Assembly (NCBI RefSeq): GCF_011927665.1
Contig: NZ_JAATJA010000001.1
Coordinates: 1,035,019 to 1,099,018 of the forward strand
From: Desulfobaculum xiamenense
GTDB taxonomy: Bacteria > Desulfobacterota > Desulfovibrionia > Desulfovibrionales > Desulfovibrionaceae
Direction of reading: 5' to 3'
Length of the DNA stretch: 64,000 bases
The notes under the pieces were generated by a model. That model had not been told where the DNA came from. It did no database searches and saw only the letters and a program-made list of their open reading frames with translations. The position numbers and the translations under genes were made by a program. This document shows positions 1 to 64,000 of this stretch, one piece after another. Numbering within the stretch: the first letter of the stretch is position 1; every line of letters starts with the position of its first letter.

Positions 1-167
1 TTTATGACGTCGGGGATTGAAACGGCGGGGCCGTTTTCGGCAAACGGGGTAATGACGACATCGCCATTTTCGGACACTCCGAAATAACCGCTACCCCAGC
101 TGTTAATGCCGTACAGGTCGGCAGAATGGGTAGCGTTCCACTGCTCAAGCAAAGGCTTCTTGGCCAT
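1..167 (-). CDS. speA: Biosynthetic arginine decarboxylase, N-terminal part (cut by window edge)
   Basis: Only the first 55 codons are present; the gene continues beyond the left edge. The translation begins MAKKPLLEQW and contains LYGINSWGSGYFGVSENGD, a pattern I recognise as the conserved start of PLP-dependent SpeA arginine decarboxylases, which convert arginine to agmatine for polyamine synthesis. The ATG at 167 is preceded by AAGGAGG at a good distance, which fixes the start. A candidate promoter lies at 292-320. The family is known; the assignment from so short a piece is an inference, though a fairly safe one. Confidence 0.85.
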   Translation of the reverse strand, partial: MAKKPLLEQWNATHSADLYGINSWGSGYFGVSENGDVVITPFAENGPAVSIPDVI

Positions 168-569
168 CTTGCAGCACCCTCCTTGCCCATCGGAAGCTTT
201 CGGGAAAAAAGCCGAGGCAGAGCACAGCCCCCGCCCCTCCTCATCGGAAAGCGGGTGCGCCCTGTTGGTGGCCCGATATGATGGAGCGCGCCTATTATTG
301 GTTTTATTGCAGCAAGTCAATGTGAAAAATACCCTCCTGAAATGCCTGCATTTCCCCTTACCCGATTCCGCCCGCCGCGACCAGAAAAATCCACGGACCG
401 CGGCATCACGGCGAACCTTGGCCCCGCAGGCTTCGCAACCCGCGCCGCCCCGACCTTGGCCGATTTTTCACGATCTGCCTGTTGCCAATGCGCGACTTGG
501 GCATTATCAACTCTACCTGCACCATGGGCCGGGACACCACCCCAAAATCACCCGGCAAAGGAAGCTGCA
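168..569. other. Divergent intergenic region between speA and the hydantoinase-like gene
   Basis: This 402-base spacer separates divergent genes. It holds the speA leader and the candidate speA promoter. Open frames crossing it show no recognisable protein. I see no riboswitch or repeat that I can name. Confidence 0.5.
292..320 (-). promoter_or_regulatory. Candidate sigma-70 promoter of speA
   Basis: On the minus strand a TTGACT -35 box (315-320) is followed after 17 bases by TAATAG (292-297). Transcription would start near 285 and leave a leader of about 118 bases before speA. The -10 match is weak. Confidence 0.4.
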
Positions 570-2222
570 ATGATCGACCAGAAAGCCTACGCAATCGGCA
601 TCGACACCGGCGGAACCTACACGGACGCGGTGCTTCTCGAACGGGCATCGGGCCGCGTCGTCGCCTCGGCGAAGACGCCCACCACGCACAGAGATCTCAG
701 CATAGGCCTTGCACAGGCTCTTGGGAAGATCATGGAGGACAGTTCCGTCCCCGCCACGGACGTCGCCTTCGTCTCCGTCTCCACCACGCTGGCCACCAAT
801 GCCGTCGTGGAGGACAAAGGCGCGCGCGTGGGCCTCTTCGTCATCGGCCTCGCCAAGGCCATTGATCTCCCGGTCGTCTCCGTGCAGTACGCGCGCGGCG
901 GGCACACCATCACCGGCGCGGAGGAGGACCCGCTCGACATCGAAGCCATCGTGGATGGCGTGGGAAGCCTGCGCGGTCAGGTGGACGCCTACGCCGTCAG
1001 CGCAGCCATGAGCTTCGCCAACCCCGCGCACGAGCTCGTCGCGGCCAAGGCCATCAGCCTCGTCGACCCCAAGCCCGTCTTCTGCTCGCACGAGGTCAGC
1101 GGCCGCGCGGGCATCCGCGAACGCGCAGCCACCACCGTGCTCCACGCCCGGCTCATGCCCGTCATGAAGCAGTTCATCGACGGCGTGTCGAGCGCCATGG
1201 CACAGCACGGACTCACCTGCCCGGTCAGCGTGGTCCGCGGCGACGCCACGCCCATGAGCATCGACGACTCCGTACGCCGCGCGGCGGACACCTTCGCCAG
1301 CGGCCCTGCGGCCACGGCATATTTCGGCACAAGCTTCGCCCCCGGCGGGGAAGCCCTCGTCGTGGACGTGGGCGGCACCACCACAGACGTCACCCTCATT
1401 CAGGGCGGCAGGCCCACCATCCGCAAGGGCGGTAGCCGCATCGGCGAATGGGAAACCCACGTCGAGGCCGTGGAAATGTTCACTGTGGGCATCGGCGGAG
1501 ACAGTCAGGTCCGCCTGTCCCGCTCCGGGATGCTCTCCGTAGGCCCGGCGCGCGTGCTGCCCCTGTGCATGGCCGGAAACATACCCGATCCGGAATTATG
1601 GCTCGGCGCGGACGACGCCTCGCGCCTCATCACGCTTGACCGCGTGGCGACTGAAGAGGAAATCGCCTCGGACCCCGTGCTGTCGTGCCTAGCCGAAAAC
1701 GGCCCCACGCCCTACGGCGAGCTGATGCGACTGACCTCCATGGGCGACATCACCCTCACGGCCCATCTGGCCAAGCTCGTTCGCTCGCAGAAGGCCGCCG
1801 AAATAGGCTTCACGCCCACGGATGCGCTGCACGTCCTCGACGAGCTCGAACTCGGCGACAGGGACCGCGCAGTGCGCGGCGCGCGCGTGCTGTCCGAGCG
1901 CCACGGCTCCGATGTCGAGGCCTTCTGCCGCGAAGTGCTCGCCAAGGCCCGCCACAAGATCGAAAACGCCATACTCGACCACATCGTCCGCCGCGAGGTT
2001 GACGGCGGCATGGCAGACTTCATCACCCGCAAGGACGCCTTCTCCCTCGTCAAATTCGAGGCATCGCTATCGATTCCCATCGTGGGCATCGGCGCGCCCG
2101 CACGGCTGTTGCTGCCGCAGGTGGCCGAGCGCCTGCACACCGACATCCTTTTTCCCAAACACTTCGAGGTGGGCAACGCGCTGGGCGCAGCGCTTCTCGC
2201 CGCAAAGGCCGAAACGGCCTGA
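570..2222 (+). CDS. Hydantoinase/oxoprolinase (HyuA-type) family protein
   Basis: The 550-residue protein belongs to the hydantoinase A/5-oxoprolinase ATP-dependent ring-opening family. Two ASKHA-like phosphate-binding motifs are visible: IGIDTGGTYTDAVLLE at about residues 8-23 and VDVGGTTTDVTLIQGG at about 265-280. The family cleaves cyclic amides such as hydantoins or 5-oxoproline in the cytoplasm, but the substrate here cannot be told. No HyuB partner follows, so it may act alone, as many single HyuA-like proteins in anaerobes seem to. The start at 570 is chosen because AAAGGAAG lies just upstream and homology begins there; an open frame extends further upstream but looks non-coding. The next gene follows after 18 bases and may be co-transcribed. 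Confidence 0.8.
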   Translation: MIDQKAYAIGIDTGGTYTDAVLLERASGRVVASAKTPTTHRDLSIGLAQALGKIMEDSSVPATDVAFVSVSTTLATNAVVEDKGARVGLFVIGLAKAIDLPVVSVQYARGGHTITGAEEDPLDIEAIVDGVGSLRGQVDAYAVSAAMSFANPAHELVAAKAISLVDPKPVFCSHEVSGRAGIRERAATTVLHARLMPVMKQFIDGVSSAMAQHGLTCPVSVVRGDATPMSIDDSVRRAADTFASGPAATAYFGTSFAPGGEALVVDVGGTTTDVTLIQGGRPTIRKGGSRIGEWETHVEAVEMFTVGIGGDSQVRLSRSGMLSVGPARVLPLCMAGNIPDPELWLGADDASRLITLDRVATEEEIASDPVLSCLAENGPTPYGELMRLTSMGDITLTAHLAKLVRSQKAAEIGFTPTDALHVLDELELGDRDRAVRGARVLSERHGSDVEAFCREVLAKARHKIENAILDHIVRREVDGGMADFITRKDAFSLVKFEASLSIPIVGIGAPARLLLPQVAERLHTDILFPKHFEVGNALGAALLAAKAETA

Positions 2223-2240
2223 CAACCGGAGGACCACATC

Positions 2241-2585
2241 ATGTTCGATCGCAAACCGACCGCTTTCGAGTCCTGCCTCGAAGCCGCCAGCGAAAATCCT
2301 GAAACCGAGGTCGTGCACGGCTGGATATTCCGCGACGGCGCATGGCGCACCCACGCGTGGTGCGAATTCGCCGACCGCGTCATCGACCTTACGGCATCCA
2401 GCCACTCCATGCCCAAGTTCGACTTCTACGTGAAAAATCGCGTCACGCCCGAGCGTTGCCGCCGCTACACCCGCCTCAACTTCTTCGAGCGCGTGGCGGA
2501 AACCGGCGACTTCGGCCCCTTCGACAAGGACTTCTTCTTCGCCGAAACCAGCGAGAAGGACCCCCTCGACGTGCTTGGCGCCTAG
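2241..2585 (+). CDS. Conserved-looking hypothetical protein, 114 residues
   Basis: I do not recognise this family with certainty. The protein is short, acidic and soluble, without signal peptide or membrane segment. The segment VVHGWIFRDG followed by HAWCEFADRVIDLT resembles the His-containing strand of transglutaminase-like folds (His, then Trp, then Asp-x-Thr), but a catalytic Cys in the usual upstream place is missing because the protein is too short. It starts 18 bases after the HyuA-like gene with GGAGGA upstream and is followed directly by a terminator hairpin, so the two genes probably form one transcript. Confidence 0.65.
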   Translation: MFDRKPTAFESCLEAASENPETEVVHGWIFRDGAWRTHAWCEFADRVIDLTASSHSMPKFDFYVKNRVTPERCRRYTRLNFFERVAETGDFGPFDKDFFFAETSEKDPLDVLGA

Positions 2586-2608
2586 CCGCGCACCGTCCGC
2601 AAAAACAA

Positions 2609-2637
2609 GCGCCCCGGCGACCATGTCGCCGGGGCGC
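2609..2637 (+). terminator. Rho-independent terminator after the 114-residue gene
   Basis: GCGCCCCGGCGA pairs with TCGCCGGGGCGC around a 5-base loop, followed by TTCATTTT. Confidence 0.8.
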
Positions 2638-2657
2638 TTCATTTTCCCGAACCGTCA

Positions 2658-2688
2658 GCCGAGCGGGGCACCACGCCCCCCGCTCGGC
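2658..2688. terminator. Second hairpin in the convergent spacer
   Basis: GCCGAGCGGGG (2658-2668) pairs with CCCCGCTCGGC (2678-2688). There is no T tract on the plus strand. It probably backs up termination between the gene ending at 2585 and the opposing tRNA-Asp. Confidence 0.5.
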
Positions 2689-2691
2689 CAA

Positions 2692-2731
2692 AACAAAAAA
2701 GAAGGGCCGCACATGGATTGTGCAGCCCTTC
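2692..2731 (-). terminator. Terminator of tRNA-Asp
   Basis: On the minus strand GAAGGGCTGCACA pairs with TGTGCGGCCCTTC and is followed by TTTTTTGTTTT. It lies 9 bases after the tRNA 3' end. Confidence 0.8.
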
Positions 2732-2740
2732 ATACTTTCA

Positions 2741-2817
2741 TGGCGGAGCCGACGAGACTCGAACTCGCGGCCTCTGGCGTGACAGGCCAGCGTTATAACC
2801 GACTTAACTACGGCTCC
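2741..2817 (-). tRNA. tRNA-Asp (anticodon GTC)
   Basis: The 77-base minus-strand gene has acceptor arms GGAGCCG and CGGCTCC, discriminator G and an encoded CCA. The anticodon stem CTGGC/GCCAG encloses the loop CTGTCAC, giving anticodon GTC. The T arm contains GTTCGAGTC. Confidence 0.95.
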
Positions 2818-3111
2818 GCATTGGGACATCGACAACGCGACGTCGAAAGTGACAATGAATCATTTATCCTTGGATGTCAATGCCCAGCGCGCCATTTTCT
2901 CCCAGCTGCCCACCGGAAAACCACCAGTGGCACAGGATTCGCTCCTCCTCGAGACGACGGCCGCCCCTCGCAACGTCCCACGCCACAGCACCGCTCAGAA
3001 CGTAACTGGACAGTACCACACGCATGACGTATTCATTACAGCATGATGTCGTGCCACTTCCGCGCACGACACGCCGTCCACACACACCGCCAGCACATCA
3101 CCGGAGCGAGC

Positions 3112-3675
3112 ATGCAGCCCATTCTCGAACCACTCCTTCGCGATCTGAGGATGCGTCCCGTCATGTCCGTCATTCGCGGCATCGACGCATGCCGCCTGCT
3201 GGACATCGGCTGCGGCACGACCCACGGCTTCCTATGCGCCGCCGAACCGCACATTCGCGAAGGCTGGGGGCTCGACTTCAAGGTGCCGGAAATCGATCAC
3301 GGAAAAATCCGCACCCGCCGTCTGCGCCTCCAAACCGAACTCCCCTTCGAGGATGAACGATTCGATGCCGTCACCATGCTGGCTGTGCTGGAACATCTCG
3401 CACATCCGCTCGAAATCGTACGCGAAATCAATCGGGTGCTCAGGCCGGGCGGCAGGCTAATTCTCACCGTCCCAAGCCGCCACGCCCAGCCCGTCCTCGA
3501 ATTTCTCGCCTTCAGGCTCGGCATCGTGAGCCGCGAGGAAATCCTCGACCACAAACGCTACTACAACCGCGAAGACCTCCACGACCTCATCGAGCGTCAG
3601 GCAGGGCTGACCATTCTGCGCCACCGCTACTTCCAGTGCGGCATGAACAACTTCCTCGTGGCCGAGCGCGGCTGA
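3112..3675 (+). CDS. Class I SAM-dependent methyltransferase
   Basis: The 187-residue protein has the Rossmann methyltransferase signature. Motif I is LLDIGCGTTHGF (residues about 23-34), followed by the acidic strand end GLDFKVPEID, the region FDAVTMLAVLEHLAHP and the late motif RPGGRLILTVPS. This is the methyltransferase-11/UbiE-like arrangement; the substrate is unknown. The start at 3112 has GGAG eight bases upstream and gives a normal family N-terminus; an in-frame ATG at 3043 would add a poor extension. The gene is monocistronic and converges on the Hdr operon end. Confidence 0.8.
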   Translation: MQPILEPLLRDLRMRPVMSVIRGIDACRLLDIGCGTTHGFLCAAEPHIREGWGLDFKVPEIDHGKIRTRRLRLQTELPFEDERFDAVTMLAVLEHLAHPLEIVREINRVLRPGGRLILTVPSRHAQPVLEFLAFRLGIVSREEILDHKRYYNREDLHDLIERQAGLTILRHRYFQCGMNNFLVAERG

Positions 3676-3706
3676 CCCCGCCGCAATCAACGCCGCCAGC
3701 CCTCCA

Positions 3707-5032
3707 TCAATACTCACCGCCCGAGGTATCCACGCCGAAGCGCTTCCACTGCGCTTCGGCCTCTGCCTTGGCCTTCTCGATCATGTCATCCGGCCACGGC
3801 TCAACGACGAGTGTCTCGGCCACGAGCTGCCAGATGTACTTCACCTCATACTTGTAATCCGTATAGAACTTGGGGATACGCTTCATGATCTGGTCACGGC
3901 AGTTGGAACAGCCCACCACGATGACGTCGGCCCCGCTGCGTTTGATCTGGGCATACTTGTGGCGCGCGTGCCACGCGGATTCCTTTTCGAAGGGCATGGG
4001 CCACATGCCGCCGCCCGCACCGCAGCAGTAGTTAAGCCCCCTATTGGGTTGCAGGTCCACGTAGTCGTCCACGCACTGGCGGATGATCCAGCGTGGCTCC
4101 TCGTAGAAGGCCTTACCAAAATGCCTCTCCAGCTCGCGCCCATGCTTGCACGAGTCATGAAACGCGAAGCGTTTGCCGGCATTCACGGACTTGTCCAGCC
4201 GCACGCGCCCGTCCCGGATGACCTGCGCGAGATAGTCATAGAGATACATGTACCCGACCTCGTTGTTCGGGTCCTCCATGACGCAAGTCTCCAAGCCCTT
4301 GCGGCAGCCGTAGGAACCGCCGCCACAGTCAGGCATGATCATGCGGCCGATGCCGTGCTTCTGCATGTACTCGATCTTGCGCTTGGCCAGCGCCTTGTTC
4401 CCCGCGTAATTGCCGGTGAACAGCGCCCAGTCCACGGCCTCCCAACCCACGGAAGGCACCGTCCAGTTCTCCCGCGCGGCATAGAACACCTTCCACCACC
4501 AGAACTGGTCCTCAAAATCGCCGTAAACTTCCTTGGAATTGGGGAAGAACAGGAAATCCGCACCCTGCTTGTCCACCGGAACGTAGAACCCCGGACACTC
4601 CTCGGCCAGTTCCTCGCCCAGTTCGGCCATGCCGGTGAGATAGTCATCCAGGGCGATGGCGAGGTTGTTGCCGGTATCCAGATTGTTCTGCATGCCCTTG
4701 TGCAGGGTTCCCGGAACTTTGTCCCGCTCCCGCAGGCTCTTCATGTGCATCATCACCGCAGGGATGTCGATGCCCATGGGGCAGGAGTAGGCGCAACGCC
4801 CGCACCCCGTGCACAGCCACGGGAAATTCGACTGGACGATCTCGTCCACCATGCCATAGGCGAGCATGCGCATGACCCGGCGCGTATCCCAGCCTTCCAT
4901 GCCCGGCGTGCCCGTGATGGGGCACCCGTTGGAACAGGTGCCGCAGGTCATGCACGAGCTGAAGTCGTACTTGTTCAGAAAGTCCCGGATTTCCGGGTCC
5001 ATGACCTTCGGTGTGACAGCGACCGCACTCAT
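3707..5032 (-). CDS. HdrD/TmcB-like iron-sulfur oxidoreductase
   Basis: The 441-residue protein joins an HdrC-like ferredoxin domain with an HdrB-like cysteine-rich domain. Two 4Fe-4S motifs, CMTCGTCSNGCP and CTGCGRCAYSCP, lie in the first 90 residues. C-terminal CCG-type ligands follow: HDSCKHGREL, YCCGAGGG and VGCSNCRDQ. This is the layout of HdrD, DsrK, HmcF and TmcB, which handle thiols/disulfides or pass electrons at the cytoplasmic face of sulfate-reducer membrane complexes. It has no membrane segment. It is the last gene of the Hdr operon, 107 bases after usp, with a strong hairpin in the gap. The start at 5032 follows GAGGAGCG; a longer frame to 5143 overlaps usp but has an atypical arginine-rich start. 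Confidence 0.85.
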   Translation of the reverse strand: MSAVAVTPKVMDPEIRDFLNKYDFSSCMTCGTCSNGCPITGTPGMEGWDTRRVMRMLAYGMVDEIVQSNFPWLCTGCGRCAYSCPMGIDIPAVMMHMKSLRERDKVPGTLHKGMQNNLDTGNNLAIALDDYLTGMAELGEELAEECPGFYVPVDKQGADFLFFPNSKEVYGDFEDQFWWWKVFYAARENWTVPSVGWEAVDWALFTGNYAGNKALAKRKIEYMQKHGIGRMIMPDCGGGSYGCRKGLETCVMEDPNNEVGYMYLYDYLAQVIRDGRVRLDKSVNAGKRFAFHDSCKHGRELERHFGKAFYEEPRWIIRQCVDDYVDLQPNRGLNYCCGAGGGMWPMPFEKESAWHARHKYAQIKRSGADVIVVGCSNCRDQIMKRIPKFYTDYKYEVKYIWQLVAETLVVEPWPDDMIEKAKAEAEAQWKRFGVDTSGGEY

Positions 5033-5061
5033 GGCCCGCTCCTCGGAGGACGCCCCCCCTC

Positions 5062-5093
5062 GGCTCCGGATGCGCCTTCGCCCATCCGGAGCC
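5062..5093 (-). other. Intercistronic hairpin between usp and the HdrD-like gene
   Basis: GGCTCCGGATG (5062-5072) and CATCCGGAGCC (5083-5093) form a perfect 11-bp stem with a 10-base loop. No T tract follows, so RNA processing, stability control or partial attenuation is more likely than full termination. Confidence 0.6.
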
Positions 5094-5139
5094 TCGCATT
5101 GATTCGGTTCACCCGGCACCGCACGACGCCGGGACGCAC

Positions 5140-6048
5140 TCACGCATCAACCTCCACCTGCACCGCCGCGCCCGTCTGGTCGTACATCAACCCGCACCGC
5201 AGGTCGAAGTGGCGGTTGACGCTCATGGTCGGGCATGTCGAATTCAGGGCGACCTGCGTCACCGTGGAACCGAGAAACGCCTTCTCGGGGTCCATCTCCT
5301 TCGAATGGTGCGCCATGATGATGAGGTCCGCGCCCATCTGCTGCGCCACCCGCAGAATCTCCATGGCCGGAGTGCCTTCGCAGGCCTCGAAATGGAAGGA
5401 GTCAATGCCGTACAGACGCTCGCCGTAACGCTTTTCGAGCTTCGCACGGCCGTCCTCGACGCTCCCGCCCTCGGCGGGATCGAGCACGTTCATGACCGTC
5501 AGCTTCGCCTTGTACTGGCGGGCCATCTGGCCGCCATAATGCACTGCGCACTCGGACTGCTCGGAGAAGTCCGTGGCCACGAGGATGTTCTCGAACAGCG
5601 GCTCCTTGAGCGCCACATCGCGGTGCACGATCATGACCGGACAACGCGCCTTCTGACTCACGCGTTCGAGGGTGCTGCCGGCCATGCCCCACATCTTCGA
5701 GCGCTTCTCCTCGTATTCCTTAGTATGCGGCCCCATGACGATGAGGTCCGCATTCTTCGTCCGCGCCAGACGCAGCAATTCGTTGTGCGGAATGCCCGCC
5801 ACCACGGACACCTGCGCCTCGGGCACCGCGGAGACAAGCTCGCCATACATCTCGACGATGCGCTCCCGCAGCTTCTCGGTCTCGCCGGAGGGCGCGAGTG
5901 TCTCGATGGAGCCCCAGCCCTGATCCATTCCGGCCACATGGGAGACATACAGCTTGGCCTCGAACTGCTTCGCGAACTCGACTGCGGCCCTGACCGCGCA
6001 CTGGTCGATACCGGTGGGCGTCACGCCTACGATGATGTCCTTGAACAT
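5140..6048 (-). CDS. Tandem universal stress protein (two UspA domains)
   Basis: The 302-residue protein has two UspA alpha/beta domains, at about residues 1-148 and 150-285. Each keeps an ATP-loop-like motif: MGPHTKEY with MAGST in the first, and MAHHSKEM with FLGST in the second. UspA domains bind ATP/AMP and modulate survival or redox enzymes; the partner here is unknown. The start at 6048 follows AAGGGGG. It lies 23 bases after hdrB and is co-oriented with all Hdr genes, so it is very likely translated from the same message. A stress protein inside an Hdr operon suggests that it acts on that complex. Confidence 0.9.
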   Translation of the reverse strand: MFKDIIVGVTPTGIDQCAVRAAVEFAKQFEAKLYVSHVAGMDQGWGSIETLAPSGETEKLRERIVEMYGELVSAVPEAQVSVVAGIPHNELLRLARTKNADLIVMGPHTKEYEEKRSKMWGMAGSTLERVSQKARCPVMIVHRDVALKEPLFENILVATDFSEQSECAVHYGGQMARQYKAKLTVMNVLDPAEGGSVEDGRAKLEKRYGERLYGIDSFHFEACEGTPAMEILRVAQQMGADLIIMAHHSKEMDPEKAFLGSTVTQVALNSTCPTMSVNRHFDLRCGLMYDQTGAAVQVEVDA

Positions 6049-6071
6049 GACAAACCCCCTTTGTTTCCCGT

Positions 6072-6998
6072 TTACTGTTCCGCCGCGGCAGAGTCCTCGA
6101 CGGAATCCCCGGCAGCATCCTTCGATCGCCAGGGCTTCGTCTCCAGCCGCGAACGGAAATGACCGGTCACGGACAGATTCCCCTGCAACATCATGGCCTC
6201 CTGCCCCATGCCGAAGGCCAGCCCCATGAGCTGCGTCAGGTATAGGATCGGCACTTCGCGTCCGCCGCGCCTCACCGCCTGCGCCTGATAGGCCTCAAGA
6301 TTCATCTGACACAGCGGGCAGACCGTGACGATGGCCTCGGCCCCCGCCGCCGCCGCGAGAATCGCTGCCACGGACTCGATGGCCACGTCCCGATGCGTGG
6401 CCATGAGCGACGCGCCGCAGCAGCGCCCGCCCATATCCCACTCGTGCACCGTCGCCCCCAGCGCGCCGAGCACCGGCTCCATGGACGTAGGCCGGTTCGG
6501 GTCGTCGAAGACGGGATAGGGGCGCAGAATCTGGCACCCGTAGTAGGCCGCCACGGGCATGCCCTCCAGCGGATTCGTCACCCGCTCGGCAATGGCCTGC
6601 GCACCCACGTCGTTCAGCAGCACATCCAGCAGATGGCGCACCCGCACCTGTCCCCCGTAGCTCAATCCCGCCGCGCCCAGCGCCTCGTTGACGCGGGCGG
6701 AGAGGGGCCTGTTGCCGACGACCTCGCGATTGACCTTGAGCAGATTAAGATAGCACGCACTGCACGGGGCCACCACATCAACCCCGCCCATATCTCGCTC
6801 CACCAGCGCAAGGTTGCGCGCCGGAAGCGCATGGTTCATGACCGCGTCCACGGACTCCGCAGCGCTCGCCCCGCAGCACGTCCAGTCCGGTATCTCCTCG
6901 AACGCGAGCCCAAGGCGCTCCATGACCGCCCGAAACGAGACATCGAACTCCTTGGCGCTTTCGCTCAGGGAACAGCCCGGATAATATGCGTACTTCAT
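6072..6998 (-). CDS. hdrB: Heterodisulfide reductase subunit B homologue
   Basis: The 308-residue protein has two cysteine-rich CCG domains. The first comprises YPGCSL near residue 9, WTCCGAS near 42 and PCSACYLN near 81; the second comprises YYGCQILRP, GGRCCGASL and CPLCQMN. In methanogens HdrB carries two noncubane 4Fe-4S clusters that reduce the CoM-S-S-CoB heterodisulfide; in sulfate reducers the natural disulfide is not settled (DsrC trisulfide has been proposed). The C-terminal tail after about residue 270 is polar and probably disordered. The start overlaps the end of hdrC by four bases (ATGA), which indicates coupled translation. Confidence 0.92.
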   Translation of the reverse strand: MKYAYYPGCSLSESAKEFDVSFRAVMERLGLAFEEIPDWTCCGASAAESVDAVMNHALPARNLALVERDMGGVDVVAPCSACYLNLLKVNREVVGNRPLSARVNEALGAAGLSYGGQVRVRHLLDVLLNDVGAQAIAERVTNPLEGMPVAAYYGCQILRPYPVFDDPNRPTSMEPVLGALGATVHEWDMGGRCCGASLMATHRDVAIESVAAILAAAAGAEAIVTVCPLCQMNLEAYQAQAVRRGGREVPILYLTQLMGLAFGMGQEAMMLQGNLSVTGHFRSRLETKPWRSKDAAGDSVEDSAAAEQ

Positions 6999-7558
6999 GA
7001 CGCACCCCCGATTTCCCTCGCCTTGGCGAAGATTGCGCGCAGAGTGGGCTTGCGTGCGAGCTTCGGCATGTGCAGCCTGCCCTTGCCGAGCATGCGCAGC
7101 CCAAGCCCGGCAAAGCTCAGGGGCAGAAGAGGATCCTTCTTACGGATGAAGTACTCCTGCATGAGCAGGGCCTCCTGCGCCCGTCCGTACTTCTCCACAT
7201 TGTCCATGAAGGCCGCGTAGAACGCGCCGTTGCCACGACCGACCGCCCCGCCCCGCTCCGCCGCGAGGCGCTTGAGCGCGGCCATGGCGCTAGTGAGGCG
7301 CAGCCCGCGCGGACAGCGTAGCGTGCACGCATAGCAGGACGAGCAGAACCAGTAGGTCCGGCTGTCCAGAATCCTGTCGAGCATGCCGAATTGGATCATG
7401 CGCCACATCTGCCGCGGGGTGACGTCCATGGCGAAGGCATTGGGGCACGAGGCCGTACAGGTTCCGCACTGCATGCAGGCCTGCACCATCCCCCGCAGTT
7501 CGGCCAGCGCCCCGTCGTCCCGACCGGGACTCCACGTCTGTCTGGCTGTCCGATTCAT
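6995..7558 (-). CDS. hdrC: Heterodisulfide reductase subunit C homologue
   Basis: The 187-residue protein has two 4Fe-4S motifs: CMQCGTCTASCP near residue 29, and CSSCYACTLRCP near 74. This is the HdrC pattern, which wires electrons from HdrA to HdrB. The segment MWRMIQFGMLDRIL between the motifs is typical of HdrC. The start at 7558 is preceded by AAGGATGG; the longer frame to 7591 would overlap the upstream gene and lacks a better ribosome-binding site. It lies 16 bases after the giant HdrA gene and overlaps hdrB by 4 bases. Confidence 0.92.
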   Translation of the reverse strand: MNRTARQTWSPGRDDGALAELRGMVQACMQCGTCTASCPNAFAMDVTPRQMWRMIQFGMLDRILDSRTYWFCSSCYACTLRCPRGLRLTSAMAALKRLAAERGGAVGRGNGAFYAAFMDNVEKYGRAQEALLMQEYFIRKKDPLLPLSFAGLGLRMLGKGRLHMPKLARKPTLRAIFAKAREIGGAS

Positions 7559-7574
7559 CTCGCACCATCCTTTG

Positions 7575-10500
7575 TCAGGCGGGTTCCTCAAGGGCGGCGT
7601 CGATGACCGCCATCATCGGCCCGTCGTGGAATCCGGTAAGCACCGTGGCGCTGTTGGGACACACGGCCGCGCACGCACCGCAGCCCTGACACAGTATCTC
7701 GTCCACCAGCACCCGATCCGCTTCCAGATCGAGGGTCCGCGCACCGTAGGGGCAGGCGGACACGCACATGCCGCAGCGCGAGCACAGCGTGTCGCGCACC
7801 GTGGCCACCACGGACTCGCGGGCGATGCGCTCGGCACCGAGGATGCGCAGGGCGCGCTGGGCCGAGGCCTTGGCCGAGGCCACCGTCTCGGACATGCGCC
7901 GGGGCGAATGGGCCAGCCCACACATGAAGATGCCCTGCTTCAGGAAGTCCACGGGCCGCCACTTGGAATCCGCCTCCTGGAAGAATCCGTCATGATTGGT
8001 TTCCACGCCGAATATCTCGACGAGGTCCTCAACCTCGTTGGGTTCCACCCCGCTCGACAGCGAAAGCACGTCAGCCTCGATGTGCACCTCGGCACCGAGG
8101 ACGGGATCAAGCGCCGTGATCACGGGCCGCCCCTCCACGAAGGTCACCTGCGGCTTGTGCTCCACGTCGTAACGGATGAAGACGGCCCCAGCCCTACGCG
8201 CCTGCGTGTAGTACGTCTCCATGAACCCGTGGGCCATGATGTCGCGATAGAAGACATAGATCTGCAGATTCGGATTGCGTGCCTTCAAGGTCAGCACGTT
8301 CTTGAGCATCTCGGGGCAGCACACGCGGCTACAGTAGTCCCGATTCTCGTCACGCGAGCGGAAGCACTGGATCATGGCCACGGTCCCAAGCGCACCCGCG
8401 TCGATGACGCCGGTGGCCAAACGCTCCTCGAACTCCAAATGCGTCATCACGGTCTTGTGGACGCACAGGCCGCTATCGTAGACCTTGGCCTCGTGCCCGC
8501 CCGTGGCGAGAATGGTTACCCCGTGCTCCAGCGAATACACCCCGCCGGGTCCGGCGATGGCGGAACGGAAGCGCCCTGCGCTCCCACGGGAGAGAACCAC
8601 CCGCGACTCCTTGAACACACGGATGTTCGGGTGCTTCTCCACCTGTCCGATGAGGTCTTCCATGAACTTGCGCGGGTCCGAGCCGTCGAGTTGCACGTGC
8701 AGCCGCATGGCCATGCCGCCAAGGTTCTCCTCGGCCTCCACCAGCGCCACGCCGTAGCCCTGATCGGCGATGGACATGGCCGCCGTCATTCCGCCAAGCC
8801 CGCCGCCGACCACGAGGGCCGAACGCGCCACGTCCACCGTCACCGCTGGTGGCGTGGGGTCGCGCCCCTGCAACCGCGCGATGGCCGATGCGAGGGAGGC
8901 GTATATCTCCCGGCTCGCGGCCTCGCCCTTGGTGCCGTTCTCCCCAAAGGTGGGGCTGTAGATGTCCACGACATCCATGAGGGCCGGACTCACGCCGATG
9001 GTGCGCCCAAGTTCCTTGAGACGCGGAATGTAGGCATAGGGCAGGCAGGCTCCCACCAGCACGCGGTTCGGCGAGCGCTCGCTCACCAGCTTGCGGATTT
9101 CGCCCCAGCCCTGCTCGGTGCAGGCCTGCCCCACGGTCACCACGTCGCACACGGAATGCACATGGCCCAGATGCTCGCACAGGGCCTTCACATCCACCCG
9201 CGCCTTGAGCGTGGGGCAAGAGTCACACAGGGCCACAAAGGTGCGCGACGGTTCGCGGGACACGTCCGGATAGTCCGCTTCGGGCGCGCATTCCACCCCT
9301 GCGCCCACGTCGTAGGCCTTGATGATGCGCGACGCCGCCTGTGCGGCCGCACCCGCCTGAATGACGGATTCCGAAATATCGCGCGGTTCGCCGAAGGCCC
9401 CCGCCGCAAACACGCCGACCCGGCTGGTCCGCTCCGGCGCGTAGGGCTGCACCTCGCAGAAGCCCCAGTCGTTGGTGTCGATGCCCACGGCGCCGGCCAG
9501 CCTACCCATGCCCTGCGGCGGACGCGCGCCAGCGGCCAGCACCACCATGTCGAAGACCTCGTCGTGCAGGACGCCGTCGTCATCCATGTAGGAGAGAACC
9601 ACCCCCGGCCCGTCGTCGGCGGGCATGAGCGAATGCGGCCGACTGCGCACAAGGCGCACGCCCATCTCGTTCACGGCGCGCCTACGGTAGCGCTCGAACT
9701 CCTTCCCGTAGGTCCGAAGGTCCATGTAGAAGATGCTCGTCTCCACCGCGCCCCCGGTGGCCTTGCGGGCCAAAACGGCTTCCTTGAGCGAGAACATGCA
9801 GCACACCGAGGAGCAGAAGTCCGCGTTCTTGCGCACGTCGCGCGAGCCGACGCACTGAATCCACGCGATGCTGCGCACCTCGCCGCCATCGCGCGGGCGG
9901 CGGAGCTTGCCGCCGGTGGGACCTGTTCCGCTCAACAGTCGCTCAAACTCCACGGCGGTCAGCACACCGGGGTGTCCGTAGCTCCACACGTCCTCGCCGC
10001 CGAAATGGTCCATACGCGGGTTGTAGCACTCGAACCCGCCCGCAAGGATCACCGCGCCCACGGCCAACTCCACCTTCTCGTCGGAGACGACGCGCATGTA
10101 GAGCTTATCCAGCCACGGCACGAAATCCTTGGCTACGAGCGGCTTCTCGCGGAAGTCGTGCGCGCCCTGCATGACGAGGTCCGCGCCCTTGTCCGCGCGC
10201 CCAGCGTCGATCAGCACAGCAACGGGCAAGCCGGGGCGCACCTCCTGACTACGGGCAAGCAGACGCTCGGAGTGCATATCTTCGAGATTGTCGCCCATGA
10301 GCAGCAGCCCGATGCGCTCGTCCGCCACCAGCAAATCCACGGCCCCCGCTCCGGAATCCACGTCGGACACCGTGAAGCGCAGGTCCTTCTCGGCGAGGGA
10401 TGAGCGCACGAACTCGGCCACCGCCGGGTCAGAGTCGGCCACGAGGATATGAAAGTCCTCCCGCTCGCCGAAGCGGAAGTCGATGGCCCCAGTGGGGCAG

Positions 10501-11018
10501 GCGTCATGACACTTCCAGCAGCGCTGACAGTTGTCGAGATCGATGACGTAGTGGTTCGGGATGGCGTGCGGCACGGGCAGATATGCGGCCGTGCGTTCGG
10601 TCAGCCCGGCGTTGAACTCGCTCGGCACGCGCACGGGGCACACCTCGGCGCACTTGCCGCAGCTCACGCACTTGGCCGGATCGATGAGTGTCGAACGCTT
10701 GTTGAGCGTCACAAAGAACTTGCCCGGTTCGCCGTCAAGAGCCGCGACCTCGGTGGACAGCATGATGTCGATGTTGTCGTGGAACAGCCCCTTGCGCAGG
10801 CAGAACTGGCTGGACGAATCACGCGACATGAGCGGCAGCATCCGACACATGCCGCAGTGGTCCGACGGGAACTGGTGATCAAGCTGGGCCAGAATGCCGC
10901 CGTGATTGGGCCGTCTATCCACGAGCGCCACCTTGTGCCCGGACACGGCGAGGTCCAGCGCGGCGCGGATTCCGCCGATGCCCGCCCCGACTACCAATGC
11001 TCCGTATTGCTTCCTCAT
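7575..11018 (-). CDS. Giant HdrA-type flavoprotein: tandem HdrA modules with an embedded receiver-like domain
   Basis: The 1147-residue protein is about twice the length of a usual HdrA. The order is FAD Rossmann motif GAGIGGIRAA (residues 11-20), HdrA cysteines around HCGMCRM, ferredoxin motifs CVSCGKCAEVCP and CQRCWKCHDACP (117-175), a receiver-like domain (190-311), the rest of HdrA module one, a second FAD motif GGGLGGMTAA starting at about residue 750, HdrA module two with YCSRVCC, and C-terminal ferredoxin motifs CSRCGMCVSACP and CQGCGACAAVCP. HdrA is the bifurcating flavin subunit that passes electrons to HdrC/B and ferredoxin. The start at 11018 follows GGAGGG and lies 5 bases after the FrhB-like gene. 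The receiver-like insertion has glycine at the phospho-acceptor position and is treated as a separate finding. Confidence 0.9.
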   Translation of the reverse strand: MRKQYGALVVGAGIGGIRAALDLAVSGHKVALVDRRPNHGGILAQLDHQFPSDHCGMCRMLPLMSRDSSSQFCLRKGLFHDNIDIMLSTEVAALDGEPGKFFVTLNKRSTLIDPAKCVSCGKCAEVCPVRVPSEFNAGLTERTAAYLPVPHAIPNHYVIDLDNCQRCWKCHDACPTGAIDFRFGEREDFHILVADSDPAVAEFVRSSLAEKDLRFTVSDVDSGAGAVDLLVADERIGLLLMGDNLEDMHSERLLARSQEVRPGLPVAVLIDAGRADKGADLVMQGAHDFREKPLVAKDFVPWLDKLYMRVVSDEKVELAVGAVILAGGFECYNPRMDHFGGEDVWSYGHPGVLTAVEFERLLSGTGPTGGKLRRPRDGGEVRSIAWIQCVGSRDVRKNADFCSSVCCMFSLKEAVLARKATGGAVETSIFYMDLRTYGKEFERYRRRAVNEMGVRLVRSRPHSLMPADDGPGVVLSYMDDDGVLHDEVFDMVVLAAGARPPQGMGRLAGAVGIDTNDWGFCEVQPYAPERTSRVGVFAAGAFGEPRDISESVIQAGAAAQAASRIIKAYDVGAGVECAPEADYPDVSREPSRTFVALCDSCPTLKARVDVKALCEHLGHVHSVCDVVTVGQACTEQGWGEIRKLVSERSPNRVLVGACLPYAYIPRLKELGRTIGVSPALMDVVDIYSPTFGENGTKGEAASREIYASLASAIARLQGRDPTPPAVTVDVARSALVVGGGLGGMTAAMSIADQGYGVALVEAEENLGGMAMRLHVQLDGSDPRKFMEDLIGQVEKHPNIRVFKESRVVLSRGSAGRFRSAIAGPGGVYSLEHGVTILATGGHEAKVYDSGLCVHKTVMTHLEFEERLATGVIDAGALGTVAMIQCFRSRDENRDYCSRVCCPEMLKNVLTLKARNPNLQIYVFYRDIMAHGFMETYYTQARRAGAVFIRYDVEHKPQVTFVEGRPVITALDPVLGAEVHIEADVLSLSSGVEPNEVEDLVEIFGVETNHDGFFQEADSKWRPVDFLKQGIFMCGLAHSPRRMSETVASAKASAQRALRILGAERIARESVVATVRDTLCSRCGMCVSACPYGARTLDLEADRVLVDEILCQGCGACAAVCPNSATVLTGFHDGPMMAVIDAALEEPA

Positions 11019-11023
11019 GACGT

Positions 11024-12175
11024 TCACCCTCCATGGGCGAGGTGGGAGACGGTCTCCTGGAACTCGTCCTCCTTGAACACGGACAGCGGCGGTGCCTCGT
11101 CGAGACTCCGCCCGGGCACATAGTCGAAGCTGGCCTGCGTGCGGGCCGCAACGGTGCGGAACAGCTCCATGACGTGCACCCCGTTGGGGCAGGCGTTGGA
11201 GCACTGGCCGCAGCCCACGCAGGCGGTACTCATGTGCGCCATGCGCGTCAGGTGATAGAAGACCGTATCGGTAGGCAGCTTCAGGCTGCCCTTACGCTTG
11301 GCCCAGCCCATGTACTGCCACGGCTGGTGCTCGAACACGTCGGTGTTGAACACGCATTCCTTGCAGTAGCAGACCGGGCAGGCCACACGACAGTTGTAGC
11401 AGTTGACGCAGGCCGAAAGGTGCTGGGCCAGCCCTTCAAGCGAGGATGTGGACTCCAGCGTTTCGGCGTACATCCGTTCGAGGTTGGCCATGCGCTCGGC
11501 CACGAGCTTCTCGATAAATCCCGCACGCTGCGGATTTTCGCTTCCCTCGGCCAGCCCAAGGCCGGTGAGCAGCGCCTCACCACGCGGGCTGGCCGCCATG
11601 AGCGGAACATGATCGCGAATGTCCGCCCCGAAGACGGCGACGACGAGGTCCGCCCCGAGAGGAACGGGGTGCTCGCACACCGCACAGGCGCGGGCGATGT
11701 CCACGCCCTCGCCGGGCGCGCCCTTTGCCCGCGCATCGAGGAAGGTCGCTGTGGCGGCCATGGGATCGGCCTCACCCACGAAACGGGGGTAATCCGTATT
11801 GGAAAACGCGCCGTGACAGTCCACGCCGATGATGTACACGTCGTCCATGGAGCCCTGATTGAGCTTCACCAGCTCCACGAAGGCCCGGATCTCGCACGGA
11901 CGCATAACCGCCGCGATCTTCTCGCCAGAACGGCCCCGCGTCAGCCGCGAGACGAGCTTCGCGCCGTTGAGCGGAAAGGCCGGGGCCAGCGGATCGGCAC
12001 GGCCCAGCCCCTCGGGATCGGTGACCAGCGTGGGCATGGGCATGCCCTTGCCGAACAGGTGCACGGGCACCACCACTCCACCCACCTTGCCCGAAGCGAG
12101 CAGCCTACCGAGGAAATCCTGCATGCCCCGGAGAACGCCACCATCCGCAGCCTCGATCCTCACCGTGGTCGCCAT
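11024..12175 (-). CDS. FrhB/FdhB-family flavin and iron-sulfur subunit
   Basis: The 383-residue protein resembles the coenzyme F420 hydrogenase/formate dehydrogenase beta family. The N-terminal two thirds carry the FrhB-like region (RPCEIRAFVEL, IIGVDCHGAFS, CAVCEHPVP). The C-terminal part adds a cysteine cluster CVNCYNCRVACPVCYC and a ferredoxin motif CVGCGQCSNACP. Family members bind FAD and connect an F420, NAD(P)H or formate site to Fe-S chains. Here it probably supplies or withdraws electrons for the adjacent HdrA/MvhD module; the donor is unknown, and F420 use in this organism would need proof. The start at 12175 follows GGGAGGG. Confidence 0.8.
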   Translation of the reverse strand: MATTVRIEAADGGVLRGMQDFLGRLLASGKVGGVVVPVHLFGKGMPMPTLVTDPEGLGRADPLAPAFPLNGAKLVSRLTRGRSGEKIAAVMRPCEIRAFVELVKLNQGSMDDVYIIGVDCHGAFSNTDYPRFVGEADPMAATATFLDARAKGAPGEGVDIARACAVCEHPVPLGADLVVAVFGADIRDHVPLMAASPRGEALLTGLGLAEGSENPQRAGFIEKLVAERMANLERMYAETLESTSSLEGLAQHLSACVNCYNCRVACPVCYCKECVFNTDVFEHQPWQYMGWAKRKGSLKLPTDTVFYHLTRMAHMSTACVGCGQCSNACPNGVHVMELFRTVAARTQASFDYVPGRSLDEAPPLSVFKEDEFQETVSHLAHGG

Positions 12176-12199
12176 GTCCGTTCCCTCCCTTTTCCGAGG

Positions 12200-12625
12200 C
12201 TAGACGATAGCCATGGAGCGGGCCTCCATGGGGCCGATTTCCCGAATCTCATTGATGAAGTTGTTCACGGTGGCCGCGAACTCGTTGCCTTCGCTTGCTC
12301 CCACCCACGTCAGCTTCACCCGCCCCTCCTCGATGCCGAACAGCGGCAATATCTCCTTGAGCAGGCGCACCCTGCGCCGAGCCTTGTAGTTGCCGTTCAT
12401 GTAGTGGCAGTCGCCGGGGTGGCAGCCGCTGATGAGCACGCCGTCCGCGCCGGACAACAGCGCCTTGATGACATACTTGGGGTCCACCATGCCCGTGCAC
12501 ATCATGCGCACCAGCCGCACGTTGGGCTGCTGCACCATGCGTGACGTCCCCGCGAGGTCGGCGGCCGTGTACGTGCACCAGTTGCAGACAAAGGCGAGAA
12601 TGGTCGGTTCGAACTCGGTCTTCAT
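12200..12625 (-). CDS. mvhD: MvhD-like hydrogenase/Hdr linker iron-sulfur protein
   Basis: The 141-residue protein contains the MvhD/FlpD ligands: FVCNWCTYTAADLAG near the start, VRMMCTGMVDPKY in the middle and ISGCHPGDCHY later. MvhD carries a 2Fe-2S cluster and passes electrons between a hydrogenase or dehydrogenase and HdrA. The start at 12625 has GGGAGG five bases upstream; a GTG at 12640 overlaps the hdrA stop but has no better site. Its position directly after hdrA and before the FrhB-like gene matches electron-bifurcating Hdr gene clusters. Confidence 0.93.
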   Translation of the reverse strand: MKTEFEPTILAFVCNWCTYTAADLAGTSRMVQQPNVRLVRMMCTGMVDPKYVIKALLSGADGVLISGCHPGDCHYMNGNYKARRRVRLLKEILPLFGIEEGRVKLTWVGASEGNEFAATVNNFINEIREIGPMEARSMAIV

Positions 12626-12636
12626 GGCTTCCTCCC

Positions 12637-14655
12637 TCACGCAGGCTCACCGGCCTGAACATTGGCGGACGATTCGGCGGACTCCCCGCACGGGCCTTCG
12701 GGCGCGTGCATGCCAAGCAGGCCGTCGATCTCGTCGAAGACCTGCGACTCACGGAAGTGCTTGATCTGCGCGGCACCGCTCGGGCAGTACCCCGCGCAGC
12801 TGCCGCAGCCCTTGCACATGGCCTCGTTGATGACGGACACCTTGCGGCGCTCGTCGAACTCGATGGCCGAGTACGGACACAGTCCGATGCAAACCTTGCA
12901 CCCGATGCAAACCTCGGGGTCGATGTATGATGTCGTCGGCGAGATGGACACATGCCCCCTCGCCGCCAGCGCCAGCGCCTGCGCCGCGCCGCCCGATGCG
13001 TGGGACACGGCGTCCGGAATGTCCTTCGGTCCCTGACAGCTTCCGGCCAGAAACACGCCATCCGTGGCCGTGGACACCGGCCCGAGCTTCGGATGCTCCT
13101 CAAGGAAGAAGCCGTCCTGCCCCTGCGAGACGCCGAACACGCGGGCCACGTCCTGCGCGTTGCGACGCGGCTCCATGGCCGTGCACAGCACCACCATGTC
13201 CACGGGAACCCGCACGCGCATGCCGAGTAGCGTATCCTCGCCAACGACGACGAGATGCCCATCCTCGCGCACCACCTCGGCCGGACGCCCACGGATGAAG
13301 GTGACACCCTCCTCCTGCACGCGGCGGTAGAATTCCTCGTAACCCTTACCGAAGCAGCGCATGTCGATGTAGAAATTGTAGACGCGGGCGTGGTGGCCGA
13401 CCTTGTCCTTGATGAGATGGTCGTACTTCAGGGCGTACATGCAGCAAGTGCGCGAGCAGTACTCATGGTAATTCTTATCGCGGCTGCCCACGCAATGGAT
13501 GATGGCCACGCTTTCCGGCGGCTGGCCGTTCTTCATGAGGATGCGCCCGCCAGTCGGCCCTACGGCATTGTTCAGGCGCTCGAACTGCAAGGCCGTGTAG
13601 ACCTCCTCGAAGCGCCCGAAGCCGTATTCGGACATGACGGTGGGGTCCATGGTGTCGTAGCCCGTGGCCAGCACGACGCTACCCACGTGATAGACCTCGC
13701 GCCGCTCCACGGCGTTGTAGTCGATGGCCCCGGTAGGGCAGACCTTCTGACAGATTCCGCACTTCCCCTTCGTGATCATCTTGCAGTGCGCCGCGTCGAT
13801 GACCGGGGTATTGGGCACAGCCTGCGGGGAGTTGCGGTAGATGGCCTTGCGGAAGGCGAGCTTCTCCTCGAAATCGCTCAGCACCTTGGTGGGACACTTC
13901 TCAAGGCAGGTGCCGCAGCCCGTGCACACATCCTCGTTCACGTAGCGGGCCTTGCGCAGCACCGTCACCGTGTAGTTTCCCACGAAGCCGGAAACGTCGA
14001 CGACCTCGCTCCACGTCAAGAGGTTGATATTCGGCTCCTGCGCCACGGCCACCATCTTGGGGGTGGAAATGCACGCCGCGCAGTCGAGGGTGGGGAAGGT
14101 CTTGTCGAACTGGGCCATGTGCCCGCCAATGGACGGCCCCTGCTCCACCAGATGCACCCGGTGTCCGGAACGCGCGATGTCCAGCGCGGCCTGAATTCCA
14201 GCGATACCCGCGCCCACGACCATCACATCCGGCAGCACGTCCACGTCCCGCGTGAAGAGCTCCCTGTGCCGCCCCACCCGGTTGACGGACGCCTCGACGA
14301 TGCGCCGGGCCTTGGCCGTGGCCTCGCCACGATCGGCCGTCACCCACGAGCAGTGCTCGCGAATGCAGCAATGCTGCATGAGGTAGGGATTAAGCCCGCC
14401 GCGCTGGCAGGCCTTCTGGAACGTCTTTTCGTGCAACCTCGGCGAGCAGGATGCCACGACGACCCGGTTCAGGCCGTAATCCCGGATGTCACGAATGATC
14501 ATGTCCTGCCCAGGGTCCGAACACATGAACTGGTAATCCCGCGCAACGACTACATCGCGTAGCCCGCCAGCGTACTTGGCCACGTGCTCGCAGTCCACCT
14601 TGCCAGCGATATTCGTTCCGCAATGACAGACATAGACGCCAATCTTGTTGCCCAT
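12637..14655 (-). CDS. hdrA: Heterodisulfide reductase subunit A
   Basis: The 672-residue protein is a normal-length HdrA. It has the N-terminal domain beginning GVYVCHCGTNIAG, the FAD motif VVGAGIAGIQAALDIA (about residue 147), the HdrA cysteine segment CAACISTPKMVAV, ferredoxin motifs CTGCGTCLEKCP and CGICQKVCP, the segment YCSRTCCMYALK, and two C-terminal 4Fe-4S motifs, CIGCKVCIGLCP and CKGCGSCAGYCP. It is the FAD-containing electron-bifurcating subunit of cytoplasmic Hdr complexes. The start at 14655 follows GGGAGGACATGTC. It lies 18 bases after the IS3 OrfA-like gene and 11 bases before mvhD. Together with the giant protein at 7575-11018 this gives three HdrA modules in one operon. Confidence 0.95.
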   Translation of the reverse strand: MGNKIGVYVCHCGTNIAGKVDCEHVAKYAGGLRDVVVARDYQFMCSDPGQDMIIRDIRDYGLNRVVVASCSPRLHEKTFQKACQRGGLNPYLMQHCCIREHCSWVTADRGEATAKARRIVEASVNRVGRHRELFTRDVDVLPDVMVVGAGIAGIQAALDIARSGHRVHLVEQGPSIGGHMAQFDKTFPTLDCAACISTPKMVAVAQEPNINLLTWSEVVDVSGFVGNYTVTVLRKARYVNEDVCTGCGTCLEKCPTKVLSDFEEKLAFRKAIYRNSPQAVPNTPVIDAAHCKMITKGKCGICQKVCPTGAIDYNAVERREVYHVGSVVLATGYDTMDPTVMSEYGFGRFEEVYTALQFERLNNAVGPTGGRILMKNGQPPESVAIIHCVGSRDKNYHEYCSRTCCMYALKYDHLIKDKVGHHARVYNFYIDMRCFGKGYEEFYRRVQEEGVTFIRGRPAEVVREDGHLVVVGEDTLLGMRVRVPVDMVVLCTAMEPRRNAQDVARVFGVSQGQDGFFLEEHPKLGPVSTATDGVFLAGSCQGPKDIPDAVSHASGGAAQALALAARGHVSISPTTSYIDPEVCIGCKVCIGLCPYSAIEFDERRKVSVINEAMCKGCGSCAGYCPSGAAQIKHFRESQVFDEIDGLLGMHAPEGPCGESAESSANVQAGEPA

Positions 14656-14673
14656 GACATGTCCTCCCTCGCG

Positions 14674-14946
14674 CTACCGGCCCGATCCGCCATCCCGGTC
14701 CAGCTCCAGCGTGAGCTGGCCCACAAGCCTCTTCAACCGGGCATTTTCCGCTTCCAATTCCGCCGGGGTCTGCGGGCGCTGGTCCTGCTCGAAAAGCGTG
14801 TGGGCCTTTTCGAGAAACTGCCCGCGCCACTTGTAGTACAGACCGGGCCGAATGCCGTTCTCGCGGCAGATGTCGGTCACGCAGCCGCCCATCAGTCCCG
14901 CGAGAACGACCCTCGCTTTGGTCCTCGCATCCCACTTGCGCCTCAT
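14674..14946 (-). CDS. Stand-alone IS3 OrfA-like HTH/leucine-zipper protein at the operon head
   Basis: The 90-residue protein begins MRRKWDARTKARVVLAGL and has a helix-turn-helix (VTDICRENGIRPGLYYKW) followed by a coiled coil (ELEAENARLKRLVGQLTLEL). This is the OrfA architecture of IS3/IS911-family transposases. No OrfB integrase core and no terminal inverted repeats are visible, and the gene has an excellent ribosome-binding site (GAGGAGG). It ends 18 bases before hdrA, co-oriented. It may be a domesticated transposase fragment acting as a DNA-binding regulator of the operon, or just a remnant; the sequence alone does not decide. Confidence 0.75.
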   Translation of the reverse strand: MRRKWDARTKARVVLAGLMGGCVTDICRENGIRPGLYYKWRGQFLEKAHTLFEQDQRPQTPAELEAENARLKRLVGQLTLELDRDGGSGR

Positions 14947-15248
14947 GATCCGGGCCTCCTCGGTCCTGAATCCGTCTCCCCTCTCCCTTTCCCCGCCGAG
15001 GTGACAAGGTGACGGCCGCGTCCCGCGCCCGTCCGGGATATGCGCCCTGCGCCTCCGCAGCCCATCGAGTTTCCGGACATTCCATTGCGGATCGGCCACT
15101 ACCCGGCGCTTCGGTCCCGTCACCTTGTCCCCAGAACAAGAAGCGTTCCAAAAGGAGAATACGCACTGCTGGCCGACAGATGCGCCCCTTCGCCCACTCC
15201 CGGCGTCCCCCGCATGGCGCATGCGACGCCCGCAAGGCATCCAGCCGG

Positions 15249-15264
15249 GCAAGACGAGTCTTGC
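15249..15264. promoter_or_regulatory. Palindrome GCAAGAC-N2-GTCTTGC, candidate operator
   Basis: A perfect 7-bp inverted repeat with a 2-base spacer lies in the divergent region upstream of the Hdr operon. A regulator dimer site is plausible; the protein is unknown. Confidence 0.4.
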
Positions 15265-15326
15265 AGGTCAAGACGGATTCCGCAGCCGAACGTCTCCCGC
15301 CGAAGATTCTCACGGCCGCAAAGCAA

Positions 15327-15340
15327 ATTGCGCGCGCAAT
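15327..15340. promoter_or_regulatory. 14-base palindrome, candidate operator
   Basis: ATTGCGCGCGCAAT is a perfect palindrome about 190 bases upstream of the activator start and about 380 bases upstream of the first operon gene. Confidence 0.35.
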
Positions 15341-15455
15341 CTAATTCGTGCTTTCACGACAGGGTAGCGCCGAAATCGTCCCGCTCCGCAAGACACTTTT
15401 CGGCCCGCCTTAACGCCGCAGCCACTACCCACCGGAATCTCGGGATATTCCCGCA

Positions 15456-15486
15456 TTGACACAAGGCCGCAACGGCGTGCTATTCT
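15456..15486 (+). promoter_or_regulatory. Candidate promoter of the sigma-54 activator gene
   Basis: TTGACA (15456-15461) and TATTCT (15481-15486) are separated by 19 bases, longer than optimal. The start codon is at 15517. Confidence 0.4.
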
Positions 15487-15516
15487 TGATGCCCACCACT
15501 CGAAGCCGGAGAACAC

Positions 15517-16935
15517 ATGCCCGACGTCCTCATCATCGACGGTGACACCCGATTCGCCGAAGACCTGTCCGCACGCCTCGCCGCGCGGGGAATGCCCGCG
15601 GACCACTGCCAGACCATGTCGAAGGCCATGGCACGGCTGCATACCGGCAGCTACAAGGCCGTCCTGCTTGGCAACAACCTCCCGGACGGCAAACACCTCG
15701 CATTCCTGCCTGAAATCCGCGACATCCCCTCCCGCCCCGAAGTGCTCGTCATTTCAGACGACATCAATCCGGACGCCGCAGAATCCGCAATCCTCAAGGG
15801 CGCATGGAACTACCTGACCAAACCGCTCAGCCTGCAACGCGTTCTGGCCCTGCTCCAGCGCGTCATGGACTATCACGCCCAATGCACGGCCACCGGTGCA
15901 CCCATTTCCCTTCGGCGCTGCGGCATCGTCGGCAACAGCCGCGCCCTGCTCGCCTGCCTTGATGACGTGGCCCGCGCGGCGGCGGCGGAATCGAACATCC
16001 TGCTCATCGGGGAAACCGGCACGGGAAAAGAGTTGTTCGCCCGCGCCATCCACCTCAACAGCCGCAGGGCGACGCGGCCATTCGTCGTCGTGGATTGCGC
16101 GGCGCTCCCGGACACGCTGGTGGAAAGCATCCTCTTCGGGCACGAGAAGGGGGCCTTCACCAACGCGGAGAACAGGACCGTCGGGCTGGTTCGGCAGGCT
16201 GACGGCGGGACGCTCTTTCTGGACGAGGTGGGCGAACTGGCACCATCCATTCAGAAGGTCTTCCTGCGGGTGCTGGAGGGGCGCAGCTTTCGGCCCGTGG
16301 GCGGAGCACAGGAGATAACCAGCAACTTCCGCCTCGTCGCCGCCACCAATCGCGACCTCGAAACCATGTCCAAGGCGGGAGCCTTCCGGCAGGACCTGTT
16401 CTTCAGACTACGCGGCATGCACATCACCCTGCCCCCGCTGCGCACCATCCCCGAGGACATGAGCGACCTCACCAGCCACTTCGTCGCGCAGCACGCAAAG
16501 CGCCACAAGCTGCCCATCAAGGGCATCTCCCCCGATTTCCTCGAAGCGCTCATGCTCTACGACTGGCCCGGCAACATCCGCGAGCTCATGAACACCGTGG
16601 AACAGGCGCTGACCATGGCCGGTACGGAACCCATCCTCATCCCGCGTCATCTCCCGCGCACCCTTCGCGCGCAGGTGGCGCGGCGCTCCCTCGAAAAGGG
16701 GCAGACCGCGCCGGACGGCTGCTCGCCGCTCGCGGCGGACCCCGCCAGCTTCCCATCCCACGGCACCTACCGGGACCAGCAGATCGCGGAAATGGAAACC
16801 CGCTACCTGACGAGCCTGATGGACGTCTCGCAGGGCAACATCAAGGCCGCCTGCGCCCTCTCCGGCCTGTCCCGCGCCCGCCTGTACGCACTCATGAAGA
16901 CCTACGGCGTGCCGAGGCACCGCAAGGCACGCTGA
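15517..16935 (+). CDS. NtrC-family sigma-54 activator with a pseudo-receiver domain
   Basis: The 472-residue protein has a receiver-like domain (1-120), an AAA+ sigma-54 interaction domain (about 135-375) and a Fis-type HTH at the C-terminus (GNIKAACALSGLSRARLYAL). Walker A is GETGTGKE (165-172) and Walker B GTLFLDEVGE (231-240). The sigma-54 contact loop reads GAFTNA (212-217) instead of the usual GAFTGA. In the receiver, Asp8 and Lys102 are present but the phospho-acceptor position is Gly52 in the motif LLGNNLPDG, so phosphorylation is unlikely. It is divergent from the Hdr operon and is the natural candidate for its regulator, which is an inference. Confidence 0.9.
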   Translation: MPDVLIIDGDTRFAEDLSARLAARGMPADHCQTMSKAMARLHTGSYKAVLLGNNLPDGKHLAFLPEIRDIPSRPEVLVISDDINPDAAESAILKGAWNYLTKPLSLQRVLALLQRVMDYHAQCTATGAPISLRRCGIVGNSRALLACLDDVARAAAAESNILLIGETGTGKELFARAIHLNSRRATRPFVVVDCAALPDTLVESILFGHEKGAFTNAENRTVGLVRQADGGTLFLDEVGELAPSIQKVFLRVLEGRSFRPVGGAQEITSNFRLVAATNRDLETMSKAGAFRQDLFFRLRGMHITLPPLRTIPEDMSDLTSHFVAQHAKRHKLPIKGISPDFLEALMLYDWPGNIRELMNTVEQALTMAGTEPILIPRHLPRTLRAQVARRSLEKGQTAPDGCSPLAADPASFPSHGTYRDQQIAEMETRYLTSLMDVSQGNIKAACALSGLSRARLYALMKTYGVPRHRKAR

Positions 16936-17052
16936 AACACGCGCACACCCCGGCTCACCAAAGGATTCGAGCACGACGAGTTCCGCCGCCCGGCGCTCTG
17001 CCGGATGGTCAGCGCCCCCAATGCGTTCCATAGCCTCCGCAACGACAAGAAA

Positions 17053-17081
17053 GCCCACGGTCATTGCGCATGACCGTGGGC
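17053..17081. terminator. Hairpin terminator between the activator and tRNA-Arg
   Basis: GCCCACGGTCAT pairs perfectly with ATGACCGTGGGC around a 5-base loop. On the minus strand TTTCTTG follows, so it can end minus transcripts, and it lies just beyond the activator gene on the plus strand. Confidence 0.65.
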
Positions 17082-17106
17082 TGCTGTGACTGGCAAATCG
17101 CCAAAA

Positions 17107-17142
17107 TGAAAAAGGGGTCGCGGCGTATAACCGCGACCCCTT
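17107..17142 (-). terminator. Terminator of tRNA-Arg
   Basis: On the minus strand AAGGGGTCGCGG pairs with CCGCGACCCCTT and continues into TTTCATTTT. It starts 12 bases after the tRNA. Confidence 0.85.
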
Positions 17143-17154
17143 GCATTCCGTGGG

Positions 17155-17231
17155 TGGTGGGCAATGCAGGAATCGAACCTGCGGCCTCTAGCTCCGGAGG
17201 CTAGCGCTCTATCCAACTGAGCTAATTGCCC
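17155..17231 (-). tRNA. tRNA-Arg (anticodon CCG)
   Basis: The 77-base gene has acceptor arms GGGCAAT/ATTGCCC, discriminator A and encoded CCA. Anticodon stem CTAGC/GCTAG encloses CTCCGGA, giving CCG. The T arm has GTTCGATTC. Confidence 0.95.
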
Positions 17232-17513
17232 ACAGAAGGAGGAGTTAGTATGCCTCGGGGGCCTGTGTTGTCAAGCGGCATTTTTCAATTTTCACGGGAT
17301 TTCGGATACGGGCCAAGCGCGAATTTCCAACGCCTGCCGCATGAAGAGGACGCTCACGAATGCAGCGCGGTCCTGCGGTGGTGCCACGCTCCCGGCGTCA
17401 CCGTCTCGCTGCGCAACGCGCCGCCTCCATGCGCCAACTCCGCCGCGCCGCCCACCGCCCGGCCCCACCAGCCCGCCTTGTCAATCCGCACAGGCCGATG
17501 CTAATCTTCACGG

Positions 17514-18107
17514 ATGTCGAACATTTCGCAGCACAACACCGCCGCGCCCCGGCGCATCGTCCTCGCCGTGACCGGAGCCAGCGGCATGCCCTATGCCGCC
17601 ACGCTGGCCCGCGCCCTTGGCGAGCGTCCAGACATCGAACTGCACTGCATCGTCTCCAACGCGGCAGGAAAAGTCCTCGAACTCGAAACCGGCGCAGGCG
17701 TGGAGGCCATCACCGCCCATGCCCATCGCGCCTACACGCAGGACGACATCGGCGCAGGCCCGGCCAGCGGATCGTGGCGGCACGACGGCATGATCGTCTG
17801 CCCGTGCTCCATGGCCACGCTTGCGGCTATCGCCTCGGGCGTGGGGACCAACCTCATCCACCGCGCCGCGGACGTCACCCTCAAGGAACGCCGCAGACTG
17901 GTGCTGGTCACGCGGGAAACGCCGCTTGGCCGCATCCACATCGAAAACATGCTACGCGCCGAACAGGCCGGGGCCATCATCATGCCGCCCTGCCCCGGTT
18001 TCTACCTGCAACCGCAATCCGTGCAGGAGCTGGTCAACCAGTTCTGCGGACGCGTGCTCGACATGCTCAACGTCCCGCACGCGCTGTCCGGCCGCTGGGA
18101 AGGCTGA
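17514..18107 (+). CDS. ubiX: UbiX-family flavin prenyltransferase
   Basis: The 197-residue flavoprotein carries the UbiX marks: [10 protein letters not shown] near residue 20, the [16 protein letters not shown] segment near 97, and [11 protein letters not shown] near 130. UbiX makes prenylated FMN, the cofactor of UbiD-type decarboxylases. In a futalosine-pathway organism it most likely serves a UbiD-like menaquinone enzyme; the window also holds mqnC. The ATG at 17514 is the first start in frame and gives a family-like N-terminus, but its ribosome-binding site is weak. The UPF0173 gene follows after 35 bases and may share the message. Confidence 0.88.
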
Positions 18108-18142
18108 CGACTGGCGCAACGCACGACACAAGGAGACAGTCC

Positions 18143-18838
18143 ATGACGAACACGCTCACATGGTACGGCCATGCCAATTTCAAGATACAAACTCCCGGCG
18201 CGACCATCCTCGTGGACCCGTTCTTCGACGGGAACCCCACCAGCCCCATCCGCGCCGCAGCCATCGACTCGGCGGACCTCGTGCTCATCACCCACGACCA
18301 CGGCGACCACGTCGGCAGCGCGGTGGATATCTGCACCCGCACCGGCGCACAGCTCGTCGCCATCGTAGGCACAGCCGAAAAGCTCCGCGACGCGGGCGTC
18401 CCCGCCGGGCAGATCGCCAACGGCATCGGGATGAACATCGGCGGCACCATCACCCTCAAGGGCATCGACATCACCATGACGCAGGCCTTCCACACCTCGG
18501 AATCCGGCGCGCCCGCAGGGTACATCATCACCCTTGAAAACGGCTTCACGATCTACCACGCCGGAGACACCGGCATCTTCGCCAGCATGGAGCTGTGGGG
18601 GCAACTGCGCGACATCGACCTCGCCCTGTTGCCCATCGGCAGCGTCTTCACCATGGACCCGGCACAGGCCGCCCTCGCCTGCAAGCTGTTGCGCTGCCGC
18701 AGCGTGCTGCCCATGCACTGGGGCACCTTCCCAGTGCTGGAGCAAAACACGGCCGCATTCGCCAAGGCCCTCGCCGCCACCGCGCCCGGCACCCGCCTGC
18801 TGCGCGCGGACATCGGCACGCCCCTCGCCCTCGACTGA
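18143..18838 (+). CDS. UPF0173-type metallo-beta-lactamase-fold hydrolase
   Basis: The 231-residue protein shows the small metal-dependent hydrolase pattern: LTWYGHANF at the start, [10 protein letters not shown] (metal ligands) near residue 51, AFHTSESG near 114, YHAGDTGIF near 135 and LPMHWGTFP near 190. These residues fit a dinuclear metal site. The family is related to UlaG and of uncertain substrate. The start at 18143 follows AAGGAGACAGTCC. Two terminator hairpins follow. Confidence 0.88.
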
Positions 18839-18861
18839 TCCGACACGACCGACACACAAAA

Positions 18862-18892
18862 ACGGGCGACTGCGCATGGCGCAGCCGCCCGT
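18862..18892 (+). terminator. Hairpin after the UPF0173 gene
   Basis: ACGGGCG-A-CTGCGC pairs with GCGCAG-C-CGCCCGT around AT(G). Only a weak T-rich stretch follows. Confidence 0.55.
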
Positions 18893-18919
18893 TGCCTCTT
18901 CATGCGGACCGAAAGAAGA

Positions 18920-18952
18920 AACCGGCACGCAGGGCTGTTGCGTGCCGGTTTT
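18920..18952 (+). terminator. Rho-independent terminator
   Basis: AACCGGCACGC pairs with GCGTGCCGGTT, followed by TTC. It is the second hairpin after the UPF0173 gene. Confidence 0.7.
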
Positions 18953-19187
18953 CAGGAGGCATGGCTGTTGCGGACTGCGGCATGGAAGAGGGAAATCATC
19001 CGCAGATTGCTCCAACCTGTCCGCCGCGCCGAAGCTGGAGGCAATGGCCAACCAGCGCAGGATAAAGCGGACAAAATCAATCCAGATTGTTTAAGTCCAG
19101 ATACAAAAGTACAGTCGCACTGTCAAGCGCTGACGGGATAGCCTCCCAAAATCAGAAAAACAACCGCTGTACGCCAGCACATTCCCG

Positions 19188-19625
19188 TCAGTCCTCGTCC
19201 GACAGGATGGTTTCCTTGGACACCGGGGAATTCATGAGGTCCGCAAGAGTGATGGCCGCCAGCCCATCACGCAGAGCGCGCGAGGCGTTGAGCCATGCGT
19301 TGCGTGTGCGGCACTCGGCGGAGCGCTCACAACTGTCCGGCTCGGCGCAGCACTTCGTGAGGTTGATGCCATCTTCCATGATGTCCACGATGCGCGCGAG
19401 GGTAATGTCCTCGGGCCCAACGGCCAGAGTGTGCCCCCCAGTCGCCCCGCGAGTGCTGGAGACGAGGCGCGCCTTCTTGAGCGGCTTGATGATCTGCTCG
19501 ATGAACTGTACGGAAATGCCGGTATGCTCGGATAGGAGCGAGGCCCGAAGCGGCCCCTCTCCCATGTGCGAAGCGAGATCGAGCAGAAGGCGCGTGGCGT
19601 AGCGGGAACGGGCTGAAAGCTTCAT
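19188..19625 (-). CDS. Rrf2-family transcription regulator with an IscR-like Fe-S ligand pattern
   Basis: The 145-residue protein begins MKLSARSRYATRLLLDLA, typical of Rrf2 winged-helix regulators. Cysteines 93, 99 and 105 are spaced C-x5-C-x5-C, exactly the cluster-ligand spacing of IscR, with an extra Cys at 92. It probably senses Fe-S status, redox state or nitric oxide. No isc or other obvious target genes are next to it; it converges on UPF0173 and lies 159 bases downstream of the uvrC stop. Its promoter overlaps a short palindrome, which suggests autoregulation. Confidence 0.88.
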   Translation of the reverse strand: MKLSARSRYATRLLLDLASHMGEGPLRASLLSEHTGISVQFIEQIIKPLKKARLVSSTRGATGGHTLAVGPEDITLARIVDIMEDGINLTKCCAEPDSCERSAECRTRNAWLNASRALRDGLAAITLADLMNSPVSKETILSDED

Positions 19626-19684
19626 TGTGTCGTCTCTCTTATGGTAATGACCAAAGCGGCCATTCCTGTGATGCGTTGCGTTCC

Positions 19685-19713
19685 CGATTAAAGTAATCCG
19701 GATTCGCCGTCAA
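19685..19713 (-). promoter_or_regulatory. Promoter and candidate auto-operator of the Rrf2 gene
   Basis: On the minus strand TTGACG (19708-19713) and TAATCG (19685-19690) are 17 bases apart. The palindrome GATTA-AAG-TAATC (19686-19698) overlaps the -10 box, a good place for autorepression. Confidence 0.5.
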
Positions 19714-19784
19714 GAGAAGCCCCCTCTCGGCAACGCCACGCCCGCCTGCCCGCACACGCGAAACGCTCCGCCCCCGCCACGCAT

Positions 19785-21605
19785 TCACGCCTTGAGCGCA
19801 CGCAGCGCCGCATGCAGCGCAGCCGCACGCTTTGGCCCAAGCCCCGGCACCCGGCGCAATTCGTCGATATCCGCCGCCCGCATGGCCTCGATGGAACCGA
19901 AGGCGTCCCACAACTGTCGCGCCATTTTCGGGCCGATTCCCGGCAGACTCGCAAGCTCGCTATGCAAGAGCTTCGTCTTGCGCCCCACGCGCTGCCGACC
20001 GATGACATGGGCATGCGCCGTGTCGCGCACACGTTGCAGAAACAGCAGTTCCGCACTGCCGGGCCGAATGGGCAAAGGATTGGAGCGCCCGGGCAGGAAG
20101 ATGCGGTCCTCCAGCGCACCGGCGCGGCGGTCCGGTCCGGCACCGGGCTGGCCAACGGCCTTGGCGATGCCCGCAATGGGCCACGCCTCGGGGCGTCCGG
20201 CCTCGGCAAGCGCGCGGGCAACCGCCGCCACCTGTCCCCGACCACCGTCGATGAGCACGAGGTCCGGCTCGGGCAGGTCGGAATCGAGCCGCCGCACGGC
20301 CCACGCGGCCAGAGCGGCATAGTCGTCACCCGTGCCCTCAAGTTCCTCGAAGGCGTAGGTCCGGTAATCGTCCGTGAGCGGCGCTCCATCCTCAAAGACC
20401 ACCAGCCCGGCCCGCATGCCCTGCCCGCCGAGGTGTGAGACGTCCACGCACTCCACACGCCGCGCGGGGCGCGGCAGATGCAGCGCCCGTCGCAGAAGCT
20501 CCGCGATGTCCTCGCCGCCCTCGCGGGGCGCAGCCTGTCCGGCGTTGGCCCTCGCCAGTTCGAGGAGTTTCTTCTCCTCGCCGCCGTGCGCCGCGCGAAG
20601 CCGCACCGGTCCCTGCCGGTATTCCTGCAACACGTCGGCCAGCGCGGGATCGTCCGGCTCCCACGGCAACAGGATGCGCTCCGGAATGAACCGGCTGCGC
20701 GAATAGAACTGCGTCAAGAATCCGGCGACCGCCTCCGGGCCTTCCTCCAGCCCAAGGCCGGACCAGAAGAAACTCTTGCACCCGATAAGCCGCCCCTGCC
20801 GAATGAACAGCAGCGCCAGCCCAAGCCCGCCGCTCGTCTCGGCCACGGCCACCACGTCGAGATCCGTCCGCGTGCCGAGCACCACGGACTGCCGCTCCAC
20901 GGTGGCCTCCACGGCGCGGATTTGATCGCGCAGGCGGGCCGCCTTCTCGAACTCCAAATTCTCGGACGCGGCCAGCATCTCGGAGCGCAACTGCTCGGTC
21001 AGCTCGCCCGCGCGCCCGGCGAGAAACATCTCCACCTGCCGCACCACGGCGGCGTAGTCCGCCAAGGGGACCACCTTCACGCACGGGGCGAGGCATTGGC
21101 CTATGTGATGATACAGGCAGGGGCGCACGCGGTTGGCGAAGGTTCTGTCCCCGCACTTGCGAAGCGGAAACATCCGCCCGACGAGCTTCCACGTCTCGCG
21201 CGCGGCGGCGGCCGAAGTGAAGGGGCCGTAGTACACGGAGCCATCGCGCACCACGCGGCGGGTCATGGTCAGGCGCGGATAGTCGTGCCGCCGGGAGAGC
21301 TGCATCAGCACGTACTGCTTGTCGTCGCGCAGGACGATATTGTAGCGCGGGCGGTGCTTTTTGATCAGGCTCGCCTCCAGCAGCAGGGCTTCCTTCTCCG
21401 TGGCGGTGTGCAGGGTCTCGATGTCGGCAATGTGCGAGACCATCAGCCGCGTCTTCGGCGTCTGCTGGGCCGGACTGCGAAAATACGAGGACAGGCGGGC
21501 GCGAAGGCTCTTGGCCTTGCCCACGTAGATGATGCGCCCCTTGGCGTCCTTCATCAGGTACACGCCGGGCGTGGTCGGAAATGCGGCGGAGTCGAATTCG
21601 TACAT
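19785..21605 (-). CDS. uvrC: UvrABC excinuclease subunit C
   Basis: The 606-residue protein is a full-length UvrC. The N-terminal GIY-YIG nuclease domain is visible (PGVYLMKDAKGRIIYVGKAK). A UVR motif (LEFEKAARLRDQI) lies near residue 210, the RNase H-like 5' incision domain includes ECVDVSHLGGQGM near 380 and LVLIDGGRGQ near 450, and the C-terminus has paired helix-hairpin-helix elements (LPGIGPKMARQLW and VPGLGPKRAAAL). It makes the dual incision in nucleotide-excision repair with UvrB. The gene stands alone, divergent from the porin gene. Confidence 0.97.
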   Translation of the reverse strand: MYEFDSAAFPTTPGVYLMKDAKGRIIYVGKAKSLRARLSSYFRSPAQQTPKTRLMVSHIADIETLHTATEKEALLLEASLIKKHRPRYNIVLRDDKQYVLMQLSRRHDYPRLTMTRRVVRDGSVYYGPFTSAAAARETWKLVGRMFPLRKCGDRTFANRVRPCLYHHIGQCLAPCVKVVPLADYAAVVRQVEMFLAGRAGELTEQLRSEMLAASENLEFEKAARLRDQIRAVEATVERQSVVLGTRTDLDVVAVAETSGGLGLALLFIRQGRLIGCKSFFWSGLGLEEGPEAVAGFLTQFYSRSRFIPERILLPWEPDDPALADVLQEYRQGPVRLRAAHGGEEKKLLELARANAGQAAPREGGEDIAELLRRALHLPRPARRVECVDVSHLGGQGMRAGLVVFEDGAPLTDDYRTYAFEELEGTGDDYAALAAWAVRRLDSDLPEPDLVLIDGGRGQVAAVARALAEAGRPEAWPIAGIAKAVGQPGAGPDRRAGALEDRIFLPGRSNPLPIRPGSAELLFLQRVRDTAHAHVIGRQRVGRKTKLLHSELASLPGIGPKMARQLWDAFGSIEAMRAADIDELRRVPGLGPKRAAALHAALRALKA

Positions 21606-21973
21606 GATGGATGGTGATACACCAGACGCCCGCGCTTGTCCGCAGCGGCGGTGGGCGGCACAGCGTTACAAATTTGTCACCGCCGGAAAAGCAAAACTCC
21701 CGAAGGGGCGGCCATCGGCTGAAAAAGAGACAAAGTCGACTACAAATAGCCCGTAAAAACAGCATCTTATTGTCATCACCCCACCCGCGCATCCAAAGAA
21801 GTTCAAAATCCTGTACGGTAAAAAAAATTAAACAAGCGCCATTTTTCTGGCCTTTCGCTCTTGCCAGCCGAATTGAAAGGCGATAATCACGCAGTTGAAC
21901 CTGGGCGCAATTCAGGTTCACTGGCGTCGGGACCCTGACTTTTGCTCAAAGCAAAACAAAGAAGGAATCTACA
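21606..21973. other. Divergent uvrC/porin control region with two leader hairpins
   Basis: This 368-base region is AT-richer than its surroundings. In the porin leader TGAACCTG (21896-21903) pairs with CAGGTTCA (21913-21920) and TTTTGC (21940-21945) with GCAAAA (21951-21956), just before the ribosome-binding site AAGGAAT. They may stabilise the abundant porin mRNA or be targets of a small RNA. No promoter is convincing. Confidence 0.5.
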
Positions 21974-23314
21974 ATGAAACGCATTCTTACTCTGGCCCTC
22001 GTGGCCGCCTTCGTCCTCGGCGTGGCTGGCTTTGCCTCCGCCAAGGAAGTGCAGATGAAGGCCCAGTTCGTCCACATGCTGCAGTGGACCGACAACACCG
22101 ATTTCACCGATGACAACAACGAAGACGACTTCAAGGCCGACCAGCGCGTTCGCGTGTACTTCGACTACGTCGCTTCCGAGTCCCTCAACGCCGTGCTCGG
22201 TTTCGAAATCAACTCCGAGTGGGGTAACGCTGGCGAGGGTGGCGCTCTGGCCACCGACGGCGACACCGTCCTCGTGAAGCACGCCTACACCAACTTCGTT
22301 GTGCCCGGCACCTCCGTCAACGTCCGCCTCGGCCTGCAGCCCGTCGCTTGGAAGGGTGCCTACGGCAACCCGATCTTCGACGACGACGCCGCTGGCATCA
22401 TCGTGACCTCCCCCATCACCGACCAGGTCTCCCTGGCTCTGGGCTGGGTCCGCGCTTACGACGACCTCAAGGCTGGCACCGCTGACGGCGCCACCGAAGA
22501 CGACATGGACATCTTCACCGCCATCCTGCCCGTGCAGGGCGACGGCTTTGGCGTGACCCCCTACGTCATCTACTCCCAGCTTGGCAAGGACGGCTTCAAC
22601 GCCCTTACCGCCACTGATATGGTTACCCCCGGTCTCGTTTCCATGGCTCCCGTGGCCGTGGACGACAACGTCACCGCTTGGTGGGGCGGCGTCAACTTCG
22701 AGCTGTCCATGTTCGATCCCTTCACCTTCAAGGGCGACGTGATCTACGGCACCGTTGACGGCGACGAAGAAGCCAACGACCGTTCCGGTTGGTTCATGGA
22801 CCTCGGCGCCGAGTACAAGATGGACTTCGGCACCCTGGGCCTGGCCCTCGTGTACGGCACCGGCGACGACGACGACCTGTCCGACGGCTCCGAGGCCATG
22901 CCCGTGCTGAACGACTCCGGTTTCGGCCTGACCCACCTCGGCTTCTCCGGCGCCACCACCGGCGGCTATGACTCCGCCCTGGGCACCGCCCGCTACGACA
23001 TGTGGGCCATCGGCGCCTACCTGGCCGACTTCTCCTTCGTGGAGAACCTGTCCCACAAGCTGATCGTCGTGTACGGTCAGGGCACCACCGACGGCGAGGC
23101 TGTTAAGGGCTACGCTGGCAACTTCGGTCCCTCCATCACCGACGAAGACTCCTTCGTGGAAGTCAACTTCGACTCCACCTACCAGATCTACGAGAACCTG
23201 GCTTGCATCGTCGAGCTCGGCTACATCAATCTGGACCTGGACGAGGACGTTTGGGGCACCGACGACACCGACGACGCTCTGAAGGCCGCCTTCTACCTGA
23301 AGTACGACTTCTAA
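21974..23314 (+). CDS. Major outer-membrane porin, Desulfovibrio type
   Basis: The 446-residue precursor has a clear signal peptide (MKRILTLALVAAFVLGVAGF, cleavage after ASA near residue 23) and a mature chain rich in alternating polar/aromatic strands and Asp-rich loops, ending in an aromatic residue (YLKYDF) as beta-barrel proteins do. The pattern, including QRVRVYFDYVASES, matches the homotrimeric porins abundant in Desulfovibrio outer membranes. It uses more T-ending codons (GCT, GTT, GGT) than its neighbours, consistent with very high expression. The gene is monocistronic, with AAGGAAT upstream and a very strong terminator downstream. Confidence 0.9.
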   Translation: MKRILTLALVAAFVLGVAGFASAKEVQMKAQFVHMLQWTDNTDFTDDNNEDDFKADQRVRVYFDYVASESLNAVLGFEINSEWGNAGEGGALATDGDTVLVKHAYTNFVVPGTSVNVRLGLQPVAWKGAYGNPIFDDDAAGIIVTSPITDQVSLALGWVRAYDDLKAGTADGATEDDMDIFTAILPVQGDGFGVTPYVIYSQLGKDGFNALTATDMVTPGLVSMAPVAVDDNVTAWWGGVNFELSMFDPFTFKGDVIYGTVDGDEEANDRSGWFMDLGAEYKMDFGTLGLALVYGTGDDDDLSDGSEAMPVLNDSGFGLTHLGFSGATTGGYDSALGTARYDMWAIGAYLADFSFVENLSHKLIVVYGQGTTDGEAVKGYAGNFGPSITDEDSFVEVNFDSTYQIYENLACIVELGYINLDLDEDVWGTDDTDDALKAAFYLKYDF

Positions 23315-23348
23315 GTCGGTTGTCCGACTTCCACCCGACGCCACTTTC

Positions 23349-23382
23349 GGCCGGGGCCTTTTGGCCCCGGCCTTTTTCTTTT
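23349..23382 (+). terminator. Strong terminator of the porin gene
   Basis: GGCCGGGGCC pairs with GGCCCCGGCC around TTTT, followed by TTTTTCTTTT. Confidence 0.93.
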
Positions 23383-23554
23383 CCAAACCCAGCCCACACG
23401 CAGGCTGGGCTTTCGATTTCAAATCCCCAGCCACACGCCGCTCTCGACTTTTCCCGCGCACTTTCCTATACCTCCCGGTTCAGGCAAAAGATTTCCGTAC
23501 CGAGCATCCATTCGGAGCGCGGCACCACGGTTCAACCCCACAAGGAGACGCACC

Positions 23555-24859
23555 ATGCCCTGCCGGAAGATCGCATACAGCGGTCCTGACGATTTCGGCT
23601 CCATCCGGGAATGGCTTTCCGGACGCGAGAATCCCGGCCAGAACGTCGATACGCTGGTTCGGGACATCATCGACACGGTTCGCGAACGCGGCGACGAAGC
23701 GCTGGCCGAATACGGCCGCAAGTTCGACTGCTCAACCCTCACCGCAGACGCGCTCCATGTGCGACACCACGAAATCGAAGCCGCCCTTACCGAGATTCCC
23801 GCCGAGGACATGGACATCCTGCGCGAAGCCGCCGCCAATATTCGCGCCTTCCACGAGGGCCAAAAGGAAAACTCGTGGTGGACCACCCGGCCCGACGGCA
23901 CCATCCTCGGCCAGATGGTCAACCCCGTGGACCGCGTTGGCCTTTACGTTCCCGGCGGACAGGGCGGGCAGACGCCGCTCATCTCCAGCCTGCTCATGAA
24001 CGCCATCCCCGCGCAGGTGGCAGGCGTGAAGGATATCGCCGTGGTCTCGCCGCCGCGCCCTGATGGCACGCTGAACCCCACGCTGCTGGCCACTGCGCAT
24101 ATGCTCGGCATCACCGAAATCTACCGCGCGGGCAGCGCATGGGCCATCGCCGCGCTGACCTACGGCACGCAGACCATCCGCCCCGTGGACGTCATCGCCG
24201 GACCGGGCAACATTTTCGTGACCACGGCCAAGCGCCTGCTCACGGGCAAGGTCGGCATCGACATGATCGCCGGCCCCAGCGAAATCTGCATCCTCGCCGA
24301 CTCCACGGCCAACGCGCAGTGGCTGGCGGCGGATATGCTTTCACAGGCGGAGCACGACGCGCTGGCCTCGGCCATGCTCGTCACCACGGACGCCGCGCTG
24401 GCCGAAGCGGTGCGCGAGGCGCTGGCCGAACAGCTCGAAGCCCTGCCGCGCGCGGAGATTGCCCGCAAGTCCCTTGCCGACTGGAGCGCCATCATCACCT
24501 GCGCGGACCTCGCCACGGCGGCGGACATCGTGAATAGCATCGCTCCCGAGCACCTCGAACTTTCCGTGGCCGACCCGTGGAGCATGCTCGGCTCCATCCG
24601 CCACGCCGGTGCCATCTTCATGGGCCACCACGCACCCGAGCCGGTGGGCGACTACTTCGCTGGCCCGAACCACGTACTGCCCACCCTCGGCACGGCACGC
24701 TTCTCGTCCGCGCTTTCGGTGCAGACCTTCTGCAAGAAGTCGAGCATTATCGCCACGCAGCCGAACTTCACGGCCACGCACGGCGCGAAGATCGCCCGCC
24801 TCGCCCGGCTCGAAGGCCTCGAAGCCCACGCCCGCAGCGTGGAACAGCGCCTGAAATAA
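23555..24859 (+). CDS. hisD: Histidinol dehydrogenase
   Basis: The 434-residue enzyme catalyses the last two steps of histidine synthesis, L-histidinol to L-histidine with NAD+ and Zn2+. Recognisable segments are VGLYVPGG near residue 130, [14 protein letters not shown] near 215, [10 protein letters not shown] near 240, [11 protein letters not shown] near 265 and APEHLELSV near 330, which carry substrate and zinc ligands. Length is normal. The start at 23555 follows AAGGAGACGCACC. It is isolated from other his genes. Confidence 0.96.
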
Positions 24860-25335
24860 TTCACGCTCGAAACCGAATCCCCCGCGCCGCCGCAGACATC
24901 ACGTCTCCGGCGGCGCTTTCGCATACGCACACCACACCAGCGAAGCGGCCCGCTTCCCGCAAAGCGCCGCCGCCCGTTCTTTTTCTCCCACCCCCCTCCC
25001 CATCACACGTCCCACACCGCCCCCATAGCCCATCTCCCTTGCCCCTTCCCCGCCGCCTGCCTTCCCCCCCCACACACTCCCTCGCCGCAATCCCCCAATC
25101 CCCCCCCTTCGGCCTGTCGGAACTCGGCTTCCGAGTCCCGACAGGCCGAACATATGAGGATTATCAAGGAAATCATTTCCTTGATCGGGGTTTGGGGCAG
25201 CGCCCCAAAATCCTCGCCCTCACATCCAACAGTTCCAACCGCCCTCACCCCGCACTCTGTGCTTTCAAAGCGCGGCAAATTCCATTACACAGTGCGCACC
25301 GCCAACCCACTTACCTTTCAAGGAGAAGTGTTTCC
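24860..25335. other. Intergenic region hisD-purC
   Basis: This 476-base spacer has a C-rich, poorly coding first half, then three consecutive hairpins (25108-25209), then the purC leader. No gene or riboswitch is recognised. Confidence 0.5.
25108..25209. repeat. Cluster of three palindromic hairpins
   Basis: Arm pairs are 25108-25127 with 25131-25150 (20 nt, one mismatch), ATCAAGGAAAT (25163-25173) with ATTTCCTTGAT (25175-25185), and TTTGGGGC (25191-25198) with GCCCCAAA (25202-25209). The composite looks like an interspersed palindromic repeat of the GGGGCAGCGCCCC type seen between genes of many bacteria; copy number cannot be tested from one window. Confidence 0.6.
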
Positions 25336-26235
25336 ATGAAGGTTGTGACCCGCACAGAAATTCGCGAATTTCCTCTGATTTCCCGCGGAAAGGTCCGCGA
25401 CATCTACGATCTCGGCGATGACCGCCTGCTCATCGTCACCACGGACCGCATGTCCGCGTTCGACGTGGTCATGAACGAGCCTATCCCGTACAAGGGCGTG
25501 ATTCTCAACCAGATCACCCTGTTCTGGATGGACAAGTTCAAGGACATCGTCCCGAACCACCTCATCGCCTCGGACGTGACCGACTTCCCGGCCGAGCTTG
25601 CGCCCTATGCCGACGAGCTTGAAGGCCGCTCCGTGGTCGTGAAGAAGGCCAAGCCGCTGCCCATCGAGTGCATCGTGCGCGGCTTCATCACCGGTTCCGG
25701 CTGGAAGGACTACAAGGCCACCGGCACCGTCTGCGGACACGACCTGCCCGCCGGACTCAAAGAATCCGAGAAGCTGCCCCAGCCGCTGTTCACCCCGTCC
25801 ACCAAGGCAGACCTTGGCGAGCACGACGAGAACATCACGCTGGAGCAGGCCACGCAGAAGCTCGGCGCGGAGCTTTTCGAAAAGGTGCAGCGCGCCACGC
25901 TGGACATCTACTCCCGCGCCCGCGACTTTGCCGCCGAAAAGGGCATCCTCATCGCGGACACCAAGTTCGAGTTCGGCATGGTCGATGGTCAGCTGACCCT
26001 CATCGACGAAGTGCTGACCCCGGACTCCTCGCGCTTCTGGCCCAGCGCGGGCTACGAGGCAGGCAAATCCCAGCCCAGCTTCGACAAGCAGTACCTGCGC
26101 GACTGGCTTTCCGCACAGGACTGGGACAAGACCCCGCCTGCGCCCACCCTGCCCGAGGAGGTCATCGAACGCACCGGCCGCAAGTACGCCGAGGCCTTCG
26201 AACACCTCACCGGCAAGCCCTTCGTCGTCCGCTAG
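25336..26235 (+). CDS. purC: SAICAR synthetase
   Basis: The 299-residue enzyme joins aspartate to CAIR with ATP in purine synthesis. It shows the N-terminal signature [19 protein letters not shown], the [11 protein letters not shown] segment, [14 protein letters not shown] near residue 110 and the late motif IADTKFEFG near 205. The start at 25336 follows AAGGAGAAG. The length suits the eukaryote/deltaproteobacterial longer type. It stands alone between a hairpin cluster and a terminator. Confidence 0.97.
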
Positions 26236-26264
26236 CGAACGCCGAGGACACCAAGGATTTCCAC

Positions 26265-26300
26265 AAACGGCCCGCGCCACAGCGCGGGCCGTTTTCTTTT
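26265..26300 (+). terminator. Terminator of purC
   Basis: AAACGGCCCGCGC pairs with GCGCGGGCCGTTT around CACA, followed by TCTTTT. Confidence 0.93.
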
Positions 26301-26340
26301 CAGTCGCAAAACCCATGGATTTCCCTCACTTTCGAGCGGC

Positions 26341-26369
26341 TTGACATCACTTCCTGCGGAGGCCATAAC
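26341..26369 (+). promoter_or_regulatory. Promoter of the nitronate monooxygenase-like gene
   Basis: A perfect TTGACA (26341-26346) is followed after 17 bases by CATAAC (26364-26369), about 90 bases before the start codon. Confidence 0.55.
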
Positions 26370-26459
26370 TGCCAAGCACACACGATGCGTGTACGCCATT
26401 TCATACCGCGATCGTTGCTTACGCAATGTTCCCTCAAAGCCCTCACAAGGAAGGCACTA

Positions 26460-27626
26460 ATGAACATCAAGGACATCAAGCTGCCGGAGCTGAAACTTCC
26501 GGAAATCCACATGCCCGACTTCAAGCTGCCCGAGATCAAAATGCCGGAGCTTCGCATCGGCGATCTTGTGGCGCGCATCCCCATCATTCAGGGCGGCATG
26601 GGCGTTGGCATCTCGCTGTCGGGCCTTGCCTCCGCCGTGGCCCAGCAGGGCGGCATCGGCGTCATCGCCGCCGCCATGATCGGCATGGACGAGCCGGACA
26701 TCAGCAAGAATCCCGACGAGGCCAACCGCCGCGCGCTGACCCGCGAAATCCGCACCGCCCGCGAAAATACGGACGGCATCATCGGCGTGAACATCATGGT
26801 GGCGCTCACCAACTTCGCGGAAATGGTCAAAACCTCCATCCGCGAGGGGGCGGACGTCATCTTCTCGGGTGCTGGCCTGCCGCTCGATCTGCCGCAGTAC
26901 CTCACCGAGGGCGCGAAAACCCGGCTGGTGCCCATCGTCAGCTCCGGGCGCGCCGCCAACATCATCTGCAGGAAATGGCTGTCGAAGTTCAGCTACCTGC
27001 CGGACGCCTTCGTCGTCGAAGGCCCCAAGGCGGGCGGACACCTCGGCTTCAAGCCCGAGCAGATCAACGATCCCGAATTCCGCGTGGAACGACTTGTGGG
27101 CGAGGTTGTCGAAGCCGTGAAGCCCTTTGAGGCCGAACACGGCATGCGCATCCCCGTCATCGCGGCGGGCGGCGTGTTCACCGGGCAGGATATCCGCTCC
27201 ATGCTGGAGCTTGGCGCTTCCGGCGTGCAGATGGGCACCCGCTTCGTCGCCACGCACGAGTGCGACGCGGACGTGCGCTTCAAGCAGGCCTACGTGGACG
27301 CCACGGAAAGCGACATCGAAATCATCAAAAGCCCGGTCGGCATGCCCGGCCGCGCCGTGCGCAGCAGCTTCATCGAGGCGGTGAAGGACGGCAAGCGCAA
27401 GCCGTTCACCTGCCCGTTCCACTGCATCAAGACCTGCGACCACACCAAAAGCCCCTACTGCATCGCCTGCGCGCTCACCAACGCGAAGAAGGGCAAGCTC
27501 AACCACGGTTTCGCCTTTGCGGGGGCCAACGTGCACCGCGTGAAGGAAATCGTCTCCGTACGGGAGCTTATCGAGTCCCTGAAGGCGGAGTTCGAGGGCA
27601 TGGGCCTCGCGCCCACTCCGGCCTAG
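26460..27626 (+). CDS. Nitronate monooxygenase/FabK-like flavin oxidoreductase with N-terminal KLPE pentad repeat
   Basis: The 388-residue protein is a TIM-barrel FMN enzyme of the 2-nitropropane dioxygenase/FabK group: RIPIIQGGMGVGISL (about 41-55), IFSGAGLPLDL, VEGPKAGGHLGF, IPVIAAGGVFTG and GASGVQMGTRFVAT. A C-terminal cysteine cluster (CPFHCIKTCD, YCIACALTNAKKG) is typical of the anaerobe subtype. Ahead of the barrel, residues 7-36 form an unusual pentapeptide repeat of the form K-[LM]-P-E-[IL]. The start at 26460 follows AAGGCACTA. The gene directly precedes fabI, so a role around fatty acid metabolism is possible; the reaction is not certain. Confidence 0.85.
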   Translation: MNIKDIKLPELKLPEIHMPDFKLPEIKMPELRIGDLVARIPIIQGGMGVGISLSGLASAVAQQGGIGVIAAAMIGMDEPDISKNPDEANRRALTREIRTARENTDGIIGVNIMVALTNFAEMVKTSIREGADVIFSGAGLPLDLPQYLTEGAKTRLVPIVSSGRAANIICRKWLSKFSYLPDAFVVEGPKAGGHLGFKPEQINDPEFRVERLVGEVVEAVKPFEAEHGMRIPVIAAGGVFTGQDIRSMLELGASGVQMGTRFVATHECDADVRFKQAYVDATESDIEIIKSPVGMPGRAVRSSFIEAVKDGKRKPFTCPFHCIKTCDHTKSPYCIACALTNAKKGKLNHGFAFAGANVHRVKEIVSVRELIESLKAEFEGMGLAPTPA

Positions 27627-27651
27627 GGCGAACAGTCCACGGAATTGACCA

Positions 27652-27688
27652 CGGCCGTCCGGTTGCCTGTTGCGTATCCGGACGGCCG
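27652..27688 (+). terminator. Hairpin between the flavin oxidoreductase gene and fabI
   Basis: CGGCCGTCCGG pairs perfectly with CCGGACGGCCG over a 15-base loop, followed by CGTTTATG. It may end or attenuate transcription before fabI. Confidence 0.55.
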
Positions 27689-27721
27689 CGTTTATGTTCG
27701 CTCTCGCAAAGGAGGAAGAAC

Positions 27722-28486
27722 ATGCTTCTCGAAGGTAGAAAGGCCCTCGTCTTCGGAGTGGCCAACGAACGGAGCATCGCCTACGCGGTGGCCCGTGAGC
27801 TCAAGGCGCAGGGCGCCCGTCTGGCGTTCAGCTACGCAAGCGATGCCGTGAAGAAACGCATCGAACCCATCAGCGAGGAACTCGGCGGCGAATTCATCAT
27901 CAAGGCCGACCTGTCCGACGATGCCGCCGTGGCCGAGGCCGCCGACGTCGTGCGCGAAAAGTGGGGCGATGTGGACATCATCATCCACTCCGTGGCCTTC
28001 GCCAATCGCGAGGACCTCAAGGGACGCTTCATCGAAACCTCGCGCGACGGCTTCAAGCTGGCGCTCGACGTCTCCGCGTTCTCCCTCGTGGCCGTATGCC
28101 GCGCATTCGAGGACATGCTCAGCGAGCACGGCTCCGTCATCACCATGACCTACCACGGCTCGCAGAAGGTCATCACCAACTACAACGTGATGGGCGTGGC
28201 CAAGGCCGCGCTGGAAGCCAGCGTCCGCTACCTCGCCGCCGACCTCGGCGCGAAGGGTGTCCGCGTGAATGCCATCAGCGCCGGTCCCATCAAGACCCTC
28301 GCCTCGTCGGGCATCTCGGGCTTCAAGTCCATCCTGTCCACCATCGAGGAACGCGCCCCGCTGGGCCGCAACGTCTCGCAGGAAGATGTGGGCCGCGCCG
28401 CCCTGTACCTCGCCTCGGATCTCGCGTCCGGCACCACCGGCGAAGTGATCTACGTCGATTCCGGCTACAACATCATGGGCATCTAG
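27722..28486 (+). CDS. fabI: Enoyl-[acyl-carrier-protein] reductase (NADH)
   Basis: The 254-residue short-chain dehydrogenase relative shows FabI features: ALVFGVANERSIAYAVA at the N-terminus, DIIIHSVAFA near residue 90, a catalytic Tyr-x6-Lys in YNVMGVAKAALEASVRY near 160, and RVNAISAGPIKTLAS near 190. It reduces trans-2-enoyl-ACP in fatty acid elongation. The start follows AAAGGAGGAAGAAC, a near-ideal site. A terminator follows. Confidence 0.96.
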   Translation: MLLEGRKALVFGVANERSIAYAVARELKAQGARLAFSYASDAVKKRIEPISEELGGEFIIKADLSDDAAVAEAADVVREKWGDVDIIIHSVAFANREDLKGRFIETSRDGFKLALDVSAFSLVAVCRAFEDMLSEHGSVITMTYHGSQKVITNYNVMGVAKAALEASVRYLAADLGAKGVRVNAISAGPIKTLASSGISGFKSILSTIEERAPLGRNVSQEDVGRAALYLASDLASGTTGEVIYVDSGYNIMGI

Positions 28487-28522
28487 GCTGACTGGCGTTC
28501 CGCGCCATCGGCAACGATTTCG

Positions 28523-28559
28523 AGGGGGGAGAGGCTGCGGCGTCTCCCCCCTGCCTTTT
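28523..28559 (+). terminator. Terminator of fabI
   Basis: AGGGGGGAGA pairs with TCTCCCCCCT over a 10-base loop, followed by GCCTTTT. Confidence 0.85.
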
Positions 28560-28701
28560 GCGGCGGCCTCGCGCAGGCACCACGCCAGCGCGAATTCCGC
28601 GCGCCCAAGCCGCCAGTTGCACCATTTGCAAAACATCCCGCACGCAGGTACAGGAAGCGAAGTCGTTCACCTGCAAACAGCATCCAAGCGGAGACCGATA
28701 C

Positions 28702-29808
28702 ATGGGAATCCCCTTCAATAGCCTCAAGGCGCAGCTCGCGCCCTTCGACGACGAACTCCGTGCCGCATTCGAGCGTGTGCTCGAACGCGGCTGGTTCCTC
28801 ATGGGTCCCGAGGTCCGCGACTTCGAGACGGAATTTGCGGCATGGCTCGCCCGCCCCCACGCGGCCACCGTCGGCAACGGCACGGACGCCCTCGTTCTGG
28901 CGCTCAAGGCCATCGGCGTCGAACCCGGTGACGAGATCGTCCTGCCCGCACACACCGCCCTGCCCTGCTACCACGCGGTTCTCGCGGCGGGATGCGTGCC
29001 CGTGTTCGCCGAGGTGGAAGAAGCGTACTACACGCTCTCGCCGGACAGCGCCGCCCGCATGATCGGCCCGCGCACCCGCGCCGTCATGGCCGTGCATCTC
29101 TACGGCCAGTGCTGCGACATCCCCGCGCTCGACGCGCTGTGCCGCGAGCGCGGCGTGACGCTCATCGAGGACTGCGCACAGGCCCACGGGGCGACCTTCG
29201 GCGACATCATCGCCGGACGGACCGGAGCCGTAGCGGCCTTCTCGTTCTACCCCACCAAGAACCTCGGCGCGCTTGGCGACGGCGGTGCTGTGGCCTGCTC
29301 CGACGCGGAAATCGACCGCCGCGTGCGTCTCTTCAAGCAGTATGGCGAGGCCCACCGCTACGAGAGCGTGGTGGCGGGCGTGAACAGCCGCATGGACGAG
29401 ATGCAGGCCGCATTCCTGCGCGTGCGCCTCGCCCGGCTGGACGAGGAAACCCGCATGCGTCGCGAACTGGCCGCCGTGTATGACGAGGAACTGGCAGGCC
29501 TGCCCGTTATCCGCCCCGCCGTGCGCGAGGGCTGCGGCCACGTTTACCACCTCTACGTCATCCGCGCCCCCCGGCGTGCGGAGCTGATGGCGCACCTGTC
29601 CGAACGCGGCATAGGCACGGCCATCCACTACCCCATCCCCGGCCACAGGCAGAAGCTATTCGCCGAGGGCGGAGCGCCCTTCCGGGCCGACGAGCTGACG
29701 CTTAGCGAGCGCATGGCGGACGAGATTCTGAGCCTGCCCATGTATCCGGGCCTCGGCGCGGACGGCGTGCGCGAAGTCTGCGCCGCCATCCGCGACTTCT
29801 ACGCATGA
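28702..29808 (+). CDS. DegT/DnrJ/EryC1/StrS-family PLP aminotransferase
   Basis: The 368-residue protein is a sugar-aminotransferase-type enzyme. Visible are GNGTDALVLALKA (phosphate loop), DCAQAHGA with the pyridine-binding Asp, and FYPTKNLGALGDGGAV with the PLP lysine near residue 188, then GVNSRMDEMQAAFLRV. Such enzymes aminate nucleotide-bound keto sugars for polysaccharide or LPS synthesis. No other sugar genes are adjacent, so the product is unknown. The start at 28702 follows CGGAGACC; the frame upstream is open but non-homologous. Confidence 0.9.
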   Translation: MGIPFNSLKAQLAPFDDELRAAFERVLERGWFLMGPEVRDFETEFAAWLARPHAATVGNGTDALVLALKAIGVEPGDEIVLPAHTALPCYHAVLAAGCVPVFAEVEEAYYTLSPDSAARMIGPRTRAVMAVHLYGQCCDIPALDALCRERGVTLIEDCAQAHGATFGDIIAGRTGAVAAFSFYPTKNLGALGDGGAVACSDAEIDRRVRLFKQYGEAHRYESVVAGVNSRMDEMQAAFLRVRLARLDEETRMRRELAAVYDEELAGLPVIRPAVREGCGHVYHLYVIRAPRRAELMAHLSERGIGTAIHYPIPGHRQKLFAEGGAPFRADELTLSERMADEILSLPMYPGLGADGVREVCAAIRDFYA

Positions 29809-29827
29809 TTTCCCGGCCCGCAGGGCA

Positions 29828-29855
29828 TTGACTGCCGCCTTGCGGGCCTTATCCT
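29828..29855 (+). promoter_or_regulatory. Promoter of the candidate selenoprotein gene
   Basis: TTGACT (29828-29833) and TATCCT (29850-29855) are 16 bases apart, with transcription expected near 29862 and AAGGAG before the ATG at 29916. Confidence 0.5.
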
Positions 29856-29915
29856 GTACGTTGACGCGCAGGAATGGCCCAACGCGCCCATGAGCCAATA
29901 CAACAAGGAGCACCC

Positions 29916-30101
29916 ATGGACAGCCTGCTTCTTCTCGTTCTTTTCGTTGCGGTAGCGATTATTCTCAACAGGTGGGTTCTGCCGAAACTCGGCATCCACG
30001 GTTGAGGCCCCGGAGCCGAGAGCTGCAGTTGGCAGCCCAAGGACAAGACCGACGCCAAGGGTCATGACACCACGCCCGAAGCCCACAAAAGCGACGACTG
30101 A
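29916..30101 (+). CDS. Candidate small single-span membrane selenoprotein (UGA at codon 30)
   Basis: Read conventionally this is a 29-residue peptide; read with Sec at the TGA (30003-30005) it is 61 residues. It starts MDSLLLLVLFVAVAIIL, one membrane span, then RWVLPKLGIHG-U-GPGAESC, with Cys37 seven residues after Sec30, and a charged tail. Support: AAGGAG eight bases before ATG; 25 of 31 codons after TGA end in G or C, as in local genes; a hairpin GCTGC-AGTTG-GCAGC (30022-30036) starts 16 bases after TGA with G in the first two loop positions, as the bacterial SECIS rule asks; and a terminator begins 5 bases after the second stop. Desulfovibrionaceae are known Sec users. The function is unknown; a membrane-anchored thiol/selenol redox protein is likely. 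Confidence 0.75.
30022..30036 (+). promoter_or_regulatory. SECIS-like hairpin
   Basis: A five-base-pair stem GCTGC/GCAGC with loop AGTTG. The loop begins 21 bases after the in-frame TGA, inside the coding frame, as bacterial SECIS elements do. Confidence 0.6.
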
Positions 30102-30106
30102 TACCC

Positions 30107-30133
30107 GGGGAAGACCGCCCTTCGCCTTTTTTT
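30107..30133 (+). terminator. Terminator after the candidate selenoprotein gene
   Basis: GGGGAAG (30107-30113) pairs with CTTCGCC (30120-30126) with one mismatch, loop ACCGCC, followed by seven T. It directly follows the second TGA at 30099-30101. Confidence 0.7.
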
Positions 30134-30155
30134 GAGACATTTCCCAAGAAAGGGC

Positions 30156-30184
30156 TTGCCATCCCCCGGCGATTTCCTTAAGAA
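30156..30184 (+). promoter_or_regulatory. Promoter of the first tRNA-Ser
   Basis: TTGCCA and TAAGAA are 17 bases apart, 15 bases before the tRNA. The second copy has the same arrangement at the same distance. Confidence 0.6.
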
Positions 30185-30198
30185 GTCTCTCGCAACGC

Positions 30199-30290
30199 GG
30201 AGAGGTGTCCGAGTTCGGTTTAAGGAGCACGCCTGGAAAGCGTGTACAGGGGAAACTCTGTCGGAGGTTCAAATCCTCTCCTCTCCGCCA
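30199..30290 (+). tRNA. tRNA-Ser (anticodon GGA), copy 1
   Basis: The 92-base gene has a long variable arm, acceptor GGAGAGG/CCTCTCC, discriminator G and encoded CCA. The anticodon stem CACGC/GCGTG encloses CTGGAAA. Confidence 0.95.
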
Positions 30291-30302
30291 CGTTGAATCT
30301 AC

Positions 30303-30328
30303 GGCTTCCGTTTTACGGAAGCCTTTTT
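30303..30328 (+). terminator. Terminator of tRNA-Ser copy 1
   Basis: GGCTTCCG pairs with CGGAAGCC around TTTTA, followed by TTTTTCATTTT. Confidence 0.9.
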
Positions 30329-30367
30329 CATTTTCCAGAGTCATTTTGGAAATCACGATTTTTGGGC

Positions 30368-30396
30368 TTGCCAACGCCCCGGGATTTCTTTAAGAA
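30368..30396 (+). promoter_or_regulatory. Promoter of the second tRNA-Ser
   Basis: TTGCCA (30368-30373) and TAAGAA (30391-30396), 17 bases apart; duplicate of the promoter at 30156. Confidence 0.6.
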
Positions 30397-30410
30397 GACT
30401 CTTCCAGCGC

Positions 30411-30502
30411 GGAGAGGTGTCCGAGTTCGGTTTAAGGAGCACGCCTGGAAAGTGTGTACAGGGGAAACTCTGTCGGAGGTTCAAATCCTCTCCTCTCCGC
30501 CA
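30411..30502 (+). tRNA. tRNA-Ser (anticodon GGA), copy 2
   Basis: Identical to copy 1 across 92 bases except C to T at 30453, which turns a C-G into a T-G pair in the anticodon stem. The copies are spaced 212 bases apart and each has its own promoter and terminator. Confidence 0.95.
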
Positions 30503-30513
30503 CATGGCAATCA

Positions 30514-30540
30514 AGCCCCGGTTTTTCCGGGGCTTTTTTA
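30514..30540 (+). terminator. Terminator of tRNA-Ser copy 2
   Basis: AGCCCCGG pairs with CCGGGGCT around TTTTT, followed by TTTTTTA. Confidence 0.93.
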
Positions 30541-30884
30541 TGCCTAATTTTCTAAAGAAGCTAAAGATGACCAATGCTTGTTTTAATATGTCCTGGTCAA
30601 GTCCGGCCTCATTGATGCTCTCTTTCAAACTCCCAAATCCTGCGCAGACTCATCCATTATGAGCCTGCCCTCCTTAGCCCCAGAATCCTACTCCTCCACA
30701 TCTCCTTTTTGCTCGCCAGAACAGAGCCTGAACGCCATGCCCATGACTCTATAGCAAGATCAAGTGTTGTAAATCTTTGGCAAACTCTAGATGCGTCTAT
30801 CTTGCTTGCGAAGCGCTATACATCTGGCAAAACAGTCAAATTATTGATAATGGAGCTGAAACCATGCTGAGATAGGAGTCGCTA
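30541..30884. other. AT-rich left flank of the island
   Basis: This 344-base spacer is clearly AT-richer than the genome around it and carries no gene, RNA or direct repeat of the tRNA end that I can see. It holds the upstream region of the following gene. Confidence 0.5.
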
Positions 30885-32222
30885 GTGGAGAAAGAACCAC
30901 AACGCACGATCAGAGAAGTTATTGTCGAAGGTGAGCGTGGCAACCTGTTGCGCGTTGAAGACCTCCAAGCCATGTCCCCTGACGAGTGGGGAATGCTCAG
31001 AGACAGCATATCAAATCGTCATACTGGTGGCAAAGGCATATCGATGTTATGCATGAAGTGCAAACACCCTGTATACATCCGAGCGTACAAATATTTTGGA
31101 AGGACTTTTCCAGGCTTTGTGCATTTCGATGGAAGCCCAACTTGGTGCCAATGGTATCAAGGGAAGAACAGAACACCAGACTCCCTTAAGGCAGAACAAT
31201 ATGGAGGACAACAAGAATCCCCAGCACATGAGCTGTTATGCAAAAAAATTGGAGAACTTGCAGCGCTGGACAAACGGTACATTCGTCACACTATAAATAA
31301 ATATCATAATCCCCAATATTGCGACAATGCTCGAAGGCCAGACGTATACATTGAGTGGGAAGGGCATAGACCCTTTGCAATTGAACTACAGTTGTCAAAT
31401 ACGTACCAGACTGAGATATCTGGAAGATGCACATACTATTCAAAAGAAGGCATACCACTCATATGGGTTTTGTATGCTATTCATGAATACGTTAGCATTC
31501 CACAGTCTATCAAGGACGTTGTAAGACGACACAGAAATAATGCTTTTGTGATCGACAGAGATTCCATACGAGAATCATACAGCAAAAACACGCTTGTATT
31601 TAAGCGATATCTGTTAACAGGAGATTATTTTGATTTCCCAGAGCTTGTTACAATTGATTCGTTGACAGTTCCAGAGAATCAAACACTACCATACCACGAA
31701 GATCATCTTGCCCCAGCACTGAGAGCCAAAATCGACGATCGCCGAAAACCATTCTTCCATTTTTTCAACGAATGGGGAAAAAAAAGCACCCCTCCGGAAG
31801 ACATCAAGCGCATTCTAAATACGCTCCCCGAACACGTACCTGAAGACTTCATTTTCATGATCGCCGCGGCTTTCTCAATCGTAGCAACGCTTTCGGCAGG
31901 CCGTGACATAAATTATGCATCGAATGACCCCAATGTACGCGCCATGCTGAACAGTTATTTCAACGGAAATCGACTAGCTCGATATGCAGACATGATGGAG
32001 TTCATTCTTGGCAGAATCAGACCGAAGTCAAGCACCAGTCCCAACATCACCACCCATGCAGTCCGCAAAAATATCACCTTGAGGAAAAGTGACACTGAAC
32101 AAGCCGGCATTGAAACAAACGAATGGAGAGCAATGGAGTGGTTACTTCCTGAAGTCTTCGATGAATGCGAGCGAGAGCTGCTACGTTTTACGGACCAGCT
32201 CCCCTGCTGGACGCAGTATTAA
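30885..32222 (+). CDS. CoiA/DUF6035-like predicted nuclease of an AT-rich island
   Basis: The 445-residue protein has an N-terminal Cys pair (CMKCKHP, residues 56-62, with C88 further on), then a core that looks like a PD-(D/E)xK nuclease: RRPDVYIEW (Asp153), AIELQLSNT (Glu167-x-Gln169), and RCTYYSKEGIPLIWVLY. This resembles competence CoiA and the DUF6035 group. The remaining 245 residues are helical and unassigned. The GTG start at 30885 follows AGGAG seven bases upstream. Codon use is AT-rich, unlike the host, so recent transfer is likely. Position after tandem tRNA genes and beside a membrane protein suggests defence or competence, which is inference. Confidence 0.7.
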   Translation: MEKEPQRTIREVIVEGERGNLLRVEDLQAMSPDEWGMLRDSISNRHTGGKGISMLCMKCKHPVYIRAYKYFGRTFPGFVHFDGSPTWCQWYQGKNRTPDSLKAEQYGGQQESPAHELLCKKIGELAALDKRYIRHTINKYHNPQYCDNARRPDVYIEWEGHRPFAIELQLSNTYQTEISGRCTYYSKEGIPLIWVLYAIHEYVSIPQSIKDVVRRHRNNAFVIDRDSIRESYSKNTLVFKRYLLTGDYFDFPELVTIDSLTVPENQTLPYHEDHLAPALRAKIDDRRKPFFHFFNEWGKKSTPPEDIKRILNTLPEHVPEDFIFMIAAAFSIVATLSAGRDINYASNDPNVRAMLNSYFNGNRLARYADMMEFILGRIRPKSSTSPNITTHAVRKNITLRKSDTEQAGIETNEWRAMEWLLPEVFDECERELLRFTDQLPCWTQY

Positions 32223-32279
32223 CAACAACACTGCATTATCAGCGATACATCACACATTTCTCAACTAAATGAAGGGTAT

Positions 32280-32735
32280 ATGAACTACAACGAAGAAGCA
32301 AGTTTCCTTGGCGTAATGATGTTTGTCTTCTTTTGCGCCGCATTTCTTGCAACAGGATTCATTGCAAGGGCAGTCGGAGCTGATTTCTCCATCGTCTTTA
32401 CGTCACTGTCTTATTCTTGTTTTGTTGTTATCATAGAAGGCATAATCTATTATCTAACACGGTGTTCATGGCATTTAAACCTGTCACTGGTGGGTTCTTT
32501 GCTACCCGTCATCATATGGCCAGGCTGGTGGCCGGTTCTTGACTCAATCGCCGCAGGAGATTCTGACAAGGCATCGTTCCTTGGAAGCATCGTCCAGCAC
32601 AAGGAAGCCAATGATCTTTTTACGGACTTTGGCCCTCATATCGAATGGTACAACGATTCAATGTTCAAATGGAGCATCGAGATAGCTTTAGTTGCTTTAG
32701 TTGTGCTCGCCGTATGGAAAAAAAGACGATATTAA
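32280..32735 (+). CDS. Four-span membrane protein of the AT-rich island
   Basis: I do not recognise this 151-residue protein. Hydrophobic segments lie at about residues 8-30, 38-60, 66-88 and 131-147, and a short basic tail KKRRY suggests a cytoplasmic C-terminus. It begins 57 bases after the nuclease-like gene with AAGGG upstream, shares its AT-rich composition, and probably belongs to the same transferred unit. A pairing of nuclease and membrane protein is common in phage-defence systems, but nothing in the sequence proves it. Confidence 0.65.
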   Translation: MNYNEEASFLGVMMFVFFCAAFLATGFIARAVGADFSIVFTSLSYSCFVVIIEGIIYYLTRCSWHLNLSLVGSLLPVIIWPGWWPVLDSIAAGDSDKASFLGSIVQHKEANDLFTDFGPHIEWYNDSMFKWSIEIALVALVVLAVWKKRRY

Positions 32736-32784
32736 TCGGTAAACAATAGGGATACGTCCCCGTGTCATCCCGCAGGGAGTTTTC

Positions 32785-33591
32785 ATGACCAGTCCTTCAG
32801 ACGCCGGTCCCAATCTTGCCGAACTGTGCGGCATCGCAGGGAATGCGCATCGTCGCCACATGAAGCTCTTTGTGCGACATGTGGCGCAGCGCCTTGCCCA
32901 TGCGGGCCTTTCGGCACCAGACATCGAGCAGGCTCTGCACGCCGCGCTGGAGGACTATCTGAAGGATTCGGATTTCGAGAGGGAATGCAGGATCACCGCC
33001 ACCCGCCACACCAACGAGAGGCTCGCACAGGAGAATCGCGGGCGCGACGGCATGGGACGACTCATCGTGGAATATGCCTTCATCAGGGCCGAAGGCGGGC
33101 CGCTCGTCCATCCCGAGGATTCGGAGCAGGACAGCCTCGCGCGGGAGGCACTGGTCACCGGCGTGCTTCCGCGCCCGGTCATGCGCTACTTCCTCATCAG
33201 CGTGCGCGGGACGGTGCGCGGCATCGACGGCTTCGAGAGCGACTCCCTGCTCTTCGGCAAGGACTGCGCCAGCTACCGCCTCGGCTGCGCCACCCTCGAA
33301 ACGATTCTGGTGGAATTTCGCTCGACCGGGCGGGATGGGCGCTCCAGCGTGGATTGGAGCACGATCTACGACGACAGGCGCGTCCGGCGGCTCGGGCATG
33401 AGTTCATCCGCGAAATCGCCGACACCCTCACGACCCTCGGCGAGGAGCACTACCAGCGCATACTGGAGAACATCCGCCAGCGCGACCCGGAGCGCACCGC
33501 CACGAACCACATGACTCGCACCATCGCGAGGGCCGATGTCGAGCTGATCATGTCCGCCCTACGCTCGGCCCTCGACAGGCACACGGAGTAG
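32785..33591 (+). CDS. Hypothetical protein, 268 residues
   Basis: I do not recognise this family. The protein is soluble, rich in Arg and Glu, mostly helical and without cysteine motifs. Segments GRLIVEYAFIRAEGG and FESDSLLFGKDCASYRLG may be a small folded core between helical ends. Composition returns to the GC-rich host type, so it lies outside the AT-rich island. The start follows GCAGGGAG. It converges on the lipoprotein gene, with only six bases between the two stops. Confidence 0.65.
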   Translation: MTSPSDAGPNLAELCGIAGNAHRRHMKLFVRHVAQRLAHAGLSAPDIEQALHAALEDYLKDSDFERECRITATRHTNERLAQENRGRDGMGRLIVEYAFIRAEGGPLVHPEDSEQDSLAREALVTGVLPRPVMRYFLISVRGTVRGIDGFESDSLLFGKDCASYRLGCATLETILVEFRSTGRDGRSSVDWSTIYDDRRVRRLGHEFIREIADTLTTLGEEHYQRILENIRQRDPERTATNHMTRTIARADVELIMSALRSALDRHTE

Positions 33592-33597
33592 CCGACG

Positions 33598-33942
33598 CTA
33601 CTTGTGCGCGTGGGAACGGCAGTACTGCTCGCAGATATCCCGAGCACGGGACACCGTGCTCGCGCAGCCGTCGCTGTAGTGCTGACGCGCAAGGCGGTTG
33701 TACGTCTCACGGCAGCGGGCAAGGCACTCCTCGCAGTCGGGAGTCGCGCCGCAATCCTCCAGCGCCAGCATGAACTCGTCGCAGATCTCCTGCTGGCGCA
33801 TGCATCCGCCGGTTCCGGTCTCAAGATCGCCGGGGGAATAGGCATAGCAGAGGCCACGGGTCTCGGAAAGAGTGCGCGTCGTCTTCGCACAACCGCAGGC
33901 CAGAAGCAGACAGGCCGCCAGAATGCCGACCATAGCTCGCAT
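33598..33942 (-). CDS. Cysteine-rich small lipoprotein
   Basis: The 114-residue precursor has a lipoprotein signal, MRAMVGILAACLLLACGCAK, with acylation likely at the Cys of LLAC. The mature part has ten or more cysteines in pairs (CYAYS, GCMRQQEIC, PDCEECLARC, GCAST, ICEQYC), so it is probably a disulfide-bonded periplasmic helical hairpin protein. I do not know the family. The start at 33942 follows AAGGAGTTGCGAC, an excellent site; a longer frame to 34122 overlaps the SRP RNA region and is rejected. Confidence 0.75.
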   Translation of the reverse strand: MRAMVGILAACLLLACGCAKTTRTLSETRGLCYAYSPGDLETGTGGCMRQQEICDEFMLALEDCGATPDCEECLARCRETYNRLARQHYSDGCASTVSRARDICEQYCRSHAHK

Positions 33943-34052
33943 GTCGCAACTCCTTGGTGACTGACTCGGCATCATTGCCGTATTCCCGCACGCTATACCC
34001 GCCCGGCCGGACGCGCAATACCGCCCACCAGCGGGGATGCGCAAACAATCGC

Positions 34053-34081
34053 TTGACAGTTCGGGCAAAAGCGTCAATAAA
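34053..34081 (+). promoter_or_regulatory. Promoter of the SRP RNA gene
   Basis: A perfect TTGACA (34053-34058), 17-base spacer and AATAAA (34076-34081) place transcription start near 34088. Confidence 0.6.
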
Positions 34082-34087
34082 AGCCCT

Positions 34088-34186
34088 CCACGAGGGAAGC
34101 CGGGCGGCAGGAACGCCGCCAACCCCGTCAGGCCCGAGAGGGAGCAGCGGCAACGGTTGTTCTTGGGTGTCCGGTTTCCCTGAAAG
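34088..34186 (+). ncRNA. ffs: Signal recognition particle RNA (4.5S type)
   Basis: The conserved SRP apex GTCAGGCCCGAGAGGGAGCA lies around 34127-34146 in the small bacterial SRP RNA form. GGGAAGCCGG near the 5' side pairs with CCGGTTTCCC (34171-34180) to close the rod. A consensus promoter precedes and a strong terminator follows. The 5' end is predicted from the promoter, so it may be off by a few bases. The RNA binds Ffh and targets membrane proteins co-translationally. Confidence 0.88.
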
Positions 34187-34217
34187 GCGCCAACTCACAC
34201 GAGTTGGCGCTTTTTTT
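34187..34217 (+). terminator. Terminator of ffs
   Basis: GCGCCAACTC pairs with GAGTTGGCGC around ACAC, followed by seven T. Confidence 0.95.
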
Positions 34218-34638
34218 GTGCCATTTCTTCACGCCCCATGACGGCAACCCAGTCCGCCGCCAGTGTTGCCGGATTCCCCCTCCCCCGAGGTCGCTAGGGC
34301 CGTTCAACATCCACATCAGCCATACACGCCGAACCCCACCCACGCATCAGGCACGCCAGCCCTCGCGCCAACACTCCAGCCCCCCTCCACGCCCTGCGCC
34401 CATCCCCCGCGAACACCCCCAGAGCATAGTAGCCCCCATCCCCGCCGCCCCCGATGACGCGACGCGCTCGGCGGCATATTCCAAGAACATTTTCCGATGG
34501 ACTAGACGAAAGCGCCGTGCACAAAAGATTTTCCGGTCACACGATGTTTTATTCAGTAAATTTTCGCGCCACTGTTTACATACTAATCCCAATATCGTAT
34601 GCATTTTCCCACGCACATCAATCTTCCAAGGAGGCGAC
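34218..34638. other. Leader region of the DUF4198 gene
   Basis: This 421-base spacer has a C-rich first half and an AT-rich second half. A TTTACA/TATGCA pair with 17-base spacing (34575-34603) may be the promoter. No riboswitch or metal-regulator box is certain. Confidence 0.4.
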
Positions 34639-35421
34639 ATGACTCGGTTTCTTCCCCGCCTTGCGGCGGCCGTGATTCTCTCCCTCGGACTTGTCGGACC
34701 CGCTTTCGCCCACTTCGGCATGGCCATCCCCTCGCAGCCAGAGGCGACCATGGAGAGCAAGAAGGCGCAGGTCACCTTCTCCTTCTCGCATCCCTTTGCC
34801 GGAAAAGGCATGGAGTTGGTCACCCCGGCCAAGGTCGGCGTGATGTTCGACGGCTCCGTCACGGACCTCAAGGGTAAGCTCGCCAAGGCCAGCGTGATGG
34901 ACCACACCGCATGGACCGTGGACTACACCTTCAAGCGCCCCGGCGTGTACACCTTCTTCATGGAGCCGACCCCCTACTGGGAGCCCGCCGAAGACTGCTT
35001 CATCATCCACTACACCAAGGTCATGGTTCCCGCCTTTGGCGGCGACGAGGGCTGGGACGCCCCGGCTGGCCTGAAGACCGAAATCATCCCCATGCTGCGC
35101 CCCTTCGGCAACTACGTGGGCAACACCTTCGTCGGCCAGGTGCTGATGGACGGCAAGCCCGTGCCCAACGCCGAGGTCGAGGTGGAGCTGTACAATCAGG
35201 GCCGTTTCACCCTGCCCTCCGACTATCATGAGACGCAGGTCGTCAAGGCCGACGCCAACGGCGTGTTCGCCTTCACCTGCCCCCAGTCCGGCTGGTGGGG
35301 CTTCGCGGCCCTGAACGAAGCCGACTACACCATCCCCGCCCCCGACGGCCCCGAAAAGGGCAAGCAGAAGGGCGTGGAACTCGGCGCAGTCTTCTGGACG
35401 TACATGAACGATTGGAAATAG
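34639..35421 (+). CDS. Periplasmic DUF4198 protein
   Basis: The 260-residue precursor has a signal peptide (MTRFLPRLAAAVILSLGLVG, cleavage after AFA) and a mature chain starting HFGMAIPSQP. It fits DUF4198, small beta-sandwich proteins sometimes linked to nickel or cobalt uptake (NikM/NikK-like partners). Supporting stretches are FSFSHPFAGKGMELV near residue 50 and DGKPVPNAEVEVELYNQG near 175, the latter like a Big/transthyretin-type fold. The start follows AAGGAGGCGAC. It stands alone, so a metal role is inference. Confidence 0.78.
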   Translation: MTRFLPRLAAAVILSLGLVGPAFAHFGMAIPSQPEATMESKKAQVTFSFSHPFAGKGMELVTPAKVGVMFDGSVTDLKGKLAKASVMDHTAWTVDYTFKRPGVYTFFMEPTPYWEPAEDCFIIHYTKVMVPAFGGDEGWDAPAGLKTEIIPMLRPFGNYVGNTFVGQVLMDGKPVPNAEVEVELYNQGRFTLPSDYHETQVVKADANGVFAFTCPQSGWWGFAALNEADYTIPAPDGPEKGKQKGVELGAVFWTYMNDWK

Positions 35422-35444
35422 GTTCGCCAATCCTCCCCACAGCG

Positions 35445-35470
35445 CAACGGCCGGACATGTCCGGCCGTTG
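35445..35470. terminator. Palindromic terminator between convergent genes
   Basis: CAACGGCCGGACA and its complement TGTCCGGCCGTTG form a perfect palindrome, followed by TCGTTTGTTG. Confidence 0.75.
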
Positions 35471-35496
35471 TCGTTTGTTGGGTCTGCGGCGAAAGA

Positions 35497-36042
35497 TCAG
35501 GAAGAGGACGAGTCGTCATCCTCGGGCGGACGCTGCGGCGGCATTGCATCCGGATTGAGGCGTACGGAAGGCATACGGCGGGCCAACGCGCGGTGGCGAA
35601 ACTCCGGCGACATGGCGTCGAGCACAAGCAGATCAAAGAGACTTCCCGCCGCGCCAGCGGACGCGCCAGCCACGGCACCGCCGAGAAACGCCCCGACGGC
35701 GGCCCAGCTTGCCGCGTCGGCCCACGGGGCGAACACAAGCCCCGCCACGACGCCGAGAAAGCCCCCAAAGGCGGAAAGCAGCAGCACGCCATCCGCGCCG
35801 TACTCCGCCCCCTTGCGATAGCGCATCCACATGTACGCTCCCGCACCGATCATCCCCGCGAAGCTCCCTGCATACCCCGCAAGAAGCACCTGAAACACCC
35901 CCATGACGGCGGACACGAAAAGCCCCTGCGGCGCTCCGCCATAAACGCCACCCACAAGCCCGGCCAAAACGCCCACGGCGCAGATGCCAAGAAAACAGTT
36001 CGTCCGGACGCGCAGTTCCATGTTCCATTGTGTCGCCACCAT
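35497..36042 (-). CDS. Glycine/alanine-rich membrane protein of unknown function
   Basis: The 181-residue protein has four to five hydrophobic glycine-rich segments (LGICAVGVLAGLVGGVYGG, AVMGVFQVLLAGYAGSFAG, VLLLSAFGGFLGVVAGLVF, AAVGAFLGGAVAGASAG) and an acidic cytosolic tail ending in serines. The family is unknown to me. The start is uncertain: GTG at 36051, ATG at 36042 or a later ATG; all keep the membrane part. The gene is divergent from the response regulator gene. Confidence 0.6.
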   Translation of the reverse strand: MVATQWNMELRVRTNCFLGICAVGVLAGLVGGVYGGAPQGLFVSAVMGVFQVLLAGYAGSFAGMIGAGAYMWMRYRKGAEYGADGVLLLSAFGGFLGVVAGLVFAPWADAASWAAVGAFLGGAVAGASAGAAGSLFDLLVLDAMSPEFRHRALARRMPSVRLNPDAMPPQRPPEDDDSSSS

Positions 36043-36127
36043 AGCCTCCACATGCAGAGTACGCCGCCCAAACGCCCGGCGGCAAGCGGGGAAATGCCAG
36101 ACGCTTCGCCAAACGGCAAAAAGGCCA

Positions 36128-36157
36128 TTGTGCTTCGGACTCGGAGCGTGGCATAAT
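36128..36157 (+). promoter_or_regulatory. Promoter of the stand-alone response regulator
   Basis: TTGTGC (36128-36133) and CATAAT (36152-36157) with an 18-base spacer, about 45 bases before the start codon. Confidence 0.45.
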
Positions 36158-36207
36158 CGAATCCGTCAAACACGCGCCCAGAACGCGAGAAACCCGCCGG
36201 AGAACCG

Positions 36208-36603
36208 ATGCGCATTCTTGTTGCCGACGATGACTACATCAGCAGCGAGCTTCTGACCCGCATTCTGGCCCCCTACGGGGAGGTGACGAATGCTCCTGAC
36301 GGTCGGAAGGCCATCGAGTCCTTCACGAACGCACTGGACGACAATCGCCCCTTCAGACTGGTCTGTCTGGACATCATGATGCCCGAGATGAACGGACAGG
36401 ACGCATTGAAGACGATTCGGCAGATCGAACGCGATCGGGGAATCCCCTCCGAAAAGGAAGCCCTGATCGTCATGACCACGTCCCTCGATGACCGCGCGAA
36501 CGTCGTCGAGGCGTACTACCGGGGCGGGGCCACGTCCTACGTGCCCAAGCCCATAGACAAGGACCTGTTCCTGCAGCTTCTCAGAGGCATAGGCCTCATC
36601 TGA
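36208..36603 (+). CDS. Single-domain CheY-like response regulator
   Basis: The 131-residue protein is one receiver domain with all catalytic residues: the acidic pair in VADDD, the phospho-Asp in LVCLDIMMPEMNG near residue 55, Thr in VMTTSLDD and Lys in VPKPID. Unlike the two pseudo-receivers in this window, it should be phosphorylated. No output domain or kinase is adjacent; it probably acts by protein contact in phosphorelay or chemotaxis-like control. The next gene follows after 29 bases. Confidence 0.92.
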   Translation: MRILVADDDYISSELLTRILAPYGEVTNAPDGRKAIESFTNALDDNRPFRLVCLDIMMPEMNGQDALKTIRQIERDRGIPSEKEALIVMTTSLDDRANVVEAYYRGGATSYVPKPIDKDLFLQLLRGIGLI

Positions 36604-36632
36604 GAGCCGGGCACCGGACCGAGGGATACCGC

Positions 36633-37229
36633 ATGCGACTCACCCCACTCGACCTTCTGCTCATCGGCATCTGCATCTTTCTCGCCCTGCGTTTTCTCGC
36701 GGCGCGAAAGAACGACGGCGACGACTCCGCGCAGGACGAAGCCGTGAAGAAGCGCGCGCTCGACGCCTACAAGCGCGCCGAACGCGCATGGGACATGCTG
36801 CGCTCCGACACGGAGTCGGACGACGAAACGCCCCCTCGCCCCGCTGCCCTGCACGGCGAATTCGATCCCAACGAATTTCTCGCCGGGGCCAAGCTCGCCT
36901 ATGCCCGCATTCGCGAGTCATGGGATGCCCGCGATCTCGACGACCTGCGCAACTTCACCACCCCCCGCGCCTTCGACGAATTCGCCAGCCGAGCGGAAAC
37001 AGAAACCCGCTCCGCCAGAACGGACCTTCTGCTGGTCAACGCCAGCATCGTCGAACGCCGCAACAACGGCGTGACCGAGGAAGCCTCCGTCCTCTTCGAC
37101 GTCACCCAACGCACGGGGCAGGACGCAGGCACAACATCGGTACAGGAAGTCTGGAAATTCGCCCGCGACGCTGAAAACGACGCGTCCCACTGGAAGCTCG
37201 ATTCCATGGAAACCGTCCGCCAGCACTAG
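36633..37229 (+). CDS. Membrane-anchored Tim44-like domain protein
   Basis: The 198-residue protein starts with one membrane span (LDLLLIGICIFLALRFLAA), then a charged linker and a Tim44/NTF2-like domain (FLAGAKLAYARIRESWDARD, through VQEVWKFARDAENDASHWKL). Tim44-like bacterial proteins are membrane-associated and of unclear role. It follows the response regulator closely and may be co-transcribed. Confidence 0.75.
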   Translation: MRLTPLDLLLIGICIFLALRFLAARKNDGDDSAQDEAVKKRALDAYKRAERAWDMLRSDTESDDETPPRPAALHGEFDPNEFLAGAKLAYARIRESWDARDLDDLRNFTTPRAFDEFASRAETETRSARTDLLLVNASIVERRNNGVTEEASVLFDVTQRTGQDAGTTSVQEVWKFARDAENDASHWKLDSMETVRQH

Positions 37230-37260
37230 CAGGGCTACCCCGCGTAACGGACACAAGCCA

Positions 37261-37313
37261 CACAACGCAAGACGGCCCCGGATGGTGATCATCCGGGGCC
37301 GTCTTGCGTTGTG
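37261..37313. terminator. Very long perfect hairpin between convergent genes
   Basis: Positions 37261-37284 and 37290-37313 are perfect complements (24 bp) around a five-base loop. The stem contains the GACGGCCCCGG core. It lacks a pure T tract but sits between convergent ends and is probably a bidirectional terminator. Confidence 0.75.
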
Positions 37314-37366
37314 GCCTGAAATGCGAAATCCCGCCACCGTCAGTCGGCATGGTCAAGGCGCACAGC

Positions 37367-38476
37367 TCAATGTCCTTGCGCCGTGCCGCGCAGATAGGCG
37401 TACAGCGCCATGTAGGCGCGGGCCATGGCCATGTCCGTGAAATATTCCAGACGCGCCCGCCCGCCTTCGACAAGGGCATTGCACAACCTCGTTCCCCCGG
37501 CGGCAATGTCGTGCAGCATGTCGGTCAGCACGCGGGCTAATTCGGCCCCGTCGCCATTTGCGAAGCTCAAGCCGCTGTAGCCGGGCTGGACCAATTCGAG
37601 ATTGGACGGCAGGTCCGACGTCACCACAGGGACGCAGGATGCCCAGCCTTCCTTGATGACCCCACTCGACCCCTCGCCATCGATACTCGGAACGGCAAGA
37701 ATGTCGAAACCGGGCAGCACCTCGCGGCTTTCCCGGTATCCGGAGAACAGCACACGTTCAGCCAATCCCTCCTGCCGCACCTTCGCCTCCAGCTCGGCAC
37801 GTAGCGCCCCATCGCCCACGATCTCCGCATCCCACGCAGGCAGCGAACCATCGCGAGTCAGGATGGACAGCGCGTCGATGAGCACCGCGTGCCCCTTCTG
37901 GGCGCTCAAGGCACCGACCATGCCGATGCGCAAGGACAGCCCCGCAAGCGGCGGACGGTGCATCACATAGCGGGCGGGATCGATACCGCTGTGGATCACC
38001 GAGACCTTGTCGGCATCGAGTCCGCACTCGCGCAGGGTGGCGGCGATTTCCGCGCTCACGCCCACCACGGCGTCGCCCATGGCGTACTTTCGGCGGCTCC
38101 ACCCGCGCCCAAGGGGATAGGACACGCGCCGCGAATGGACCAGTAGCGGCCTGCCCCCGCACAGGCGCTTGAGCACCGCGCCAAGCGAGGCGCTACGGGC
38201 ACAGTGCGTGTGCAGGCAGTCAATCCGTTCGCGCAGGATGAGCGTGCGCAGAAAGAGAATCGTCGCCGGATGCCACTCGAAACGCGAGGGAAGCGGAACG
38301 GTCTCGATGCCCTCCTCCCGAGCGCAGGCCATGAGCGGACTGTCGCCGGGTGCGGCGATTACCGGCCTGTACTCGCGCGATGCGGCGAGATGGCGGCACA
38401 GGTACAGAACCTGTCGCTGCCCCCCGCGCAGTTCGCGTCCGAGGTCGAGGTGGAGGATGGTCATCCGGTGCTGCAT
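37367..38476 (-). CDS. Glycosyltransferase family 4 protein
   Basis: The 369-residue GT-B enzyme has the N-terminal LDLGRELRGGQRQVLYLC, a central VIHSGIDPARY, a GMVGALSAQKGHAVLIDAL acceptor/donor hinge and a C-terminal VPSIDGEGSSGVIKEGWA with the donor-binding Glu. It transfers a sugar from a nucleotide donor, perhaps in LPS or exopolysaccharide synthesis. The ATG at 38476 follows GGGGA; an alternative ATG four codons later is also possible. No LPS genes are adjacent. Confidence 0.88.
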   Translation of the reverse strand: MQHRMTILHLDLGRELRGGQRQVLYLCRHLAASREYRPVIAAPGDSPLMACAREEGIETVPLPSRFEWHPATILFLRTLILRERIDCLHTHCARSASLGAVLKRLCGGRPLLVHSRRVSYPLGRGWSRRKYAMGDAVVGVSAEIAATLRECGLDADKVSVIHSGIDPARYVMHRPPLAGLSLRIGMVGALSAQKGHAVLIDALSILTRDGSLPAWDAEIVGDGALRAELEAKVRQEGLAERVLFSGYRESREVLPGFDILAVPSIDGEGSSGVIKEGWASCVPVVTSDLPSNLELVQPGYSGLSFANGDGAELARVLTDMLHDIAAGGTRLCNALVEGGRARLEYFTDMAMARAYMALYAYLRGTAQGH

Positions 38477-38596
38477 GTAAAAATCCCCGGCCGCGACAGA
38501 CGCGGCCCTATACGCTATGCGCCGGGACGGCATGCCGTCCCGGCGCTCATGATGTCATGACGTTTCGGTGCACACGCGGCGCACACGACAGCGGGC

Positions 38597-39538
38597 CTAG
38601 AAGGCTTCGCCGTTTTCCGCAATGTCCTTGAGGATAAGTTCGCGCAGCCGCTTGGACACCGCGCCGGGACGCACGTCCTGAATCGGCTTGCCGTTGTAGC
38701 GGACGATGCTCAAGCAGTCCCCGGTGGTGCCGAGGACCAGAATCTCGCGAGCATCGTACAGCTCGTTCTCCTGAATCTTGCGGAAGCGGACCGGAATCTC
38801 TCCGGCCAGCAGGTCGATGGCGCGGAACAGCGTGGTTCCGGCCAAGGCACGATCAAACTCGGGAACGACGATCTCGCCCGCCTGATCGACAATGCAGATG
38901 TTCTCCGTGGCGCCTTCGGCCAGGAAATCATGCTCGTCGAAGCAGATGGGGTAGTCGTGCCCCTTTTCGGTGGCCTCGTACTTCATCAGGGTATTGGGCA
39001 GATAGTCCACGGCCTTGATGGTGGCCAGCCAGCCCTGCTTGGCCGGGTAGCTGGTCCGGAACGCGCTTGCGCCCTTCTCGTACCACTCGACGGGCTTGGG
39101 ATGGAAGCGGTAGGCCACCACGTAGAGGCTGGGGATGGGGCACTCGGCCATGTCGATGCCGAATCCGCCCGGTCCGCGACCGAGCAGGATGCGCACCAGA
39201 CCGTCCTGTGCCCCAGCGGCCTGCGCGACCTCGAAAACGATCTCGCGCAGACGTTCCCACGAACAGGGCGGAGTGAGGTGAATGGCGTCCGCGGAGCGCT
39301 TCATGCGCCGCAGATGGGCATCCACCTGATACATTCTGCGTCCGAGGTACTTGAGCGTCTCGAACACGCCATCACCACGATGGACGAGGTGATCATCCCA
39401 CGGCATGAGCATGAGCTTGGGATCGGTACAGATGGCTCCGAGACGATGCTCGTAGAAAGCCAGCACGTCGTCCGTACCCGGACGGCGAATGGAGAGCATC
39501 CTCTTCAGGTATTCCTCGGAATCCAGAACGGGAATCAT
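38597..39538 (-). CDS. Class IV aminotransferase (branched-chain/D-amino acid type)
   Basis: The 313-residue fold-type IV PLP enzyme shows HRGDGVFETLKYLG near the start, the PLP lysine segment IKAVDYLPNTLMKYEA near residue 160, and FLAEGATENICIV near 195. The residues fit IlvE/DAAT-like transaminases or 4-amino-4-deoxychorismate lyase relatives; the exact substrate is not decided by sequence alone. The start follows AAGAGGAG. It follows asd by 25 bases in the same orientation. Confidence 0.87.
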   Translation of the reverse strand: MIPVLDSEEYLKRMLSIRRPGTDDVLAFYEHRLGAICTDPKLMLMPWDDHLVHRGDGVFETLKYLGRRMYQVDAHLRRMKRSADAIHLTPPCSWERLREIVFEVAQAAGAQDGLVRILLGRGPGGFGIDMAECPIPSLYVVAYRFHPKPVEWYEKGASAFRTSYPAKQGWLATIKAVDYLPNTLMKYEATEKGHDYPICFDEHDFLAEGATENICIVDQAGEIVVPEFDRALAGTTLFRAIDLLAGEIPVRFRKIQENELYDAREILVLGTTGDCLSIVRYNGKPIQDVRPGAVSKRLRELILKDIAENGEAF

Positions 39539-39563
39539 GTCCACTCCTCTTGAGTTCTCGACG

Positions 39564-40598
<1,035 letters not shown>

Positions 40599-40661
40599 TG
40601 CGAATTGTCTCCTTGCCCTGCCGGGTTGCGATCCGGCAGGAAATAACGTTGGCGAAACCGC

Positions 40662-41540
40662 CTAGTGCAGGCGGCCGAGGGAATCCACGATTTCAAGCAC
40701 GGCCTGCGCCCTGTTCAGGGTGTACAGATGCACGCCGGGCGCGCCGCCGTCCAGCAGCTCCCGCACCTGTCGCTTGGCCCAGTTCATGCCCACTTCGTAG
40801 GCGGCCTTCTCGCCGCCCGCCGCATCGGCGGCTTCGAGTTCGAGCAGGAACTTGCCCGGAATGCTCGCCCCGCAGAATCCGAGAATCCGCTTCACGGATT
40901 GCAGGCTCATAATGGGCAGCACGCCGGGAATAATTGGCTTGGTGACGCCCATGGCTCGCATGAGGTCCACAAAATTCCAGTACAGTCGGTTATCGAAGAA
41001 CAGCTGGGTCATGACGAAGTCGCCCCCGGCGTCCAGCTTGCCCTTGAGATATCCGTAATCCTCGCGGAAGGTCGCGCACTCGGGGTGCCCTTCCGGATAC
41101 CCGGCCACGGCTATGCCCATGTCGGGGTGGGCGGAACGGATGAAGCGCACGAGGTCCGACGCATGAGCGAAAGCCTCGTTATCCGGGCTGAACTGCTCCG
41201 CGCCCTTGGGCGGATCGCCACGCAGGGCGAGGACGTTGTCCACTCCCATGCCGCGAAGCTCGTCCAGAAAGGCGGAAATGCGCTCGGCGTCGGCGCCCAC
41301 GCAGGTCAGGTGGGCCATGGGTTCAAGCCCCTGATCCAGCTTGAGGCGGCGCACAATCTCAAGGGTGTTGGCCTGCGTGCCACCGCCCGCGCCGTAGGTC
41401 ACGGACGCGAACAGCGGATCGACCCCCTTGAGTTGCTCCACAGTCTCAAAGAATTTGGGCCACGCCTCCCGTTCCTTGGGCGGAAAGAACTCCAGCGAGA
41501 TGAACTGTCCGTTCTTCGCCATGAGATCCCTTATGCGCAC
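40662..41540 (-). CDS. metF: 5,10-methylenetetrahydrofolate reductase
   Basis: The 292-residue FAD TIM-barrel enzyme shows ISLEFFPPKE near the start, ASVTYGAGGGTQANT near residue 55, DNVLALRGDPP near 105 and GGDFVMTQLFFD near 175. It makes 5-methyl-THF for methionine synthesis, or acts in the Wood-Ljungdahl methyl branch. The chosen GTG start (41540) has AAAGGAG six bases upstream; ATG at 41522 is the alternative. It begins two bases after the Nudix gene stop. Confidence 0.95.
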   Translation of the reverse strand: MRIRDLMAKNGQFISLEFFPPKEREAWPKFFETVEQLKGVDPLFASVTYGAGGGTQANTLEIVRRLKLDQGLEPMAHLTCVGADAERISAFLDELRGMGVDNVLALRGDPPKGAEQFSPDNEAFAHASDLVRFIRSAHPDMGIAVAGYPEGHPECATFREDYGYLKGKLDAGGDFVMTQLFFDNRLYWNFVDLMRAMGVTKPIIPGVLPIMSLQSVKRILGFCGASIPGKFLLELEAADAAGGEKAAYEVGMNWAKRQVRELLDGGAPGVHLYTLNRAQAVLEIVDSLGRLH

Positions 41541-41542
41541 GG

Positions 41543-41950
41543 CTAGCTCCTTTTCGCGTTGGCCCAGCGGGCCAGTTCGTCGACGATCTCCGTATCCGCC
41601 GCAAGAAAGGGCACATCCCCGGTCTCTCCGGGAACGAACCACCGCCACGCGTGCCCCTCGTGCGGGACAACCGCGCCGCTGTGGGCGTGGACATGGAAGA
41701 AATGCAGGCGCACGCTGATATGCTCGTAATCGTGCCGCTTTTCCTGCCACAGTTCCATGTCCGTGGGAGTCAGGTCCAATTCCTCCCGCAGTTCGCGTAC
41801 AAGGGCATCCTCAAGGGATTCGCCACGTTCGACCTTGCCTCCGGGAAATTCCCAGAAACCGGCCTGCGGCTTGCCCTGTGGGCGCTCTACTGCGAGAAAA
41901 CGGCCATCGCGCCAGACTATTCCGGCCACGACCTCAACGACGCCGTTCAT
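41543..41950 (-). CDS. MutT-type Nudix hydrolase
   Basis: The 135-residue protein carries a Nudix box spanning about residues 37-60 (starts GGKVERGESLED, ends RELREELDL), with Asp in place of the usual Gly near the end. AGFWEFPGGK just before it is typical of MutT/8-oxo-dGTP diphosphatases. It probably cleans the nucleotide pool. It is coupled to metF by a two-base gap. Confidence 0.9.
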   Translation of the reverse strand: MNGVVEVVAGIVWRDGRFLAVERPQGKPQAGFWEFPGGKVERGESLEDALVRELREELDLTPTDMELWQEKRHDYEHISVRLHFFHVHAHSGAVVPHEGHAWRWFVPGETGDVPFLAADTEIVDELARWANAKRS

Positions 41951-42014
41951 CGGACCACCTTCATTTCATTTTGAGTGCACGAACAGGTGAGAATAGGGCG
42001 GAACCCCTTGAAAA

Positions 42015-44000
42015 TCAAGTTGCGCTGAGCGCTTCCCGCTCGGCCTCAAGTTTCGCGATCTCGGCTTCGAGAACGGCCAGTTTCTCCAGCTTGCGCTCGG
42101 AAGCGTCCTGAAGCTCCTTGAAGCGGCGCATCAGTTCCGTGGACCGGGGCACGTCGGCATAGACCTCGGGGTCGGCCAGTTCCTGCTCCACGTCGCCCTG
42201 CTCCTCCAGAAGCTTCTCCAGCTCCGCCTCCATCTTCGCGTAGGACTCCTGCTTGGGCTTGAGTTCGCGATAGATGGCGTTTCTGGCCTCGGCCTGCTGG
42301 CGCTTGAGGGCCTTGCTCTCCGCGCGGCCAAGAGCCTTGACGGCGTCGTCCGCAGCGGCAGCGGCCACGGCGGCCGGATCCTCGCCGCGCGCCTCGGCCT
42401 TGCGGGCGCGGTCATAGCCCTCGTAGCCGTCGAGGAACACCTCGATGCCCTCGGGCTTGAGCCACCACACCTGCTCCGCCACTTCGGACAGCAGATACCG
42501 ATCGTGCGCGACCATGAGCACCGTTCCGGTATAGTCCTGAAGCGCCTGCACGAGGGCGTCGCGGCTTTCGAGGTCCAGATGGTTGGTCGGCTCGTCGAGG
42601 ATGAGGAAGTTGGCGCGCTTGAGGAACAGCGTGGCCAGAATCAGGCGGTTCTTCTCGCCGCCGGAAAGCTCCGACACCTTGCGGTCCCAGTATTCCTCGC
42701 CAAGCATGAACAGGCCAAGCACGCTGCGCAGTTCCTCTTCCGTGGTGCGCGGATCAGACAGGCGGCGGATTTCGCCGAGCGCCGTCTTTTCAAGGTCGAG
42801 GGTATCGGCCTGATGCTGGCTGTAGTAGCCCACCACCATGTTGGAGCCGATCTCGATGCGTCCGGAACTCAGCTTCTGCGCGCCGACGATGCACTTGATG
42901 AGCGAGGACTTGCCACAGCCGTTGGGACCGGCCAGCGCAATCTTCTGCCCCTCGTAAAGATTGAAGGACAGGGACTTCCACAGGCTCGGACCGTCGCCGT
43001 AGGAGAGCGAAACATCCATGACGGACAGCGGAATCTTGTTGCCTCGCGCGGGCTTGGGCCACGTGAAGGACAGTTCCTTCTGCTTGCGCACCGGGGTCTT
43101 GAGGCCGTCGAGTTCCCTTTCCAGCTTGGCCACCTGCTTCTTCACGCTGTTGGCCTGCCGGGCCTTGGTGGCCTTGAACTGGAAACGGCGCACGAAATCC
43201 ATCTTGCGGCCGATCTCGTCGGCCACGCGGCGCTCCTCGCGCCTACGCTGGTCCTCCGTCTCCGCATACCAGGTCAGGAACTGCGAGAAGGTACCGGGGC
43301 GCACCATGGCCCGCGTGCCGCCAAGGAACAGCACATGCGTGGCCAACCGATCGAGGAACACACGGTCATGCGCGACGAAGACCAGCGCGCCCTCGAAGGA
43401 GTGCAGATAGTCCTCAAGCCATTCCACGGCCTCAAGATCGAGATGGTTGGTGGGTTCGTCGAGCAGCAGCACGCCCGCACCGGCCACGAGAATCCGCGCC
43501 AGCTTGGCGCGTTCGCGCCAGCCGCCGGAAAGCACGTTGAGCGGCTTGTCCCACTGCTCCTCGGAAAAGCCGAGACCCGTCAGCACGGACTTGGCCTTGT
43601 GCTCGGGATTGTAGCCGTAGGTATGCTCCAGATGCGCCTGCTCCTGCGCCAGACGCGCCAGTTCGCCCTTGTCCCCGGCATGGGTGGCCGTCTCCCACCG
43701 CTTCCAGAAATCGCGCCACGAGGGCAGAACGTCGAGCACGAACCCGAGCACGGGCCGCGTCAGTTCCTCCTGCTGCAACTCCTGCTTGGAATAGCCGAGT
43801 TGCACGCCCTTGGGCATGGAGACCAGTCCCGTGTCCGCCGCCTCGATGCCCGCGAGGATCTTGATGAAGGTGGACTTGCCGCAACCGTTCGGTCCCACGA
43901 CGGCCAACCGCATTCCCGGCGTGACCTCAAGGGAGAAGGCCTCGAACAAATCGCGCCCGCCGAAGGACTTGGACAGGCTCTGAATCGAAATTCTGGACAT
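42015..44000 (-). CDS. ABC-F family ATPase (Uup-like)
   Basis: The 661-residue soluble protein has two ABC domains (Walker A GPNGCGKST near 36 and GPNGCGKSS near 355; signatures LSGGWRERA and LSGGEKNRL), each with DEPTNHLD Walker B regions, an inter-domain linker rich in charged helices, and a C-terminal coiled coil (about 560-660) as in Uup. ABC-F proteins act on the ribosome or on DNA intermediates. There are no membrane spans. A hairpin sits in its leader at 44031-44058. Confidence 0.93.
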   Translation of the reverse strand: MSRISIQSLSKSFGGRDLFEAFSLEVTPGMRLAVVGPNGCGKSTFIKILAGIEAADTGLVSMPKGVQLGYSKQELQQEELTRPVLGFVLDVLPSWRDFWKRWETATHAGDKGELARLAQEQAHLEHTYGYNPEHKAKSVLTGLGFSEEQWDKPLNVLSGGWRERAKLARILVAGAGVLLLDEPTNHLDLEAVEWLEDYLHSFEGALVFVAHDRVFLDRLATHVLFLGGTRAMVRPGTFSQFLTWYAETEDQRRREERRVADEIGRKMDFVRRFQFKATKARQANSVKKQVAKLERELDGLKTPVRKQKELSFTWPKPARGNKIPLSVMDVSLSYGDGPSLWKSLSFNLYEGQKIALAGPNGCGKSSLIKCIVGAQKLSSGRIEIGSNMVVGYYSQHQADTLDLEKTALGEIRRLSDPRTTEEELRSVLGLFMLGEEYWDRKVSELSGGEKNRLILATLFLKRANFLILDEPTNHLDLESRDALVQALQDYTGTVLMVAHDRYLLSEVAEQVWWLKPEGIEVFLDGYEGYDRARKAEARGEDPAAVAAAAADDAVKALGRAESKALKRQQAEARNAIYRELKPKQESYAKMEAELEKLLEEQGDVEQELADPEVYADVPRSTELMRRFKELQDASERKLEKLAVLEAEIAKLEAEREALSAT

Positions 44001-44446
44001 GTTTTTCGCTGTGATCCTTGAAAGTGGATTACCCGGAAGATCGGGCGACCTTCCGGGTATACCGTTTTGCGTTTTCGTTCAACTCCCGGCAGCGGGTGCG
44101 CCCCGACAAGCGGGGACGGCCGGAAGGCGGAAATCACGATTCCGTCGATGTTCGTTTTCTTTTCCGAATCGAGGAACCGGACATCCCGGAACATGAATCC
44201 GGGGACAGACGGTGACGGACTGAAGCGGGGGTTCGGCGTGCGGGTCGCCGCCTTTTCCGCGAGATCGTCGCGGATGGCGCTGCGTGCCCAGCCGGGATTC
44301 GGAGACTCCCGCCCTTTGGTGTAAAGGAGCGAAGCCGCCGCAGGTCCGGGTCGCGGACTGTCGTCACGGTGCCACGCAGGGCCGAAGATCGTCCGGCCAA
44401 ACTGCGTCGGTTCCCGCGGACTCACGCGCCACGGAAATCTCTGCGA
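44001..44446. other. Intergenic region between the ABC-F gene and leuB
   Basis: This 446-base spacer separates two co-oriented genes. Apart from the leader hairpin it shows only scattered non-coding frames; no promoter is convincing. Confidence 0.45.
44031..44058 (-). promoter_or_regulatory. Leader hairpin of the ABC-F gene
   Basis: ACCCGGAAG and CTTCCGGGT pair around a 10-base loop, 31 bases upstream of the start codon. A translation- or termination-control element is possible. Confidence 0.4.
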
Positions 44447-45523
44447 CTATAGCCGCTCTGCCACCTTCGCGCCCATGCCGGCGCAGCCCACGGGCTTCGC
44501 GCCCGGCTCCATGATGTCCCCGGTGCGCCAGCCGTCGGACAGCACACCGCTCACCGCATCCTCGATGGCCGAGGCCTCGGCCTCCAGCCCCAGCGTATGC
44601 CGGAGCATCATCGCCACGGAAAGGATGGTCGCCAGCGGATTGGCCTTGTCCTGCCCGGCGATGTCCGGGGCGGAACCGTGGATCGGCTCGTAGAGTCCGG
44701 GTCCGCCGTCGCCGAGGGACGCCGAGGGCAGCATGCCGATGGAGCCGGTGATGATCGACGCCTCATCGGAGAGAATGTCGCCGAAGAGGTTGCCAGTGAC
44801 GATGACGTCGAACTGCGAGGGGTCGCGCACCAACTGCATGGCCGCGTTGTCCACGTACATATGCGAGAGCTGCACGTCCGGATAGTCGGCGGCGGTGGCG
44901 ACGACCACCTCGCGCCACAGGCGCGACACGTCGAGCACGTTGGCCTTGTCCACGTTGCACACCCGGCCGGAGCGCCGCCGCGCCGCCTCGAAGGCTACGC
45001 GGGCGATGCGCCGGATTTCGTGCTCGGCATAGATCATGGTGTTCACGCCCACGCGCTCGCCGTCGCGCACCTCAATGCCGCGCGGTTCGCCGAAGTAGAG
45101 CCCACCGGTCAGCTCGCGCACAACCATCACGTCGATGCCGCGCTCCACAATATCCTCGCGCAGGAAGCAGGCCTTGCGAAGCTGCGAAAACAGCCGCGCC
45201 GGGCGCAGGTTCGCGAAAAGGCCCATGGCCTTGCGGATGCCGAGCAGCCCGCGCTCCGGACGGATGGACGGGTCAAGCTCGTCCCAGCGAGGACCGCCCA
45301 CCGCGCCAAGCAGCACAGCGTCCGAGGCGAGGCAGGTATCAATGGTCGCCTGCGGCAGAGGACCGCCCGTGGCGTCGATGGCCGCACCACCGATGAGGGC
45401 CTCGGTGACCGTAAAGGTATGGCCGAAGCGCTCGCCCACACGGTCCAGCACGCGCCGCGCCTGCGTCATGATCTCGGGACCGATGCCGTCGCCGGGAAGG
45501 AAACAAATCCTGTAGGTCGCCAT
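44447..45523 (-). CDS. leuB: 3-isopropylmalate dehydrogenase
   Basis: The 358-residue NAD-dependent enzyme shows [12 protein letters not shown] at the N-terminus, [11 protein letters not shown] near residue 70, [16 protein letters not shown] near 137, [17 protein letters not shown] near 190 and [19 protein letters not shown] near 235. It oxidises 3-isopropylmalate in leucine synthesis. It starts one base after the leuD stop, with GAGGGGAGAG upstream. Confidence 0.97.
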
Positions 45524-45524
45524 G

Positions 45525-46031
45525 TTACACTCTCCCCTCGGCCTCAAGGCGGCGACGCACGTAGTCCACCAGCCCTCCGGCATCCAGAATCTCCTGCATT
45601 GAAGGCGGCACCGGACGACAGACGATTTCCTCGCCGGTGGTCAGATTGCGGATGACGCCCGCGTCGGTATCCACCTCTATCTCGTGGCCGTCGGCGATGC
45701 GCTCCACGGCGTCGCCGATCTCCACGAGGACCAGCCCCATGTTGAAGCCGTTGCGGTAGAAAATGCGCGCAAAGCTGTGCGCCACCACCACGGGAATGCC
45801 CGCGCCCTTGATGGCGATGGGGGCATGCTCGCGGCTGGAGCCGCAGCCAAAGTTCGGCCCGGCCACCAGCACGTCACCGGGGGACACGCGGCGGACCCAG
45901 CCCGCCTCAAGCCCCTCCATGCAATTTGCGCCGAGTTGCGCCTCGTCCGTCGTGACGAGAAAGCGGGCCGGGATGATGGCGTCCGTATCGATGTTCGCGC
46001 CCACGGTGTGGGCCTTTCCTGTGTATTTCAT
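45525..46031 (-). CDS. leuD: 3-isopropylmalate dehydratase small subunit
   Basis: The 168-residue swivel-domain protein shows [13 protein letters not shown] and [20 protein letters not shown]. Length and layout match the archaeal/homoaconitase-like type, common in Desulfovibrio. It pairs with LeuC and lies 18 bases after it. Confidence 0.96.
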
Positions 46032-46049
46032 GATGCGTCCACTCCCTGC

Positions 46050-47309
46050 CTAGAGCTTTGCCGGATGGAGGATTTCGCCAGCCACGGCGCTTGCCGCCGC
46101 AACGGCCGGATTGGCCAGATAGACCTCGGATTCGAGGCTGCCCATGCGCCCCCGGAAATTGCGGTTAGTGGTCGCGATGGCGCGCTCGCCCCCCGCAAGG
46201 ATGCCCATGTGCCCGCCAAGGCACGGACCGCAGGTCGGCGGACCAACCACGCATCCGGCATCCATGAATATGGCGATAAGCCCTTCCTTGAGGGCCTGCC
46301 GCCAGATTCCCGGCGTGGCGGGCAGCACGATGCAGCGCACGCTGCGCGCCACCTTGCGCCCCTTGAGCACGGCGGCGGCCTCGCGCATGTCCTCGATGCG
46401 GCCGTTGGTGCAGGAGCCGATGACGGCCTGATGCACCTTCACCCCGGTCACGACGGATACAGGCTTCACGTTGTCCGGCAGATGCGGGCAGGCCACCTGC
46501 GGCTCCATGCCCGTCACGTCGATGTCCACCACGCGCTCGTAATGCGCGCCGGGATCGGGGACCATTTCCTCGCAACCGCTGCGCCCAGCCGCCTCGGCAT
46601 AGGCGATGGTCTTTGCGTCCACCGGGAACAGGCCGACCTTGCCGCCCGCCTCGATGGCCATGTTGGCGATGGTCATGCGCCCCTCCACGGACAGCGCATC
46701 GATGGCGGGCCCGCCGAATTCGAGGGCGCGGTACAGCGCACCGGCCACGCCAATCTCGCCGATGAGGCGGAGCATGATGTCCTTGCCCTGCACGTAGTTG
46801 CCCATCTCGCCATCCACGTTCACGCGGATGGTCGGCGGCACCTTGAACCACGTCTCGCCAAGGGCCATGGCCGCCGCGATGTCCGTGGACCCCATGCCGG
46901 TGGCGAACGCGCCAAGACCGCCATAGGTGCAGGTGTGGCTGTCCGCGCCGACGACCACGTCGCCGGGGCCGACGATGCCGAGTTCCGGCAACAGCGCGTG
47001 CTCCACGCCCACATTGCCACCCTCGTAGTAATGGGTAATGCGCTGGCGTTCGGCGAAATCGCGCACCACCTTGACCTGCTCGGCAGAGTCAATGTCCTTG
47101 TTCGGCGTGAAGTGGTCGCAGACGAGGGCGACACGGTCGCGGTCGAACACGCTCGCCGCGCCCATGGCCCGGAAGGACTTGATGGCCAGCGGAGCCGTGA
47201 TGTCGTTGGCGAGAACCATGGACACCCGGCAGCGGACGATCTGGCCGTCCTCGCGAATTTCCTCGTTCGTGGCCGCCTGAAGAATCTTGTGGGCTAAGGT
47301 GCGGGGCAT
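46050..47309 (-). CDS. leuC: 3-isopropylmalate dehydratase large subunit
   Basis: The 419-residue aconitase-superfamily protein shows GADSHTCTYGGLGAFATGMG near residue 125, IGSCTNGRIEDM near 295 with the first cluster Cys, and GPCLGGHMGILA near 355. It is the archaeal-type LeuC. Its start overlaps the leuA stop by 16 bases. Confidence 0.96.
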   Translation of the reverse strand: MPRTLAHKILQAATNEEIREDGQIVRCRVSMVLANDITAPLAIKSFRAMGAASVFDRDRVALVCDHFTPNKDIDSAEQVKVVRDFAERQRITHYYEGGNVGVEHALLPELGIVGPGDVVVGADSHTCTYGGLGAFATGMGSTDIAAAMALGETWFKVPPTIRVNVDGEMGNYVQGKDIMLRLIGEIGVAGALYRALEFGGPAIDALSVEGRMTIANMAIEAGGKVGLFPVDAKTIAYAEAAGRSGCEEMVPDPGAHYERVVDIDVTGMEPQVACPHLPDNVKPVSVVTGVKVHQAVIGSCTNGRIEDMREAAAVLKGRKVARSVRCIVLPATPGIWRQALKEGLIAIFMDAGCVVGPPTCGPCLGGHMGILAGGERAIATTNRNFRGRMGSLESEVYLANPAVAAASAVAGEILHPAKL

Positions 47310-48832
47310 TCGCTCGTCTCCTCCGTCTTCTTGGCCAAACGGTTCATGGCGTTGATGTAGGCCTTGGCGCTGGCGATGATGATGTCCGGGTCCGCGCCGC
47401 GTCCCACGGCGGACCTGCTTCCCTCGCGAATCTTGACCGTCACCTCGCCGAGGGCGTCCGTACCGCCGGAAATGGCGTTGATCTGGAAGCGCTCCAGCGA
47501 GGGTTTGAGGCCGATGATCTCGGCGATGGTGTTGAAGGTGGCGTCCACCGGCCCCACGCCGAACTGCGCGAGCTTTCGCTCCTCGCCATTGACGTCGAGG
47601 ATGACCGCCGCCGTGGCAGGCACGCCGGTGGTTCCGGAATGCACCGTGAGGTGGTTCAACCGGAAACGGTCCGGAATGCGGAACACCTCCTCCAGCACGA
47701 TGGCTTCGAGGTCCTCATCATAGATGGTCTTCTTGATGTCTGCCAGCCGCTTCATGGCGTCTGCCACGAGGGTCACGTCCTCCTCGCTCAAGCGGTAGCC
47801 CAGTTCGTCGAGCTTGCGCTTGATGGCGTGGCGGCCGGAATGCTTGCCAAGCACCATGTCGGTGCCGACACGGCCGACGCTCTCGGGCGTCATGATCTCG
47901 TAGGTGCGGCGATCCTTGAGCACGCCGTCCTGATGGATGCCGGACTCATGCGCGAAGGCGTTGGCTCCCGTAACCGCCTTGTTCGGCGGAATGGGCTGGC
48001 CGATGATGTGCGAGAGCAGGCGGCAGGCCGGGAACAGCATCTTCGTATCTATGCCGTGCTCCACCTCGAAGAAGTTGCGGCGGGTGTTCAGATTCATCAC
48101 CACTTCCTCAAGGGCCGCGTTGCCCGCGCGCTCACCAATGCCGGAGAGCGTCACCTCCGCCTGGCGCGCACCGGCGCGAATGGCGGCCATGGTGTTGGCC
48201 ACGGCGAGGCCGAGGTCGTTGTGGCAATGGACGGAAATGATGGCGCGGTCGATGTTGCGCACGTTGGCCCGCAGGTAGCGGATAAGCTCGGCGAACTCGT
48301 CGGGCTGAGCGTAGCCGACGGTGTCCGGAATGTTGACCGTGGTGGCCCCGCAGTCGATGACCGCTTCGGTGATGCGGGCGAGGAAATCCCACTCGGAACG
48401 CGAGGCGTCCTCGGCCGAGAACTCGACGTTGGCGGTGTAGCCACAGGCGTGACGTACCGCGCGCTGAGCCATTTCGAGCACCTGCGCAGGCTCCTTCTGG
48501 AGCTTGTGCTTCATGTGCAGGGGGCTGGTGGCGATGAAGGTATGGATGCGGGGATGGGCGGCCTCTCTGATGGCCTCCCACGCGCGGTCGATGTCCGAGG
48601 GAACGGCCCGGCACAGCCCGGCCACCTGGCACTTCTCGACGCTTCTGGCAATTTCCCGCACGGAGCAGAAATCTCCGTCGCTGGCGGCGGGGAAGCCCGC
48701 CTCGATGATGTCGACGCCCATGGATTCGAGCTGTCTAGCGATGCGGAGCTTTTCGAGCTGGTTCATGGTCGCACCGGGAGACTGTTCGCCATCCCTGAGT
48801 GTGGTGTCGAATATGAATACGCGATCGGACAT
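47294..48832 (-). CDS. leuA: 2-isopropylmalate synthase
   Basis: The 512-residue enzyme condenses acetyl-CoA with 2-oxoisovalerate. It shows FDTTLRDGEQSPGATMNQLEK-type N-terminal catalytic residues, VHCHNDLGLAVANT near residue 203, GERAGNAALEEVVM near 235 and a C-terminal LeuA regulatory domain from about 390. The start at 48832 follows AGGAGGCACACTC. It heads leuA-leuC-leuD-leuB. Confidence 0.97.
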   Translation of the reverse strand: MSDRVFIFDTTLRDGEQSPGATMNQLEKLRIARQLESMGVDIIEAGFPAASDGDFCSVREIARSVEKCQVAGLCRAVPSDIDRAWEAIREAAHPRIHTFIATSPLHMKHKLQKEPAQVLEMAQRAVRHACGYTANVEFSAEDASRSEWDFLARITEAVIDCGATTVNIPDTVGYAQPDEFAELIRYLRANVRNIDRAIISVHCHNDLGLAVANTMAAIRAGARQAEVTLSGIGERAGNAALEEVVMNLNTRRNFFEVEHGIDTKMLFPACRLLSHIIGQPIPPNKAVTGANAFAHESGIHQDGVLKDRRTYEIMTPESVGRVGTDMVLGKHSGRHAIKRKLDELGYRLSEEDVTLVADAMKRLADIKKTIYDEDLEAIVLEEVFRIPDRFRLNHLTVHSGTTGVPATAAVILDVNGEERKLAQFGVGPVDATFNTIAEIIGLKPSLERFQINAISGGTDALGEVTVKIREGSRSAVGRGADPDIIIASAKAYINAMNRLAKKTEETSECPAP

Positions 48833-48872
48833 GAGTGTGCCTCCTGTCTGCGCTGCGTGCGCCTCATGCGAT

Positions 48873-48890
48873 GATAGGTGAGCCTATCAC
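48873..48890. promoter_or_regulatory. Palindrome upstream of leuA
   Basis: TGATAGG-TGAG-CCTATCA lies in the 183-base gap between pssA and leuA, about 40 bases before the leuA start. It may be an operator. I see no leucine-rich leader peptide or T-box. Confidence 0.35.
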
Positions 48891-49015
48891 GATGAAGCAC
48901 GTTCTGTAAGGATGTGTACGAGCGTTCCAACCGAGGTGCGCATGTGCACCCGGCTTGCCGTAGTCGCTCAGGACGGATTCTCCTCCGTCTGGGCCGGATG
49001 AATACGGTGATTCGT

Positions 49016-49774
49016 TTACGAGAGCTTGCGGGAAGCCTCGCGTAGCGAGCCGGAACGGCGTAGCAACAGCAGGCTGAGGACAGGGCCGGAGACGACGTAT
49101 CCAAGCATGAACACGAAGCCCAGCACCATGGGTTCGGACGCCACGAGCACGAAGACCAGCGTGGCGGAAACCGCAGAAGAGAAGGGATGCGCCTTGAGGA
49201 ATCCGTATTCCTTGAAGGACACGTAGCGCACGCGGCTGACCATCAGATAGGACAGCACGTAGGTGAGCACAAGCAGGAAGGACGGCAGGTACTGTCCGTA
49301 GTCCTCCATGACATACGGAGCGAACAGCACGAGCGTGGCGATGGTACAGGCCTGCGCGGGAATGGGCAGACCCGTGAAGTACTTTTTGGAGGCCGTGGGA
49401 GCGGCGACGTTGAAGCGGGCGAGCCGAAGCGCGCCACAGGCGATAATGAGGAACGCGGCCATGAGACCGAGGCGACCGAAGTCGTGCAGCATCCAGCGAT
49501 AGGTGAGAATCGCCGGGGTGACGCCAAAGGCCACGAGATCAGCAAGGGAATCGTACTGAACGCCGAAGTCGCTCGACGTGCCGGTGAGGCGGGCAACCTT
49601 GCCGTCCAGTCCGTCGCACACAGCGCTGACGAGGATGGCAATGGCGCACGACTCGAAGCGGCCCTCGAAAGCCCACATGATGCCAAGGAAGCCTGCAAAG
49701 AGGCTTGCCGTGGTCAGCAGGTTCGGGAGAACATAGACTCCCTTTCGGATGGGCTTCGGCGCTTCGGCGTTCAT
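49016..49774 (-). CDS. pssA: CDP-diacylglycerol-serine O-phosphatidyltransferase
   Basis: The 252-residue membrane enzyme makes phosphatidylserine. It carries the CDP-alcohol phosphatidyltransferase motif in full: D-G-x2-D-G-x-V-A-R-x8-G-x3-D-x3-D (DGLDGKVARL to YDSLAD, about residues 54-79), plus several membrane spans. It lies 18 bases after psd, forming a phosphatidylethanolamine unit. Confidence 0.95.
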   Translation of the reverse strand: MNAEAPKPIRKGVYVLPNLLTTASLFAGFLGIMWAFEGRFESCAIAILVSAVCDGLDGKVARLTGTSSDFGVQYDSLADLVAFGVTPAILTYRWMLHDFGRLGLMAAFLIIACGALRLARFNVAAPTASKKYFTGLPIPAQACTIATLVLFAPYVMEDYGQYLPSFLLVLTYVLSYLMVSRVRYVSFKEYGFLKAHPFSSAVSATLVFVLVASEPMVLGFVFMLGYVVSGPVLSLLLLRRSGSLREASRKLS

Positions 49775-49792
49775 CGATTCTACCTTTCGGCG

Positions 49793-50434
49793 TTACTTTT
49801 TCCGGGCCAGTACGGTCTGCCCGGCGAAGACGTTGTCACCAACGGCAACACTTGGGTCATAATCCGTGGGCAGATAGACGTCAAGCCTCGACCCGAATTT
49901 GATCAAACCATAGCGGCGTCCACGGGCGAGGCTGTCACCCTCCTCGGCCCAGCACACGATGCGCCGCGCGATGAGCCCGGCGATCTGCACCACGGTCCAC
50001 TGGCGGCCGTCCTCGTCCTCAAGGCCCATGGCAAGGCGCTCGTTGTCCTTGGAGGCCTTGTCGAGCGAGGCGTTGAAAAACTTGCCGGGGATGTAGAGCA
50101 AACGGCGCACGGTGCCCGCCACGGGGGCGCGGTTCACGTGGACGTTGAACACGTTCATGAACACGCACACCACCTGACGCTCCTCGCCGGTGATGGGGTC
50201 CGCCTCGCGGCCGATCTTGCAGACGCGCCCGTCCGCGGGGGACACGGCAACGCCTTCCTCCTGCGGCACCACGCGCTCCGGATCACGGAAAAAGTGGCCG
50301 ATGAACGCCGTCACCACGAAGGCCAAAACGGCGGGAATGGTCAACTCGCAAATGGCGAGGACAAGGGTCAGCAGGACGGAAAGCCCGAAGATGGGCATGC
50401 CTTCGAGGCTCATTCCGACGGTTGGCTTGTGCAT
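49793..50434 (-). CDS. psd: Phosphatidylserine decarboxylase proenzyme (short type)
   Basis: The 213-residue protein has an N-terminal membrane region (about 12-47), SPADGRVCKIG near residue 65, VFMNVFNVHVNRAPVAG near 91 and the self-cleavage site KFGSRLD, where Gly181-Ser182 would split to give the pyruvoyl enzyme. It converts phosphatidylserine to phosphatidylethanolamine with the adjacent PssA. It lies 12 bases after the HAD gene. Confidence 0.95.
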   Translation of the reverse strand: MHKPTVGMSLEGMPIFGLSVLLTLVLAICELTIPAVLAFVVTAFIGHFFRDPERVVPQEEGVAVSPADGRVCKIGREADPITGEERQVVCVFMNVFNVHVNRAPVAGTVRRLLYIPGKFFNASLDKASKDNERLAMGLEDEDGRQWTVVQIAGLIARRIVCWAEEGDSLARGRRYGLIKFGSRLDVYLPTDYDPSVAVGDNVFAGQTVLARKK

Positions 50435-50446
50435 GCGTTCGTTACC

Positions 50447-51079
50447 TCATGCGTCCCCGAGATCGGGGCAATGGTTAGCGAATTGACGCTCGAAGGATTC
50501 GCGGTCCGTGTAGTGGATGGTCCGCAGCCCTAGAGCCTGTGCCCGCCGGATGTGCCCGGCGTGGTCATCGACGAACAGTGTCCGCGACGGCTCGACGCCA
50601 AGCGCGGAAAGCATGCCCGTGAATGCCTCGGTATCCTTCTTGGTGTACCCCGTGAGCCACGAATTGTGGACCACGTCGAACTTTCCGTAGAATCCGTGGC
50701 GATGTTCCAGTTCTTCCAGCCAGTTGGTCTGGTCGCTCAGGATGGCGACCTTGTACCCGGCCTCGCGCAGCTTGTCCACACGCCGGAACATGTGCTCGCG
50801 CAGGACGAAGCGCGAGAGCAACTCGTCACGAAGCGCGTCGTCCGCGCCGGAAATGCCCGTGCGGTCGCGAAATCTGCGCCAGAACTCCGCCTCGTCGATG
50901 CGATGCACGGCGTAGCCGTCGCCCCGGATAATGTCCACGGCCGTCTCGGTGACGAATTCCGTATCCTTGCCCGTGCGGTGGGCCATTTCGGCAAGACCGT
51001 CAAAGAAGCCCTCATTGGCCAGCACGCCGCCGAAATCGAAAATGACGGCGTCCACTGGCCGTTCACGCCTGATGTCCAT
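50447..51079 (-). CDS. HAD-superfamily hydrolase
   Basis: The 210-residue protein has HAD motif I DAVIFDFGGVLANEG (nucleophile Asp near residue 14), motif II VAILSDQT near 113 and motif IV TLFVDDHAGHI near 168. It resembles the IA subclass (sugar or nucleotide phosphatases, dehalogenases). The substrate is unknown. It is first in the HAD-psd-pssA unit, with AGGAGATTTCCGA upstream. Confidence 0.88.
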   Translation of the reverse strand: MDIRRERPVDAVIFDFGGVLANEGFFDGLAEMAHRTGKDTEFVTETAVDIIRGDGYAVHRIDEAEFWRRFRDRTGISGADDALRDELLSRFVLREHMFRRVDKLREAGYKVAILSDQTNWLEELEHRHGFYGKFDVVHNSWLTGYTKKDTEAFTGMLSALGVEPSRTLFVDDHAGHIRRAQALGLRTIHYTDRESFERQFANHCPDLGDA

Positions 51080-51247
51080 TCGGAAATCTCCTGTGCATTG
51101 CTATCGTGAAAGGGAAGCGGCACCCATACACATGGCCCCGCCGAATGGCAACGCCATCCTTGCCAGCCACCCCGGCCTGCCGTACGACAGACATGAACCC
51201 GAATCCTCAACGCGCAGGCCACGAAACGACCGACACCGGAGCTGCCC

Positions 51248-52120
51248 ATGCCGTGGTACGGACTCGCCCTCCTCGCCGCCCTCTTCACCGCCTCGCAGGC
51301 AACGCTCCTGCGCAGGTGGTTCTCGGACCTATCCACCGCGCACATGGCGGCCATACCGCTCGTATGCGGACTCCCCGTCTTCGCGGTGAGCCTCGCTGCC
51401 ACGCCCGTTCCCGACCTTCAGGACGGCTTCTGGATGGTGTTCTGGATCACACAACCCGTCAACGCCGTGGGCTTCGCCCTGCACATGCGGGCCATTCGCG
51501 TCTCGCCCCTGTCGCTGACCATGCCCTACCTCGCCCTCACACCCGCACTGGTCATGCTGACGGGCAGGGCCGTACTCGGCGAAATGCCCAATGCATGGGG
51601 CGCACTCGGGGTGCTCTGCATCGCCTGCGGCAGCTACATCCTACACATCGAGCCGGGCCGCGGCGGCGGCGCGCTCGCCCCGCTCAAGGCCTTTGCGCGC
51701 GAACCCGGTTCGCGCTGCATGCTCGGCGCGGCAACCATCTACGCCCTCGCCTCGGTTCTCGGCAAAAAGTGCGTACTGCTGTCCTCGCCACAGTTCTTCG
51801 CCATGCTCTTCCACACCGTGTTCGCGGCCGCCGGAGTGCTGGCGCTGGCCCTGTGCTGCGGCCTGCCCCTTGCGGCACTGCGGCGGCACCCCGTGGCGGG
51901 GCTGTGCTCCGGTCTCTGCTTCGGGGCGGAGGCGCTGGCCCACAACATGGCCATCGCCCTTGCCAAGGCGGCCTACATGATCGCCATCAAGCGCTTCAGC
52001 GTGGTGCTCTCGGTCCTCTTCGGACATCTGTTCCTACACGAGCGCAACCTCCGCTCGCGGCTGACGGGCGCGGCGCTCATGTTCGCCGGGGCGGCCATCA
52101 TCGGCCTCGCCGGAAACTGA
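51248..52120 (+). CDS. EamA/DMT-family membrane transporter
   Basis: The 290-residue protein has about ten hydrophobic spans in two EamA-like halves (GLALLAALFTASQATLLRRW in the first, GAATIYALASVLGKKCVLL in the second). DMT proteins export metabolites; the substrate is unknown. It is divergent from the HAD gene. Confidence 0.85.
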   Translation: MPWYGLALLAALFTASQATLLRRWFSDLSTAHMAAIPLVCGLPVFAVSLAATPVPDLQDGFWMVFWITQPVNAVGFALHMRAIRVSPLSLTMPYLALTPALVMLTGRAVLGEMPNAWGALGVLCIACGSYILHIEPGRGGGALAPLKAFAREPGSRCMLGAATIYALASVLGKKCVLLSSPQFFAMLFHTVFAAAGVLALALCCGLPLAALRRHPVAGLCSGLCFGAEALAHNMAIALAKAAYMIAIKRFSVVLSVLFGHLFLHERNLRSRLTGAALMFAGAAIIGLAGN

Positions 52121-52159
52121 CGAAAAGCGGCTGACCACGGGCGAATCAACGGAACCATC

Positions 52160-52188
52160 TTGCCATCGCCCCCTGCGGGTCCTATATT
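52160..52188 (+). promoter_or_regulatory. Promoter placing transcription start at the start codon
   Basis: TTGCCA (52160-52165), a 17-base spacer and TATATT (52183-52188) put the expected first base at 52194-52196; the ATG is at 52195. No ribosome-binding site precedes it. Confidence 0.55.
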
Positions 52189-52194
52189 CCGGGT

Positions 52195-52485
52195 ATGGAA
52201 TACTACCTGTCGGACGACATCACCCCCGCGCCCCCGGCCATCGGCTATCCGGTGCCGGGATCGAACATGACGCTTCTGCCCGGTGGCGAGGTCCACGCCG
52301 CGCCCTCGGGCTACGTCACGGTCGAAGGCGGCGGTGAGGTGCGCGTCCCGGGTGGCGGCTACGTCACCGTGGAAGGGGCGGGCGAAGTCCGCATCTACCC
52401 CGGCCCGGAAATCTCACCGCAGATCATCGACGCGGCGCACTTCGCCGAGGTCGATACCGGCTACGTCCTCAACGAGGTCGTCTGA
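52195..52485 (+). CDS. Small beta-repeat protein, probably translated from a leaderless message
   Basis: I know no family for this 96-residue protein. Its middle contains two near-identical 16-residue units, GYVTVEGGGEVRVPGG and GYVTVEGAGEVRIYPG, after a shorter LLPGGEVHAAPS. It is acidic, lacks a signal peptide and resembles beta-solenoid or adhesion repeats. The good promoter immediately upstream of the ATG and the lack of a Shine-Dalgarno site point to leaderless translation. Confidence 0.65.
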   Translation: MEYYLSDDITPAPPAIGYPVPGSNMTLLPGGEVHAAPSGYVTVEGGGEVRVPGGGYVTVEGAGEVRIYPGPEISPQIIDAAHFAEVDTGYVLNEVV

Positions 52486-52490
52486 ACGCA

Positions 52491-52513
52491 AAGGCCCCCA
52501 ATTCGGGGGCCTT
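52491..52513. terminator. Terminator between convergent genes
   Basis: AAGGCCCCC and GGGGGCCTT pair around AATTC, followed by CCTTATTTG. It ends the repeat-protein transcript and may serve the opposing gene. Confidence 0.8.
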
Positions 52514-52530
52514 CCTTATTTGAGAAAACA

Positions 52531-53379
52531 TCAGAACCGCGCGAGGCCGTATTTGCGCCGCAACCGCTCCACCACGTCGATCGACGCGCAGTGTGGCACC
52601 ACCGGCTCCTTCGGCGCGGGCAGTTCCAGCCCCTCGCAGGCAAAGGGCGTTCCCGCCGCAAGCCTGTTCCACGCATGCACCAGAAGTGCCTCAAGGCTCA
52701 CCACGTCGGCGGCGTTGTAGGCGAGGAGCGTCTCAAGCACCGCCTCGTCGCCCGTGGCCTGATACTCGTTCCACAAAAGCACCGCGAAGTAGCCGTCCAC
52801 ACCTTCCAACTCGTCGCGCGAGAGGCCAATGGCCTTTTCGCAGCGCTTGAGTCCGCCCGAGAAGCCCAGCTTCTTCAGGACGTAGCGCAGGTCGATGTGC
52901 GCCATGGCCAGCTTCATGCCGAAACTGCGCTCGATGAAGGGCACGTCGAAGGTCTTGCCGTTGTAGGTCACCAGCAGCGAATACTTGAGGATCTCGTCCT
53001 GAAAATCTTCGAGATTGCGGCCGTGGACGAAGGTCTTCACCTCGCCGTGACCATAGAGGGCAATGCTCGTGATGTGGTCCTCGCCGAAGGTCAGGCCCGT
53101 GGTTTCGATGTCGAGATAGGCCGCGTCGTCGCGGAAGGCGCGAAACATGCGCCAGTGCTGGGCGGCGGGCAGGCCGCGCTGGAAATGCAGGGCGTCGTGC
53201 GCGGCGAGGCGCTCCATGGAATCCTCGACGTGCTGACGCACCCACGCGGCGCGGTTGCCAAGGAATCTGTCGGCGGAAGGGGAAAGGGCGTCGTCCCAGC
53301 TGCGAATGCCGTTCAGCCAGTAGCGCTCCTCGGTTCCCACGCCCACGCGCGGGATATGGCAGAAGGAATGTTCAAGCAT
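52531..53379 (-). CDS. YprB-like ribonuclease-H-fold exonuclease
   Basis: The 282-residue protein has DEDD exonuclease motifs: YLDIETTGL near residue 88, VTYNGKTFDVPFIE near 138 and YNAADVVSLEALL near 220. This is the YprB/predicted 3'-5' exonuclease group, probably acting on nucleic acid in repair or decay. The start at 53379 is the first ATG giving a normal N-terminus; the longer frame is low-quality. Confidence 0.83.
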   Translation of the reverse strand: MLEHSFCHIPRVGVGTEERYWLNGIRSWDDALSPSADRFLGNRAAWVRQHVEDSMERLAAHDALHFQRGLPAAQHWRMFRAFRDDAAYLDIETTGLTFGEDHITSIALYGHGEVKTFVHGRNLEDFQDEILKYSLLVTYNGKTFDVPFIERSFGMKLAMAHIDLRYVLKKLGFSGGLKRCEKAIGLSRDELEGVDGYFAVLLWNEYQATGDEAVLETLLAYNAADVVSLEALLVHAWNRLAAGTPFACEGLELPAPKEPVVPHCASIDVVERLRRKYGLARF

Positions 53380-53513
53380 GTGCGGTGACCTCGTCTCGTG
53401 TTGACCTGCGGCACGAACCTCGCGCCGCAAGGTCTTTCCACATAGCCGAGCCATCCCGCGTTGCCAAGCGAAAGCCCGCACCCGCTTACCCGGCGACAGA
53501 CGTCGCCACTGCA

Positions 53514-54446
53514 TCACCCGACGAATTCGGTGCGTATTCGTCTGAAAAAATCGAGCAAATAGGCCGCTGGTACGTCCTGCCCGTCCACGCTCATGGCATC
53601 CAGACAGGCAACGATATTGCGCCGGGGGGTCAACGTCTCCGCGATGTTCAAAACGAAACGACGCACGCCCTCACCATCGCCGTTGCCGAAACCGAGAGAC
53701 AGCGACCAGAACCCTTCGTTGCGCGTCCATGCCACGCCAAGCGAGCGCCCGCCGGACGCCCCCCGGCGCACGAGGGCCAAAAGCTTGCGTAGCGTGAAAT
53801 TCCTGCGCCCACGCCCGCCAACGCCCAAAAACTCGCCGCGTCCGGAACGGATGACCAGCGGCAGCTCCATGAACTGCGTCGGCGGAGTTCGCCCCGCCGC
53901 GCCTGCGGTGCCTACGGCGTCAAGCATGGCCTGTTCCAGTTCCCGCTTCTCGCGACGCAAACGCACGATCTGCTCTCGCAGTACCTTCAGCCTGTCGCCC
54001 CGCACGTCCTGCGCCCGCTCGCGGCGCAAACGGGCCACCTCACGCCGCAGCGACTCGACCTCACGGTGCAATTCCTCGTTGGCACAGGCGGCATCGCACT
54101 GCTCCGCCAGAAGCCCCGTCACCTTTTCAAGCACACCGGCCAGCACGCGGACCAACACCGGAGCATCGGGGCACACCGCGCCGTCCGACCCACCGCCCCG
54201 AGCCAGAAGCTCGGCATAGCGCAAGGCCAGACGCCGCTCGATCTCCGAAGCAGGGAGTTGCTCCTCCGACAGGGCGCGAATCTCACGGAAAATTTCAAGC
54301 GCGGCTGGTGGATACGACCGCCGCCGCCCATCGTCGACAAAGGGCAGAAACGCGGCGAAGCGATCCTTGTAGGACACGATCGTCGAAGGCGGAATGTCGA
54401 GCCTGCGCGCAATCTCCCGCAGGCTCATGCATGTGTGCGCACCCAT
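53514..54446 (-). CDS. MerR-like HTH protein with coiled coil and unknown C-terminal domain
   Basis: The 310-residue protein begins with a MerR-type HTH (MSLREIARRLDIPPSTIVSY and the wing DDGRRRSYPPAAL), then a long coiled coil (about 120-175, LHREVESLRREVARLRRE) and a C-terminal domain (about 185-310) that I do not recognise. It has no cysteine cluster, so it is not a classical MerR metal sensor. The layout recalls plasmid-partition or cell-division regulators; a role in development or phage defence cannot be excluded. The start at 54446 follows GGGAGGG. Confidence 0.78.
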   Translation of the reverse strand: MGAHTCMSLREIARRLDIPPSTIVSYKDRFAAFLPFVDDGRRRSYPPAALEIFREIRALSEEQLPASEIERRLALRYAELLARGGGSDGAVCPDAPVLVRVLAGVLEKVTGLLAEQCDAACANEELHREVESLRREVARLRRERAQDVRGDRLKVLREQIVRLRREKRELEQAMLDAVGTAGAAGRTPPTQFMELPLVIRSGRGEFLGVGGRGRRNFTLRKLLALVRRGASGGRSLGVAWTRNEGFWSLSLGFGNGDGEGVRRFVLNIAETLTPRRNIVACLDAMSVDGQDVPAAYLLDFFRRIRTEFVG

Positions 54447-54587
54447 GCGCGGCCCTCCCGGCATGCGACCAAAAGGTGGACACGTGATGCCGCCCCGGCG
54501 AGCCGGACAGCACCACCCACCCTACCTACCACGATTGCGCGGACTGATGAAGTCCAAAGCTCCAGAAAGACCACTGCTGGCCGCGCG

Positions 54588-54884
54588 TCAGCGCCAGAAT
54601 CCCCAACGCGGCAGTTGGCGCAGATTGCGGTACACCACCCACACGTAGATGGCGGTGACAAGCCCGAGCACGGCAGGGCCGTCCGGCCACGGTTCCAATG
54701 TCAGATACACACCGCAGGCCGTAGCGATGACGATCTTGGGCACCCACCACCAGCGGCCGCACGCGCGCATGAGCCAGCGCACCACGGGGTTGAGTTCCCT
54801 GCCGCCCCGCAAAAGGATGCGATTGGTGGACCACACGTCGGCCACCTGAAGTGCAACGAACAACACAAAAAGAATCCAGATCAC
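54588..54884 (-). CDS. Small multispan membrane protein (DUF5658-like)
   Basis: The 98-residue protein has three hydrophobic segments (ILFVLFVALQVADVWSTN, a middle span from VPKIVIATACGVYL, and VLGLVTAIYVWVVYR) and the RGGRELNPVVRWLM loop, which resembles DUF5658. The function is unknown. The GTG start at 54884 follows GGAG. Confidence 0.65.
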   Translation of the reverse strand: MIWILFVLFVALQVADVWSTNRILLRGGRELNPVVRWLMRACGRWWWVPKIVIATACGVYLTLEPWPDGPAVLGLVTAIYVWVVYRNLRQLPRWGFWR

Positions 54885-55133
54885 GCGAACTCCGGGTTAG
54901 CCTCGGCCCGCGACGCCCGACGTCCCCCACGGAACGCGGCTCGCAAAGCCCGTCCCCACACCTCGCATGCGCCGGACGCGAAGTCCAGCCACGCGGCATA
55001 GCGCCGCATCGCCCTTCGCGCGCTCCGCGCACCAGCACATCCACGGACCGCACCCCACTACGCCGCAACCGGGCATGACGACAGCGAAAACGAAAAACCC
55101 CGCGCCGAAGGCGCTACTCCTCCGGCACGGGGC

Positions 55134-55166
55134 ATAAAAAAAGCCACGGCATGTTGCCGTGGCTTT
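55134..55166 (-). terminator. Terminator of tRNA-Lys
   Basis: On the minus strand GAAAGCCACGGC pairs with GCCGTGGCTTT and seven T follow. A second hairpin (about 55096-55132) lies just beyond. Confidence 0.9.
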
Positions 55167-55175
55167 CATAATTGC

Positions 55176-55251
55176 TGGTGGGCCATCAGGGACTCGAACC
55201 CCGAACAAACGGATTAAGAGTCCGCTGCTCTACCAATTGAGCTAATGGCCC
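55176..55251 (-). tRNA. tRNA-Lys (anticodon CTT)
   Basis: The 76-base gene has acceptor arms GGGCCAT/ATGGCCC, discriminator A and encoded CCA. The anticodon loop reads CTCTTAA. The T arm has GTTCGAGTC. Confidence 0.95.
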
Positions 55252-55344
55252 GTTCGGGCTTGACGCCATCGCGTCGAAGCGAGGCGCAATTTCCATTTTC
55301 CGCCCCGTCTTGTCAATGCCTTTTTTTCATCTTACACAATTTTC

Positions 55345-57207
55345 ATGAGACACACAGCACATGCGCGCCACAGAATCCTTTTCGCGCTCCTCGCAGCCAC
55401 CCTCCTCACACTCGCACCCGCACTTTCCGCGCATGCCGCGCAGGACCAGCCCGTCACCATGCAATGGGAAGTCTACCACGCCGCCACGGACGACTCCGAC
55501 ATCCTCGCGGTGCTGTGGTTTACCCCGGCGGAGGGCTTCCATGCCTACGCCAACCCCTCCGGCGACACGGGCCTGCCCACCACGCTCACCCTCGCCCCGC
55601 TGCCCGACGGAAGCGAGCCGGTGGTGCTGTATCCGCCCGGCACCGAGGAGCGCGACATCTTCGAGAAGGACAAGACCGTCTTCATCCTCGAAGGACGCAC
55701 GCCCATCTTCGTACACATTCCGCGAAGCGCCACGGGCATGCAGGACGCGGCCCTTGCAGGTTCGCTGCGCATGCTCCTGTGCTCCGCCACGAGTTGCTGG
55801 CCCGTGGAACGCACAGTCCGCCTCGATATTGGCACGCTGTCCGCCTCCACCCTGACCCGCGCCGAGGACGCGCCATGGTGGCCCCGCTATCTCGAAGCCG
55901 CAGGTTCACGCATGCCGGACGAGCCCTCCCCGTCGCTGACCCTCGCGGCACCGGCAGGGGAATCCCCCCTCTCGGCCCTGCACCTCGAACCGCGCTACAC
56001 AAATCCGGGGCTTGAGGTCACAGGCCTCGGCAAGGCCGTGCTTCTCGCGCTCATCGCGGGTTTCATCCTCAACTTCATGCCCTGCGTGCTACCGGTGGTG
56101 AGTCTCAAAATCTCGGCGCTCATGGGCGGCGCGGGCGAGGCCGACGAAGCGCTTCGCATCCGCCGCTTCCGCGAGCACAACATCTTCTTCTCCCTCGGCA
56201 TCCTGCTCTATTTCGGACTGCTCGCCGCGCTCTTCAGTTCCCTCGAACTGGCGTGGGGGGAAGTCTTCCAGCACCCGGACATCGTCCTCGGCGCGACGGC
56301 GGTGGTCTTCGCCCTGTCGCTCTCGCTGTTCGGCGTGTTCGACCTTCCAGTCATAGACCTCAAGACGGGACAGGGACCGGACAATCCGCGCATGCAGGCG
56401 CTCTTCACCGGCATGCTGGCCACGCTCCTCGCCACGCCGTGCAGCGGGCCGTTCCTCGGCGGCGTACTCGGCTGGGTGCTCATGCAGCCGCCGCTGACCA
56501 TCGCCACGGTCTTCGCCAGCATCGGCCTCGGCATGGCGTCGCCCTTCCTCGCCATGGCCGCACGGCCCGGACTGGCCCGGCGCTTCCCAAGGCCCGGCGC
56601 ATGGACGGGATACCTCGAAACGGGTGTGGGCCTCTTCCTCGTGGCCACCTGCATCTATCTGCTCGGCATCCTCCCGGAACAGCGGCTGCCCGGCGCACTG
56701 GTCTACCTATGGGTCATCGCCGTGGCCGCGTGGATATGGGGCCGCTGGACGAACCTCTCGCAGACGGCCCGCAGACGCTGGAGCATCCGCGCGCTGGCCG
56801 TGGCTCTCGTCGTCGCCGCATGGCCGCTCATCATGCGCCCTGCCGAACCGACGCCATGGACCGGCTTCGATGAATCCCGCTTCATGGAGACCCTCGGCAC
56901 GGCGCCCATTCTTGTCGATTTCACCGCCGAATGGTGCCCGAACTGCAAGGCGCTCGAAAAGACGACCCTCTCGCCCGACAATCTCCGCCGCTGGGCCGAG
57001 CGCTGGGACCTGCACCTCGTTCAGGCCGACCTGACCGAGCCGAACCCAGCGGCATCGGCACTGCTCCAGAAGCTCGGCAGCCAGAGCATCCCGGTGGTCG
57101 CCATCTTCCCGCCGGGAGAGAACGCCCGCCGCCCCATCGTCCTGCGTGACCTGTTCACGCCAGCCCAGATGGACGAAGCCCTCAAGGACGCCCTCGAAAC
57201 GCCCTGA
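55345..57207 (+). CDS. dsbD: Thiol:disulfide interchange protein DsbD
   Basis: The 620-residue membrane protein moves electrons from the cytoplasm to periplasmic thiols. It has a signal peptide, an N-terminal DsbD-alpha domain with LLCSATSCW, an eight-span transmembrane domain with the redox cysteines in FMPCVLPVVSL and LATPCSGPFLGG, and a C-terminal thioredoxin domain with the active site AEWCPNCK. All three redox Cys pairs are present. It stands alone, beside the lipoprotein-rich periplasm genes only distantly. Confidence 0.93.
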   Translation: MRHTAHARHRILFALLAATLLTLAPALSAHAAQDQPVTMQWEVYHAATDDSDILAVLWFTPAEGFHAYANPSGDTGLPTTLTLAPLPDGSEPVVLYPPGTEERDIFEKDKTVFILEGRTPIFVHIPRSATGMQDAALAGSLRMLLCSATSCWPVERTVRLDIGTLSASTLTRAEDAPWWPRYLEAAGSRMPDEPSPSLTLAAPAGESPLSALHLEPRYTNPGLEVTGLGKAVLLALIAGFILNFMPCVLPVVSLKISALMGGAGEADEALRIRRFREHNIFFSLGILLYFGLLAALFSSLELAWGEVFQHPDIVLGATAVVFALSLSLFGVFDLPVIDLKTGQGPDNPRMQALFTGMLATLLATPCSGPFLGGVLGWVLMQPPLTIATVFASIGLGMASPFLAMAARPGLARRFPRPGAWTGYLETGVGLFLVATCIYLLGILPEQRLPGALVYLWVIAVAAWIWGRWTNLSQTARRRWSIRALAVALVVAAWPLIMRPAEPTPWTGFDESRFMETLGTAPILVDFTAEWCPNCKALEKTTLSPDNLRRWAERWDLHLVQADLTEPNPAASALLQKLGSQSIPVVAIFPPGENARRPIVLRDLFTPAQMDEALKDALETP

Positions 57208-57220
57208 CGCCCCAGAACGC

Positions 57221-57259
57221 AAAAAAAGGCGGGGACGCGCCGCAACGCACGTCCCCGCC
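57221..57259 (-). terminator. Terminator of the M24 peptidase gene
   Basis: On the minus strand GGCGGGGACG pairs with CGTCCCCGCC over a 12-base loop, followed by seven T. On the plus strand it also lies just after dsbD. Confidence 0.8.
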
Positions 57260-57284
57260 CTTCATCGAATCATTCGACGAAAAT

Positions 57285-58508
57285 CTAGTCCACGCAGATA
57301 ATGCCGAAATCGTGACCGGTGATGCTCCGGCCGCCTTCCGGCGTGACCTCAAAGGTATTCTCCACGCCGACCATGCCCACGCCGGGAATGCCGCACTTCG
57401 GCTCCACAGCGAGGACCATGCCTTCCTCAAGCGGCATGCGCACCTTGGCGGCAATGGGCGGGAATTCGTCCACCACCAGCCCGATACCGTGCCCCACGAA
57501 GGGCACCTTGTTGCCGCCAAGGCCCATGAAGCCGTCGGCAAATCCGACGCGGCGCGCCCAGTCCACGCAGTGGGCGTAGAGTTCCTCGGGCACGGCTCCG
57601 GGCTTCATGTTCTCGGCCAGCCACTGCTGCACGTCCGCGCAAAAGGCGTGCGCGCCGCGCATTGCGGGGGTCAAGGCACTCTCGGCCCCGGCGAAATAGA
57701 CCTGCGTCTTGTCGGTGATATAGCCCTCAAGGCAGAAGCCGATGTCGCAGACCAGCGGCTCGCCCTTTTTCCATATTTTGCCCGCGTAGCCCATGAACGG
57801 CACAGCCGGGTGCTCGCCGCGAAGGCCCAGCGGCCCGTTGAACACCGTCGGGTAGTTGCCGCTATCTCCCGCCGACACGTCGCCGAGGAAGCACTCCTCA
57901 CCGAAATTGCCCATGCGCAGGGGACCGCTGTGCCCCAGTTCGAAGAAGACGTTCCACGCGGCGTGGGACACGTCGCGCTCGCTCATGCCGGGCCGGATGA
58001 TCTCCGGCAGCACCTTCGTCAGCGCGAAGTCGTGGCGCTCGCCGCACAGGCGCAGCTTGGCCAGTTCCCACGGCGTCTTACGGGCACGGGCCGCAGCGAG
58101 GATGCCGTCCCCGGACAGAAGCTCCATGCCGGACAGCGCCTCCTGCAACTTGAGCCCCATGCTCCACGGCAGGGCGCACATATCCACGGCGGCGCAGCCA
58201 TCGAACACGGCTCCGGCCTCACGCAGGGCAGTCTCCACGTCGCGGTAGCTGCGGAAGGGCAGAATGTGACGCACCGTGGATTCCATCCGCGCGCGCTCAA
58301 TGCCCTTGCGCACCAGCAGCACAGGCTCGCCCTCCACAGGCAGCCAGAACAGACCGTTCATCCACGAGCCGGACAGCCAGTAAATGGCAAGCCGAGAGCA
58401 GACCATGAGGCCGGACGCCGCAGGAGCGGATCGCCGAAGCTCCTCGCGGCAGCGGGCCCAGCGCAGTTCGAGTTCCTCGCGGGGAACGATTTCGATGGCC
58501 GTGAACAT
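57285..58508 (-). CDS. M24-family Xaa-Pro peptidase
   Basis: The 407-residue protein has an N-terminal creatinase-like domain and a pita-bread domain. Metal ligands are visible: Asp in VCDIGFCLEG, Asp in YITDKTQVYF, His in VGHGIGL and Glu in VEPK and GVENTF. It likely removes residues from X-Pro peptides. The start follows AAGGAGACACC. It converges on dsbD. Confidence 0.92.
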   Translation of the reverse strand: MFTAIEIVPREELELRWARCREELRRSAPAASGLMVCSRLAIYWLSGSWMNGLFWLPVEGEPVLLVRKGIERARMESTVRHILPFRSYRDVETALREAGAVFDGCAAVDMCALPWSMGLKLQEALSGMELLSGDGILAAARARKTPWELAKLRLCGERHDFALTKVLPEIIRPGMSERDVSHAAWNVFFELGHSGPLRMGNFGEECFLGDVSAGDSGNYPTVFNGPLGLRGEHPAVPFMGYAGKIWKKGEPLVCDIGFCLEGYITDKTQVYFAGAESALTPAMRGAHAFCADVQQWLAENMKPGAVPEELYAHCVDWARRVGFADGFMGLGGNKVPFVGHGIGLVVDEFPPIAAKVRMPLEEGMVLAVEPKCGIPGVGMVGVENTFEVTPEGGRSITGHDFGIICVD

Positions 58509-58702
58509 GTGGTGTCTCCTTCGGGAAGTTTCCCCGTTGCGGGTGCCCCCTCATACGCCAGAACCCGGTGCGTGCGCAACCATGGACACGCACGAGGAAT
58601 CGGCCCTTGCCCTGATGCGGCGCAGTGGTATACGAACCCCGCCGAGCGCCCAACGTCCGCGCCCAACACCCCGCACATCAACGCACCGCAAGAGGAAGAC
58701 AC

Positions 58703-59017
58703 ATGGATTTCGATTCGCTCTTCAAGGCCCGCGACTATCTGCGCGTGACCAGCCACACGCCCGGCGACCTGCGCATCAAGGTCAATCCGGCCATTCTCTC
58801 CACCCCCGGCTTCTCGCAAATGCCGAAGTTCGACACGCTGCCGAACGGCATCGACGACGTGAAGGTCAACATCTTCACCCAGACCCTCACCGTCCGCTAC
58901 CAGCCCGAGGTCATCGCCCCGGAGTTGCTGGACGAACTGCTCGTCACCACCGATGCCGCACGCGGCAGGGTAATCGTGGACGACCTCCAGCAGCGCCTCG
59001 GCGTCACCATCTGCTAG
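58703..59017 (+). CDS. HMA-like ferredoxin-fold protein lacking CxxC
   Basis: The 104-residue protein has a pattern of beta-alpha-beta (DDVKVNIFTQTLTVRYQPEV, then IAPELLDELLVT) like heavy-metal-associated domains but without the metal-binding CxxC. It belongs to the HMA2-type set seen beside metal or stress genes. The function is unknown. The start follows AAGAGGAAGACAC. Confidence 0.65.
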   Translation: MDFDSLFKARDYLRVTSHTPGDLRIKVNPAILSTPGFSQMPKFDTLPNGIDDVKVNIFTQTLTVRYQPEVIAPELLDELLVTTDAARGRVIVDDLQQRLGVTIC

Positions 59018-59080
59018 AGCGATCAGGGGGCCGCGACACGGCCCCTTGAAATCCCTCCCCATTCCGATACAGTCCGGGGC

Positions 59081-60274
59081 ATGCCTTCTCGCCCCGTGCC
59101 ATTCTCCCCGCGCCGACTGCTGCGCCCCCTGTGCGCGACGGCTGCGTGCGCGCTGCTCCTCGGGTGTAGCGCCTCGGACACGTTACGCATGGCACGCATC
59201 GCCGCCACCGGCGACGTGGCCGCCGCCCAGAGCATGGCCGCCCACAAGGCCGCCCGCTACGCCACCAACCCCAAGGCCCTCGAAGCCGACATCGCCGCCT
59301 TTTCGCGCCGTCTCGCCGCATTCCGCAAGGCCATCGACGACATCTGGGGACCGGACGAACGCCGCGAGCCAACGCCTCGAACCTACGTGAAATATTCCGA
59401 GGGCTACAAGGCCCGGGCACTGGTGGACTTCGACGCTGGCACCGTCATCGTGGAAACGCTGGATAGGGAGAATCCCCGCGAAAGCCTGCGGCAGGCAGTG
59501 GTGACCACGCTGCTCGCCCCCGGCGACCCGCGCGCCGTGGACCTCTACTCCGCCAGCGAAATCCGCTTTGGCGACACGCCATTCCTCTACAACGAGGTGC
59601 TCGACGTGGACGGCAAGCCCATCCGCTGGCAATGGCGCGCAGAGCGCTTCGCGGAGCGGCTGCTGGAAAAGGGCGTGGTCACGCGTTCCATCGGCAAGGG
59701 CCGGACCGCGACCCGCGTCAGCTTCCCCCTCGTGCGGGACCATCTCCACATCCGCGCCCGCAAGTACGCCGAACTCGTCGCCGCGCAGAGCAAGCGCTTC
59801 GGCGTGAGCCGCAACCTCGTCTACGCCGTCATCAAGACGGAAAGCGACTTCAATCCCTTTGCCACGAGTCCTGCCCCGGCCTTCGGCCTCATGCAGATCG
59901 TCCCCAAAAGCGCGGGAGCCGAGGTCAACCGGATGCTCAACGGCTCGCCGCAGCCGCCTTCGCGCGAATTCCTCTTCGAGGCCGCGAACAACATCCGCTA
60001 CGGCACCGCCTACCTCCACATCCTCGACACCCGGCACCTCGCGCGCATCGAGAATCCCATAAGCCGCGAATACTGCGTCATCGCCGCCTACAACACCGGC
60101 GCGGGCAACGTGCTGCGCTCGTTCAGCGCCAACCGCGACACGGCCGTCGCCAGAATCAACGCCCTCACCCCCGCGCAGGTGTTCGACACGCTGCGCGCAA
60201 AGCTGCCCTATGCCGAAACCCGGCGCTATCTGATGAAGGTGCTCGACGCGAAGAAGCTCTTCGTCGGGGCCTGA
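59081..60274 (+). CDS. Lytic murein transglycosylase (MltC-like lipoprotein)
   Basis: The 397-residue precursor has a lipobox LLLGC after a basic start (MPSRPVPFSPRRLLRPLC). The mature N-terminal half (about 30-220) resembles the DUF3393 domain of MltC; the C-terminal half has the SLT catalytic motif IKTESDFNPFA with Glu, followed by GLMQIVPKSAG, RYGTAYLHIL and AAYNTGAGNV. It cleaves peptidoglycan at 1,6-anhydro bonds from the outer membrane. Confidence 0.88.
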   Translation: MPSRPVPFSPRRLLRPLCATAACALLLGCSASDTLRMARIAATGDVAAAQSMAAHKAARYATNPKALEADIAAFSRRLAAFRKAIDDIWGPDERREPTPRTYVKYSEGYKARALVDFDAGTVIVETLDRENPRESLRQAVVTTLLAPGDPRAVDLYSASEIRFGDTPFLYNEVLDVDGKPIRWQWRAERFAERLLEKGVVTRSIGKGRTATRVSFPLVRDHLHIRARKYAELVAAQSKRFGVSRNLVYAVIKTESDFNPFATSPAPAFGLMQIVPKSAGAEVNRMLNGSPQPPSREFLFEAANNIRYGTAYLHILDTRHLARIENPISREYCVIAAYNTGAGNVLRSFSANRDTAVARINALTPAQVFDTLRAKLPYAETRRYLMKVLDAKKLFVGA

Positions 60275-60325
60275 ACACCCCGCGCAAGGCCCGCCGCAAG
60301 GCCGCGTCGATCGGATGGATGCGGG

Positions 60326-61891
60326 CTACGCCCCCCGGCGCGGCAGGCGGACGGTCATCCGCGTGCCGACGCTCTCCGAAGAAATCAGCGAAATGTCCCC
60401 GCCCAGCGTGCGGGCAATGAGCCGGGCCGAATACGCGCCAAGGCCCGTGTTTTCCTTCTTGCCGAAGGTCACGAATTTCTCGAACAGATTTTCTCGCACC
60501 TCTGGCGGCACCACGCCATGGTTGTGCACGCTCACCGTGGAGCCGCCGTTCTCGTCCATGTCCACGGTGACGACTCCGCCGGACGGCGAGGCGTCCACCG
60601 CATTCTGCACGAGGTGATAGAGCATGGCCCAGCACAAAAGCGCATCGCCCATGACCATGAATGCCACGCCCGGCGCGTCCTGCTCGCCGCGTATGCGCAC
60701 CCGCACCCGCACGTTCAGCGCGTCGAGCTGGGGGCCCAGTTCGCGCAGCACCTGACGCATGCTCACGGCAAGGTCCACCGGAGCGGGGGCCAGCTCGTAG
60801 GTACCGCGCTCCATGCGGTACACGGCCAGTGACAGATTGATCATGTTGAGCATGGTGTTGCCGGAGTGCTCGATCATGGAAAGGTTATCGCGTTGCTCCT
60901 GCGTGAGATTGCCGTCGTCCTTCATGAAGTCCGACATGCCGACGATGATGTTGAGTGGGGACTTGAGGTCGTGGCGGGTGATGCGCTCCACCTCCTCGCG
61001 CAGGGCCTCGGCCATCTTACGCTCAGTGATGTCCAGCTCGAAGCCCATGGACGACACGACGCGTCCCTTGACGTCGCGCACCTGCTTGATGCTTTTGGAC
61101 ACCCAGAAGGTCGTGCCGTCCTTGTGGCGGACGAGGCACTCGAAATTGTCCACGAAACCGCGCTCGGCCAGCTCGCGGTGAAGCCTATCGCGCTGGGCAT
61201 GATCCGCGAAGAGCTCGCGCGGGTCCTTGACCTCCAGCTCCATGTCGTCCGGCGAGGCGAAGCCGTACATGGCGGCAAGGCGCATGTTCACGTGCTCGAA
61301 ACGCCCGCCCGGTCCGGTCTGGTAGATGCCCACCGGCGCGACCTCGAACAGCGTGCGGAAACGATGCTCCGCCTTCTTGCGATCTTCCCAGTCCGTGATG
61401 CCTTGAGTGAGGTCCTCGCCGAACATGTGCACGAGGTCCGGCGGGCAGGACGCGCAGGTGATGCGCAGATGGAGCCGACGCGCGGGCTGCGTGCGCGTGG
61501 TGTAGAGCATTTCGCGGCTGATGCGGCCATTCTCGGCAAAGGCACGCTCCAGATCGTCGCACAGGTCGGAGTGGTCGGGATAAAGTTCATGGCAGGTCAT
61601 GCCGATGAACTCGCCAAGACCGTTGCCGAAAAATTCCATGGCCGCACTATTGAAATCGACGAGCACGAACCCGTCGCCCTCACGCCGCCACGTCACCACC
61701 GGCAAAGGACAGCCATTCAGGAGCTTCGCGTACTGCTCCGCGAGAACCGTTCCGTTCGAATTCCGCACATCGGCAGGCGGCGCGGGCGGTCCGGGCAGAT
61801 GCTCGCCGTTTCGTTCCACGGCGATTTCCGCTCCCGTCCGAGCCTCAAGTGCGATGAGCACCCCCTGCTCCATTTTCGGAGTTCTGGACAT
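60326..61891 (-). CDS. PAS-domain sensor histidine kinase (cytoplasmic)
   Basis: The 521-residue protein has two PAS regions (about 50-165 and 175-285, the second with FRTLFEVAPVGIYQTGPGG), then HisKA with ITRHDLKSPLNIIVG (phospho-His near residue 306) and an HATPase domain (HLVQNAVDASPSGG, GLGAYSARLIARTLGG). It has no membrane span. The cognate regulator is unknown; no regulator gene is adjacent. A run of nine G lies just upstream of the start. Confidence 0.9.
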   Translation of the reverse strand: MSRTPKMEQGVLIALEARTGAEIAVERNGEHLPGPPAPPADVRNSNGTVLAEQYAKLLNGCPLPVVTWRREGDGFVLVDFNSAAMEFFGNGLGEFIGMTCHELYPDHSDLCDDLERAFAENGRISREMLYTTRTQPARRLHLRITCASCPPDLVHMFGEDLTQGITDWEDRKKAEHRFRTLFEVAPVGIYQTGPGGRFEHVNMRLAAMYGFASPDDMELEVKDPRELFADHAQRDRLHRELAERGFVDNFECLVRHKDGTTFWVSKSIKQVRDVKGRVVSSMGFELDITERKMAEALREEVERITRHDLKSPLNIIVGMSDFMKDDGNLTQEQRDNLSMIEHSGNTMLNMINLSLAVYRMERGTYELAPAPVDLAVSMRQVLRELGPQLDALNVRVRVRIRGEQDAPGVAFMVMGDALLCWAMLYHLVQNAVDASPSGGVVTVDMDENGGSTVSVHNHGVVPPEVRENLFEKFVTFGKKENTGLGAYSARLIARTLGGDISLISSESVGTRMTVRLPRRGA

Positions 61892-62211
61892 CCGGGTCTT
61901 CCCCCCCCCAATATCTTGCGACCTACATACCTCAACTCCTTGGAGAACACGGTACCTGCAATTCTCACATCGTGTAGCACGAAAAGCGCACCACGACAAG
62001 CCGGAACGCCAATTTCCCGCATTTCCGCATGAATACGGCATACGCAAGGATTGCGAAACAAAATTGAGCACACGCAGACACGGTATTTGTTCGCAACACA
62101 CTGAACTGCGGCAGGTGCAGGTCGGAAGGCAGCGGGGAAAAGAATGCGCCGCGTCCAGCCCCACACGGAGCATGAACGCGGCGCGTTGCATTCGAAGGAA
62201 ATGAAGGTCGG
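61892..62211. other. Leader region of the kinase gene with a nine-base G tract
   Basis: This 320-base spacer carries the kinase promoter region. A run of nine C at 61901-61909 (G on the coding strand) sits next to the ribosome-binding site. No other feature is recognised. Confidence 0.45.
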
Positions 62212-63240
62212 CTATTCGAGGAGCGTATAATCCATGCGGCGACGACAGGGCACGAAACCCGCCGAGGTGACGAGCTTGCGCAGTTTGCCTTCCGGCAGGC
62301 GGAAATGCACGCCAGCGGCGGCCACCACGTTCTCCTCGATCATGGTCGATCCGAAATCGTTCGCACCCCAGAACAGGGCCAACTGGCCCACCAACGGACC
62401 CTGCGTGACCCACGAGGCCTGCACGTTGTCGATGTTGTCGAGGTACAGGCGCGAGAGGGCCAACGTCTTGAGGTATGCTTCGCTGGACACCTCGGGCCGC
62501 GGCAGGCGCGTGTTCTCGGGCTGGAAGGTCCACGGGATAAAGGCCGTGAAGCCGCCGGTCTCGTCCTGAAGGGAACGGATTCGCTCAAGGTGCTCCACGC
62601 GCTCGGCAAGGGTCTCGCCCTGTCCGAACATCATGGTGGCGGTGGTCCGCAGGCCCTGCCTGTGGGCCTCGCGCATCACCTCCAGCCACTGGTCCGCCGT
62701 GGCCTTGCGCGGAGAGACATCCTGCCGCACGCGGTCCACGAGAATCTCGGCACCGCCGCCGGGGATGGAGTCCAGCCCGGCGGCCACGAGCCGACGGATG
62801 ACCTCACCGTGGCCAAGGCCGCTTTCCTGCCCGAGATACCAGATCTCCGAGGGCGAAAAGCCGTGCACGGCCACCTGCGGAAACTCGGCCTTGAGAAAGC
62901 GCAGCATGTCCTCGTAGAAGGCCATGTCGAGATCGGGGTGCATGCCGCCCTGAAGCAGTATCTGATAGCCACCGAGTTCGACGGTCTCGCGGACCTTGGC
63001 GGCCAGCTCCTCGCGGGTGAGCACATAACCGCCCTCGTCGCCCGGGGCGCGGAAGAACGCGCAAAATTTGCACCCGGAGATGCAGACGTTGGTATAGTTG
63101 ATATTGCGGTCGACGATGTAGGTCACTCTGCTGTCGGGATGCATCTCCATGCGCCGTTCGTGGGCCATCCTGCCCAGGCTGAAGACGTTTTCCCGTTCGT
63201 ACAGCTCTATGGCCGCCTCCGGAGTCAGGCGTTCCGACAT
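62212..63240 (-). CDS. mqnC: Cyclic dehypoxanthinyl futalosine synthase
   Basis: The 342-residue radical SAM enzyme has the cluster motif CISGCKFC (Cys53, 57, 60), YQILLQGGMHPD near residue 92, HGFSPSEIWYLG near 124 and TATMMFGQGETLAERV near 200, which fit MqnC. It forms the cyclic product in futalosine-dependent menaquinone synthesis. The start at 63240 follows GGAGGGG. The other menaquinone genes are not in the window, apart from ubiX. Confidence 0.93.
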   Translation of the reverse strand: MSERLTPEAAIELYERENVFSLGRMAHERRMEMHPDSRVTYIVDRNINYTNVCISGCKFCAFFRAPGDEGGYVLTREELAAKVRETVELGGYQILLQGGMHPDLDMAFYEDMLRFLKAEFPQVAVHGFSPSEIWYLGQESGLGHGEVIRRLVAAGLDSIPGGGAEILVDRVRQDVSPRKATADQWLEVMREAHRQGLRTTATMMFGQGETLAERVEHLERIRSLQDETGGFTAFIPWTFQPENTRLPRPEVSSEAYLKTLALSRLYLDNIDNVQASWVTQGPLVGQLALFWGANDFGSTMIEENVVAAAGVHFRLPEGKLRKLVTSAGFVPCRRRMDYTLLE

Positions 63241-63356
63241 GTTGTCCCCCCTCCAGGGTTGCTTGACGATTACTGCGATTTCACGGACAACTAGTGCCCG
63301 GCCGCGCCGACCTTGGCGCATCCGGCATTTTTTCGCAACCATGGAGTTCGCGCCCC

Positions 63357-63767
63357 ATGCTTCTCGACAACGAAATGAAGAACCTGCTCGCCCGAGTCCG
63401 GACCATCGCCGTACTCGGAGCCAAGGACAAGCCCGGCCAGCCTGTGGACATGGTCGGGCGCTACCTCATCGCCGCAGGGTTCACGGTCTTCCCCGTGCAC
63501 CCGAAACGAAACGGCGTATGGGGGTTGCCCACGTTCAGAACGCTGGCCGACATTCCGGAGCCGATAGACCTCGTGGATGTCTTCCGCGCCCCGGAACACT
63601 GTGCGGACCACGCACGCGAATGCGCGGCGCTCGCGCATGCTCCGCTGGCCTTCTGGATGCAGTCCGGCATCACATGCCCGCAGGCCTTCGAAATACTCAA
63701 GGACACGCCGACCGTCGTGGTGCAGGATGCCTGCCTGATGGTCGAGCACAGGAGACTTCTTGGATGA
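63357..63767 (+). CDS. CoA-binding domain protein (YccU-like)
   Basis: The 136-residue protein is a single Rossmann CoA-binding domain: TIAVLGAKDKPGQPVDMVG at the start and VFPVHPKRNGVWG near residue 45, with VDLVDVFRAPEH near 73. YccU-like proteins bind CoA and are of unknown role. The start has GGAG upstream. Its stop overlaps the next start (ATGA). Confidence 0.85.
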   Translation: MLLDNEMKNLLARVRTIAVLGAKDKPGQPVDMVGRYLIAAGFTVFPVHPKRNGVWGLPTFRTLADIPEPIDLVDVFRAPEHCADHARECAALAHAPLAFWMQSGITCPQAFEILKDTPTVVVQDACLMVEHRRLLG

Positions 63768-64000
63768 CAGGGAACGTCAGGGCGTTCGAATGCCGCATGT
63801 GCGGCCACTGCTGCAAGGGTGAAGGCGGTATCGTCATGGCCACCAAAGATCAGAAGCGTCTTGCCGAGCATCTCGGTCTCGACCTGCCCGACTTTCTCGC
63901 CCGCTACACCAGAACCTCCGGCGGCAAGGTGCTCCTCGTCACCGGCGGGGACGAATACTGTATCTTCTTCCGGCAGGGCGTCGGCTGCGGCGTCCATCCC
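63764..64000 (+). CDS. YkgJ-type cysteine-cluster protein, N-terminal part (cut by window edge)
   Basis: The first 79 codons are present. The Cys cluster FECRMCGHCCKGEGG fits the CxxC...CC zinc or Fe-S motif of the YkgJ family; EYCIFFRQGVGCGVHP follows. These proteins are poorly characterised. The start overlaps the CoA-binding gene stop by four bases, so they are translationally coupled. Confidence 0.82.
   Translation, partial: MTGNVRAFECRMCGHCCKGEGGIVMATKDQKRLAEHLGLDLPDFLARYTRTSGGKVLLVTGGDEYCIFFRQGVGCGVHP

What the first reader, a model, noticed from the sequence alone, without database searches (positions are those of the whole stretch)
29916..30101. Candidate unannotated selenoprotein: single membrane span, Sec at UGA codon 30
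Seen: a 61-codon frame interrupted once by TGA at 30003-30005, with AAGGAG before the ATG, G/C-ending codons in 25 of 31 codons after TGA, a hairpin GCTGC-AGTTG-GCAGC starting 16 bases after TGA with G in the first two loop positions, an upstream promoter, and a terminator starting 5 bases after the second stop rather than after the first TGA. The context U-GPGAES-C resembles a redox motif behind one membrane helix. Known: Desulfovibrionaceae commonly use Sec, and the bacterial SECIS lies right after the UGA. Inference: a membrane-anchored selenol redox protein.
Basis: partly seen in the sequence, partly recalled or inferred. Interest (0 to 1): 0.9.

Follow-up and report, generated by a model that had tools for sequence, protein, structure and literature searches.

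The report
Unlisted small membrane selenoprotein family
A tiny bacterial membrane protein whose UGA codon looks like a stop very probably contains the rare amino acid selenocysteine there, and relatives of it turn up in many sulfate- and metal-reducing bacteria and in some other phyla.

Summary
At 29916-30101 the window encodes a 61-residue protein with one membrane helix and selenocysteine at UGA codon 30. I found its family neither in the NCBIfam and Pfam copies searched nor in a 119-family review table.

Evidence: relatives align through codon 30. Profile matches (E 0.01 or better) occur in 174 of 395 Desulfobacterota genomes, 116 of 246 genera. A DNA pattern ending before codon 30 gave 81 loci across named genomes: 76 members, all with TGA, and 5 unrelated. 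A SECIS-type hairpin follows: 125 of 127 sequences have a stem, 123 with G in the first two loop bases, and stems covary. Four members have Cys instead and no hairpin above chance. In Planctomycetota, selB was found in 18 of 19 TGA-form and 0 of 3 Cys-form genomes. All eight TGA-form genomes tested that lacked a detectable selB have tRNA-Sec. The window's genome has selB and selC.

Likely function (inferred): N-out/C-in anchor with a flexible cytosolic tail bearing one selenol and usually one thiol (U-x4-6-C), a thioredoxin-fed reductant at the membrane face. One member is in frame with a thioredoxin domain; some lie beside rhodanese or arsenic genes. The design resembles eukaryotic SELENOK/SELENOS, by analogy only. 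Expression is unproven.

The parts
29828..29855 (+). promoter-like site TTGACT-16-TATCCT
   Evidence: 9 of 12; 2 sites found in the region, shuffles mean 0.1; consensus match only
29905..29910 (+). Shine-Dalgarno AAGGAG, 5 nt before ATG
   Evidence: read; purine-rich stretches of this kind precede many relatives
29916..30101 (+). selenoprotein gene, 61 codons plus TGA stop
29919..29987 (+). single membrane helix, residues 2-24, inferred N-out
   Evidence: AlphaFold2 helix 2-24, pLDDT about 90 over residues 1-20 and 70 over 21-30, rest unstructured; more K/R after the helix than before it in 131 of 131 distinct TGA-form proteins
30003..30005 (+). TGA codon 30, selenocysteine
   Evidence: TGA/Cys column in the family; selB/selC co-occurrence
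30022..30036 (+). bacterial SECIS apical hairpin GCTGC-AGTTG-GCAGC
   Evidence: family covariation; not above chance in Cys forms
30024..30026 (+). Cys37, putative resolving thiol (U-x6-C)
   Evidence: Cys invariant in 30 of 30 of A1; exactly one Cys after Sec in 123 of 131 distinct TGA-form proteins
30107..30133 (+). weak intrinsic terminator: stem 30107-30126, then T7
   Evidence: -8.4 kcal/mol; not called by the scanner

Best explanation
The gene makes a full 61-residue selenoprotein: SelB with Sec-tRNA reads UGA 30 as selenocysteine because of the hairpin 16 bases downstream (about 0.96). The protein sits in the inner membrane with a very short N-terminus outside and a flexible tail of about 35 residues inside (about 0.8). 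Just inside the membrane the tail carries one selenol and usually one thiol with four to six residues between them, which probably close a selenylsulfide. I think it works as a membrane-tethered small reductant or relay: the selenol attacks an oxidised substrate at the cytosolic membrane face (a disulfide, persulfide or similar in a membrane partner), the Cys resolves it, and thioredoxin recharges the pair (about 0.4). Shown here by sequence analysis: the coding signal, the family, the SECIS, the link with Sec machinery and the charge bias. Inferred: topology, selenylsulfide, thioredoxin as donor, substrate.
For: Sec: (288 genomes of the same family), where 29 of 30 read members have TGA and 1 has TGC, with the Sec column and second Cys invariant in A1; pattern stopping before codon 30, 81 loci, 76 members, 76 with TGA, 5 clear non-members. 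SECIS: 127 distinct sequences, 125 with a stem of 4 or more bp, loop start 18-24 nt after UGA in 118 of 125, G in first two loop nt in 123 of 125 (codon shuffles 48%), mean stem score 16.0 against 7.7 (highest of 50 shuffle sets 8.8), 26 of 27 more (one of the 27, L240, repeats L083), score 16.1 against 7.6; covariation. In 17 TGA members read's loci the best stem has G in the first two loop bases in all 17, while of 4 Cys forms two have no 4-bp stem and two only stems that 54% and 91% of shuffles equal or beat. Machinery: own selB 394 bits and selC 80.5 bits; Planctomycetota selB in 18 of 19 TGA-form and 0 of 3 Cys-form genomes (Fisher p 0.0026); tRNA-Sec at 65-78 bits in 8 of 8 tested TGA-form genomes without a found selB. 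Function: L104 in frame with a thioredoxin domain; rhodanese, MBL-rhodanese, YgaP, ArsR/ArsD/ArsA neighbours; exactly one Cys after Sec in 123 of 131, K/R excess inside in 131 of 131 distinct TGA-form proteins.
Against: No expression data. No conserved gene partner: the neighbour tally is mixed (25 of 97 families shown), and in the window the neighbours are an aminotransferase-like gene and tRNA genes. The second Cys is displaced or missing in some members (L176; L204; L226, L229, L232; second tandem copies in L239-L241), so an intramolecular selenylsulfide cannot be universal. The thioredoxin fusion is one MAG with possible internal start codons. In Desulfobacterota selB is too common for an association test (353 of 395 genomes): of the 20 selB-negative drafts listed (42 in all), 7 have a family match, and none of the 20 showed a full selB on recheck. 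Cys-form G907 has two tRNA-Sec model hits of 49-50 bits, over Rfam's gathering score; I judge them ordinary tRNAs because hits of that size also appear in genomes that have a separate strong one. G028, same genus, has the Cys form but keeps selB and selC.
Confidence: 0.6

Rival explanations
1. The TGA is a true stop and the product is a 29-residue membrane micropeptide; what follows is untranslated sequence.
For: The window's hairpin alone is not more stable than shuffles (z 0.06); small membrane peptides are common in bacteria (recalled).
Against: Protein conservation continues past TGA (Cys column, CGW/CSW-P motifs); 4 members have Cys in place of TGA and read on; SECIS hairpins go with TGA and not with Cys; selB/tRNA-Sec co-occurrence.
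Confidence: 0.03
2. It is a sulfane-sulfur carrier: the selenol takes a persulfide sulfur from rhodanese or YgaP-type enzymes at the membrane and passes it to thioredoxin or a membrane acceptor.
For: Rhodanese (L142, L182), YgaP-type rhodanese and MBL-rhodanese (L105), YgaP-like TM protein (L139) and a thioredoxin fusion (L104) next to or in members from MAGs labelled Planctomycetota; 4 rhodanese hits among 115 neighbours; many hosts are sulfate or sulfur reducers (recalled from their names).
Against: I saw it only in those loci; Desulfobacterota loci have other, mixed neighbours.
Confidence: 0.2
3. It binds a soft metal or metalloid (As, Hg, Cu) with selenol plus thiol at the membrane, for example handing it to an efflux pump.
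For: ArsD and ArsA near L105, ArsR-type regulator beside L104, an SBF-family permease in L181 (Pfam; ACR3-like by eye); an ArsR-like protein beside L172 by eye. The review says several transporter-type selenoproteins are implicated in metal resistance (PMC13188914 section 7).
Against: Metal-resistance families are not among the 25 commonest of 97 in the neighbour tally; a single Sec-Cys pair and not a Cys-rich tail.
Confidence: 0.15
4. It is an accessory subunit of a membrane complex; the helix docks it and Sec supports or protects a partner's active site rather than acting by itself.
For: Tiny size, helix plus unstructured tail, conserved N-R-W-[VI]-L-P-[KR]-x-G segment next to the helix in alignment A6 (20 of its 22 rows came from a search that required that segment).
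Against: No conserved partner gene found nearby.
Confidence: 0.2

Closest known systems
Eukaryotic SELENOK / SELENOS (single-span ER selenoproteins)
   Same: Single N-terminal helix, Sec-bearing unstructured tail on the cytosolic side; SELENOS has a selenylsulfide, a redox potential of -234 mV and perhaps the thioredoxin system as donor (PMC10650576, passages read).
   Different: Bacterial; Sec lies right after the helix at about residue 30 and not 2-3 residues from the C-terminus; no Gly-rich segment seen. No credible family-level match to anything in NCBIfam or Pfam; no direct comparison with SELENOK/S was run. Analogy, not shown homology.
FeoB-associated Cys-rich membrane protein (PF12669)
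   Same: Short protein, one N-terminal helix, thiol-bearing tail; best Pfam E-value 0.052 in 2 of 30 members. Proteins that look FeoB-associated by eye appear as weak hits (L235, L243, L244).
   Different: One Sec and usually one Cys rather than a CGCG-rich tail; TGA with SECIS; no convincing Pfam match.
Prokaryotic selenoprotein families of the 2026 inventory (119 families/subfamilies, PMC13188914 Table 1)
   Same: Bacterial selenoproteins read through SelB and a SECIS element; many have Sec/Cys redox-like motifs.
   Different: I found no entry that names this architecture or a U-x4-6-C motif (section 7 read in full; the sequences behind the entries were not seen); no NCBIfam selenoprotein model matches.
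Thioredoxin-fold selenoproteins (UxxC)
   Same: Sec/Cys pair close in sequence; one member is in frame with a thioredoxin domain (L104).
   Different: No thioredoxin fold of its own in the model: helix 2-24, then disorder; spacing x4-6, not x2.

Membership tests
Bacterial selenoprotein | in-frame UGA conserved among diverged homologues | tested here: met
Bacterial selenoprotein | Cys (or Sec) at the UGA position in homologues | tested here: met
   4 Cys forms: L025; L188, L189, L194
Bacterial selenoprotein | SECIS hairpin just downstream with G early in the loop | tested here: met
   (family level; the window alone z 0.06)
Bacterial selenoprotein | selB and selC in the genome | tested here: met
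Bacterial selenoprotein | selA and selD in the genome | not tested
Bacterial selenoprotein | selenium in the protein | not testable with these tools
   needs 75Se labelling or mass spectrometry
SELENOK/SELENOS | single N-terminal helix with cytosolic tail | tested here: met
   (topology from charge bias only)
SELENOK/SELENOS | Sec second or third from the C-terminus | tested here: not met
   Sec at median position 30 of median 52 residues; definition from PMC10650576
SELENOK/SELENOS | sequence homology | tested here: inconclusive
   no credible Pfam match; no direct comparison was run
FeoB_associated (PF12669) | significant match to the Pfam model | tested here: not met
   best E 0.052, 2 of 30 members; the window protein none
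FeoB_associated (PF12669) | Cys-rich tail | tested here: not met
   one Sec and exactly one Cys after it in 123 of 131 distinct proteins
Any NCBIfam selenoprotein family | match to the curated model | tested here: not met
   no selenoprotein model matched the 30 members of A1 (4 unrelated models at E 0.11 to 0.27) or 7 further members

The most novel reading that the evidence does not exclude
This is a widespread, almost Sec-obligate bacterial membrane selenoprotein: a prokaryotic counterpart in design of SELENOS/SELENOK that puts a thioredoxin-fed selenol on the cytosolic face of the membrane in bacteria of several phyla, and it may be one of the commonest bacterial selenoproteins. It would have been overlooked because both halves are too short to annotate and Cys homologues are very rare.
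Probability: 0.4. Interest if true: 0.92.

Novelty: new variant of a known kind. Interest (0 to 1): 0.86.

Why it matters
A selenoprotein family with matches in almost half of the sampled genera of a major phylum of sulfate and metal reducers, and in other phyla, is absent from the catalogues I searched. It points to a blind spot: short genes plus search methods that need Cys homologues (the deep-Sep authors state that their method may miss selenoproteins lacking them and that all known ones now seem to have them; PMC12013277, passage). It offers one more reason why these bacteria may keep the costly Sec machinery, and gives a small tractable system for asking what a membrane-tethered selenol does.

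Tried and rejected
Chance open frame after a true stop: rejected by family conservation, SECIS covariation, Cys replacement and selB/tRNA-Sec linkage.

Known family: NCBIfam and Pfam give nothing credible. The best weak Pfam hits I judge spurious or merely similar in shape (Arabinose_trans 0.0056 in 4 of 30 members, FeoB_associated 0.052 in 2 of 30). Plasmid and phage collections: no match, one query each.

selB association inside Desulfobacterota: no power, because selB is in 353 of 395 genomes; 7 of the 20 selB-negative drafts listed (42 in all) have a family match. A recheck of the 20 found no selB over the cut-off, one perhaps split across contigs (G512). Five of the seven were tested for tRNA-Sec and all five have it; G406 and G512 were not tested. 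The test was moved to Planctomycetota.

Apparent 'no stop' rows looked like Cys forms; besides G028, all 23 such rows in the listed part were fetched and all 23 have TGA just past the end of the match. Rows that the tool did not list were not seen.

Gene neighbourhood as a guide to function: no shared partner. Local habits only: purC (named by eye) directly upstream in several Desulfovibrionales, cupin or desulfoferrodoxin in Desulfuromonadales, FmdB zinc ribbon directly downstream in one genus, rhodanese/Trx/ars in MAGs labelled Planctomycetota.

Rows dropped or picked: non-members L112, L130, L141, L160 and L184 (the 81st stretch, not shown, read); L207-L210. L103 was first mis-extracted and L190 first misread; both are TGA members but are in no hairpin count. 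L070, L079 and L082 were read as TGA members and left out of the 140-locus set; loci that repeat places were not used again. The 140 loci hold 132 distinct proteins, 131 of them TGA forms. In some searches I used 33 and 26 of 77 sequences with Cys at the fifth codon after UGA; the 18 left out all have the loop at 19-22 nt, so those counts lean to the structure. In one search two of the five measures did not beat the shuffles. The Planctomycete 18-of-19 count leaves out G776/L211, later found to have TGA, hairpin and selB (19 of 20 with it), and includes G733 and G734, whose loci were known carriers and were used to build the profile. In one search, 115 of 137 listed neighbour genes were used.

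Full report
WHAT IS THERE. The window encodes, at 29916-30101 on the + strand, MDSLLLLVLFVAVAIILNRWVLPKLGIHG-U-GPGAESCSWQPKDKTDAKGHDTTPEAHKSDD with one in-frame TGA at codon 30.

THE GENOME HAS SELENOCYSTEINE MACHINERY. The window's genome (3.64 Mb, 100% complete by the tool's figures) has selB over its curated cut-off (394 bits) and a tRNA-Sec of 80.5 bits. selA and selD were not tested.

THE FAMILY. A search of 288 genomes of the same taxonomic family, reading TGA as Cys, gave a long series of significant hits, most of the strong ones with exactly one TGA inside. Thirty read in frame: 29 with TGA and one with TGC (L025, same genus as the window). Residue G26, the Sec column and Cys37 are invariant in that set. 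A profile from these found matches in 213 of 348 genomes of the order at E 0.1 or better, a lax limit that includes chance hits, and in 174 of 395 genomes (116 of 246 genera) of the phylum at E 0.01 or better. Not all of these were read one by one. Of the listed rows reported without a stop, besides G028, all 23 were fetched and all 23 have TGA just beyond the matched part. Three further drafts read later also have TGA.

A LOOK THAT DOES NOT ASK FOR TGA. A DNA pattern for N-R-W-[VI]-[LF]-P-[KR]-[LF]-G, which ends before codon 30, was run over the named-genome collection (84,980 species by the tool's description, 81 stretches). Reading on, 76 loci are family members and all 76 have TGA at the Sec position; 5 are unrelated. 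By record titles the members come from Desulfuromonadales, Geobacteraceae, Syntrophobacteraceae, Desulfarculales and other Desulfobacterota, and from MAGs labelled Planctomycetota (Pirellulales, Planctomycetales, Isosphaeraceae, Kuenenia), Spirochaetota, Aminicenantes and Acidobacteria. MAG labels may be wrong: the two Kuenenia labels are doubtful, G727 behind one of them having 7.4 Mb.

SECIS. For 127 distinct sequences after the TGA, 125 form a stem of at least 4 pairs, the loop starting 18-24 nt after UGA in 118 of them. 123 of the 125 have G in the first two loop bases, against 48% in codon-shuffled controls. The mean stem score is 16.0 against 7.7, the highest of 50 shuffle sets being 8.8. 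With RNAfold 120 of 137 loci pass against 36% of shuffles. A later set of 27 (one, L240, repeats L083) gives 26 of 27 and 16.1 against 7.6. In one subgroup (26 sequences) all 7 pairs show changes on both sides, 75.8% of cells pair against at most 37.9% in slid registers, and no shuffle of 500 reaches the covariation score. The other subgroup (33) agrees on cells paired and covariation, but two of five measures do not exceed shuffles. Both subgroups were picked by me from 77 sequences, 18 being left out for another loop spacing.

CYS FORMS AND MACHINERY. In 246 Planctomycetota genomes (27 matches) I read three members with Cys at the Sec position (L188, L189, L194). Of these three and L025, two have no 4-bp stem and two only a chance-level one; 17 of 17 TGA members read have a stem with G in the first two loop bases. 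selB over its cut-off is in 161 of 246 genomes, and selB was found in 18 of 19 TGA-form and 0 of 3 Cys-form genomes (Fisher p 0.0026 for TGA against Cys form, 0.0045 for TGA form against the rest; 19 of 20 with G776). Eight TGA-form genomes in which selB was not found (G749, G726, G736, G356, G359, G386, G432, G453; TGA read in each) all have a tRNA-Sec hit of 65-78 bits. Cys-form G921 and G978 have none at the limit used. G907 has two of 49-50 bits, over the gathering score but no higher than the second-best hits of some genomes with a strong one. G863 (TGA form) has selB but only a 46.5-bit tRNA hit, with 144 of 232 candidates scored. Outside that sample 14 of 16 genomes behind loci labelled Planctomycete, Spirochaete, Aminicenantes and Acidobacteria have selB over the cut-off (two of the 16 are also in the sample). 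Against a simple rule: G028, the window's congener, has the Cys form but keeps selB and selC.

ANATOMY. Median length is 52 residues with Sec at about 30 (140 loci, 132 distinct proteins). Of 131 distinct TGA-form proteins all have more K/R after the helix than before it, so by the positive-inside rule (recalled) the tail faces the cytosol; 123 have exactly one Cys after Sec, and in 124 the first Cys stands at U+5 to U+7. AlphaFold2 gives one helix, residues 2-24, and a disordered tail (mean pLDDT 67.7). A few members, and the second copies in L239-L241, lack the nearby Cys, so Sec is more constant than Cys.

FUNCTION. No neighbour gene is shared across the family (25 of 97 families shown). 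Clues come from side branches. In locus L104, labelled Pirellulales, the selenoprotein part runs in frame into a thioredoxin domain with WCGPC. Other members from MAGs labelled Planctomycetota lie next to rhodanese, YgaP-like, MBL-rhodanese and arsenic genes. Some Desulfuromonadales members sit by desulfoferrodoxin (4 of 115 neighbours), and one genus has an FmdB-type zinc ribbon directly downstream (TIGR02605 checked in L212). I conclude, as inference, a membrane-tethered selenol/thiol pair recharged by thioredoxin. Sulfane-sulfur, metalloid and subunit roles are the nearest rivals.

NOVELTY. NCBIfam release 20 and Pfam give no credible match. In the 2026 inventory of 119 prokaryotic selenoprotein families I found no entry of this kind by name or motif (PMC13188914, section 7 read in full). 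Passages found by keyword in PMC9312934, PMC2398784, PMC1242214, PMC1914089, PMC8318568 and PMC12013277 mention none either (passages only). Literature searches; most subscription papers, and all supplements, were not visible. deep-Sep tested a Salidesulfovibrio genome of 3,886,744 bases and, as I read its table columns, reported no new candidate there. G228 has a contig of exactly that length and carries two tandem copies with TGA; that it is the same genome is my inference from the length.

Noticed in passing
window 30500-32700: GC falls from about 0.65 to 0.42-0.47 after two tandem tRNA-Ser(GGA) genes (30199-30290, 30411-30502); the stretch holds a 445-aa ORF with CoiA-nuclease/DUF6035 similarity (30885-32222). 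Looks like a foreign island beside tRNA-Ser.
   Followed up: partly
window 34091-34186: Bacterial small SRP RNA gene, 59.3 bits.
   Followed up: no
L104:1145-1660: Selenoprotein segment in frame with a thioredoxin domain (172 aa); internal start codons before the thioredoxin are possible.
   Followed up: partly
L212, L213, L215, L216; L233: One codon separates the selenoprotein stop from the ATG of an FmdB-like zinc ribbon ORF (five codons in L233); TIGR02605 was checked only in L212 of these, and found.
   Followed up: partly
L238 (G228), L239-L241: Second, diverged tandem copy of the gene, also with TGA; in L239-L241 the second copy lacks a close Cys after it or has it only two residues on.
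   Followed up: partly
window 30022-30036 and relatives: The SECIS stem overlaps the codons of the conserved C-[SG]-W-[QT]-P residues, so part of the amino-acid conservation after Sec may be RNA constraint.
   Followed up: no
L226, L229, L232, L204, L176: Members that keep TGA but have no Cys close after it.
   Followed up: no
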